Below are positions 1 to 39,329 of a stretch of DNA of 39,329 nt, piece after piece. Below the pieces are notes generated by a model that had not been told where the DNA came from, made no database searches, and worked only from the letters and a program-made list of their open reading frames with translations. How positions within the stretch are numbered: the stretch's first letter is position 1; every line of letters starts with the position of its first letter. Both the position numbers and the translations under genes were made by a program. Origin of the DNA: an uncultured Hyphomicrobiales bacterium. GTDB taxonomy: Bacteria; Pseudomonadota; Alphaproteobacteria; Rhizobiales; Beijerinckiaceae. The stretch covers positions 1 through 39,329 of the forward strand of contig CAIUPE010000149.1 of the NCBI GenBank assembly GCA_903900975.1, written 5' to 3'.

Positions 1-93
1 AGCAATCTCAGCGAATGATAAATTGGCAGCCAGACCACGACTGATCGCTTCTCTTTCCTCGATACCGAGGCGACTATACTGCTTCTGTTTCAT
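1..93 (-). CDS. IS30-family transposase, N-terminal fragment
   Basis: Thirty-one codons read from the ATG at 91-93 off the left edge. The peptide begins MKQKQYSRLGIEEREAI and continues to a LSFAEIA segment. This matches the N-terminal helix-turn-helix of IS30-family transposases (family knowledge: a 'YxxLtxeER…I…L..G.s..eIA' pattern that binds the element's inverted repeat). The DDE catalytic core would lie beyond the window, so intactness cannot be judged. The start fits because a terminal-repeat-like sequence lies immediately upstream. Confidence 0.7.
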   Translation of the reverse strand, partial: MKQKQYSRLGIEEREAISRGLAANLSFAEIA

Positions 94-138
94 GCGGAGC
101 CCATATTAGCCCCGTTGCGTTAGATTCCTGAAACCGCC
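1..138 (-). mobile_element. IS30-family insertion sequence, right part only (cut by window edge)
   Basis: The partial transposase at 1-93 is preceded on the minus strand by a terminal-repeat-like stretch at about 114-138, containing AATCTAACGCAAC. This resembles, from memory, the ends of IS30-type elements (…GGTCAACGCAAC in IS30). The outer boundary near 138 is an estimate, because the second end of the element lies outside the window. The element directly abuts and appears to truncate the membrane-protein gene at 106-339. Confidence 0.6.
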
Positions 139-339
139 ATTGTAAAAAAGAGCACCAATAAAAAGACCGAAGGGGGCGAGCCGCGGATACATCAAAACGG
201 AAAACGTAACCAACGCCGCAGGCAAATAAAAAAGAGAAATATGGGAGTATTTATTTACGAAACCTAAGAGATTGTATTGCGCATACTGCATAATGACAAA
301 CGCGACGGCAATCGAACCAACAATGCGAAATGCCTTCAT
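106..339 (-). pseudogene. Membrane protein truncated by IS30 insertion (MASE1-like N-terminus?)
   Basis: The 77-codon frame has two hydrophobic segments (about residues 5-24 and 35-66) with an ISLFYLPAALV stretch, which recalls the start of multi-spanning sensor domains such as MASE1; that resemblance is weak. The last residues, NGGFRNLTQRG, are encoded by what looks like the IS30 terminal repeat, and the stop lies just inside the element. The natural reading is that the original gene continued leftwards and was cut at about residue 66. The coding sequence is AT-rich compared with the rest of the window, which suggests acquired DNA. Function is unknown. Confidence 0.5.
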
Positions 340-598
340 AATTTTACTAAATACTCCAAAAAACCTGCATTTTTCATTATATCATCGTTTTTTTACACTA
401 CACTATTTATAAAAAAATATAAGTAGACATTACATTCGCTTATTAAAAATAAATTCATTATTGTATTGATAAAATTCATGCTAACGAAAGCGTCAAGAAT
501 AGGCGATTTGCGGTATTTGGCGCCACACTATAGAGCGCAGCCCATGGCGTTGGTGTTTTTTCGATAAATATCGCTTCACTGAAAAGGTGTGTGATAAG
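340..598. other. AT-rich intergenic spacer
   Basis: No supported gene. The stretch 340-480 is strongly A/T rich (runs of T and A, for example around 390-420), unlike the core genome in this window. It must contain the promoters of the divergent membrane-protein remnant and of the winged-helix gene at 599, but no consensus promoter could be assigned with confidence. Confidence 0.4.
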
Positions 599-913
599 AT
601 GAGTAGCGGCATTAAGCTTTTTCAATTGCTAACGGCACTTCAGCGGCAACATGGCATGCTGCAGCTTGATCATGCAGCCCGCATTGTCCTTGATATCATT
701 ATCGAGCGGGAGCTGGCCAACAAGCGAACCACGGCAAGCGACATTGTCGAAAGCTGCAGCTTGTCGCGTGCGCTCGTCTATCGCAAATTGATCCAGCTTA
801 AATCCGAACATTGGATCAGTGAATCCTGGAACGATCAGAAGTTGTGTTATGCGAGCGCCCAAAATGTCAGTAAAATGGTTGCTGAACTCGATAAGCGACT
901 CAAGCTGGCATAG
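599..913 (+). CDS. Small winged-helix (MarR/ArsR-type) DNA-binding protein
   Basis: A 104-residue protein with a helix-turn-helix core: ASDIVESCSLSRALVYRKLIQL fits helix 2, turn and recognition helix, and the following SEHWISESW…KLCYASAQ fits a beta wing. This is the usual layout of single-domain winged-helix regulators, so it probably binds DNA; its target is unknown. GTG at 587 is possible, but the purine-rich AAAAGG at 582-587 overlaps it and is placed better for ATG 599. The next gene, a GNAT acetyltransferase, shares a very similar leader (AAAAGGTGT-N2-GATAA), which hints at joint control. No effector domain is seen. Confidence 0.6.
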   Translation: MSSGIKLFQLLTALQRQHGMLQLDHAARIVLDIIIERELANKRTTASDIVESCSLSRALVYRKLIQLKSEHWISESWNDQKLCYASAQNVSKMVAELDKRLKLA

Positions 914-1043
914 TTTTGGTCTCATTTAAGCGATAAGTGGCAATTCATCCTGGTTAGGCGGCCTTATCGTTCGATCCATTCCTCTCAATAATATGCGTTT
1001 ATTGCATACCACCCTTTAAATGACGTTTAAGCCTTGCATTTAT

Positions 1044-1071
1044 TGCAGTGCAGCATCATGTTTGCACTGCA
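1044..1071. repeat. 9-bp inverted repeat upstream of the GNAT gene
   Basis: TGCAGTGCA at 1044-1052 and its exact complement TGCACTGCA at 1063-1071 are separated by 10 bases, ending 24 bases before the GNAT start codon. A direct repeat TTTATTGCA (998-1006 and 1039-1047) lies next to it. The layout fits an operator or a leader hairpin; the binding protein is unknown, but the winged-helix protein just upstream is the obvious candidate. Confidence 0.45.
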
Positions 1072-1095
1072 CAAAAGGTGTAGGATAAAAGACTC

Positions 1096-1674
1096 ATGCC
1101 GACAATCCGTTTGCCAGATACCAACGAGGTTACCGTTCGCCGCCTTTGGCCGACGGACATGACCTTGTATCGCGAGCATTTGCTGCGCCTTGACCCGATT
1201 TCGCGCCATTCGCGCTTCGGCGGAGGCGTTTCAGACGCCTATATCGACGATTATGTCCACACCTCGCTGCGCTTGGATACGCTGATATACGGCGCCTTTA
1301 GTGGCTCTAAGGTGGTGGCCGCCGGTGAATTGCGCATCCTTTTTGGCGCTTGGCCGCCTACCGCTGAAACGGCGTTTTCGGTGGAAGAGCCCTATCAGGA
1401 CCATGGTTTGGGCGATCTACTTCTTACAAAGATCATCACAGCCGCGCGCAACCGCGGCATCGTCACGCTTTCGATGCAGTGCCTGAGCCACAATCAACGC
1501 ATGCGGCATCTCGCCCAAAAACATCGTGCGGAGCTTAAAACCACCGACGGTGAAACCGAGGCGCGGCTGGAGCCTGCCGCGTTCAATCCGCTCTCCTATA
1601 TGGAGGAGTGGATGAATGAGGCGGATAGCACGCTAAGCCGGATGCTGTTGTGGAAGCCATCCGGCCTCAACTGA
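1096..1674 (+). CDS. GNAT-family N-acetyltransferase
   Basis: 192 residues with a GNAT fold. The N-terminal LPDTNEVTVRRLWPTD is the usual first strand and helix. VEEPYQDHGLGDLLL near residues 95-110 corresponds to motif A (the Q/RxxGxG/A acetyl-CoA loop, here QDHGLG). It is followed by the helix TKIITAARNRGI and the strand VTLSMQCLSHNQRMRHLAQK. It therefore probably transfers an acetyl group from acetyl-CoA, but the acceptor cannot be read from sequence. It stands alone between the winged-helix gene and convergent serA. Its stop codon lies inside a 10-bp hairpin at 1659-1682. Confidence 0.8.
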   Translation: MPTIRLPDTNEVTVRRLWPTDMTLYREHLLRLDPISRHSRFGGGVSDAYIDDYVHTSLRLDTLIYGAFSGSKVVAAGELRILFGAWPPTAETAFSVEEPYQDHGLGDLLLTKIITAARNRGIVTLSMQCLSHNQRMRHLAQKHRAELKTTDGETEARLEPAAFNPLSYMEEWMNEADSTLSRMLLWKPSGLN

Positions 1675-1682
1675 GGCCGGAT
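1659..1682. terminator. Stem-loop overlapping the end of the GNAT gene
   Basis: ATCCGGCCTC (1659-1668) pairs with GAGGCCGGAT (1673-1682) around an AACT loop. There is no T-run on either side, so it may be a transcript-end stabilising hairpin between the convergent GNAT and serA genes rather than a canonical intrinsic terminator. Confidence 0.4.
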
Positions 1683-1710
1683 CAATCGTCCGTCAAAAAG
1701 GCCTAGCCTC

Positions 1711-3297
1711 TTAAAATACGAGAGCTCTCGCCTGCTTCACGCCCGGCAGACGCTGGATGCCCTGCAAGACATGCGGTGGCGCATCGCCATCGATCTCGAC
1801 CAGCGCAATCGCCGAGCCGCCCTCGAGGTCGCGGCCCAAGGCAAAGGTGGCAATATTGACGCCCGCATTGCCGAGAAGCGAGGCAAACCGGCCGATAAAT
1901 CCCGGCCTATCCTCATTCGTCACATAGATCATGGATGGGCCAAACTCGGCATCCATCTTGATGCCCTTAATATCGACAATGCGCGGCTTGCCATCGTGAA
2001 ACACGGTGCCCGAAACCGCACGGGTAATATCATCGGTAACGATTTCAAGCGTGATGAGCGATTCATAATCGCCCTCGCCCTCGCGCACCGTCTCCTCAAT
2101 CGTAATGCCGCGCTCTTTAGCCACCACGGGTGCCGAGACGACATTGACGTCCTGCAGCGCCGGCCGCAGCACGCCCGCAATCGCTGACGCCGTCAGCGCC
2201 TTAATCTTCAAGCCGGCCACCGCGCCTTGATAGGTGATTCGGATTTCCTTCAGGCCGCTATCCGTCAACTGGCCCGCAAACGAGCCGAGCTTTTCAGCCA
2301 GCGCGATAAAGGGCCGAAGCTTTGGCGCTTCTTCAGCCGTGATTGAGGGGAAATTCACCGCATTCGAAATGGCGCCACGCACCAGATAATCCGACATTTG
2401 CTCGGCAACCTGAAGGGCCACGTTTTCCTGCGCCTCCGTGGTGGCAGCGCCTAAATGCGGCGTGCACACAACATTGGGGTGGCCGAACAGAATGCTCGCC
2501 GTTGCAGGCTCTTCTGCAAACACGTCAAACGCCGCGCCAGCCACATGACCGGTATCGAGCAGAGCGCGCAATGCGTTTTCATCCACCAAGCCGCCACGCG
2601 CGCAATTGATGACCCGGACGCCCTTTTTGGTGCGCGCGAGATTATCCGCCGAGAGGATGTTCTTGGTTTGCGCCGTCAGAGGCGTGTGCAGCGTGATGAT
2701 GTCGGCGCGTGCGAGCAACTCCTCGAGCTCGACTTTCTCGACACCCAAATCAATCGCGCGTTCAGGCGATAGAAAGGGGTCGTAAGCCACAACCCGCATC
2801 TGCAAGCCCACGGCACGATTAGCTACAATGGCGCCGATATTACCGCAGCCAATAATGCCCAGCGTCTTGCCGGTGATTTCCACACCCATGAAGCGGTTCT
2901 TTTCCCACTTTCCCGCTTGGGTCGACGCATCCGCCGAGGGGATTTGGCGGGCGAGCGCAAACATCATCGCAATCGCATGTTCCGCAGTTGTGATGGAATT
3001 GCCGAACGGCGTATTCATCACGATGACGCCCTTTTGCGTCGCCGCCGGAATATCGACATTGTCGACGCCGATACCGGCGCGGCCGATGACTTTTAACCGC
3101 GTCGCATTGGCCAAAATAGCGCTCGTCACTTTGGTGGCGGAGCGAATGGCGAGGCCATCATAATTGCCAATAATAGCGGCCAGCTTTTCTTTATCCTTGC
3201 CAAGATCAGGCTGGAAATCCACCTCAACGCCGCGCTCTTTGAAAATGGCGACGGCTGCAGGGGAGAGGGCATCGGAAATAAGGACACGAGGGGCCAT
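1711..3297 (-). CDS. serA: D-3-phosphoglycerate dehydrogenase
   Basis: Catalyses the first step of serine synthesis, 3-phosphoglycerate + NAD+ to 3-phosphohydroxypyruvate, in the cytosol. The 528-residue length is that of the long SerA form. It has a catalytic domain, a Rossmann NAD site with GCGNIG at 150-155, the catalytic residues R234 (NCARGGLVDE), E263 (AEEP) and H281 (TPHLGAATTEAQ), an intervening ASB domain at about 315-440 and a C-terminal ACT domain (YVTNEDRPGFIGRF…). The ACT domain is where serine binds in regulated homologues. serC lies 93 bases upstream on the same strand, so the two probably form a serC-serA unit. A perfect palindrome GCGCTTAAGCGC sits at 3320-3331 in its leader. 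Confidence 0.97.
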   Translation of the reverse strand: MAPRVLISDALSPAAVAIFKERGVEVDFQPDLGKDKEKLAAIIGNYDGLAIRSATKVTSAILANATRLKVIGRAGIGVDNVDIPAATQKGVIVMNTPFGNSITTAEHAIAMMFALARQIPSADASTQAGKWEKNRFMGVEITGKTLGIIGCGNIGAIVANRAVGLQMRVVAYDPFLSPERAIDLGVEKVELEELLARADIITLHTPLTAQTKNILSADNLARTKKGVRVINCARGGLVDENALRALLDTGHVAGAAFDVFAEEPATASILFGHPNVVCTPHLGAATTEAQENVALQVAEQMSDYLVRGAISNAVNFPSITAEEAPKLRPFIALAEKLGSFAGQLTDSGLKEIRITYQGAVAGLKIKALTASAIAGVLRPALQDVNVVSAPVVAKERGITIEETVREGEGDYESLITLEIVTDDITRAVSGTVFHDGKPRIVDIKGIKMDAEFGPSMIYVTNEDRPGFIGRFASLLGNAGVNIATFALGRDLEGGSAIALVEIDGDAPPHVLQGIQRLPGVKQARALVF

Positions 3298-3352
3298 AGG
3301 AATATCTTTCTAAGGGTCAGCGCTTAAGCGCGATGAAGAGGAGAAAACAAAG

Positions 3353-3375
3353 CCCCTCCCCGCTGCGGGGAAGGG
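3353..3375 (-). terminator. Possible terminator or attenuator hairpin between serC and serA
   Basis: On the minus strand a stem built on CCCCG-cag-CGGGG is followed by AGGGGCTTTGTTTTC. It lies after the serC stop and before serA. The T-run is interrupted, so termination is likely partial. Confidence 0.35.
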
Positions 3376-3390
3376 AAAATTCACACGCGA

Positions 3391-4563
3391 TTAAGCGGCT
3401 TTAACAAGGCCTGCTTTGGCGGTCGCATAGGCCCATTCGATCCAAGGCATCAACGCCACGACATCGCTGGTTTCAACCGTTGCTCCGCACCAGATCCGAA
3501 GGCCAGGAGGCGCATCGCGGTAGGAGCCTAGATCAAGGCCGACGCCTTCCTTTTCAAGCAAATTTGCCACCGTCTTGGCAAAATTCGCCTGCTCGTCTGC
3601 CGACAGCACCGCAATGGCCGGATTGGAGAACACAAGGCATACGCTGGTGTTGGAACGCGTCGCCGGGTCTTTCGCGAGAAAATCGAGAAACGGCTTTTGT
3701 GCTACAAAATCAGCCACTGCTTTGGCGTTTGCATCGCACCGCGCCATTAGGCCTTTGAGGCTGCCAACCGACTGCGCCCATTCAAGCGCGTCGATGTAAT
3801 CCTCAACGCAGAGCATGGAGGGCGTGTTGATCGTCTCGCCCGCAAAAATGCCCTCGATGAGTTTACCACCCGATGTTAAGCGGAAAATTTTCGGCAGCGG
3901 CCAAGCGGGCGTGTAGCTCTCCAACCGCTCAACGGCGCGGGGCGAAAGGATCAGCATGCCGTGGGCCGCTTCCCCGCCCAGCACCTTCTGCCAGGAATAG
4001 GTGACGATATCGAGCTTTGGCCAATCCAAATCCTGCGCGAAGGCAGCAGAAGTAGCATCGCAAAAGGTCAGGCCCTTGCGGTCCGCTGCAATCCAATCGG
4101 CATTGGGCACACGCACGCCGGAGGTGGTGCCGTTCCAAGTGAACAGCACATCGTGGTCGGGGTTAACGGCGGCTAAATCAGGTAAAGCGCCATAAGGTGC
4201 CTTCATGGCGCGGGCATCTTTCGGCTTCAATTGCTTGAGTGCATCATTCACCCAGCCTTCGCCAAAGCTTTCCCAGGCGAGACAATCAACCGGGCGCGCG
4301 CCCAGCATCGTCCACATCGCCATCTCGTAAGCGCCCGTATCAGAAGCGGGCACGATGCCAATGCGGTAATCCGCAGGCACCTGTAAAATCTCGCGGGTTA
4401 AATCGATCGCCCGTTTCAAACGCGCTTTGCCCGCCTTCGCACGATGCGAACGGCCAAGGGGAGCTGCTTTGAGGGCGTCGGGGGTCCAGCCGGGGCGCTT
4501 GGCGCATGGGCCGGAAGAGAATTGCGGATTAGCCGGCCGCAAGCCGGGCAGAGTCTGTGTCAT
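3391..4563 (-). CDS. serC: Phosphoserine aminotransferase
   Basis: A PLP enzyme that converts 3-phosphohydroxypyruvate and glutamate to O-phosphoserine and 2-oxoglutarate, the second step of serine synthesis. From the chosen ATG it has 390 residues. The N-terminal [12 protein letters not shown] block and the [15 protein letters not shown] block identify the SerC subtype typical of alphaproteobacteria and methanogens; the lysine in SWQK (about K193) forms the Schiff base with PLP. The ATG at 4561-4563 was preferred over the upstream GTG (4579-4581) because GGAG lies 8 bases before it and the product then starts [15 protein letters not shown]. It lies upstream of serA on the same strand. Confidence 0.95.
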
Positions 4564-4803
4564 CGTTTTCTCCATCCTCACAGATGGGCGCCCCTCGTTG
4601 GGGAGAGGTGTCCCGTGGATGGAGATAGGCTGTGAAGCTTACGCCGTCAATCGGTAAATGTCGGAATGCGGATAAAAAGATTCGGGTAGGATTTAAAAGA
4701 ACGATCAAGATCGTCTTCTAAAATCGAGCAATCCCAACTAAAAAATTGACTTTCGGGCAGTTTTCTGTTTTTTTAGGACTTAATCGACGCGGCGAGGCTA
4801 AAA

Positions 4804-5031
4804 ATGAATATTTTAGATCGATCGCTTGGGTCAAATTCCTTTCGCCGCGGTTTTATGAGTGGATTTGCTGCGGTTAGAAATATTACTAGCCCCCTGAAAA
4901 TCGTAAGAAATGCGCGGTTTGACGGTAGCGTTGAAAATGCTTGGCTAGAGGTGGGTCGCGTTCTGCGTAATTCGTTTGACGTAGAAGGTGAGAAGCCGAA
5001 TAAAAAAGCCAAGGCAAAATCAAAGCGGTAA
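4804..5031 (+). CDS. Small conserved-looking hypothetical protein upstream of DUF2335
   Basis: 75 residues starting MNILDRSLGSNSFRRGFM, ending in a lysine-rich tail (KPNKKAKAKSKR). GAGG is 6 bases before the ATG, which supports real translation. No transmembrane segment or known motif is recognised. Its 3' end overlaps, in another frame, the start of the DUF2335 reading frame (open from about 4985), which suggests the two were translationally coupled. The region is AT-richer than serC and glmM, consistent with an accessory insertion. Function unknown. Confidence 0.55.
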   Translation: MNILDRSLGSNSFRRGFMSGFAAVRNITSPLKIVRNARFDGSVENAWLEVGRVLRNSFDVEGEKPNKKAKAKSKR

Positions 5032-5140
5032 TTCTGACAACATAGATATTCCAGATGATGGAATTGAGAAGAAGTTAGAACGCGAAATTGGTTCACTCGT
5101 TCAGAGTGGTCAAAAAAAGCAAATTATAAGCCGCGTTTAA
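4988..5140 (+). pseudogene. N-terminal part of the DUF2335 gene, ended by an in-frame TAA
   Basis: In the same frame as the DUF2335 CDS at 5147, codons from GTG 4988 read a charged segment (IDIPDDGIEKKLEREIG then SGQKKQIISRV), then TAA at 5138-5140, then KIMAQEHFSGPLPHP. From memory, DUF2335 proteins carry this kind of N-terminal segment running straight into the EHFSGPLPHP block. A single stop has therefore probably split an originally longer gene; the downstream part may be re-initiated at ATG 5147. The upstream start is uncertain, because no clear ribosome site is seen before GTG 4988. Confidence 0.5.
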
Positions 5141-5146
5141 AAAATT

Positions 5147-5470
5147 ATGGCCCAAGAGCATTTTTCGGGCCCACTGCCTCACCCCAGGCATTTGATAGAA
5201 TATGACGCAATCCTACCCGGCGCAGCCGAACGCATTCTGACAATGGCAGAAAAAGCGCAAACACACTCGGCTGAAATGGATCGGCTTATCGTTCAAGCCC
5301 AAATCGATGATCAAAAGCGTGGAATGAATTATGGTCTTATTGCGCTATTAGTAATTTTGGCCTTAGCTGCGGCTTTCGGCTATTTGGACCGGCCAATCAT
5401 TGCAGGATTATTCTTAGGCGCAGCGGTACTCGGCTCAATTCCCGTTTTTGTGAACGGTCGCAAGAAGTGA
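5147..5470 (+). CDS. DUF2335 family membrane protein (probably lacking its N-terminal part)
   Basis: 107 residues. The opening EHFSGPLPHPRHLIEYDAILPG and the following AAERILTMAEKAQTHSAEM are the hallmark block of DUF2335. Two membrane segments follow (about residues 64-82 and 85-101), with a short basic end NGRKK. The family's biochemical role is unknown to me; such genes are common on plasmids and genomic islands. The frame is open upstream to about 4985 except for one TAA at 5138-5140, so the ATG used here may be only a re-start site within a damaged gene. It is followed by the convergent higBA pair. Confidence 0.7.
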   Translation: MAQEHFSGPLPHPRHLIEYDAILPGAAERILTMAEKAQTHSAEMDRLIVQAQIDDQKRGMNYGLIALLVILALAAAFGYLDRPIIAGLFLGAAVLGSIPVFVNGRKK

Positions 5471-5487
5471 ACTAAAAGTATTGGTAA

Positions 5488-5796
5488 TTACGCCGCCTTG
5501 CCGCGATAGCGCTTCACCTTGATAGAGCTCGCGCGCCTGCGCGCTTCGGCGATGTCATAGGCATTCTGCATCCGCATCAGTGTTTCGAGCTTGAGACCAA
5601 ATGCTTTCTCAATACGGATCGCCATATCGGGAGAAAGCGATGAGCGCTCGTTCAAAAACGCGGATAAGGCGGGCCGAGTCACGCCCAAGGCTATGGCTGC
5701 TTCGGTGACGGTGAGGTTAAATGGCTCAAGCAGCAATTCACGGACAATTGCGCCCGGATGCGAAGGATTGATGAGCTCGTAGCTTTGTTCAGTCAT
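5488..5796 (-). CDS. higA: HigA-family antitoxin (XRE helix-turn-helix)
   Basis: 102 residues. NPSHPGAIVRELLLEPFNLTVTEAAIALGVTRPALSAFLNERSSLSPDMAIRIEKAFG is the standard HigA HTH block (HPGxxLxExL…, TxxxAAxxLGVxRxxLSxxLN, MAxRLxxAFG). It neutralises the HigB ribonuclease and represses the operon (family knowledge). The start ATG at 5794-5796 has AGGGG 7 bases upstream. It lies 9 bases after the toxin stop, in the higB-higA order typical of this family, where the toxin comes first. The basic tail (SSIKVKRYRGKAA) is a little longer than usual. Confidence 0.9.
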   Translation of the reverse strand: MTEQSYELINPSHPGAIVRELLLEPFNLTVTEAAIALGVTRPALSAFLNERSSLSPDMAIRIEKAFGLKLETLMRMQNAYDIAEARRRASSIKVKRYRGKAA

Positions 5797-5805
5797 AGTA
5801 CGCCC

Positions 5806-6096
5806 CTAATGATAATCTTCAAAATCGAGGTCGTAAATTTCGCCCCGCTCCTCATTGAAGCGGAAGGTCAAACGCCAATTCCGCGACACCGAAAAACTCC
5901 ACACCCCTTTGCGATCGCCTGTCAGTCGATGAACACGCCACTTCGCAACGAGCGCTAATTCATCAACCTGTTGAATAGCCGAAAGCAAGGTTACCATGGC
6001 CGCAATCTTGCCTGCGAAAGCGTGAGGCAAAGCCGATGGATCGCCCCGCTCTACAAAACGGATAATTGCCTTATGCCTTATCGAAACTATCTTCAT
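5806..6096 (-). CDS. higB: HigB/RelE-type mRNA-interferase toxin
   Basis: 96 residues from the chosen ATG. The start MKIVSIRHKAIIRFVERGD and the C-terminal block SFSVSRNWRLTFRFNEERGEIYDLDFEDYH match HigB-like RelE-superfamily toxins, which cleave mRNA on the ribosome. The NWRLTFRF strand and the terminal DYH are family hallmarks. ATG 6094-6096 was preferred over GTG 6106-6108 because family members usually begin directly with the SFRHK-like strand. The pair is flanked upstream by a perfect 14-bp palindrome. The gene looks intact. Confidence 0.88.
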   Translation of the reverse strand: MKIVSIRHKAIIRFVERGDPSALPHAFAGKIAAMVTLLSAIQQVDELALVAKWRVHRLTGDRKGVWSFSVSRNWRLTFRFNEERGEIYDLDFEDYH

Positions 6097-6127
6097 CTTC
6101 GCTATCACCCCGACGTCAAAATGTAAA

Positions 6128-6141
6128 GCGTAACGTTACGC
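6128..6141. promoter_or_regulatory. Palindromic operator candidate of higBA
   Basis: GCGTAACGTTACGC is a perfect 14-bp palindrome 31 bases upstream of the higB start. Its position before a toxin-antitoxin operon makes it a strong candidate for the HigA autorepression site. Confidence 0.6.
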
Positions 6142-6195
6142 ATTACGAATTTTAACAAGGCATTAGTGAAGGACTGTACACGTCTCTTTAAAACG

Positions 6196-6220
6196 AAAAC
6201 CCTGTCACAAAGGACAGGGT
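6196..6220 (-). terminator. Intrinsic terminator of glmM
   Basis: ACCCTGTC (6199-6206) pairs with GACAGGGT (6213-6220) around a 6-base loop. Read on the minus strand the stem is followed by TTTCGTTTTAAA. It lies about 50 bases after the glmM stop. Confidence 0.75.
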
Positions 6221-6268
6221 ATCGTTATTGAACCATTTGATAAAAATTGCGGCTAACGGTAAAAAGCC

Positions 6269-7612
6269 TCAGGCAGCAACCTGCCCAAGTGCAGTCACCA
6301 CATCATCCACCGCGCGCTCAACCAAAGCGCGATCATCGCCTTCCGCCATTACGCGGATCACCGGCTCGGTGCCTGATGGGCGGATGACCAGACGGCCATG
6401 CGCACCCAGCACGGCGGTTGAGGATGCAATCGCCTCAACAACGCGTTTGTCCTTCAAAGGCTGCCCGCTCTTGTAGCGCACATTTTTGAGAATTTGCGGC
6501 AGCGGGTCGAACAAATGGCAGACCTCGCTCACAGGACGTCCGAGCTTTTTTACCATCGCCAACACTTGCAAGGCGGCAACCAGACCGTCACCCGTCGTCG
6601 AGTAATCCGATAAGATCATATGGCCGGATTGTTCACCACCAATATTGAAGCCATGCTCACGCATATGTTCGAGCACGTAGCGGTCACCCACCGCCGTGCG
6701 CGCCAGCGTGAGGCCGATGCCGCCGAGATAGCGCTCCAACCCGAGATTGGACATGATGGTAGCCACCACGCCCTGCTTGGAGAGCCGCCCGTCATCCTTC
6801 CAGCTCTTGGCAATCACCGCCATCAGCTGATCGCCATCAACCACTTGGCCCTTCTCATCCACGATGATGACGCGGTCCGCATCACCATCCAGCGCAATGC
6901 CGATATCAGCGCGCATTTCGCGTACTTTTTGAATTACCGCATTGGGAGCCGTTGAGCCGACATCGCGGTTGATGTTGAAGCCGTCAGGCTCAACGCCGAT
7001 GGGGAATACTTCCGCGCCCAATTCCCACAACGCCTCTGGGGCCACTTTGTAAGCCGCGCCATTGGCGCAATCGATCACAATGCGTAAGCCGTCCAGATCC
7101 ATCGCGCGCGGCAGCGTGCGCTTGGCGAATTCGATGTAGCGGGCATGCACGCTCTCGATCCGCTTGGCGCGGCCTAGCGTGGCTGAACTGGCGAGACGCT
7201 CATTGATGTTGCCGTCGATCAGCGCTTCAATTTCTAGCTCGGTTTCGTCGGAAAGCTTAAAGCCATCCGGATCAAATAGCTTGATGCCATTATCCTCATA
7301 GGCATTGTGCGAGGCGGAAATCATCACGCCCAAATCGGCGCGCATCGAGCGCGTGAGCATGGCAACGGCTGGCGTCGGCATTGGGCCCAAAAGCAGCACA
7401 TCCATGCCGACCGAGGTGAAACCAGCCACAAGAGCCGTTTCGATCATATAGCCGGAAAGCCGCGTATCCTTGCCAATCACGACCCGGTTACGGTGATCAC
7501 CCCGGCGAAACACAAGGCCAGCCGCCTGCCCGACACGAAGCGCCAAATCTGGCGTGATGACCTTATTGGCTTTGCCGCGAACGCCATCGGTTCCGAAATA
7601 TTTACGCGCCAT
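6269..7612 (-). CDS. glmM: Phosphoglucosamine mutase
   Basis: Interconverts glucosamine-6-phosphate and glucosamine-1-phosphate, feeding UDP-GlcNAc for peptidoglycan and lipid A. The 447 residues from the chosen ATG begin [13 protein letters not shown], the standard GlmM start. The phosphoserine loop [12 protein letters not shown] carries the catalytic Ser at about 101, the metal loop is DGDADR, and the C-terminal phosphate-binding loop is [15 protein letters not shown]. The upstream TTG (7628-7630) was rejected because GAGG stands 9 bases before ATG 7610-7612. It lies downstream of ftsH, as in many alphaproteobacteria, but a strong terminator separates them. Confidence 0.97.
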
Positions 7613-7740
7613 TAAATCGTGCCTCGCCAAAAAAATCTAACCAGTTTTACCTAATCATCAGGCCATCCGCCAAGCAGACGGCCGTTCAATTGATCCATCG
7701 GTTTGTTTCACCATGAATCGTCTGAACAAACCCTGAATAC

Positions 7741-7765
7741 AAAAACGCCCGGCATCGCCGGGCGT
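7741..7765 (-). terminator. Intrinsic terminator of ftsH
   Basis: ACGCCCGGC (7745-7753) and GCCGGGCGT (7757-7765) form a 9-bp GC-rich stem with a 3-base loop. On the minus strand a T-run (TTTTT) follows immediately. It lies about 30 bases downstream of the ftsH stop. Confidence 0.9.
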
Positions 7766-7793
7766 TTCGCTATCTGCATTTAAATAATCGCGA

Positions 7794-9716
7794 TTAAGCC
7801 AAAGGTTGTGGCTCCATGCCCGCATCCGGCTCTTGCCGTGGCCGCCCTTTGCCCGATGATGGGACGGCTGCCGACGGACGACCAGCCGAACCATCGCCAT
7901 TATCGCGCACCGGAGGCTTGCCCTTTAGCAAATCATGGATTTCTTCACCCGACAGCGTCTCATATTCGAGCAGCCCTTGGGCAAGCGCTTCCAGATCATC
8001 CTTGCGATCCGTCAAAATCTGGGTCGCTTCCGAATAGCCGGCTTCAACCAAACGACGGATTTCGGAATCGATCTTCTGGGCGGTGGCTTCCGACACGTTC
8101 TGCGTGCGGGCTACCGACATGCCCAAAAAGACTTCATCCTGATTTTCGCCATAGGACACATTGCCGAGTTCTGGCGAGAAGCCCCATTTGGTCACCATCA
8201 TGCGGGCCAAACGCGTGGCCTGCTCGATGTCGGAAGCGGCGCCCGAGGTCACTTTGTCATGACCAAAGATCAGCTCTTCCGCCACTCGGCCACCCATCAT
8301 GATGGCTAAACGCGAGGTCATCTGCTCAAGGCTCATCGACAGCTTGTCCCGTTCCGGCAACTGCATCACCATGCCCAGCGCACGGCCACGCGGAATGATC
8401 GTTGCCTTATGCACGGGATCGGTTGCCTTCACGTTAAAGGCACAAATCGCGTGGCCTGCCTCGTGATAGGCGGTCAGACGCTTCTCGTCCTCGGTCATGA
8501 CCAGCGTGCGGCGTTCCGCACCCATCATCACCTTGTCTTTTGCATCCTCGAACTCGCTCATCGTCACAATACGCTTGCCACGACGTGCCGCGAGCAGTGC
8601 CGCCTCATTCACAAGGTTCATCAGATCCGCACCCGAGAAACCCGGCGTGCCTCGCGCAACTGTCTTAAGATCGACATCGGGTGCCAAAGGCACTTTGCGA
8701 ACATGGACGCGCAAAATCTTTTCGCGACCCACCACATCCGGATTAGGCACAACGATCTGGCGATCGAAACGACCCGGACGCAACAGCGCAGGATCGAGCA
8801 CGTCGGGACGGTTCGTGGCAGCAATCAGGATAATGCCCTCATTCGCCTCAAAGCCGTCCATCTCGACGAGCAATTGGTTGAGCGTCTGTTCACGCTCATC
8901 ATTGCCACCGCCTAAGCCCGCGCCACGATGGCGACCGACCGCGTCGATTTCGTCGATGAAGATAATGCAAGGCGCATTTTTCTTCGCCTGTTCGAACATA
9001 TCGCGCACGCGGCTTGCGCCCACGCCGACAAACATTTCAACGAAATCTGAACCGGAAATGGTGAAGAACGGAACATTGGCTTCGCCCGCAATCGCACGCG
9101 CCAACAGCGTCTTACCGGTGCCGGGAGGGCCAACCAGCAACACGCCGCGCGGAATACGTCCGCCAAGCCGCTGGAATTTTTGCGGGTCACGCAAAAACTC
9201 GACGATCTCTTCCAAATCTTCCTTGGCTTCATCCACGCCCGCGACATCAGAGAAGGTCACGCGGCCATGCGCCTCGTTCAACAGCTTGGCTTTCGATTTG
9301 CCAAAGCCCATGGCGCGGCCATTCGCACCCTGCATTTGACGCGATAGGAAGAACCAAGCGGCCATCACGATGATCAAAGGCAGCCAGTTCACCAGCAGCG
9401 CCAAATACCACGGCATGCCATCGCTTGGCGCCTTGGCCGAGAAATTCACGCCTTTTTGCGACAGTCGGGACACCAAAGTAGGATCATTCGGTGCATAAGT
9501 CTGGAATGGGCGACCATCGGTCAGCGCGCCTGTGATGTCGGGGCCTGATATCGTCACACCGGCCACCCGGCCGCTATCAACGTCAGACAAAAACTGGCTG
9601 TAGCTCACTTCCTGCGAAGCATTACGCGAACCAGGGCTTTGGAAAAGCGTGACCAAAGCCAAGACGAGCAGGAAAATGATGACCCACAGGGCAAAATTAC
9701 GGATATTAGGGTTCAT
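7794..9716 (-). CDS. ftsH: ATP-dependent zinc metalloprotease FtsH
   Basis: A membrane-anchored AAA+ protease that degrades misfolded membrane proteins and short-lived regulators. The 640 residues from ATG 9714-9716 comprise a first membrane helix (about 7-25), a periplasmic domain, a second helix (about 103-125), Walker A GPPGTGKT (196-203), Walker B IIFIDEID (251-258), the second-region-of-homology block [21 protein letters not shown], and the zinc site HEAGH (418-422). The upstream GTG (9729-9731) only adds MFGLF and was not used, since FtsH proteins normally begin MNPN-RN. The C-terminal tail is proline/glycine rich and looks disordered. It lies downstream of tilS with its own possible heat-shock promoter. 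Confidence 0.98.
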
Positions 9717-9780
9717 GAAAAGACCAAACACCTGTTTAGGAAGAGCGCGGCACCGCCAACGCCTACCGGTTTCATTCTCT

Positions 9781-9811
9781 ATATTTAGGCGTCAAATGCC
9801 CCCTTGCCAAG
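9781..9811 (-). promoter_or_regulatory. Possible RpoH (heat-shock) promoter of ftsH
   Basis: On the minus strand CTTG (9811-9808), 18 bases, then CCTAAATA (9789-9782) resembles the alphaproteobacterial sigma-32 pattern CTTG-N17/18-CCTATAT. ftsH is a known sigma-32 target in other bacteria. The match to the -10 is imperfect, and no experimental start is available. Confidence 0.35.
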
Positions 9812-9833
9812 GGAAGCTTCAAGAAAAGCTTTA

Positions 9834-10859
9834 TCAAGTTTGAACAAGATGTCGGCGCACCCCTTCGGCGGCTATGGTCACCACCCCGTTGGCGGCGATT
9901 GAAACAAGTGCACCGGCTAGCGTCCGACGGGCCTTTTGGCCCTTAAGATGAGCGTCGACCAACGCCTCGATAACGGCTTCAAGGTTCGCTAAATCCACGG
10001 CCTTGCCGACGCTCAGGCCGCGCAAGGCTCGCTGGACAACGCGTAAAACGATCTCGTCCGGCTCGTCCAAGAGTTGGGTTGCAAACCGAAAGCCCGATTC
10101 GGCTGCCAGTTGATGAACATTGAAAGCAAGATCCGTTACCCTCTCTAAAGCCGCATCGGCACGCCGCATGCGCAAAGCCAATCGACCGAGCCGAAGCGCA
10201 CTGAGCCCTTCTAAGGCGAGAACATCGCGCGCTTGGCGTAATCTCACACGCGTAAATTTTGGATTCTCATTAGACGGGTCGTCGATTGGCACCATACCCG
10301 CGGCCAACGCCGTCGCCCGAAGCCGCGCGCTCGGCAGCGTTAGAAAGGGCCGGATCAGATCAATGTTCTGCCACTTCATCACGCGGGACATTCCGGCTAG
10401 TCCAGCAAGACCTGAACCCGCGCAAAGCCTCATCAAGACGGTCTCGGCTTGGTCGTCGACATGGTGGGCCAACATGATCGCATCCGCCTTAATCACATCC
10501 GCATGCGCTTTGAGCAAAGCGTAGCGTGCCTCGCGTGCCGCCTCCTGAATACCCGTTGCGGGCTTATCGCCTAGCCACGATAGGACGACGTGATCGAGGC
10601 CTAGAGCCGCTGCCAAACGTGCGACCTCTTTGGCCTCTTTGACTGATTCGGACCGCAACCCATGATCAATCGTTGCCACTGACAATCGGGGCAATAATCC
10701 GGATAGCCCCTTTGCCCATCCCGCCATGATCGCCATCATGCCGAGGGAGTCGGCACCGCCTGAAACGGCCAGTAGGATATGGCGATAAGGTCCGGCAAAG
10801 GATAACAGAGTTTCCGCTTCAAGAGCGCCAATCGGCGTTGGATCGAGACGGCGCGTCAG
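9834..10859 (-). CDS. tilS: tRNA(Ile)-lysidine synthetase, apparent CTG start
   Basis: Converts C34 of tRNA-Ile(CAU) to lysidine, using ATP and lysine, so that it reads AUA. The PP-loop motif SGGADS, essential in the family, lies 40 codons upstream of the first ATG (10737-10739), so the ATG form cannot be the real protein. The frame is open only back to a TAA overlapping the end of cpoB, and it contains no ATG, GTG or TTG in that stretch. A CTG at 10857-10859 overlaps the cpoB stop as CTGA, with GGAG 7 bases before it; this is the best start and gives 341 residues. Later family features are HHVDDQAETVLMRL and RPFL. ftsH follows. Confidence 0.9.
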   Translation of the reverse strand: MTRRLDPTPIGALEAETLLSFAGPYRHILLAVSGGADSLGMMAIMAGWAKGLSGLLPRLSVATIDHGLRSESVKEAKEVARLAAALGLDHVVLSWLGDKPATGIQEAAREARYALLKAHADVIKADAIMLAHHVDDQAETVLMRLCAGSGLAGLAGMSRVMKWQNIDLIRPFLTLPSARLRATALAAGMVPIDDPSNENPKFTRVRLRQARDVLALEGLSALRLGRLALRMRRADAALERVTDLAFNVHQLAAESGFRFATQLLDEPDEIVLRVVQRALRGLSVGKAVDLANLEAVIEALVDAHLKGQKARRTLAGALVSIAANGVVTIAAEGVRRHLVQT

Positions 10860-11644
10860 CAGCCGGCTCCGCTTTTAGCCTTTTCAACCCGCGCTTTCAG
10901 CGCTGAATCGGCATCCTGAAAGCGCTTTCCAAATTCGGCGAAGGTGGCGCAGGCTTGCGGTTTCTGCCCCATCGAAACCAGCGCATCGCCCAGCTTAGCA
11001 AAAGCCGTAGGTGCCATCGGACTCACCGGCGTGGCTTGCGCAATTTTCAAATATTGTTGCGCCGCTTCGGGATATCGCTTTTGCCGGTATTCCGCATCAC
11101 CCAACAACAATATCGCATCTGTCGCGGCCGGATCTTTCGGCCATGCCTGCAAAAACTGGCGGATTGCAGTCGACGCGCCAGCAAAGTCGCCACTCTTAAA
11201 CAATGCCTTTGCCGCTGCCCATTCCGATTTGGCATCTTTTGGAGCAGCCGAAGCAGCAGGTGCAGCGTTCGCCGCCGGTGCTTTTGCAGCGGCTGCTTGG
11301 GCTGCCATTGTACCGGGAGGGGCTGCGGTTGACGCTCCGCCTTTTGCGGCAGACATCAGATCCAAGGGGCCGGTTGTCGCAGGTGCACCAGGCGATGCTG
11401 GCACCGACGTCGTAGCAGGCACTGTGCCGCCTTGTTGATATTGTTTGAGCTGGTCTTCAAGCTTCTTATTGGTGAATTGAAGCTCCTCGATCTGCCCATA
11501 AAGCTGTCGGATCGTCTCTTCAAGTTTGGAAATTCGGACCACATTTTCCGCTTCGGTTGGGTCTTCCTGCGCGTACACAGGCCCCATGGGCCCCATCAAG
11601 GCAAAGACCACTAACACACAGGGAACGACTAGGCGAAAAGACAT
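10856..11644 (-). CDS. cpoB: Cell division coordinator CpoB (YbgF)
   Basis: A periplasmic partner of the Tol-Pal system that links outer-membrane constriction with septal wall synthesis (family knowledge). The 262 residues begin with a signal peptide (MSFRLVVPCVLVVFALMG, cut near VYA-QE). A trimerising coiled coil follows (SKLEETIRQLYGQIEELQFTNKKLEDQL), then a long Ala/Pro linker and C-terminal TPR repeats (WAAAKALFKSGDFAGAS…, AEYRQKRYPEAAQQY…, FAKLGDALVSMGQ). ATG 11642-11644 has GGGA 8 bases upstream and places the signal peptide at the N-terminus; an upstream ATG at 11669-11671 does not. It lies between pal and tilS. Confidence 0.92.
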   Translation of the reverse strand: MSFRLVVPCVLVVFALMGPMGPVYAQEDPTEAENVVRISKLEETIRQLYGQIEELQFTNKKLEDQLKQYQQGGTVPATTSVPASPGAPATTGPLDLMSAAKGGASTAAPPGTMAAQAAAAKAPAANAAPAASAAPKDAKSEWAAAKALFKSGDFAGASTAIRQFLQAWPKDPAATDAILLLGDAEYRQKRYPEAAQQYLKIAQATPVSPMAPTAFAKLGDALVSMGQKPQACATFAEFGKRFQDADSALKARVEKAKSGAGC

Positions 11645-11658
11645 GCAGTAAGTCCCAT

Positions 11659-11698
11659 ATAAAAATACCATCGGCGCGAGTCTGACCCGCGCCGATGG
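11659..11698 (-). terminator. Terminator or attenuator between pal and cpoB
   Basis: CCATCGGCGCG (11668-11678) pairs perfectly over 11 bp with CGCGCCGATGG (11688-11698) around a 9-base loop. On the minus strand TATTTTTATAT follows. It would end pal transcripts or reduce read-through into cpoB, whose start is only 15 bases beyond the T-run. Confidence 0.75.
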
Positions 11699-11749
11699 CT
11701 AGATTATGGCATAACACCCATCAGGACCAATCCCTGATGACCAATTGCC

Positions 11750-12259
11750 TTATTCGCCGCCCGACAGCGTCGTTACAGCGCGACGGTTCTGCGACCAGCA
11801 GGAAATATCGTCGCAAACCGCTACAGGCTTTTCCTTACCCCAAGATTTCGTCGACAACCGGGATGCCGGGACACCCTTGCTGACGAGATAATCACGCGTG
11901 GTTTGCGCACGGCGCTGGCCCAGGGCGAAGTTATATTCGCGCGTACCGCGCTCGTCGGCGTGGCCTTCAACTAGAATTTTATACGATCCGTATTGCTTGA
12001 GCCACTGCGCCTGCTTATCGAGCGTTGCAGTGGATGTTGGTGTCAATTCCGACGAATCAGATTCAAAGAAGACGCGATCACCAACATTGGTCGAAAAATC
12101 TTGCGTGCTGCCTGGCGTTGCTGCACCGGCTCCATCCAGACCGGCCATGTCACCTGAACCATTCGTCGCCTTATCAGACGCGCAGGCCGCCAAGGCCAAT
12201 GCTGCGCCGAGCGCGAATACAAGTTTCAACGACCGTAACGTTCCTACTGATCCCAACAT
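11750..12259 (-). CDS. pal: Peptidoglycan-associated lipoprotein Pal
   Basis: An outer-membrane lipoprotein that binds peptidoglycan and TolB. The 169 residues from ATG 12257-12259 (AGGAG 8 bases upstream) start with a lipoprotein signal whose lipobox is LALAAC, lipidated at the Cys. The OmpA-like domain follows: DRVFFESDSSELTPTSTATLDKQAQWL, ILVEGHADERGTREYNFALGQRRAQTTRDYL and GKEKPV. The upstream extension to 12310 would bury the signal peptide and was rejected. tolB, normally just upstream in proteobacteria, is absent here; the upstream neighbour is trcR. Confidence 0.97.
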   Translation of the reverse strand: MLGSVGTLRSLKLVFALGAALALAACASDKATNGSGDMAGLDGAGAATPGSTQDFSTNVGDRVFFESDSSELTPTSTATLDKQAQWLKQYGSYKILVEGHADERGTREYNFALGQRRAQTTRDYLVSKGVPASRLSTKSWGKEKPVAVCDDISCWSQNRRAVTTLSGGE

Positions 12260-12420
12260 AACCCTGCTCCTGAAGGACAATGACCTATCTAGACGCTGGT
12301 TTAACGCCAAGATGGTTAACAGAGCGTTCCACTATTCGGACAAATTGGCTTTATTTTGTCCGAATGGCGATTAGCAAGCGTACATCGCGAAATTTCGCCC
12401 CATTATCGAAGATCGTCGCC

Positions 12421-13122
12421 TTATTCGGCCGTTTTGAGTTGCTTGAGCTTTGAAAACACCGAATCGACGTCAATTGGCTCTTCTTCGACTTCGTCGCGCT
12501 TGGCCGTGAAGCCTGCGAAAGGCTCGGCGGTCTCTCGCGCGGTCGTAATCTCGGCCGGAAGAAGCGTGTGGGCCGCCTCTTCGACCACGGCGGGACGATC
12601 CTTCGCCGCGCGATTGACTTCAAAATCGAGATCAATTTGCGAGCAAAGGCCAAGCGTTACAGGATCCATCGGCGCAAGTTGCGCCGAATTCCAATGCGTC
12701 CGATCCTTTACCTGCTGAATGGTCGTCTTGGTTGTGCCAACCAGTCGCATGATCTGCGCGTCTTTAAGCTCGGGATGGCTACGGACCAGCCACAAAATTG
12801 CATTCGGACGGTCATGGCGACGAGACAATGGCGTATAGCGCGGACCCTTCGTCCGCTTCTTTTCCGGCAGACGAACGGACGAAACTTTAATCTTCAACGC
12901 ATAATTCGGATCGGCCTCAGCCTTAGCGATCTCGTCGCGGGTCAGCTGTTCATACATCACAGGGTCCATGCCTTTGATGCCGGCTGCAACTTCGCCATCG
13001 GCAATGCCTTTGACTTCCAAAGGATGCAAATGACAAAAATCAGCGATTTGCTCGAATGTCAGGCCCGTGTTGTCCACCAGCCAAACTGCTGTCGCCTTAG
13101 GCATCAATGGAATAGCAGACAT
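12421..13122 (-). CDS. trcR: Cell-cycle transcriptional regulator TrcR (DUF1013)
   Basis: 233 residues matching the DUF1013 family, which is restricted to alphaproteobacteria and annotated as the cell-cycle regulator TrcR. The N-terminal PLMPKATAVWLVDNTGLTFEQIADFCHLHPLEVKGIADGEV and the central RPNAILWLVRSHPELKDAQIMRLVGTTKTTIQQVKDRTHWN look like two helix-turn-helix units. The C-terminal 50 residues are acidic and probably flexible. It is likely to bind DNA or RNA polymerase; targets cannot be read here. It lies alone on the minus strand between pal and the quinone oxidoreductase gene, with about 160 bases on each side. Confidence 0.85.
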   Translation of the reverse strand: MSAIPLMPKATAVWLVDNTGLTFEQIADFCHLHPLEVKGIADGEVAAGIKGMDPVMYEQLTRDEIAKAEADPNYALKIKVSSVRLPEKKRTKGPRYTPLSRRHDRPNAILWLVRSHPELKDAQIMRLVGTTKTTIQQVKDRTHWNSAQLAPMDPVTLGLCSQIDLDFEVNRAAKDRPAVVEEAAHTLLPAEITTARETAEPFAGFTAKRDEVEEEPIDVDSVFSKLKQLKTAE

Positions 13123-13280
13123 TTATGTCATCCTTCTCGAAGAAAATAGGCCAAGCGACACATACGGAACCGCACGCTTCGACCGGCTTTTGACCGAAGC
13201 CCCACTGCACTCTGCTTGGCGGGAATATGATGACTATACGCAGAAATGCCTCTCGGTGCAATCAGAACCTGTTCCCTCCG

Positions 13281-14273
13281 CTACGGTATAAGTATGATTT
13301 TTCCGGTATGGGAACCGGATTCCAGCATACGATGGGCTCCCGCTGCATCGCTCAAGGGAAAGGTCGCATGAATAAGGGGGTTGCAACGGCCCTTCGACAG
13401 AAGCGGCCAGACCTTTTCTTCAAGCGCTTCGGCTATCAACGCCTTTTCTTCGACCGAACGCGGACGCAAGGTCGATCCCGTATGCACCAGACGCTTCATC
13501 ATCAGTGGCAGAAAATCAACCTCGACCTTCGAGCCGCCCTGAAAGGCAATTTGGACGATCCGGCCATCCGGCGCAGCCGCGGCATAGTTGCGCGGAACAT
13601 AAGTACCACCCACCATATCGAGAATAACATTGGCGCCAGAACCACCTGTCGCTGCCAGCGTTTCGACAACAAAGTCCTCAATATTATAATTAATCGCCCG
13701 ATCAGCCCCAATTTCCAGACATTTGGCACATTTTTCATCGCTTCCCGCGGTCACAATGACGTTGGAACCGAATGCTTTGGCCAAAAGGATAGCGGTTGTT
13801 CCAATGCCGGATGTGCCACCATGCACAAGCAAAACCTCATGTGGCTTTAAAGCCCCGCGTTGAAATACATTCGTCCAGACGGTAAAAAAGGTCTCCGGAA
13901 TTCCCGCTGCCTCGACAAAACCAAGGCCGTCCGGCACGGGAAGTGCCGTACCCTCGTGAACCGAGCAATATTCAGCATAGCCCCCACCCGGCACGAGCGC
14001 GCAAACCCGATCCCCTAGTCGATACCGCGAAACGCCATCACCGAGAGCGACGACCTCGCCTGCGATTTCTAAGCCCGGAATATCGGACGCCCCCTTCGGT
14101 GGCGGATATCCCCCTTTTCTCTGTAACACATCTGGTCGGTTCACGCCCGCAGCGGCAACTTTGACGAGGATTTCACCCTTAGCCAACTGCGGCAGCGGCC
14201 TCATTTCCGGAACCAATACTTCGGGTCCGCCGGGTTCCCGAATGCCGGTCACACGCATGGTATCTGGAAGCAT
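13281..14273 (-). CDS. NAD(P)H quinone oxidoreductase, PIG3/MDR family
   Basis: 330 residues of the zinc-free medium-chain dehydrogenase/reductase family. The N-terminal GroES-like part is MRVTGIREPGGPEVL…VAAAGVNRPDVLQRKGGYPPPKGASDIPGLEIAGEV, and the Rossmann site is HGGTSGIGTTAILLAKAFG. It lacks the zinc-ligand cysteines of alcohol dehydrogenases. It probably reduces quinones or related electrophiles with NADPH. ATG 14271-14273 has AGGAG 7 bases before it; the longer upstream frame has no such site. It is divergent from the DUF1192 gene, with about 100 bases of shared promoter region. Confidence 0.9.
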   Translation of the reverse strand: MLPDTMRVTGIREPGGPEVLVPEMRPLPQLAKGEILVKVAAAGVNRPDVLQRKGGYPPPKGASDIPGLEIAGEVVALGDGVSRYRLGDRVCALVPGGGYAEYCSVHEGTALPVPDGLGFVEAAGIPETFFTVWTNVFQRGALKPHEVLLVHGGTSGIGTTAILLAKAFGSNVIVTAGSDEKCAKCLEIGADRAINYNIEDFVVETLAATGGSGANVILDMVGGTYVPRNYAAAAPDGRIVQIAFQGGSKVEVDFLPLMMKRLVHTGSTLRPRSVEEKALIAEALEEKVWPLLSKGRCNPLIHATFPLSDAAGAHRMLESGSHTGKIILIP

Positions 14274-14374
14274 GGCCAAACTCCTGTTCACGCTCACACG
14301 ATGCAAGACTTGAGAAAATGCGATTTTGAGCGTTAAGATCAAACTATTCGTAGGCTAACACAAGCGAAGCAATC

Positions 14375-14575
14375 ATGGTCGATCCGTTTTTGGACGAACG
14401 CCCTATCAAGCGAAAGACAACGCATGAATTAGGGCAGGATCTGTCGCCGCTCTCGATTGACGAGCTTGGCGTACGGATTGTTGCGCTGAAAGCTGAAATT
14501 ACCCGCCTTGAAGCCGAAATGGACCGGAAGCACGCCGTGAAATCGGCTGCGTCGGATATTTTCAAGCAGCGTTAA
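14375..14575 (+). CDS. DUF1192 family small protein
   Basis: 66 residues: a short charged N-terminus (DPFLDERPIKRKTTHELGQDLSPLS) and a coiled coil (IDELGVRIVALKAEITRLEAEMDRK). This is the usual size and shape of DUF1192 proteins, conserved next to rcdA in alphaproteobacteria. Function unknown; the coiled coil suggests a protein-protein role. Confidence 0.85.
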   Translation: MVDPFLDERPIKRKTTHELGQDLSPLSIDELGVRIVALKAEITRLEAEMDRKHAVKSAASDIFKQR

Positions 14576-14586
14576 CCGTAAATAAA
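14572..14586 (+). promoter_or_regulatory. Possible CtrA box upstream of rcdA
   Basis: TTAACC starting at 14572, then a near second half (TAAA at 14583) after a 7-base spacer, resembles the CtrA consensus TTAA-N7-TTAA with one mismatch. RcdA acts in CtrA degradation, so feedback control would make sense, but the match is imperfect and short. Confidence 0.25.
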
Positions 14587-14666
14587 TTCCTAACAGGCCA
14601 AGAGAAATTTTATTGTGTATATTAGGGCCTTGATGACGTGAAATCGTTCACGAAAGGTCCCGACCG

Positions 14667-15215
14667 ATGGCTGACGTAAAAATCGTTCACGACAGTGCTG
14701 GCGCTGAAGCCATCGCCTTCGGTCGCCAATTTGCATCGTCCGAAGCCTTCAAAGCCCTCTTCCGAGAGGGTATGGCCCTTGTCGAGGATGCCGCGGCCTA
14801 TCTTGACGGACCTGGCAGGGATCAATCACGCCTATTGCCGCGCCTTTCTGCCCTCACTTATGCCAATGAAAGCATGCGGCTGACCACTCGACTTATGCAA
14901 CTTGCATCCTGGCTATTGGTTCAACGTGCGGTAGCTGAGGGTGAGATGTCATCGATTGAAGCAACGGGCCAACTCGGCAAAATGCGGATGAACCGCAACG
15001 ACCCACCGTTTTCCCGTGACCAAGCCGATGCGCTGCCGGAAGCAATGGTAAGCCTGATTGAACAGTCCATCCGGCTGCAAAACCGTGTTCAACACCTGGA
15101 CGGTATCATCAATAGTGAAAAATTGGGCAAAGCACCCGTTACAAGCCGCAACGCCGTGGCCATGCAACATATGCTGCTCCAATCGGCATTCACGCGAAAC
15201 CCTCCTCCAAACTGA
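14667..15215 (+). CDS. rcdA: RcdA, ClpXP adaptor for CtrA degradation (DUF1465)
   Basis: 182 residues, the size of Caulobacter RcdA. The helical bundle family DUF1465 is recognised by FGRQFASSEAFKALFREGMALVEDAAAYLDG and by YANESMRLTTRLMQLASWLLVQRAV. In Caulobacter, RcdA with CpdR and PopA delivers CtrA to ClpXP at the swarmer-to-stalked transition; the same role is inferred here. It lies downstream of the DUF1192 gene on the same strand and ends at a clear terminator shared with rpmE. The C-terminal tail (about 150-182) looks disordered. Confidence 0.85.
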   Translation: MADVKIVHDSAGAEAIAFGRQFASSEAFKALFREGMALVEDAAAYLDGPGRDQSRLLPRLSALTYANESMRLTTRLMQLASWLLVQRAVAEGEMSSIEATGQLGKMRMNRNDPPFSRDQADALPEAMVSLIEQSIRLQNRVQHLDGIINSEKLGKAPVTSRNAVAMQHMLLQSAFTRNPPPN

Positions 15216-15243
15216 AAAACCCGGCGCAAAGCCGAGTTTTTAG
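15216..15243. terminator. Bidirectional terminator between rcdA and rpmE
   Basis: AAAACCCGGC (15216-15225) pairs with GCCGAGTTTT (15231-15240) with one mismatch around GCAAA. There is a T-run on the plus side, and the minus-strand reading also ends in GGTTTTT. It serves the convergent rcdA and rpmE genes. Confidence 0.8.
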
Positions 15244-15269
15244 TCTTATATCAAGCAAAGAGCCCTAAT

Positions 15270-15503
15270 TTATTTCTTAGCTGCGATGCCGAAGCCTTCG
15301 AAGCGCTTGTTAAAGCGCGAAACGCGGCCGCCGCGATCGAGCATCTGACCCGATCCACCTGTCCATGCGGGATGCGAGTTAGGATCGATGTCGAGCTGCA
15401 TGACATCGCCTTCCTTGCCCCATGTTGAGCGGGTCGAGAAATCGGTGCCATCGGTCATGACAACTTTAATCGTGTGGTAGTCAGGATGAATTTCGGCCTT
15501 CAT
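15270..15503 (-). CDS. rpmE: 50S ribosomal protein bL31
   Basis: 77 residues starting [20 protein letters not shown], with [11 protein letters not shown] and SHPAWTGG blocks typical of alphaproteobacterial L31. The CxxC zinc motif of the zinc-binding form is absent, as in the C-minus type. AAGGA stands 9 bases before ATG 15501-15503; the longer frame to 15542 has no support. It is followed by the shared terminator with rcdA. Confidence 0.96.
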
Positions 15504-15649
15504 CGTCTTAATCCTTTTCGGGACATGCGCTTCGAGCCGCAATGCCGCCGAAGTCTGAGTGGTTTAATCATTGAACCGTGCCTATAGCGCAGCATGAACC
15601 CAGACACAAGACGTCTGGACAAGAAGCCTTTTCATTGCGAAGGAAGGGT

Positions 15650-17446
15650 ATGACCGCTGACATCCAATCTCCCAATGCCGAGCCCGCTTCTGCCACCCGC
15701 ACGCGCAGCTCCCTAAAATCCCTTCTGCCGCTTGTTCCCTATGCGTTACGATACCGGGGAAGAATCTTTCTGGCCCTTATCGCGCTCACTGTCGCATCAA
15801 GTTCGACGCTGGCGATACCGCTGGCCGTGCGCCGAATGATCGATTTCGGCTTCTCGACCGAAGGTGCGGGCCTGATCGATAAATATTTTGGCATGCTCAT
15901 TGTCGTTGTGACGATTTTGGCCGCAGCCAGTGCATCCCGCTATTATCTGGTGATGACGCTCGGCGAGCGGGTTGTCGCCGATATCCGCACCGCCGTTTTC
16001 GAACATTTGACGCGACTTGATGCTGGTTTTTACGACGGCGTGAAATCGGGTGAGATTGTTTCGCGGCTTTCCGCCGATACAACGCAACTTAAAGCCGCCT
16101 TTGGCTCCAGCGCCTCGGTTGCTCTGCGCAATCTGGTGCTGTTCATGGGCGCTGGCGCCATGATGGTGTACACAAGCCCGCGGCTTTCTGGTCTTGTGGC
16201 GCTTGCTATTCCGGTTATCGTTTTGCCCCTCGTTGCCTCCGGACGTAATGTTCGCAACCGCTCGCGCGACGCACAGGATCGATTGGCCGATGCCGCGGCC
16301 TATGCCACCGAGGCCATCGGTGCCATGCGCGTGATGCAGGCCTTTGTCGCGGAAGCCCTCACCGTCAAGCGTTTTTCTGATGCGGCCGAAGATGCATACG
16401 AGACGGCACGAATCGCCACCCGTGCGCGATCCATCCTGACGGGTGTTGCCATTGCCTTGGTGTTTTCTTCCGTTGTCGGCATTCTTTGGTACGGCGCGCA
16501 GGATGTGTTGGCTGGCCATATTACGCCCGGCACGCTGTCGCAATTTGTGCTCTACGCTATTTTCGCTGCTGGCGGCTTGGGCGAATTGTCCCAAGTGTGG
16601 GGCGAAGTTAGCGCCGCTGCAGGCTCGGCGGGTCGCCTTGCTGAGCTTTTGGCGATTGAGCCCGCCATCCGGGCACCGGCCAAGCCGCAGACCTTGCCTA
16701 ACCCGCCGGTCGGCACCGTCCGCTTTGACAATGTGGCATTCGCCTATCCATCACGGCCAAATGAGCCGGTTTTGAATGGCGTGAGCTTTTCGGTAAAAAA
16801 AGGCGAGCGCGTCGCCATTGTTGGCCCGTCAGGGGCCGGCAAAACCACGATCATGCAATTGCTGCTGCGGTTTTATGATGCAAGTTCCGGTTCGATCCAG
16901 ATCGATGGAATTGATATCCGAGAGGTGGATCCCCGCGCGATGCGCGACCGGATCGCGCTTGTGCCGCAAGAAAGCATGATTTTCGGGACAACCTTGGCAG
17001 ACAATATCCGCTATGGCCGCCCGAATGCCTCGGATGCGGCCGTCAAAGAAGCCGCCACCCGCGCCATTGTTGACGCGTTTGTCAGCACCTGGCCTGAAGG
17101 ATACGAAACCCGCATCGGCGAGCGCGGCGTGACGCTTTCCGGTGGTCAGCGTCAGCGCATCTCGATCGCACGCGCCATTTTAAAAGACGCTCCCATTTTG
17201 CTGTTGGATGAGGCCACCTCGGCACTTGATGCCGAAAACGAAACCCTCGTCCAATCGGCGCTGGATAGGCTGATGGAAGGCCGCACCACGATTGTCATCG
17301 CACACAGGCTTTCAACCATCGTAAATGCCGACCGTATTTTGGTCATGGAACACGGCAAGATCGTTGAAGAAGGCACCCACGCAGAATTGGTCAACCAAGG
17401 CGGACTTTACGCACGACTTGCGGCGCTTCAGTTTGATAAGAGCTGA
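15650..17446 (+). CDS. ABC exporter, fused membrane and ATPase domains (MsbA/MDR-like)
   Basis: 598 residues from ATG 15650, which has GGAAGG just upstream. A six-helix type IV exporter domain covers about residues 35-320, with GFYDGVKSGEIVSRLSADT as the typical first cytoplasmic loop. The ATPase has Walker A GPSGAGKTT (392-400), Q-loop VPQESMIFGTTLADNIRYG, signature LSGGQ (496-500), Walker B ILLLDE (516-521) and the switch His in AHRLST. It probably works as a homodimer that exports a lipid or hydrophobic compound; the substrate is not readable. It is divergent from rpmE and convergent with the OmpA-like gene. This placement next to rpmE is common in Hyphomicrobiales. Confidence 0.93.
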   Translation: MTADIQSPNAEPASATRTRSSLKSLLPLVPYALRYRGRIFLALIALTVASSSTLAIPLAVRRMIDFGFSTEGAGLIDKYFGMLIVVVTILAAASASRYYLVMTLGERVVADIRTAVFEHLTRLDAGFYDGVKSGEIVSRLSADTTQLKAAFGSSASVALRNLVLFMGAGAMMVYTSPRLSGLVALAIPVIVLPLVASGRNVRNRSRDAQDRLADAAAYATEAIGAMRVMQAFVAEALTVKRFSDAAEDAYETARIATRARSILTGVAIALVFSSVVGILWYGAQDVLAGHITPGTLSQFVLYAIFAAGGLGELSQVWGEVSAAAGSAGRLAELLAIEPAIRAPAKPQTLPNPPVGTVRFDNVAFAYPSRPNEPVLNGVSFSVKKGERVAIVGPSGAGKTTIMQLLLRFYDASSGSIQIDGIDIREVDPRAMRDRIALVPQESMIFGTTLADNIRYGRPNASDAAVKEAATRAIVDAFVSTWPEGYETRIGERGVTLSGGQRQRISIARAILKDAPILLLDEATSALDAENETLVQSALDRLMEGRTTIVIAHRLSTIVNADRILVMEHGKIVEEGTHAELVNQGGLYARLAALQFDKS

Positions 17447-17459
17447 CAGCGCTTAAAAC

Positions 17460-18485
17460 TCACCGATCCGTCAGCTTAAGCTCAATCCGCCTGTTGCGCT
17501 TAAGCGCTTCGTCGCTATCGCCAAGCTCGATGGGCTGGAATTCGCCAAAGCCAGCAGCCATCAAGCGTTGAGGCGATACGCCCTTGGTGACAAGATATTG
17601 CACCACCGAGATCGCGCGCGCTGCCGAGAGCTCCCAGTTAGATTTAAACTGTCCCGCCCCGCTCAACGGCTTTTTATCGGTATGCCCATCGACCCGCAAA
17701 ATCCACGGAATATCGGGAGGAATTTCGCCATCCAGCTGCACGAGGGCCGAGGCAAGCTTGTCGAGTTCAACCTTGCCCGCCACACTCACACCCGCCGAGC
17801 CCACATCAAAAAACACTTCGGACTGAAACACAAACCGGTCACCAACCACGCGCACGTCCGCGCGATTGCTCAAAATCTGGCGCAGGCGGCCGAAGAATTC
17901 AGAGCGATAACGGGCCAATTCCTGCACCTTTTGCGCGAGCGCCACATTCAGCCGTGACCCCAGATCCGCAATGCGCGCCTGACTTTCTTTGTCGCGTTGC
18001 TCGGATGCGTTCAGCGCCTCTTCAAGCGCTGCCAATTGGCGGCGAAGCGCGTTGATTTGCTGGTTTAACGCTTCCACTTGTGCCAAAGCACGCGCCGAAA
18101 TCTGCTTTTGCGCGTCGAGATCCTTGTTGAGCGAGCCCATTTGCGTGCCCGCATCCACCGGTGTGCCGCCCATGCCGTCAATTTGGCTTTTCAGCTGATC
18201 GCGCTCGACCTGCGTTGCAGCTAGCGTATCACCCAAGAGCGCCATATTTTCTTCCAGATTTTTTCGGTTGACGCGCTCAAGTGCCAAGAGATCGGTTAGC
18301 TCCGAAATCTGGCGATTCAGCTTGAGCAAAGCCGCATCTTTGTCCGTCACCTGCTGGCTCAGGAAAAACTGCGCCACCATGAAAACGGTCAGAAGAAACA
18401 CAATCGACAGCACTAGCGTCGACAAGGCATCGACGAAGCCCGGCCAGTAATCAATGACGCGTTGGTTGCGACCCGGACGGGCCAT
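17460..18485 (-). CDS. MotB/OmpA-like peptidoglycan-binding membrane protein
   Basis: 341 residues. A single N-terminal membrane helix (about 14-43, WPGFVDALSTLVLSIVFLLTVFMVAQFFL) carries an Asp at position 19, the place of the proton-binding Asp of MotB and TolR. A long coiled coil follows (about 50-205, heptads rich in Leu, Gln and Glu). The C-terminal OmpA-like domain includes RVDGHTDKKPL…NWELSAARAISVVQYLV and KRNRRIELKL, which binds peptidoglycan. It starts 2 bases after the stop of the MotA/TolQ-like gene, so the two are co-translated and almost certainly form one ion-driven complex spanning inner membrane and wall. Precise role unknown. Confidence 0.88.
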   Translation of the reverse strand: MARPGRNQRVIDYWPGFVDALSTLVLSIVFLLTVFMVAQFFLSQQVTDKDAALLKLNRQISELTDLLALERVNRKNLEENMALLGDTLAATQVERDQLKSQIDGMGGTPVDAGTQMGSLNKDLDAQKQISARALAQVEALNQQINALRRQLAALEEALNASEQRDKESQARIADLGSRLNVALAQKVQELARYRSEFFGRLRQILSNRADVRVVGDRFVFQSEVFFDVGSAGVSVAGKVELDKLASALVQLDGEIPPDIPWILRVDGHTDKKPLSGAGQFKSNWELSAARAISVVQYLVTKGVSPQRLMAAGFGEFQPIELGDSDEALKRNRRIELKLTDR

Positions 18486-18487
18486 GG

Positions 18488-19438
18488 TCAGCCCTGCCTC
18501 TTCTCGGCCAGCAGCGCCTCAAGCACAGCCTTAAGCTCCGCCTCGCGCTGCGCCTGTGCCTCAACCCAATCCCGGATCAGTTGTTGCTCAGACCGCATAG
18601 AGCCCACCAGCGATTGGATGCCGGAAGCCAAATTCTCAATCGCTGCGACATTGGCCGCCTGCCAGCTCGGCTCGGCAAGCACTGCGCCGGACGCCTCAAC
18701 GCCTGACGTGAGCGGCAGGGTAACTGCTGGGCCTGCGATGCCCGCGAGCCAGTTCTCTAACTGCTCGTAAAACTGGTTTTGCGCCTGTCCGGCCTGCAAA
18801 TCGAGAAAGCCCAAAATCAGCGAGCCCGCCAGACCAAAGAGCGACGAGGAAAACGAAATGCCCATGCCGCCCAAAGGTGCGGCCAAACCCGATTTCAATT
18901 CCTCAAACATCAGGGCCGCATCGGACCCCGCTTTCATCGACTGGATAACTTTACCGACCGAACCAACCGTATCGAGAAGGCCCCAAAACGTACCCAAAAG
19001 GCCCAAAAACACCAATAGTCCGGTCAAATAGCGTCCGGTATCGCGCGCTTCATCAAGCCTCAGACCAATCGTGTCCAAAATAGCGCGTAAAGAAAGCGGC
19101 GACAGCGCTTCCCGCCTTTGGCGTCCAGCCAACATTCGAGCCATTGGCAGCAACAAAACCGGCTCGCGCTCAATCACCACGCCGCTTTCGCTCTCTAAAA
19201 ACGCGTTGGCCCAGCGGACCTCGCGAAAAAGGCGGATCACACCTTTGAAAGCGAGAACAATGCCGATGAGTAACACGCCCAAAATCAGCGCATTCAGTGG
19301 CGGGTTGGCGTTAAACGCCTGAATAATCGGGCGATAAAGAATAAAGGCGACAAAGGCACCAAGGACCAGAAATACCGCCATCCTGAAAAGATAAGCGGTT
19401 GGCCGCATCAAAGGCTGAGCGTCACTGTTCCGAGCCAT
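18488..19438 (-). CDS. MotA/TolQ/ExbB-like proton-channel protein
   Basis: 316 residues from ATG 19436-19438 (GGAGG 5 bases upstream). Membrane segments are at about 20-40, 46-66, 135-160 and 185-205; LTGLLVFLGLLGTFWGLLDTVGSVG and SSSLFGLAGSLILGFLDLQAGQAQNQFYEQLENWL correspond to the two conserved pore helices of the MotA/TolQ/ExbB family. The C-terminal part is a predicted coiled coil. It pairs with the OmpA-like protein immediately downstream. It is not tolQ, because no tolR, tolA or tolB follows, and not flagellar motA, because no flagellar genes are near. Confidence 0.88.
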   Translation of the reverse strand: MARNSDAQPLMRPTAYLFRMAVFLVLGAFVAFILYRPIIQAFNANPPLNALILGVLLIGIVLAFKGVIRLFREVRWANAFLESESGVVIEREPVLLLPMARMLAGRQRREALSPLSLRAILDTIGLRLDEARDTGRYLTGLLVFLGLLGTFWGLLDTVGSVGKVIQSMKAGSDAALMFEELKSGLAAPLGGMGISFSSSLFGLAGSLILGFLDLQAGQAQNQFYEQLENWLAGIAGPAVTLPLTSGVEASGAVLAEPSWQAANVAAIENLASGIQSLVGSMRSEQQLIRDWVEAQAQREAELKAVLEALLAEKRQG

Positions 19439-19519
19439 GAAACCTCCCCAATGAATAGCGTGCAGTGTCGCCCGTCCCGCTTCGTGTTTCAAGGGTGGTT
19501 CAACCCTCTATCAACCGGA

Positions 19520-20317
19520 TCAAGCAGCGCGCGCGTCTTTAATCGTTTTCACAAGCTGCGAATGCACCGATGCATTCGCAGCCAATAGCGATTTTCCTGC
19601 GATGGAATACTCACCACCTGTCGTATCCGTAATAAAGCCACCGGCTTCACGCACCAGAACCACACCGGCTGCGACATCCCAAGACGAGAGGCCGGTTTCC
19701 CAGAAACCATCCAGCCGACCAGCGGCGACATAGGCCAAATCGAGCGCCGCAGAACCTAAGCGCCGTACGCCTGCCGTTCTGGCCGTCACATGCGTCAATT
19801 CTTTCATATAGACCGGTACATCGCGTTTATTGCTCGCAGGAATACCGGTGCCGATCATGCATTCCATCAAATCGGTACGGCCCGATACGCGCAGGCGACG
19901 ATTGTTTAAAAACGCACCCTTGCCCTTCTCGGCAATGAACAGCTCATCTTTGATCGGATCATAAACGACGCCAGCCACAATCTGTCCGTCGCGCTCAAGG
20001 CCCAGCGAAACGGAGAAATGCGGCATGCCGTGAAGAAAATTCAACGTGCCATCGAGCGGATCAATATGCCAGCGATGCGACGTATCTTTGCCTTCCACGA
20101 CTCCGCCTTCTTCCATCACGAAGCCGAAATCCGGCCGCGACTTCAACAGCGAGTCGTGAAGAATAGCCTCTGCCTTGTGATCTGCGGTCGAGACGAAATC
20201 ACCCGGACCTTTGCTGGAAACCTGAAGATTCTCGACCTCGCCAAAATCACGGCGGAGGCCTTTTGCGGCCCGCATGACGGCGTCGACCATAACGGTCATC
20301 AAGGGAGAACGGATCAT
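19520..20317 (-). CDS. Inositol monophosphatase family protein
   Basis: 265 residues. The metal-binding motifs of the family are present: EEGG (E69/E70), WHIDPLDGTLNF (D86, D89) and SSWDVAAGVVLVREAGG. It dephosphorylates small sugar or inositol phosphates with Mg2+; SuhB-like roles in rRNA transcription are also possible. ATG 20315-20317 follows AAAGG by 8 bases; the TTG at 20332 overlaps that site and was rejected. It sits between the MotA-like gene and the thiE-like gene on the same strand, a placement conserved in this order. Confidence 0.93.
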   Translation of the reverse strand: MIRSPLMTVMVDAVMRAAKGLRRDFGEVENLQVSSKGPGDFVSTADHKAEAILHDSLLKSRPDFGFVMEEGGVVEGKDTSHRWHIDPLDGTLNFLHGMPHFSVSLGLERDGQIVAGVVYDPIKDELFIAEKGKGAFLNNRRLRVSGRTDLMECMIGTGIPASNKRDVPVYMKELTHVTARTAGVRRLGSAALDLAYVAAGRLDGFWETGLSSWDVAAGVVLVREAGGFITDTTGGEYSIAGKSLLAANASVHSQLVKTIKDARAA

Positions 20318-20418
20318 ATTCGGGCCTTTCAATCAGCAAAGACGGCGGGCAAACGCCACCGGTTCAAGAGAAGAAGCATCAACAACGCCTGCATGGAGGC
20401 GTCAAGGATTGAATTAAA

Positions 20419-21060
20419 TTAGGGGCGCTGCGGAGCAGGTGTTTCGGCAATCAAAGCGAGCGCCTGTCGCACGGCTTCTTCAGGCCCACGAGGATCGGCA
20501 AACACCACATCGCCCAAACCGATAAACTCAGCACCCGTTGCCACCAGCGGCGCGATATGGGCCGTCTCGCTGGCAAAAGCGACGCAAGGCGTGTTGAAAA
20601 GTTCTGCCCACCATTCAGCGCGTTCCAACACCATATCCAAGGTTGGCAGCGATCCATCGGGCCGAGGCTCGCCAAACATCACATAGTCAGCACCCAATTC
20701 AGCCACTTCCATCGCATCATGGCGGGCCTTGAGCCCACCAATACCGGCGCTACGATCAATCCGGTGCATACCGTTGACCGCTTCAGTCGCGCGGGCCGAC
20801 GAGGAAAGATGAACGCCATCAGCCCCCGAGCGCGCCACAAGCTCCAACGCATCCTTCAGCAGGAAGGCAGCGCCCGCCCCTTGCACGACAGGCGCGATGG
20901 CTTTGGCGAAATTGATTTGTTCCCGCTCATCGGTTTCCGGCAGCGTCAAGATTACGGCGTCAATTCGCCCGCCTGCAAAGGCTGCTTTCAACGATGCTGA
21001 CAAAAGATCTAGATCCCCTTCGCGCGGTGCGAAGAGGATGATGCGTGCCGTGTAACCCAT
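20419..21060 (-). CDS. Thiamine-phosphate synthase-like protein (ThiE/TenI superfamily)
   Basis: 213 residues from ATG 21058-21060 (GGAGG 8 bases upstream). The TIM-barrel ThiE/TenI fold is suggested by SGADGVHLSSSARATE, YVMFGEPRPDGS and FIGLGDVVFADP. The classic ThiE active-site loop GADGVHLGQxD is changed here to GADGVHLSSSA, and the N-terminal arginine/asparagine signature is weak, so true thiamine-phosphate synthase activity is doubtful. It may be a divergent paralogue. It lies just downstream of fba (24-base gap) and is probably co-transcribed. No TPP riboswitch is seen. Confidence 0.75.
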   Translation of the reverse strand: MGYTARIILFAPREGDLDLLSASLKAAFAGGRIDAVILTLPETDEREQINFAKAIAPVVQGAGAAFLLKDALELVARSGADGVHLSSSARATEAVNGMHRIDRSAGIGGLKARHDAMEVAELGADYVMFGEPRPDGSLPTLDMVLERAEWWAELFNTPCVAFASETAHIAPLVATGAEFIGLGDVVFADPRGPEEAVRQALALIAETPAPQRP

Positions 21061-21084
21061 GAACATGCCCTCCAGGGCAAAAAT

Positions 21085-22152
21085 TTAGCCAAACGTCGGA
21101 TCAAGCTTGCCCGACGCGTAAAGCTTAGCCATTTCGGCCAGCGTATGAACCTTGCCAATTTTCGACGCCTTGCCAGCGGTACCAAACTCTTCAAAGCGCT
21201 GCTTGACGAGCTTGGTCATCGCATCCATCGCAGGCTTCAAATATTTGCGCGGATCGAATTCACCGGGATTTTCGGCAAACACTTTGCGGATTTGGCCGGT
21301 CATCGCCATGCGGTTATCGGTATCAATATTCACTTTACGCACACCGTTTTTGATACCGCGCTGGATTTCTTCGACCGGCACGCCCCATGTCTGAGGCATC
21401 TCACCACCATAGGCGTTGATGATGTCCTGCAAATCCTGCGGCACGGATGAGGAGCCGTGCATCACGAGGTGGGTATTGGGCAGCAAACGGTGAATTTCTT
21501 CAATCACATGCATGGCCAAAATCGCGCCATCAGGCTTGCGGGTGAATTTATACGCGCCATGCGAGGTACCCATGGCAATGGCTAAGGCATCGACCTTTGT
21601 AGCGCGCACGAAATCAACGGCTTCCTTCGGGTTGGTCAAAAGCTGATCATGCGAGAGCGTGCCCTCAAAGCCGTGACCATCTTCCTTCTCGCCCTGTCCG
21701 GTCTCAAGCGAGCCCAAAACACCGAGTTCACCTTCCACCGAGATACCGCCGAGATGGGCCATGTCGGTAACGGTCTTGGTGACGCCGACATTGTAATCCC
21801 AATCACCCGGGGTCTTGCCGTCTTCTTTCAGCGAGCCATCCATCATCACCGAGGTGAAACCGGCCTGAATGGCCGTCATGCAGGTGGCAGGGCTGTTGCC
21901 GTGATCGAGATGCACGCAAATCGGAATTTGCGGATAAATTTCAGTCAGAGCATCCATCATGTGCTTCAGCATGATGTCATTGGCATAGGCCCGCGCCCCG
22001 CGCGAAGCTTGAATGATCACCGGTGCATCAACCGCAACCGCTGCGGTCATAACAGCCAGCGCGCCTTCCATATTGTTGATGTTGAAGGCTGGTACGCCGT
22101 AGCTGTGCTCTGCGGCATGGTCCAACAGCTGTCTCATGGTAATGCGCGGCAT
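21085..22152 (-). CDS. fba: Fructose-bisphosphate aldolase, class II (Calvin-cycle subtype)
   Basis: Reversible aldol cleavage of fructose-1,6-bisphosphate, zinc-dependent. 355 residues. [28 protein letters not shown] holds the first zinc His and substrate loop. [21 protein letters not shown] and [14 protein letters not shown] contain further metal and phosphate-binding residues. The sequence [22 protein letters not shown] is typical of the subtype also called CbbA. AAGGAG precedes the ATG. It follows pgk and gap on the same strand in a compact central-carbon cluster. No Rubisco gene is present, so this is best read as glycolysis/gluconeogenesis. Confidence 0.96.
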
Positions 22153-22201
22153 AGTCCTGTCTCCTTCAAATCATCATCAACACACCCGCGTCACGCGGAA
22201 C

Positions 22202-23395
22202 TTATGAACGCCGAAGCGCATCGACACCCGGCAGCGGCTTGCCCTCAAGCCATTCGAGAAAAGCGCCGCCTGCGGTTGAAACATAGGTAAAATCATCAGC
22301 AGCGCCAGCATGGTTTAACGCCGAAACCGTATCACCACCACCAGCCACTGAGAGTAATTTACCGGCTTTGGTCAATCGAGCAGCCTCCTGCGCCACCGCA
22401 TTGGTGCCGGCATCAAATGGCTCGAGTTCAAACGCACCAAACGGGCCGTTCCACACCAAGGTCTTGGCTGTCGCAAGCTTGGCCGCCACCGTCTTGACTG
22501 ACGCTGAACCAATATCGAGGATCATATCGTCTGCACCCACCGCATCAACGGAAACGGTTTTGGACGCCGCATGGGCTTTAAATTCCGACGCCACAACGCC
22601 ATCAACCGGCAGCACAATCTCACAGCCCGAGACTTTGGCGGTTGCAAGCACGCTGCGCGCGGTATCAAGCAAATCATGCTCGCAGAGCGATTTACCAACC
22701 GCTTTGCCTTGAGCCGCCAAAAACGTATTGGCCATCCCGCCGCCAATCACCAGAATATCGACCTTTTTGACAAGATTGCCGAGCAATTCGAGCTTGGAGG
22801 AGACTTTCGCCCCGCCGACTACGGCGAGCACCGGACGCTCCGGCTGCTCCAGCGCCTTAGCCAGCGCCTCAATCTCGGCCTGCATCGTGCGCCCCGCAAA
22901 AGCAGGCAACACGCGGGCCAAGCCTTCGGTCGACGCATGGGCGCGATGGGCCGCCGAGAAGGCATCATTCACGAACACATCGCCATTGGCCGCCAATGCC
23001 GCGACAAAAGCGGGATCGTTCTTTTCTTCTTGCTTATGGAAGCGGGTATTCTCAAGGCAGACAATGTCGCCATTCTTCATGGCGTCAACCGCAGCCTTTG
23101 CCGCCTCGCCAATGCAATCCGAAGCAAAGCCCACCGGACGGCCGAGGCGCTTTGCAAGCTCCACCGCGACGGGGGCCAATGATTCTTTGGGATCAACGCC
23201 CTTTGGCCGACCAAAATGAGCGAGCAAAATCACCTTTCCGCCTTTATCCGCAATCTCGCGGATGGTGGGCAAAATACGATCAATGCGGGTGGTGTCGGAA
23301 ACCCGCCCCTCCTCCATCGGCACGTTGAGATCAACCCGAACAAGCACGCGCTTGCCCGACACGGATGCATCATCGAGGGTATGGAAGAGGGTCAT
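22202..23395 (-). CDS. pgk: Phosphoglycerate kinase
   Basis: Transfers phosphate between 1,3-bisphosphoglycerate and ADP. 397 residues, the normal bacterial length. The N-terminal substrate-binding block [22 protein letters not shown], the loop [10 protein letters not shown] and the C-terminal nucleotide block [16 protein letters not shown] are clear. AAGGA stands 9 bases before the ATG. It lies 12 bases after the gap stop on the same strand, within gap-pgk-fba. Confidence 0.97.
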
Positions 23396-23407
23396 GGTTC
23401 GTTATCC

Positions 23408-24415
23408 TTAGATCAGCTTGCCCATCGCCACAGCCGTATCAGCCATACGGTTCGAGAAGCCCCACTCATTGTCATACCAGGTCAGGATCGAGACGAAATT
23501 GCCGTCCATCACCTTGGTCTGGTCCATGTGGAAGATCGAGGAATGCGGATCATGGTTGAAGTCGATCGAGACATTGGCTGCATTCGTGTAACCCAAAATG
23601 CCCTTCAAACGACCATCCGCCGCAGCCTTAATCGCGGCATTGATCTCGTCCTTCGTGGTCGAGCGCTTGGCGATGAATTTCAAATCCACCACCGACACAT
23701 TCGGCGTCGGCACGCGGATGGCGGCACCATCGAGCTTGCCATTGAGTTCTGGCAACACGAGGCCAACCGCTTTTGCCGCACCCGTCGAGGTCGGGATCAT
23801 CGAGAGCGCTGCCGCACGGCCGCGATAGAGATCCTTATGCATCGTATCAAGCGTAGGCTGATCACCCGTATAGGAGTGGATCGTCGTCATCATGCCCTTC
23901 TCGATACCAACCAGCTCGTTCAGAACCTGAGCCACTGGCGAGAGGCAGTTCGTCGTGCACGATGCGTTTGAGACAACGAGATGATCCTTGGTCAGCTTCT
24001 GATGGTTGACGCCGAAAACCACCGTCAGATCAGCGCCATCAGCCGGAGCCGACACCAGCACGCGCTTGGCGCCTGCTGCCAAATGGGCTGCGGCCTTATC
24101 CTTCGAGGTGAAGATACCCGTGCATTCAAGCGCGATATCAATGTTGAGTTCCTTATGCGGCAGCTGCGCCGGATCGCGCACCGCTGTCACCTTGATCGGG
24201 CCACGGCCGACATTGATCGTGTCGCCATCCACCGTCACCGTGTGCGGAAAACGGCCATGCACCGAGTCAAAGCGCAAGAGATGCGCGTTGGTCTCGACAG
24301 GGCCCAAATCATTGATCGCAACAACTTCGATATCGGAACGACCCGACTCGATGATAGCGCGGAGCACATTGCGGCCGATACGACCAAAGCCATTGATTGC
24401 GACGCGAACTGCCAT
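23408..24415 (-). CDS. gap: Glyceraldehyde-3-phosphate dehydrogenase, type I
   Basis: Oxidative phosphorylation of glyceraldehyde-3-phosphate with NAD(P)+. 335 residues, with NAD-binding [14 protein letters not shown] at the start, the catalytic Cys at 153 in [13 protein letters not shown], the catalytic His in IHSYTGDQ, and the C-terminal SWYDNEWG-type block written here as [21 protein letters not shown] precedes the ATG. It lies between tkt and pgk on the same strand. Confidence 0.98.
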
Positions 24416-24464
24416 GGTAATCTCCTATTTTTAAGTCGAATTATATATCTTGAAGTTCAGAGGA

Positions 24465-26447
24465 TTAGCCCAACCGAGCCAGCGCCTTCTCAACCACAGC
24501 CTCAGCCGTAATGCCGAAATGCGCATAGAGTTCCTTATAAGGCGCGCTGGCCCCGAAGCTGCTCATGCCGATGAAAATGCCGTCATTGCCAATCAGCGTA
24601 TCCCAGCCTTGGCGAACGGCGGCTTCAACACCAACCTTAACCTTGGCTGTACCAATCACCGACGCGCGATAGGCATCATCCTGACGAGCAAACATCTCGA
24701 AGCTTGGCACCGAGACAACGCGGGCTTTTACACCCTTGTCGGCAAGAGCCTTTTGCGCGGCAACCGCGATTTCCACTTCCGATCCGGTTGCAAAAATCGA
24801 CACTTGCGCCTCGCCATTGGCAGCAACGAGCTCGTAAGCACCCCGTGCCGATCTATTCTCAGGCTGCGCGCCCAGACGAAGCTGCGGTAGATTCTGGCGG
24901 GTAAGCGCCAAAATGCTCGGCGTACAGGTTTCCTTAAGCGCGATTTCCCAGCACTCCGCCGTCTCGACTACGTCTGCAGGACGGAAAACGTTCAAATTCG
25001 GCATTGCCCGTAAAGCGGCCAAATGTTCAACCGGCTGATGCGTCGGGCCATCTTCACCCAAGCCAATCGAGTCATGCGTCATGACCTGAATGGTCCTGAT
25101 CCCCATCAGAGCCGCAAGGCGGATCGAAGGGCGGCAATAATCGGTGAACACCATAAAGGTCGCGCCCGACGGAATGATACCGCCATGCAGCGCCATGCCG
25201 TTCATCGCCGCAGCCATGCCGTGCTCGCGAATGCCGTAATGGATATAACGACCAGCAAAATCGCCCGGTGACATCGCCGATATGTTTTTTGTCTTGGTGT
25301 TGTTGGAAGGCGTCAGATCGGCTGAACCGAGCACCAGTTCCGGCACCGCTTCGGTAATAACTTCAAGCGCCAACTCAGACGCCTTACGCGTTGCAACCGT
25401 CTGAGGCTCGGCGGCAAGCTTGGCCTTAAACGCCGCAATCGCAGCATCCAAAGCAGGCGAAGCCTTGCCCGCCATACGGCGTTCAAATTCGGCATGTTTT
25501 GGCGAGGCGGCAAGCCGCATCTTCCATTCCGCATGCGCGCCTTGCGACCGCTTGGCCGAACTGCGCCACGCCTCAAACACCTCGGCATCAACATGGAAAG
25601 GCTCAGTGGAAAGGCCCAAAGCGGCCTTGGCACCAGCGAGTTCTTCCGCACCCAATGGCTCGCCATGGGCTTTAGACGTACCCGCGCGCTTAGGCGCACC
25701 AAAGCCGATCACCGTCTTGCAGGCAATCAACGTTGGACGATTGGATTTTTGCGCGGCTTCGACCGCCTTCGCAATCGCATCCTGATCATGACCGTCGACT
25801 GCGGCCGTTGCCCAGCCTGCCGCTTCAAAGCGCTTGCGCTGGTCAACCGAGTCGGCAATCGAAAGCGGACCGTCAATGGAAATGCCGTTATCGTCCCACA
25901 ACACGATCAGCCGGTTAAGCTTCAAATGGCCAGCCAGCGCGATGGCTTCCTGCGAAATACCTTCCATGAGATCGCCATCGGACGCCAACACATAGGTGTA
26001 ATGATCGACGAGATCGGAAGAGAATTCAGCCGCCAAATGACGCTCGGCAAGCGCGAAGCCGACCGAGGTGGCAAGGCCTTGGCCAAGTGGACCGGTGGTC
26101 ATTTCTACGCCCGGCGTATGGCCCACTTCCGGATGACCCGGCGTTTTGGAACCCCATTGGCGGAAATTCTTGAGTTCATCCAGCGTCATGCCGGTGGTTC
26201 CGGTCAGATACAGGATAGAATAAAGTAGCATCGAGCCATGGCCCGCCGACAGGATAAACCGGTCGCGATCCGCCCAATGCGTGTCAGTTGGATCAAATTT
26301 CAGGAATTTCGTATAAATGACGGTGGCGATATCGGCTGCACCCATTGGCAGACCCGGATGACCGGACTTGGCCTTCTCGACCCCGTCCATCGAAAGCCCG
26401 CGAATGGCGTTGGCCATGCGGTGCGCAAGATCGCTCGAACCCATCAT
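24465..26447 (-). CDS. tkt: Transketolase
   Basis: A thiamine-diphosphate enzyme of the pentose-phosphate pathway, exchanging C2 units. The chosen start gives 660 residues, the usual length. Features are [31 protein letters not shown] near the start, the ThDP motif [32 protein letters not shown], and the pyrimidine domain block [30 protein letters not shown] stands 4 bases before ATG 26445-26447 and 7 before the adjacent ATG 26442-26444, so either may be used; the longer frame to 26483 is not supported. It marks the upstream end of the conserved central-carbon block. Confidence 0.97.
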
Positions 26448-26576
26448 GTAATCCTTTTGTAGAATGTCGGGGACTGATAGCACCTCATCCCCTCAAGTCA
26501 ATGTGCAGGTGCAGCATAATGTCGTGAAACTGACGGAAAAAGCTGGAAAGGCGACCTTGCGGACGCGCATTCCACT

Positions 26577-27053
26577 CTACCGTTTCTTCAATGCAATCCC
26601 TTGCCCGGCATCATCGGGCATCGGCAGCGCGGCGTGGTCTTGAGCAATGGCCTCAATCTGCTCCCGCACCCCTTCTGGAAAAGCAGCAATTTTCGGCCCC
26701 GACTGATCAACCGACGCCAATAATTGCTCGCACGTGGCCAGCAACGTGCCATCCGTCCCGTGGCGCAGCCATTGATAGAGGCGGATGCGCTTCGCATCCA
26801 TGTCCAAAATCTGGCCCGTCACCTTGAGAGCTGCGCCTTCCTTCACCTCCTGATGATAGCGCATCTGCATAGCGAGGGTAAAAATCGTGTGGTTGGTCGC
26901 AACCCGCCCCGCTTCATCAAGGCCAACCGTGCCCATAAAGGCATCGATCGCCCGTGAGAACGGGATTGCATAGGCCGCATCGTTCATATGGCCGTTATAA
27001 TCGACCCAATCGGGTAGAACGGTTGCGTCGTAAAGATGGAGGGGAGCTGTCAT
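26577..27053 (-). CDS. Hotdog-fold thioesterase, probable betainyl-CoA thioesterase
   Basis: 158 residues. DYNGHMNDAAY at 18-28 is the conserved helix start of 4-hydroxybenzoyl-CoA/YbgC-like thioesterases, with a central block MRYHQEVKEGAALKVTGQILDMDAKRIRLYQWL. Its ATG shares one base with the stop of the carnitine dehydrogenase gene (TAATG), so the two are translationally coupled. In Pseudomonas a thioesterase beside carnitine dehydrogenase hydrolyses betainyl-CoA to glycine betaine, and in several rhizobia the same domain is fused to the dehydrogenase (established knowledge, from memory). The specific substrate here is inferred from context. A second thioesterase of the same type lies at 35323-35886. 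Confidence 0.85.
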   Translation of the reverse strand: MTAPLHLYDATVLPDWVDYNGHMNDAAYAIPFSRAIDAFMGTVGLDEAGRVATNHTIFTLAMQMRYHQEVKEGAALKVTGQILDMDAKRIRLYQWLRHGTDGTLLATCEQLLASVDQSGPKIAAFPEGVREQIEAIAQDHAALPMPDDAGQGIALKKR

Positions 27054-28015
27054 TAGATGTGATCCGGGCGGCCTTCCGCCTCTGGCCAGTAGTTTTTCAC
27101 GAGCTTCAAAAGGTCATTCAGGAAGGCATCGCGGCGGCGCTCCAATTCCTTCACCGAGCGACCATCGGCCTGATGTTCGCAGCCGTCGACAATCTTGTCG
27201 ATGATCTCGTCGGTCAGCTCCGGTGCGGGCGTATAGGAATAAGGCATTTTCAGCGCCGGGCCGAACTGGTGCATGAAATGCCGCATTCCGGCATCGCCGC
27301 CAGCCAGCTGGAAGGTGAGGAACGTCCCCATCAAAGACCAGCGCAGACCGCAGCCATACACAACTGCCGCGTCGATTTCCTCGGTGGTGGCGACATCTTC
27401 CTTGATCAGCCACAGCGCCTCGCGCCAGAGCGCTTCCATCAACCGATCGGCGATAAAGCCTTCGATTTCCTTTCGCACATGCAGCGGGCGCATACCGATG
27501 CGGCGATAAAACGCCTTGGCGGCCTCAACCGAGGCTGGCGAAGTCTTCACCCCGGCCACGATCTCGACGAGGGGCAGCAAATAGACCGGATTAAACGGAT
27601 GGCCCACGACGATGCGATCTGGATTTTTGCACAGCGATTGCAGGCTGGTCGGCAATAGATAAGAGGTCGAGGAGGCAATTACGACACCGGGCTTGGCCGC
27701 AGCATCAATCCCGGCGAGAAGCTTTTGCTTCAATTCTTCGCGTTCCGGCGCGTTTTCCTGCACGAAATCAGCGTCTTTCACCGCATCCGCCACCGAGGCC
27801 ATAAAGGTCAGGCGCGACTGGCTGGCACCGGGCGCAAGGCCCGCCGTCTCGAGCGCAGGCCAGGCATTGGCTACCGCCGCACGGATTTTGGCTTCGCCAT
27901 CAGGGGCCGGATCAAACGCCAACACATCAATGCCATGGGCCAGACAACGCGCCGCCCAGCCGGAGCCGATAACGCCCGAACCGATAATGGCGACCTTTTG
28001 GATGGATGAGGACAT
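27053..28015 (-). CDS. lcdH: L-carnitine 3-dehydrogenase
   Basis: Oxidises L-carnitine to 3-dehydrocarnitine with NAD+. The 320 residues belong to the 3-hydroxyacyl-CoA dehydrogenase superfamily, with NAD-binding IGSGVIGSGW (11-20), the catalytic His in VVGHPFNPVYLLPLVEIV (H139) and the dimer-domain helix GFIADRLMEALWREALWLI. That combination and the 320-residue size are those of the non-fused carnitine dehydrogenases. A coupled thioesterase and a BKACE gene in the same cluster support carnitine as substrate over a CoA ester. It is divergent from the EamA transporter gene. Confidence 0.93.
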   Translation of the reverse strand: MSSSIQKVAIIGSGVIGSGWAARCLAHGIDVLAFDPAPDGEAKIRAAVANAWPALETAGLAPGASQSRLTFMASVADAVKDADFVQENAPEREELKQKLLAGIDAAAKPGVVIASSTSYLLPTSLQSLCKNPDRIVVGHPFNPVYLLPLVEIVAGVKTSPASVEAAKAFYRRIGMRPLHVRKEIEGFIADRLMEALWREALWLIKEDVATTEEIDAAVVYGCGLRWSLMGTFLTFQLAGGDAGMRHFMHQFGPALKMPYSYTPAPELTDEIIDKIVDGCEHQADGRSVKELERRRDAFLNDLLKLVKNYWPEAEGRPDHI

Positions 28016-28246
28016 GACTTAAGTGCTCCCTGAATCTGATACAGCTAACTCCCAATAGAGCCGAAAGCGGGCAGAAGCGAAAGTCCCAGTCCGACCGCGA
28101 ATAGACGCCCTGCGACAGGTTGTCCCCCAAAGACCTCATGTCGCGGCGAAGCGCAGGCATGTCTTTTTAGCGCACGCCATGAGCAGACGACTCACGTTAG
28201 GGTTAAACCATGCTGTCCCCCGACAATGCCCACAAAGGTTGCCTCC

Positions 28247-29158
28247 ATGTCCGCGTTAGCTGAAACGGCCCAAGAGCTTGCCCACCGCAAAGCCCGCAGC
28301 AAGCGTTGGCGTGGCATCACCTATGTCGCGATTGCGGCATTGATGTGGAGCACCGCGGGCATTTGGGTGCGGTATCTGACGCTTGATATCTGGACCATCC
28401 AAGCCGGTCGCGCGCTATGCGGTTCGCTCTCGCTGTTCGTCTATCTCTTGTTTAGCGAACGTCGCGCGATCGCTTCCACCTTCGGTACCATTAATTTGGC
28501 GGGCTATATTGTTGTGCCCATCAATGCGCTGGGCATGGCCGCCTATATGATGGCGCTGAACTGGACCACCGTTGCAGATGTGATGATCGTCTACACCACA
28601 CTACCCTTCGTGGTGGCCCTTGTCGGCTGGATCTGGATGCGCGAACGCGTCAAAATGCGCACGATGTTTGCCAGTGCCATCGCCCTTTCGGGTGTAACGT
28701 TTATGGTGGGCGGCTCATATCAGACCGGCACCGTGAAGGGGGATTTAGCCGCCTTTGTGATGGTGGTGAGTTTTGCGGGCCTCGTTATTCTCTCGCGCCG
28801 CTATCCCAAAATGTCGATGCCGGCCCATTCAATTTTGTCAGGACTTGTCTGCTTTGCGGTGGCTTGGCCGATGGCCAATTTTTCGACTTTAACGCTGAAC
28901 GATGCCCTTTTACTGCTGATTTTAGGCTCGATCACCATTGGCGTCGCAAACGTGTTGTATATGCGGGGTGTGGCGCTGATCCCCCCCGCCGAAGCGGGCC
29001 TGATTGGATTGCTCGACACCATCATCGCACCCATCTGGGTGTTTTGGATCTTCAACGAACGTCCCGCTGACGGTGCCCTGATCGGAGGCCTTATTGTTTT
29101 GGCAGCGGTGGTGTTTCAGATTTTGGGCGAGGGCAAAGCCGTTGGAAGTAGGGATTAG
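28247..29158 (+). CDS. EamA/DMT-family transporter
   Basis: 303 residues with ten predicted membrane helices in two EamA repeats (about 26-155 and 165-300). The first repeat contains YVAIAALMWSTAGIWVRYLTLDIW and YMMALNWTTVADVMIVYTTLPFVVALVGWIWMRERV; the second contains LYMRGVALIPPAEAGLIGLLDTIIAPIWVFWIFNERP. Such proteins move small metabolites, often outward; the substrate is unknown. ATG 28247 with AAAGG about 8 bases before it was preferred to ATG 28226. It lies inside the carnitine cluster and is divergent from lcdH. The stop codon lies inside a G-rich heptad repeat. Confidence 0.88.
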   Translation: MSALAETAQELAHRKARSKRWRGITYVAIAALMWSTAGIWVRYLTLDIWTIQAGRALCGSLSLFVYLLFSERRAIASTFGTINLAGYIVVPINALGMAAYMMALNWTTVADVMIVYTTLPFVVALVGWIWMRERVKMRTMFASAIALSGVTFMVGGSYQTGTVKGDLAAFVMVVSFAGLVILSRRYPKMSMPAHSILSGLVCFAVAWPMANFSTLTLNDALLLLILGSITIGVANVLYMRGVALIPPAEAGLIGLLDTIIAPIWVFWIFNERPADGALIGGLIVLAAVVFQILGEGKAVGSRD

Positions 29159-29232
29159 GGATTAGGGCGTAGGGCGTAAGAAAAATATTTCACCCGCTAA
29201 AATCGACACCCTACACCCTACACCCTACACCC
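29151..29232. repeat. Telomere-like heptad repeat with G-quadruplex motifs on both strands
   Basis: On the plus strand 29151-29174 reads four GGG tracts spaced by exactly four bases (ATTA, ATTA, CGTA). At 29209-29232 four CCC tracts are spaced by TACA, giving GGG-TGTA x3-GGG on the minus strand. The two arms are imperfect inverted copies with a 7-base period and a 34-base spacer, so a long stem or two G-quadruplexes could form. The EamA stop codon lies in the left arm and the caiD stop abuts the right arm. Confidence 0.8.
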
Positions 29233-30018
29233 TCACTTGCCCTTCCACTCCGGCTTACGCTTCTCGGAGAAGGCCAAAGGCCCTTCAAGCGCATCTTCCG
29301 AGCGGATCATCGCGTCATAGGGGGGAATGGTGCCTGATCGCATCAGCGCATAGCCAGCCTTCACATCCAGCGGCAATGTCGCCTTGATCACAGCCTTGAT
29401 GGCTTTGAGCGCCAAAGGCGCATTGACCGCCACCGTTTGAGCGAGCGTGCGGGCTTCCGTCATCAGATCGGCTTTGGCAACCACTTTGTTCACAAGCCCC
29501 CACCGCAACGCCTCGTCAGCGCCCATGCGGCGGGCGGTCATCAGCATTTCCATCGCAATCGGAAGCGGCAAGCGCTTTGGCAGACGCAGCACACCACCAG
29601 CATCCGCCATAATGCCGAGCGTCACTTCGGTCAGCGCGAATTCCGCCGTATCGGCCGCCACGATGAGATCGGCGGCAAGCGCCAATTCAAATCCGCCGCC
29701 AAAGGCCAAACCATTGACCGCGGCGATTACCGGCTTATCGAGATCCCATAATTCGGTCAGGCCTGCAAAACCGCCGGGGCCGTGATCGGCATCGACCGCC
29801 TCGCCTTCCGCGCCCGCTTTCAAATCCCAACCGGCCGAGAAAAAGCGGCCCTCGCCACCCGTGAGAATGGCAACGGATAAAGTCGGATCATCGCGAAATT
29901 CCGCAAAGGCAGCATAAAGCGCTTGGCTTGTCGGTACATTGATTGCGTTGGCCTTTGGCCGATCCAGCGTGATTTCAAAAACCGCACCGTCGCGGCGTGT
30001 CGTTACAGGGAATGTCAT
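29233..30018 (-). CDS. caiD: Carnitinyl-CoA dehydratase / crotonobetainyl-CoA hydratase
   Basis: Reversibly hydrates crotonobetainyl-CoA to L-carnitinyl-CoA. The 261 residues of the crotonase family resemble E. coli CaiD closely as remembered: [79 protein letters not shown] and [15 protein letters not shown]. The catalytic Glu pair, E111 and E131, falls at the same numbers as in CaiD. Its ATG overlaps the stop of the acyl-CoA synthetase gene (ATGA), so both are made together. The assignment is stronger than a generic enoyl-CoA hydratase, both by motif and by context. Confidence 0.92.
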
Positions 30019-32072
30019 TGCGGTGCTCCATCAGCAAGGCGGATCATGGCGTCAACGGCCACCGCACCCTGTTCGAGAATCAGAATAGGATTGGCATCGA
30101 GTTCTAACAAATGATCCCGCTCGGCACTGGCATAGGCCGCAACCGCCATAATCGCGTCAATCGCCGCTGTGCGATCCCCCTTCGCCCGCCCGCGAAAGCC
30201 CGCAACCAGATGGGCGAGTTTCAATCCGTCAAAAGCACGCTCCACTTCCGCGCGGCTTGTGGGCAGCAGAACGGACGCGGCATCTTTTAATAGCTCCACC
30301 AGTATACCGCCTGAGCCAAAGGTCAAAGTCGGGCCAAACAGTGGGTCACGCGCCACGCCGACAATCATCTCAGCCACAACACCTGTCTGCATCGCCTCGA
30401 CCAACATCTGATCGGAAAGATGCGCCATAGCTTTTGCCGCCTCGATCGCCGATACACGATCCTTGAGGTTAAGCTTAACCGCGCCGGCTTCCGTCTTATG
30501 CGCAATCGTATCGGACACCGCTTTAACGACCACCGGATAGCCAATGGAATCCGCCGCATTGCCAACGTCTGACACAGTAACCACGCGGCTTTTCGGCACC
30601 ATTAGACCATGCTTGGCGAGCAATGCCTTGCCGGTGGGTTCATCCAGCATCCGAACCGCGCGACCAATCGCAGCCGCTCTTTGCAACGGCTCAGCCCTCG
30701 GCCTTGCCCGAACTGCGCCGATTTCGGCGGCAATACGGATGGCTTCCATACATTCACTAATGCCCTGCATCGGCGCAATATGCGACGCGATCATGCGGGC
30801 ACCCACCGACTCGGGCATGGATTCAGGCAGCGAGGACACCAGCGCCGCTTTGGCCCCTGTCGCCCTCTGTGCGGCTTCAAAAGCTTGCAACGTCACATCC
30901 CAACTTGAAGCATCGCATCGGTCGGCGCGGGGGAAATCAAGTACTAGCAGGTTCATTGCATAACCTGAGCCCAGCATCGCCGAAAACGTAGCGGTCGAGG
31001 CCTCCAGATTGCCCCAGATATAAGTGTGATAATCCAGCGGATTAGCGAGCGGAACTTTAGGGCCAAGCGCGTCAAACAGTTTGATTTCAGACGCTTTGGG
31101 CAGCGGCGGCGTGGGCAGGCCCGCATCAGAGGCGAGATCCGCCACCAATCCCGCTTCACCGCCCGAGCAGCTCATCGACGATACCGTATGGCCTGAAAGC
31201 GGCCCATGCACATGCAGCAATTTCAGCGTTTCGAGGAAGACGGACACATCTTTCGCCCGACCAATGCCGAAGCGGGCAAACAGCGCGTCAAACAAGGCAT
31301 CGGAACCGGCCAGCGACGAGGTGTGCGACATCGTCAAAGCGGCCCCCGCCTCCGAGCGGCCCGTTTTGATCGCCACAATCGGCACGCCCTTTTCAAGCGC
31401 GCGCAAGGCGGCTTTCGAGAACCGCTCGATATCGTCGAGGCCTTCAATATGCAATCCGATGGCAGTGACGCGGTCATCGTCAAGCAGCGTCTCGATCATC
31501 TCGCCGAGATCGCCCTTGGCCTTGTTGCCCGCCGAGATCAAATAGGCAATCGGCAGACTGCGCGCCTGCATCGTCAGGTTCAGCCCGATATTGCCCGATT
31601 GCGTGACAATCGCCACGCCGCGCTCAACCGCCAAGCCACCATGTTGATCGGGCCAGAGCGCTGCCCCGTCAAGATAATTCAGCAGGCCGTAACAATTCGG
31701 GCCAAGCAAAGCGAGATCACCGGAAACCGCCACCAATTGCGCCTGAAGCGCCGCACCCTCGGGCCCAACTTCGGCGAAGCCCGAGGCATAACACACCGCA
31801 CCCCCCGCCCCCATTTGAGCAAGAGCAGCCACCGCCTCAATCGTTGCCTCACGCGGCACGGCGATGAAGGCGGCATCCGGCACGCCCGGCAATGCAGCAA
31901 GCGATGCAAAGGTTTTGCGACCGGCAATCTCGGGGCGCTTCGGGTTAACCGGCCAGATATCGCCCGTAAAACCAATGCGCTCGCATTGACGGATCACTTC
32001 GGCGGCTTCCCTCCCCCCCATCACGACCAGGGAACGCGGCGACAGCAGACGGGCAAGATTGGAGCGGCTCAT
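30015..32072 (-). CDS. NDP-forming acyl-CoA synthetase (acetate-CoA ligase family), probable betaine-type acid:CoA ligase
   Basis: 685 residues with the alpha-beta fused layout: a CoA-binding Rossmann domain (about 1-135), succinyl-CoA-ligase-like flavodoxin domains (about 145-440, [26 protein letters not shown]) and a C-terminal ATP-grasp domain (about 480-685, [51 protein letters not shown]). The phosphate-carrying His is H250 in [10 protein letters not shown]. The family makes acyl-CoA from acid + CoA + ATP with ADP release and is reversible. Coupling to caiD implies gamma-butyrobetaine, crotonobetaine or carnitine as the acid; this is inference. It stands in place of AMP-forming CaiC and CoA-transferase CaiB. 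Confidence 0.88.
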
Positions 32073-32262
32073 AAGGGGTAATTCCCGAAAAGGACACTGG
32101 ATTAAACCAACTTACTATCGTCTCCCGCGGCGAAAAGCGATGCGTCCGAAGCGACGATCATACCGCCACGCGCGACACTTGGCCAAGCTAGCTTGCATCA
32201 ATTTCATACATGCCGTAACGTCATTTTTTAAATCTTAGCAGGCGGGCGGATCGTTTGGACGC

Positions 32263-33126
32263 ATGAAACTTCTGGTCGCGATACCGCATTACTTCAAGCC
32301 AAAGCCCAATTCACGACACTCTTCCACCGACGGCACGCGACGCGAGCAACGGATGAGGGCGATTAAAGATGTCATCCTAAGTTATCGCGGTCTATTCGGC
32401 GGCGCCTCCAAACTCAACATCAATACGCTGAAATTAGAGCCACATCTCGGCCCCGATATCGAGGTGCGGATCGTTGTTGTAGTGCAGGGCGACGATCATG
32501 TGCTTGATCGGGAATTTTGCAATCAGCATCAGGTTTCGGTAGCAAACGTCAAACTGGCTGATCCGAGGCTGTTAGGCTTCGCCGTTCAAAATCTATTGGC
32601 CGAGAACCGCTCACACTTCGATTATTTTGTGTTTTGCGAAGACGATTTGCGGATGCATGATCCACTGTTTTTCAGTAAGCTTGAGTGGTTCAATGCCTCA
32701 TTCGGATGGCAGAGGCTGTTAATGCCCAACCGGGTCGAATGGAACGCGCAAATCCCGACGGTGAAAACCTATATTGACGGCGATTTATTGCCAAAGCACG
32801 TCCAGCATTACCTTGATGCCCTGCCCGATGAAGCGTTTCTGAAAGCTACTGCCTTTTTGCATCCCCTCCGTTTTGAGCGCACGCGCAATCCGCATGCGGG
32901 CTTTTTCGCTTTGTCGTCTGATCAGATGCACTACTGGGTGCAACAACCTCATTTCGGCGACGGCGATTTGAGCTTTTTCACCCCGCTCGAAAGCTCGGCA
33001 ACGCTAGGTGTGATGAAGACTTTTCCGATTTACAAAGCGGCTGGAAGAGACGCCGGCTTTTTAGAGCTGGAACACCTTGATGACCGCTATTCGGTCTATG
33101 GTATTCCAGCGCCATCAAAGGCGTAA
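32263..33126 (+). CDS. Unknown protein, glycosyltransferase-like
   Basis: 287 residues starting MKLLVAIPHYFKPK, which looks like the first strand of a GT-A fold. FVFCEDDLRMHDP near residues 122-134 is a plausible DxD-type metal/nucleotide motif, and several His/Asp-rich stretches follow. No membrane segment or signal peptide is seen. I do not recognise a precise family; a family-2-like glycosyltransferase acting in the cytosol is the best guess. It is divergent from the acyl-CoA synthetase gene and has its own strong terminator, so it is probably unrelated to carnitine use. Confidence 0.55.
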   Translation: MKLLVAIPHYFKPKPNSRHSSTDGTRREQRMRAIKDVILSYRGLFGGASKLNINTLKLEPHLGPDIEVRIVVVVQGDDHVLDREFCNQHQVSVANVKLADPRLLGFAVQNLLAENRSHFDYFVFCEDDLRMHDPLFFSKLEWFNASFGWQRLLMPNRVEWNAQIPTVKTYIDGDLLPKHVQHYLDALPDEAFLKATAFLHPLRFERTRNPHAGFFALSSDQMHYWVQQPHFGDGDLSFFTPLESSATLGVMKTFPIYKAAGRDAGFLELEHLDDRYSVYGIPAPSKA

Positions 33127-33133
33127 ACAAAAT

Positions 33134-33190
33134 GGACCGCGAGCCTCCCGGCTCGCTTTTTAAGAATGCGAGCCGGAAGGCTCGCGGTCC
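33134..33190. terminator. 23-bp inverted repeat made of two nested hairpins (bidirectional terminator)
   Basis: Arms 33134-33156 and 33168-33190 are complementary at 22 of 23 positions around an 11-base T-rich spacer. Each arm is itself a hairpin, GCGAGCC-4 bases-GGCTCGC. The left hairpin is followed by TTTTT on the plus strand, an intrinsic terminator for the gene ending at 33126. The right arm can serve the convergent methyltransferase gene that ends at 33201. Confidence 0.8.
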
Positions 33191-33200
33191 TAGGCTTCCC

Positions 33201-34142
33201 TTATCGGCTTTTGCGGAACTCTTCCGCCGCCCGCACTGCTTCCTCAATATGCGGCAAACCCAACCCGCAGCAGCCGCCGAGCATCTGTACACCAGATGCC
33301 AGCCATTGCCGCGCAAACACGCCATATTCATGCGGTGGAATAATATCGACAAAGCGCCAGCCTGGCATTTCGAAATAACCTGAGTCGGGATAGGCCATCA
33401 GCGGGCCGTTGAAATGCTGCTTCAATTCTTCCAATGCCGTGCCAATGATCTCGGAGCCCGTGTGCATCAAACCTGCTGCATCAATGCCGGTCTTGGGAAT
33501 GAGAGACGCGATATCGCTAATCGGCAAATCATCGAAATGGTGGAAGCTGACCACCTTGCCCTCTTTGCTCCGCCGCGCGCTCATACCGAAAAAAACCGGC
33601 AGGCCGGTGGATGTCGCCGCTTCAACCGCGAGTTTCACCCGCGCGGGCTCATACATCATTTCCAGCATGATGAGTTCGGCACCCGCCTTTTTAGCAGTAT
33701 GCACGAGCGCATGAAATGCATCGCTGATTTCAGTCGACGACGGAATTTTCGCGGGATCGATCACCGCCGTTCCCGCCGACATCGGCACCATATGCGAGAG
33801 CGAAGCGGCAACCACCACCTCGGGCCGTCCCGATTGCGCGCGCGCTTTTAACGCCGCCTCAACCGCGCGCTCGATGATTTCTTCCGAGCGATCCGCAAGC
33901 CCCGCATCCTTCAGCATCAAACGCGAGGCCGCATAGGTGTTCGACGTCACGATATCCGATCCCGCGCGGATATAATCAGAATGAATCTCGGTCAGGATAT
34001 GATCGTTTTCAAGCGTCGCCGGGCCGCACCAACCGGCAGGATCCATCGGCGCGCCACGCCGTTCAAGCTCGGTGCCGGTCGCACCATCGAGAACGATGAT
34101 ATCGCCGTCGGCAAGACGCTGCTTCAGTTTGGCATAGGCCAT
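33201..34142 (-). CDS. Homocysteine S-methyltransferase family protein (probable betaine-homocysteine methyltransferase)
   Basis: 313 residues of the zinc-dependent (pfam02574-type) barrel: LDGATGTELERRG (substrate loop), SDIVTSNTYAASRLMLKDAG, ELIMLEMMYEPARVKLAVEAA and the C-terminal zinc pair GGCCG (C291, C292). At the position of the first zinc Cys in BHMT (the VNC block) this protein has GLMHTG, that is His227. Expected reaction: a methyl group from glycine betaine to homocysteine, giving dimethylglycine and methionine. ATG 34140-34142 with GAGGA 8 bases before it was chosen over the longer frame to 34259, which runs into the preceding gene. Context (carnitine to betaine) supports betaine as donor; the His ligand leaves room for another methyl donor. 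Confidence 0.85.
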   Translation of the reverse strand: MAYAKLKQRLADGDIIVLDGATGTELERRGAPMDPAGWCGPATLENDHILTEIHSDYIRAGSDIVTSNTYAASRLMLKDAGLADRSEEIIERAVEAALKARAQSGRPEVVVAASLSHMVPMSAGTAVIDPAKIPSSTEISDAFHALVHTAKKAGAELIMLEMMYEPARVKLAVEAATSTGLPVFFGMSARRSKEGKVVSFHHFDDLPISDIASLIPKTGIDAAGLMHTGSEIIGTALEELKQHFNGPLMAYPDSGYFEMPGWRFVDIIPPHEYGVFARQWLASGVQMLGGCCGLGLPHIEEAVRAAEEFRKSR

Positions 34143-34162
34143 CAGATGATCCTCAAAAAGGG

Positions 34163-35326
34163 TTAAGCGCCACGCGGGCGCAGCATCGCGCGGGAAATAA
34201 TGTGGCGCTGAATTTCGCTCGTCCCATCCCAGATGCGCTCGACACGGGCATCGCGCCACCAGCGTTCGATTTTCAACGACGACATCAAGCCCATACCGCC
34301 ATAAATCTGGATCGCTTTGTCGGTCACGCGCGCCAAGGTCTCGGACGCAAAAAGTTTCGCCATTGCAAAATCGGTATCGGTCGAAGTGCCCTTATCGAGC
34401 TTATCGGCTGCGGCCAATGTCAACAGATCCGATGCCTCGATCTCCGTCAGCATATCGGCCAATTGAAACGACACGCCCTGAAACTTGCCGATCACTTCGC
34501 CAAATTGCTTGCGTTGCGATGCCCAGTCGAGTGCCGATTCCAGCACGCGGCGCGAGCGGCCAACGCTGGTGGCGGCAACGGTAAGGCGCGTGGCGCCCAG
34601 CCATTCGCCCATCAATTCAAAGCCCTTATGCTCCTCACCCAGCAACTGGCTTTCGTGGACCACGCAATCGTCAAAAAACAATTCGCACTGGTGATAGCCC
34701 TTGTGCGACACGCAATGCGGCCCGCGTCGCATGGTGAAACCGGGCGTGCCCATATCCACAAGAAAGGCGCTGATCTTGGCCTTTTTGCCTTTCGACGTTT
34801 CTTCCATACCCGTCGCTGCCATCAAGATCACGAAATCGGATTTATCGGCATGGCTGATGAAATGCTTCGAGCCATTGATGACATAGGTGTCACCCTTTTT
34901 CTCGGCCTTCGTTTTCATCGAGCGAACATCGGAGCCTGCACCCGGCTCGGTCATCGCTAGGCAATCATGCCGCAAGCCCTTGATCGACGGTATGAGATAG
35001 CGCTCGATCTGATCACCCTTACAGCCCTGCAAAATATTCGACGGCCTCGCGATGCACATCTGCAAGCCATACGACGCCCGACCGAGCTCGCGCTCCAACA
35101 AGGTCAGCGAGAGATTGTCCAATCCTCCGCCGCCATATTGCTCCGGCATATTGGCGGCATAAAGCCCGAGCTCAATCGATTTTTTCTGGATTTCGGCTGC
35201 GAGATCAGCAGGCACATCATCGATTTCCTCGACCAGATCCTCATGCGGATACAGCTCGTTTTCGACAAAGGCGCGGACGGTATCCACCAGCATGCCCTGT
35301 TCTTCGGAAATCGGAAACCCGCTCAT
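34163..35326 (-). CDS. Acyl-CoA dehydrogenase, probable gamma-butyrobetainyl-CoA dehydrogenase (CaiA-like)
   Basis: 387-residue FAD acyl-CoA dehydrogenase: AMTEPGAGSDVRSMKTKAEK (flavin loop), FISHADKSDFVILMA, and YGGMGLMSSLKIERWWRDARVERIWDGTSEIQR at the C-terminus. The catalytic base, Glu in the YEGT motif of medium-chain enzymes, is Asp367 here (WDGT), and no alternative helix-G Glu is evident (GATRLTVAA). Its ATG overlaps the upstream thioesterase stop (ATGA). In this cluster it would oxidise butyrobetainyl-CoA to crotonobetainyl-CoA, feeding CaiD; that substrate is inferred. Confidence 0.85.
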   Translation of the reverse strand: MSGFPISEEQGMLVDTVRAFVENELYPHEDLVEEIDDVPADLAAEIQKKSIELGLYAANMPEQYGGGGLDNLSLTLLERELGRASYGLQMCIARPSNILQGCKGDQIERYLIPSIKGLRHDCLAMTEPGAGSDVRSMKTKAEKKGDTYVINGSKHFISHADKSDFVILMAATGMEETSKGKKAKISAFLVDMGTPGFTMRRGPHCVSHKGYHQCELFFDDCVVHESQLLGEEHKGFELMGEWLGATRLTVAATSVGRSRRVLESALDWASQRKQFGEVIGKFQGVSFQLADMLTEIEASDLLTLAAADKLDKGTSTDTDFAMAKLFASETLARVTDKAIQIYGGMGLMSSLKIERWWRDARVERIWDGTSEIQRHIISRAMLRPRGA

Positions 35327-35886
35327 GATGCTGTGCTTTCTTTACGCTTGATGCCCAACACCGTGCCCACCGTTTTAGGCTTAGGCAGAACCGAATGGGC
35401 TTTGAGAATGGCCGAAAGGCGATGAAACAAATCAGGCGGTAGGGGTGAGGATTTTCCCGCCTTCATATCAACATGCATCAGGAGCTGTTCGCCGGTCGCT
35501 AGCAGTTCACCGGTCGCCTCATCATGCACTTCGTGGAAAATATGCAGCCTTTTAGCGTCGAGATCGATAAGAGTCAGCGAAAAGCTCAGCCGGTCGCCCT
35601 CCGAGCATTCGCGGTAATTATGGATGCGCGTTTCGATCGTATAGAGCGACGAACCACCCGCCCGATACGCCTCATCAATACCGAAATAGCGGAAAAACGC
35701 ATCGGAATGATCGCCCATCACAAGCAAGTAAACGCTCTCGCTCATATGTCCGTTATAATCGGTCCATTCTGGCTTCACCGCACAGGAATGGAGCTTCAAC
35801 GGCGTCGGAATCGGCGCCGTTTCATCCCAGCCCTTGAAGGGAATGCCTTCATAGGGCGCAACAATGCGTTTAACTTCCGTTGTCAT
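35323..35886 (-). CDS. Second hotdog-fold thioesterase of the cluster
   Basis: 187 residues with WTDYNGHMSESVY (43-48 for DYNGHM) and the block IETRIHNYRECSEGDRLSFSLTLIDLDAKRLHIFHEV. It shares this design with the thioesterase at 26577-27053 but has an N-terminal extension of about 25 residues. It lies between the BKACE gene (4-base gap) and the acyl-CoA dehydrogenase gene (ATGA overlap), so it belongs to the same transcript. Likely substrates are betainyl-CoA, the BKACE product, or carnitinyl-CoA, the CaiD product; sequence alone does not decide. Confidence 0.85.
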   Translation of the reverse strand: MTTEVKRIVAPYEGIPFKGWDETAPIPTPLKLHSCAVKPEWTDYNGHMSESVYLLVMGDHSDAFFRYFGIDEAYRAGGSSLYTIETRIHNYRECSEGDRLSFSLTLIDLDAKRLHIFHEVHDEATGELLATGEQLLMHVDMKAGKSSPLPPDLFHRLSAILKAHSVLPKPKTVGTVLGIKRKESTAS

Positions 35887-35890
35887 CCGA

Positions 35891-36772
35891 TCAACGCTGC
35901 TTCTTCAGGCCAAGCTTGACGCGGGCTTCCGCTGGCGTCAGCGCACGGCCACCCATACGCTCAATAATTTCCTTGGCGCGGGTGACGAGCGAACCGTTGG
36001 TCGCATAAACACCCTTATCGAGCCAGATATTGTCTTCCAAACCAACGCGAACATTGCCACCAAGCAACACGGCTTGGGCGACAATCGCCATCTGGTTGCG
36101 GCCAATGGCAAAGCCAGCCCAGTTGCAATCCGGCGGCAAATGGTTGCGCATGGCGAGCATTGCCTCAGTCGTCGCTTCCGCGCCCCATGGAATACCGAGG
36201 CAAAGCTGGAACAAAGGCGGGTTATCAATCAGACCTTCCGCCATCAATTGCTTGGCGAGCCAGATATGGCCCAATTCAAACGCCTCAATCTCCGGCTTGA
36301 CGCCACAAGCTTGAATACGCTTGGCCATATCGCGCAACAGATCAGCGGTGGCCAAAAACGCGCCATTGCCGAAATTCAACGAGCCGCAATCCAGCGTGCA
36401 GATTTCCGGCAACAGCTCTTCGACATGGGCCACGCGCTCGGCAGCATCGGCAAGATCGGAGCCCGGACCGGGAATTCCGGGGTTTTTCGGGTCATAGGCG
36501 TAATCGCCACCCATACCGGCGGTCAGATTGATAACAACATCGACGCCTGATTCGCGGATCAGCTTCACGGCTTCGCGGTAATGGGCAATCTCGCGCCCTG
36601 CTTTGCCGGTCTCGATATTGCGGACATGAAGATGGGCAATCGCCGCACCTGCATGTGCTGCCTCGATAGCAGCGTCCGCAATCTGGCGTGGCGTCACAGG
36701 AATGGCCGGATGCTTGCCGACGGTGTCGCCAGCGCCCGTGACCGCGCAGCTGATGATGACTTCATTGTTCAT
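35891..36772 (-). CDS. BKACE-family enzyme, probable 3-dehydrocarnitine cleavage enzyme
   Basis: Beta-keto acid cleavage enzymes (DUF849) condense a beta-keto acid with acetyl-CoA to give acetoacetate and a new CoA ester. The 293 residues show the zinc His pair in AHLHVRN (H47, H49), the third ligand in VGLEDNIW (E246), and INLTAGMGG and CGSLNFGN substrate loops. With 3-dehydrocarnitine the products are betainyl-CoA and acetoacetate, as described for Pseudomonas CdhC-type enzymes (established knowledge). lcdH and thioesterases in the same cluster make this the best call. GGGGAAAACC precedes the ATG. Confidence 0.9.
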
Positions 36773-36927
36773 TGGTTTTCCCCATCCTTTGCAGGCATCT
36801 TCACAAAATCTGATCTGATGATACGGTTTTAATCGCCGCTGTCGATTGGCTTTGGCCGACCCTCCCGCGTCTTAATGCGACGGGCCGAGATTTATTGGCG
36901 ATATTTTAAGGCAAAGGGAGAGCAGAC

Positions 36928-37146
36928 ATGAGCCTGACCACGCAAGAGAAAAAAGGCCGCGACCGCCCTGTTACCTGCGAGCGCTGCGGCACCCCCTTCA
37001 CCTGTACTTTGGGCGGGCCATGCTGGTGCTCGGGCGAAGATTTCAAACTCCCCCTGCCGCCCCAAAGCGACACCAGCGATTGCTTATGCCCGTCCTGCTT
37101 GAAAGCCTATGCGGCAGAATTGCGGGCGGAGGGTAAGGGGCCATAG
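36928..37146 (+). CDS. Cysteine-rich CWC family protein
   Basis: 72 residues. CERCGTPFTCTLGGPCWC and CLCPSCLKAY give the eight-cysteine pattern of the small CWC family, probably binding zinc. GGGAGAG lies 8-10 bases before the ATG. Function unknown. It is divergent from the BKACE gene across a 155-base spacer that must hold both promoters. Confidence 0.85.
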   Translation: MSLTTQEKKGRDRPVTCERCGTPFTCTLGGPCWCSGEDFKLPLPPQSDTSDCLCPSCLKAYAAELRAEGKGP

Positions 37147-37190
37147 GCGCCAGTCAATCTGAATAAAGTAGCATTTAGCAACTTAAATAT

Positions 37191-37203
37191 TAGCATTATG
37201 CTA
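37191..37203. promoter_or_regulatory. Palindrome upstream of the XRE gene, operator candidate
   Basis: TAGCAT-T-ATGCTA is a perfect 13-base palindrome about 70 bases before the XRE start codon. A second TAGCATT half-site lies at 37169-37175. A 7-bp hairpin (37223-37229 with 37245-37251) follows in the leader. This layout fits autoregulation by the XRE protein. Confidence 0.4.
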
Positions 37204-37271
37204 TTGATGAAAGGAGCAAACGAGGGCATATTACGGCGCACAAAATGCCCTTAATCTAAGAGACAACCCTA

Positions 37272-37646
37272 ATGAACAAGCAGATCATCACCACGCCCAA
37301 GGGCGAACGTCTGGTTGTCCTGCCCGAGGCAGAATATGTGCGGCTGTTGGAAGCTCTTGAGGATATCGAAGACCAAAACGCCGTTCGCCAGTTCAAAGAG
37401 CGCCTTGCCGCAGGCGACGAGGAACTTTTACCTGCCGCCATGGTCGATGCGATTTTGGATGGCGAAAGCCGTGTTCGCGTCTGGCGCGAGCACCGCGGCC
37501 TTACTGCCGCAGCGCTTGCAAAAGCGGCGGGAATTGCCTCGCCCTATCTCTCCCAAATCGAAACGGGCAAGCGGGAAGGAACGGTTGAAACCTATCGCAA
37601 ATTGGCGATTGCGTTAGGCATTACGCTGGACGATTTACTCGGCTGA
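37272..37646 (+). CDS. XRE-family antitoxin-like regulator without an adjacent toxin
   Basis: 124 residues. The N-terminal part MNKQIITTPKGERLVVLPEAEYVRLLEALEDIED resembles the dimerising strand-helix of Phd/YefM-type antitoxins. The C-terminal part is a Cro/C1 HTH, VRVWREHRGLTAAALAKAAGIASPYLSQIETGKREGTVETYRKLAIALGITLDDLLG. Proteins of this design are often antitoxins paired with an upstream RelE toxin. Here the 125 bases upstream hold no toxin frame and downstream lies the convergent choV gene, so it may be an orphan that now acts only as a regulator. Confidence 0.8.
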   Translation: MNKQIITTPKGERLVVLPEAEYVRLLEALEDIEDQNAVRQFKERLAAGDEELLPAAMVDAILDGESRVRVWREHRGLTAAALAKAAGIASPYLSQIETGKREGTVETYRKLAIALGITLDDLLG

Positions 37647-38768
37647 TCAGTCCCGTTTCTCCCTTATCAAACCGCTATAAATATCCGCATCCGTGCAAAC
37701 ACCCACCAGACGGCCATCCTCATCCAAAATACCAACGCCATGACCGCTTTTTTGCCGGAGCGCGATAACATCCTTCAGCGTGGTTTGCGCGGAAGTCAGC
37801 TGGATAGCGCTACCCGCCTCGATCTGCGGTTTGCCTAGACCATCCAAGCGAAGCGCCGCTTGGCGTGAGACGTCCACAAACACGCGATCGCCTTCCCGTT
37901 CGCACTTGTTAAGCGGTCGCATCAGCGAGCCCGCTTTGAGCACGTTGAGCGGGTTCATATGGGCGACAAATTCCGCCACATAGGCGTTGGCGGGCTTGAG
38001 AATAATCTCCTCAGGTGTGCCCCATTGCACAATCCTCCCGCCTTCCATAATCGCGATGCGGTTGCCGATTTTCATTGCCTCATCAAGATCATGGCTGACG
38101 AAAAGGATGGTCTTTTTCAGATTCTTTTGCAGCGACAGCAGCTCGTCCTGCAATTTGGTGCGGATCAGCGGATCAAGCGCCGAGAAGGGCTCATCCATCA
38201 ACAAAAGCGAGGCATCGGTAGCAAAAGCACGCGCCAGACCCACGCGTTGCTGCATGCCGCCCGAAAGCTCGTGGCCATATTTATTGGCCCATTGATCAAG
38301 CTGAACCATTTTCAGCTTCTCATCCACAATCCGGTCACGCTCGGCTTTGGGCGTACCGCGTAGCTCTAGACCAAGGCCGACATTGTCGCGCACTGTCCGC
38401 CAGGGCAGTAACGCAAATTGCTGAAACACCATGGCGACGCTCTCGGTCCGCACCGCGCGCAAGGTCGCTGCGTCAATGGTGGCGATATCCACCATCTGCC
38501 CGCGATGGCGCAGCAAAACCTTACCGCGTGACACGCCATTCAACCCGTTGGCTGAGCGTAAAAGCGTCGATTTGCCGGAGCCCGAGAGGCCCATCAGCAC
38601 GCAGATTTCGCCCTCTTCAACCTGCAAAGAGGCATCGGCCACACCGATGACCGCGCTCGTGGCTTTCAAAATTTCGTCGCGCGTCTCGCCTTGATCCAGA
38701 CGTGTTAGCGCTTCTTTTTTAGCGCTACCGAAGACGATATCAACATGATCAAAAACAAGATGGCTCAT
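37647..38768 (-). CDS. choV: Choline/glycine betaine/carnitine ABC transporter ATPase (ChoV/ProV type)
   Basis: 373 residues from the ATG that overlaps the permease stop (ATGA). The N-terminal IVFGSAKKEALTRLDQGETRDEILKATSAVIGVADASLQV is the ChoV-type lead-in. Walker A GLSGSGKST (60-68), signature LSGGMQQR (168-175), Walker B LLLMDE (188-193) and switch His FVSHD follow. The C-terminus has a CBS-type region (about 300-373, GHGVGILDEDGRLVGVCTDADIYSG), which senses ionic strength in OpuA-like relatives. It imports quaternary amines with the permease. In this context butyrobetaine, carnitine or betaine are the likely cargo. Confidence 0.92.
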   Translation of the reverse strand: MSHLVFDHVDIVFGSAKKEALTRLDQGETRDEILKATSAVIGVADASLQVEEGEICVLMGLSGSGKSTLLRSANGLNGVSRGKVLLRHRGQMVDIATIDAATLRAVRTESVAMVFQQFALLPWRTVRDNVGLGLELRGTPKAERDRIVDEKLKMVQLDQWANKYGHELSGGMQQRVGLARAFATDASLLLMDEPFSALDPLIRTKLQDELLSLQKNLKKTILFVSHDLDEAMKIGNRIAIMEGGRIVQWGTPEEIILKPANAYVAEFVAHMNPLNVLKAGSLMRPLNKCEREGDRVFVDVSRQAALRLDGLGKPQIEAGSAIQLTSAQTTLKDVIALRQKSGHGVGILDEDGRLVGVCTDADIYSGLIREKRD

Positions 38769-39329
38769 GATGCGCGTCCGCTCGGTTTGCGCTCTGGCAA
38801 TTTGCACACGCGGTCCAAAATAATCGCTAGGATGACGATGGCTAATCCAGCCTCAAACCCCATGCCAATATTCACTGAATTCAACGCGCGCACCACCGGC
38901 TTGCCTAATCCGCCCGCGCCCACCAGCGCCGCAATCACCACCATCGACAGCGACAGCATGATGCATTGGGTGATCCCCGCCATGATCGTGGGTAGCGCGG
39001 AAGGTAACTCGATTTTCCATAGCAATTGGCGCTTGGTGGCGCCAAACGCCTCGCCCGCTTCAATCAGATGTTTCGGAACCGCCGAAATGCCGAGATGCGT
39101 CAGACGGATCGGCGCCGGAATGGCAAAAATCACCGTTGAGATCAACCCCGGCACTACGCCAAGACCGAACAGGATCAAGGTAGGAATAAGATAAACAAAG
39201 GTCGGGATCGTTTGCATTAAATCAAGAATAGGCCGCAAAATGGTAAACAGCATCGGCCGATGCGCCGCCGCAATGCCAATCGGCACGCCGATCACCACCG
39301 AGACAAAAGTGGCAGAAACAACAAGCGAG
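38765..39329 (-). CDS. choW: Quaternary-amine ABC transporter permease (ChoW/ProW type), 5' end cut by window
   Basis: At least 187 residues remain, starting inside the protein; the frame stays open to the window edge. Helices such as VVIGVPIGIAAA, ILDLMQTIPTFVYLIPTLILFGLGVVPGLISTVIFAIP and IMLSLSMVVIAALVGAGGLG are typical ProW segments, and EAGEAFGATKRQLLWKIELPSALP is the EAA loop that docks the ATPase. Its stop overlaps the choV ATG. The substrate-binding protein gene, usually first in choXWV order, would lie beyond 39329. Confidence 0.92.
   Translation of the reverse strand, partial: SLVVSATFVSVVIGVPIGIAAAHRPMLFTILRPILDLMQTIPTFVYLIPTLILFGLGVVPGLISTVIFAIPAPIRLTHLGISAVPKHLIEAGEAFGATKRQLLWKIELPSALPTIMAGITQCIMLSLSMVVIAALVGAGGLGKPVVRALNSVNIGMGFEAGLAIVILAIILDRVCKLPERKPSGRAS

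Follow-up and report, generated by a model that had tools for sequence, protein, structure and literature searches.

Gene content and order of the locus

The window, the whole stretch of DNA analysed, comprises 39,329 nt from an uncultured Hyphomicrobiales bacterium (GCA_903900975.1, contig CAIUPE010000149.1, here C149, positions 1-39,329). Based on profile searches, positions 26577-36772 code for a BKACE, two thioesterases (TE1 and TE2), an acyl-CoA dehydrogenase (ACAD), a PF02574 methyltransferase (HMT), a ligase, a CaiD-like hydratase and a carnitine dehydrogenase (CDH), followed by choV and a choW cut by the contig end (37647-39329). Every enzyme type that the initial annotation had named at 26577-39329 is present as an intact open reading frame (ORF), with choW cut by the contig end, and the ORF coordinates reproduce its four start/stop overlaps (TE1/CDH, 1 base; CaiD/ligase, ACAD/TE2 and choV/choW, 4 bases each). 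The features are:

26577..27053, minus strand: TE1, thioesterase (4HBT_2) in a clade linked to CDH; betainyl-CoA is its proposed substrate (profiles and tree)
27053..28015, minus strand: CDH, L-carnitine dehydrogenase (NF005471)
28226..29158, plus strand, opposite to the cluster: EamA/DMT-family transporter (PF00892, 81.2 bits)
29233..30018, minus strand: CaiD-like enoyl-CoA hydratase, proposed crotonobetainyl-CoA hydratase (PRK03580, PF00378)
30015..32072, minus strand: ligase, ADP-forming-type acyl-CoA synthetase, proposed gamma-butyrobetaine CoA ligase (CoA-binding, Succ_CoA_lig and ATP-grasp domains)
32263..33126, plus strand: inserted ORF with no family in the profile searches
33201..34142, minus strand: HMT, homocysteine S-methyltransferase-like, His-type (PF02574, 143.6 bits; motif GLMH; tree)
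34163..35326, minus strand: ACAD, proposed gamma-butyrobetainyl-CoA dehydrogenase (profiles and acidic residue)
35323..35886, minus strand: TE2, thioesterase (4HBT_2) in a clade linked to ACAD; carnitinyl-CoA is its proposed substrate (profiles and tree)
35891..36772, minus strand: BKACE, proposed dehydrocarnitine cleavage enzyme (PF05853; 3c6c)
37647..38768, minus strand: choV, ATPase of a choXWV choline-type transporter (TIGR03415)
38765..39329, minus strand: choW permease, cut by the contig end (TIGR03416)

The three retrieved loci of the same genus that cover the whole block, L037-L039, have an identical gene order, and the position of the EamA/DMT transporter gene is retained in the same-genus loci L037, L038, L039, L041 and L045. 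The 352-aa call for HMT was over-extended, and a start at ATG 34142 leaves a 20-base gap after ACAD. The inserted ORF, for which only L037 (genome G004) has a counterpart (83%) among the 20 loci compared, is not thought to be part of the pathway.

Core enzymes and the proposed route to betaine

The CDH scores above the cut-off of the curated NCBIfam model for L-carnitine dehydrogenase (466.6 bits; cut-off, 414), and the BKACE belongs to its family (PF05853, 314.7 bits; cut-off, 24.8), with four NCBIfam BKACE-type models matching below their respective cut-offs and 3c6c as the nearest solved chain (307.8 bits); dehydrocarnitine is proposed as its substrate from the gene context. Among 72 families, the best model for CaiD is the crotonobetainyl-CoA hydratase PRK03580, at 381.8 bits and below the cut-off of 500, while ACAD falls below the cut-off of the CaiA crotonobetainyl-CoA reductase model PRK03354 (193.1/540), which stands eight families down its list. 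At the position that we take to hold the catalytic residue of acyl-CoA dehydrogenases, 93 of the 94 covering rows carry Asp (61) or Glu (32), the exception being a 32% paralogue; an unusual catalytic residue was rejected, as there is no special feature at this position. The domains of the ligase and two histidines, His250 and His525, shared by all 11 aligned rows, which presumably have a functional role in ADP-forming acyl-CoA synthetases, point to an enzyme of that type.

With a probability of roughly 80%, the block encodes a pathway, dependent on CoA and probably aerobic, that degrades gamma-butyrobetaine and carnitine to glycine betaine in two modules, after which betaine would mainly be demethylated by a corrinoid system. 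We infer the substrates and reactions from the observed gene content, synteny, co-occurrence and thioesterase clade structure. In module A (TE2, ACAD, ligase and CaiD), the ADP-forming-type ligase would convert gamma-butyrobetaine to gamma-butyrobetainyl-CoA, ACAD would oxidise this to crotonobetainyl-CoA, CaiD would add water to give carnitinyl-CoA and TE2 would release free carnitine. In module B (BKACE, CDH and TE1), CDH would convert carnitine to 3-dehydrocarnitine, which BKACE would combine with acetyl-CoA to yield betainyl-CoA and acetoacetate, and TE1 would hydrolyse betainyl-CoA to betaine. The joining of a beta-oxidation-like conversion of butyrobetaine to carnitine with a conversion of carnitine to betaine, as first proposed for this DNA, is retained in this route, which supplies gene candidates for each step by which butyrobetaine could be degraded without necessarily releasing trimethylamine (TMA).

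A route that makes TMA has a precedent in the gut enzyme BbuA, described in PMC8364193 as an acyl-CoA dehydrogenase-like enzyme whose substrate is the same CoA ester, butyrobetainyl-CoA, from which ACAD might likewise eliminate TMA. This is very improbable, as CaiD, CDH and BKACE would be without use once TMA was lost, no CoA transferase was present among the cluster genes scanned, and the acidic residue occupies the presumed dehydrogenase position throughout the covering rows bar one. The lack of cntA noted earlier was borne out, with no CntA-type gene in the window and the one PF00848 Rieske match of the genome on contig C115; this sole Rieske protein was rejected as CntA or GbcA (149.3/670 for GbcA; no CntA-named model among its five matches). 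A butyrobetaine dioxygenase, the hydroxylation alternative, was also rejected, with the TauD family in none of the 12 genomes of the genus.

Distribution of the joined core and division of the thioesterases

The co-occurrence of the core genes was assessed in the best 80 ligase-anchored loci and in 20 control loci, each centred on a distant paralogue of the ligase, with a partner gene counted at an identity of at least 45% and a coverage of at least 60%. ACAD, CaiD, CDH and BKACE were all present in 53 of the 80 loci and in none of the controls. This contrast, like the shared gene order within the genus, exceeds chance; with the annotated rhizobial records that contain the same enzyme set, it gives no support to the initial annotation's view that the joining of the branches is unusual. 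The core is conserved order-wide in the locus comparison and the block is shared by rhizobia and further proteobacteria; in actinobacteria it is split in two. The cluster is thus real but mostly ordinary, and what is unusual is the methyltransferase gene added in this genus. A literature search, with subscription journals and patents outside its coverage, returned no recognisable description of this cluster with an ADP-forming ligase.

The closest known systems share most of these elements. In a Sinorhizobium meliloti record, a GlxA regulator, BKACE, CDH, ACAD, a match to the ligase and caiD form a single run of genes, and the Sinorhizobium/Rhizobium carnitine locus (GlxA-type regulator, BKACE, CDH, ACAD, ligase, caiD and ABC transporter) has the same enzyme set as the window and the same order of BKACE, ACAD, ligase and CaiD. 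The two differ in the position of CDH, which lies between BKACE and ACAD in Sinorhizobium/Rhizobium and behind CaiD with a detached TE1 in the window; further, the window has a second thioesterase (TE2) and the inserted PF02574 gene, and lacks the GlxA regulator and an adjacent oligopeptide-like ABC transporter. The S. meliloti dehydrogenase SM2011_c01638 is reported to act on carnitine and betainyl-CoA (Bazire et al. 2019, as cited in PMC12482172). Likened by description rather than sequence, the butyrobetaine pathway of HK4, a strain positioned between Agrobacterium and Rhizobium, is a close known system, and the carnitine pathway of Pseudomonas aeruginosa shares CDH, BKACE, CoA removal and the conversion of carnitine to betaine but, as described in PMC12482172, starts at carnitine, unlike the route proposed here. 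An Arctic SAR11 island groups CDH, BKACE, a thioesterase, choline dehydrogenase, and ABC and DMT transporters, according to PMC12421898, and has gamma-butyrobetaine dioxygenase genes, whose TauD family was found in none of the 12 genomes of the window's genus, as noted above.

Among the 27 loci without all four partners, whole genomes were searched for 19, and these possessed CDH (at least 41%) in 14 and BKACE (at least 51%) in 13, with both in 13 (BKACE already in the locus for two). A close CDH and BKACE are missing from five genomes. Four of them (two of Marinobacter, one of Colwellia and one Thiotrichaceae record) have none or general relatives only, and the fifth, also a Marinobacter, has a distant pair (37% and 34%); module A may have another substrate in these five. 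Such genomes, and the scores of CaiD and ACAD below carnitine-specific cut-offs, favour a reading in which ACAD, ligase and CaiD act on another short acyl acid and carnitine is a substrate for CDH, BKACE and TE1 only. That reading is considered unlikely in view of the joining of all four genes in 53 of the ligase loci and in no control, the crotonobetainyl-CoA hydratase as top model for CaiD, and the presence of both CDH and BKACE in 13 of the 19 searched genomes, all of which missed one or both at the module A locus. In two congeners with fragmented assemblies (G001 and G011), HMT and ACAD are present and no ligase was found.

Each of the two thioesterases matches 4HBT_2 and also the C-terminus of PRK07531, a model for the fused carnitine 3-dehydrogenase (123.2 bits for TE1). 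They fall in separate clades, one tied to CDH and the other to the butyrobetaine module. The TE1 clade holds 19 rows (support, 100/99), of which 13 immediately follow CDH. In the TE2 clade of 22 rows (support, 99/94), every row lies immediately upstream of ACAD, with no link to CDH. This difference in linkage suggests that TE1 hydrolyses betainyl-CoA and TE2 carnitinyl-CoA, a division of labour that would be a new detail and is a testable proposal. A TE2-type gene occurs in just 18 of the best 80 ligase-anchored loci; 17 of these fall in the TE2 clade, and the one in L139 was too short to be placed. Not every cluster therefore needs a thioesterase dedicated to carnitinyl-CoA. One exception to the split is L170, where a thioesterase upstream of ACAD groups in the CDH-fused clade. 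In three actinobacterial genomes CDH, encoded elsewhere in the genome, has behind it a thioesterase of its own, outside the sampling of the tree, while module A has a TE2.

Probable fate of betaine, the methyltransferase and the transporter

In two congeners (G004 and G007) the cluster is followed directly by a continuation comprising choX, betA (choline dehydrogenase), two MTTB genes, and DmgDH-like, MTHFR, MtgD-like and RACo genes, and is thereby linked with corrinoid-type betaine demethylation genes. In the genome of the window, contig C133 matches the stretch just past the window end and carries an MtgD-like protein, and MTTB is present in all 12 genomes of the genus. The MTTB, MtgD-like, MTHFR, RACo and DmgDH-like genes of the congeners are predicted to be another way to use the methyl groups of betaine, and demethylation would most likely proceed mainly by the MTTB/MtgD-like system together with the dimethylglycine-dehydrogenase-like enzymes of the neighbouring genes in congeners. 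In the MtgBCDE system for betaine demethylation and methionine synthesis of Ruegeria pomeroyi (PMC12478193), MTTB and MtgD-like genes would be the counterparts of those beside the cluster in congeners; in the assembly of the window they lie on another contig.

The HMT of the cluster fails the curated models for BHMT (PRK07534, 84.4/338 bits), MmuM (111.2/215) and PRK08645 (130/453), while a different gene of the genome, on contig C73 (G000), passes the BHMT model (483.7/338). Its first motif, GLMH, has no Cys in a stretch where solved MmuM and two MetH chains have the Cys that we take to be a zinc ligand in the BHMT/MmuM/MetH module; the His faces Cys in the MmuM alignment and in a MAFFT alignment against L077-L086, and a gap or Met against MetH. 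HMT retains an N-terminal DGATGTEL-type stretch, the GGCC motif and a Glu that aligns with the one in MmuM, all presumably with known functional roles in the family, and adjoins ACAD in all nine of the genus genomes that carry it (12 searched).

This retention, its PF02574 membership and its place beside ACAD are what favour the earlier proposal that HMT is a betaine-homocysteine methyltransferase completing a butyrobetaine-to-methionine route, as does the Cys-type Bmt of Phaeobacter, which in vitro forms methionine from betaine directly (PMC12366255). The proposal is nonetheless doubtful given the failed BHMT model, the missing Cys, the other gene that passes that model and the MTTB-type genes adjoining the cluster in congeners. 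Further, HMT in such clusters is confined to this genus (2 of the 80 loci, missing from 78), and 12 His-type neighbourhoods elsewhere (ORFs read for seven) gave only transporter and weak matches to a panel of cluster and betaine genes, the weak ones being CaiD at 35% (L127), ACAD at 25% and acyl-CoA synthetase at 31% (L130), and DmgDH at 22% (L135). The last leg from betaine to methionine is therefore weak, and this eye-catching link is confined to one genus within what was searched and unproven. In the preferred reading, with mainly corrinoid demethylation, HMT is a genus-specific addition through which part of the methyl groups may reach homocysteine. The idea of an Rfam element at HMT, such as a SAM riboswitch, was set aside, with a serC leader as the sole match in the window and only tRNAs above threshold at eight other His-type loci.

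A broader reading, at best speculative, would make the two-module logic general for quaternary-amine breakdown, with a carnitinyl-CoA family (TE2) accompanying the butyrobetaine module and a betainyl-CoA family accompanying CDH; in loci without TE2 a reversible ADP-forming ligase would regain ATP from carnitinyl-CoA, and the His-type PF02574 protein would be a new methyltransferase taking a methyl group from betaine or another quaternary amine of the pathway.

The import of butyrobetaine by choW and choV, the role initially assigned to them, is doubtful and was set aside because the transporter adjoins betA and the ChoX of congener G007 scores above the choline model cut-off (485.3 vs 379.05). 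The choV likewise exceeds the cut-off of the choXWV ATPase model TIGR03415 (533.4 bits; cut-off, 483.75), and the truncated choW, which covers positions 94-267 of the 267 in TIGR03416, reaches 321.6 bits against a cut-off of 363; by the choV and ChoX scores the choXWV transporter appears to be choline-type.

Gene content and layout

The source assembly comprises 2.9 Mb in 153 contigs, and the window spans one of these (C149) entirely. The genes named for the cluster in the initial annotation were confirmed by translated ORFs and family scans.

Cluster genes from translated ORFs and family scans (window coordinates)
36772-35891, minus strand: BKACE
35886-35323, minus strand: TE2, a 4HBT_2 thioesterase
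35326-34163, minus strand: acyl-CoA dehydrogenase (ACAD)
34142-33201, minus strand: PF02574 homocysteine S-methyltransferase-like protein
32072-30015, minus strand: ADP-forming-type acyl-CoA synthetase (ligase)
30018-29233, minus strand: CaiD
28015-27053, minus strand: L-carnitine dehydrogenase (CDH)
27053-26577, minus strand: TE1, a 4HBT_2 thioesterase

Interspersed on the plus strand are an EamA transporter, a family-less ORF, a CWC protein and an HTH protein, and the contig terminates in choV followed by a cut choW. Start and stop codons overlap in TE1/CDH, CaiD/ligase, ACAD/TE2 and choV/choW, and these gene pairs are thus coupled. Among the cluster genes listed, only CDH and choV passed a curated NCBIfam equivalog cut-off; the top-scoring model for CaiD was the right one (crotonobetainyl-CoA hydratase), with a score under the cut-off, and the ACAD is not CaiA by the NCBIfam model cut-off.

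Methyltransferase and ligase are separated by an insertion on the opposite strand, a 287-aa ORF (32263-33126, plus strand) with no Pfam or NCBIfam match, present among 20 loci compared only in that of the same-genus genome G004 (L037). The DMT/EamA transporter (28226-29158, plus strand) is of a type that recurs near such clusters, in genome G047 (27%) and at a Rhizobium leguminosarum plasmid locus, and PMC12421898 places a DMT transporter in a SAR11 island with such genes.

Within the genus, BKACE (at least 79%; three partial matches) and the ligase (at least 80%) each occur in nine of 12 genomes, as does a His-type methyltransferase, which adjoins ACAD in all nine. Gene order is identical in the three fetched loci spanning the block (L037-L039). 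Two other congeners, G001 and G011 (L097, L099), retain a partial BKACE, ACAD and the methyltransferase, and the ligase was not found in either genome.

The same contig continues beyond choW in two congeners (G004 and G007) with ChoX, choline dehydrogenase, two MTTB genes, an acyl-CoA synthetase, a DmgDH-like gene, MTHFR, an MtgD-like gene and a RACo gene; an OYE gene is present in G004 and the source genome. Family scans used ChoX from G007 and the other flanking proteins from contig C133 of the source genome. Since the match of C133 to G004 begins about 1.5 kb beyond the window end, C149 and C133 are likely adjacent.

A joined route of known kind

The suggestion that the joining of the butyrobetaine and carnitine branches is unusual was not borne out. 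BKACE, carnitine 3-dehydrogenase, acyl-CoA dehydrogenase, ligase and caiD stand side by side in a Sinorhizobium meliloti Ak57 record and on a Rhizobium leguminosarum WSM1689 plasmid (in Ak57 the ligase match falls in two pieces, at a place without a listed gene). The ligase is matched by 158 plasmid records at E 1e-100 or better, all below 60% identity, and according to PMC12482172 the S. meliloti dehydrogenase reportedly acts on carnitine and betainyl-CoA. The joined route from butyrobetaine and carnitine to betaine is therefore of a known kind and common.

Beyond the genus, the best 80 of at least 586 ligase relatives, found by ligase alignment in named genomes, were compared; two are same-genus loci (L139, uncultured Rhizobiales bacterium, CAIRGA010000129.1; L140, Hyphomicrobiales bacterium isolate Jr-7aug17-115, CANGLU010000003.1). 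With partners counted at 45% identity and 60% coverage, ACAD, CaiD, CDH and BKACE occur together at 53 of these 80 loci, and at 41 of the 56 that reach at least 20 kb. For comparison, 20 loci centred on distantly related paralogues of the ligase (28-34% identity) were drawn in rank order, with one place skipped because it adjoins another, and none of these controls held all four. They lie in other genomes than the 80, so that the two sets are not matched by taxonomy, and do show weak matches (25-38%) to single cluster genes.

For the 27 loci without all four partners, whole genomes were searched for 19 (all except L139, L141, L146, L153, L157, L169, L173 and L209). CDH (at least 41%) was found in 14, BKACE (at least 51%) in 13 and both in 13; close copies of the two were absent from five of the 19, namely two Marinobacter, a Colwellia, a Thiotrichaceae record and a third Marinobacter, the last with a distant pair (37% and 34%). 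At L166, L180, L195 and L201 (three Marinobacter, one Colwellia) the ligase, CaiD and ACAD stand in a different order; no close CDH or BKACE was found in these genomes, and the genes may perhaps serve another substrate.

A proposed division of labor between the thioesterases

Thioesterase matches of at least 100 aa from the 80 loci and six further loci gave a tree of 66 rows after two below 110 aa were dropped. TE2 falls in a 22-row clade (99/94) whose members each sit directly upstream of ACAD, with no CDH-linked gene among them, and TE1 in a second clade (100/99) of 19 detached thioesterases, 13 directly behind CDH and six elsewhere. A third clade (96/82; 25 rows) is fused to or behind CDH, except for L170, an ACAD-upstream gene. 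Among CDH loci from the whole-genome search, 10 carry a CDH-thioesterase fusion, and three actinobacterial genomes have a separate thioesterase behind CDH, whereas their ligase, ACAD and CaiD module has a TE2. These clades, and the CDH-linked enzymes in genomes that also have TE2, suggest by linkage that TE2 acts on carnitinyl-CoA and TE1 on betainyl-CoA. Counting against this split, TE2 occurs at just 18 of the 80 loci, and five of the 19 searched genomes lack close CDH and BKACE. In loci without TE2, the carnitinyl-CoA step could fall to the ligase, a type reversible in principle, or to a CDH-fused thioesterase.

The methyltransferase and the proposed methionine leg

The proposed pathway is mostly sound; its last leg, from betaine to methionine, is weak. 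The methyltransferase scores under the cut-off of its three nearest models, and where MmuM and two MetH chains have Cys it carries the motif GLMH. Its His lies opposite the Cys of MmuM when the two are aligned, and again faces Cys in a MAFFT alignment with ten Cys-type rows (L077-L086); the MetH alignment is ambiguous at GLMH, and the stretch is without any Cys regardless. The gene stands between ACAD and ligase at two of the 80 best loci, both congeners, and a gene that does pass the BHMT model lies on another contig of the source genome (C73), with MTTB and a corrinoid-activation-like gene. Together these findings make it doubtful that the cluster methyltransferase feeds methionine synthesis.

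In a 49-row tree all 26 MH rows fall into a single group with a weakly supported edge (37/79) and the Cys-type group is supported (97/89), with long branches flagged. The protein is matched in 259 of 385 genomes of the class, mostly by distant PF02574 relatives; five relatives at 50-58% have no close cluster gene nearby, the best being a 35% CaiD match (L127).

Elsewhere in the window, an Rfam serC leader (4567-4618, minus strand; 61.3 bits, gathering 35) lies at the start of a 396-aa ORF (3391-4581) with no Pfam family match at 1e-5; a phosphoglycerate-dehydrogenase-like ORF comes next. Contig C115 of the source genome (L219, 4214-6222) carries a Rieske oxygenase and reductase pair with only distant resemblance to GbcAB, beside an ORF read as P450-like.
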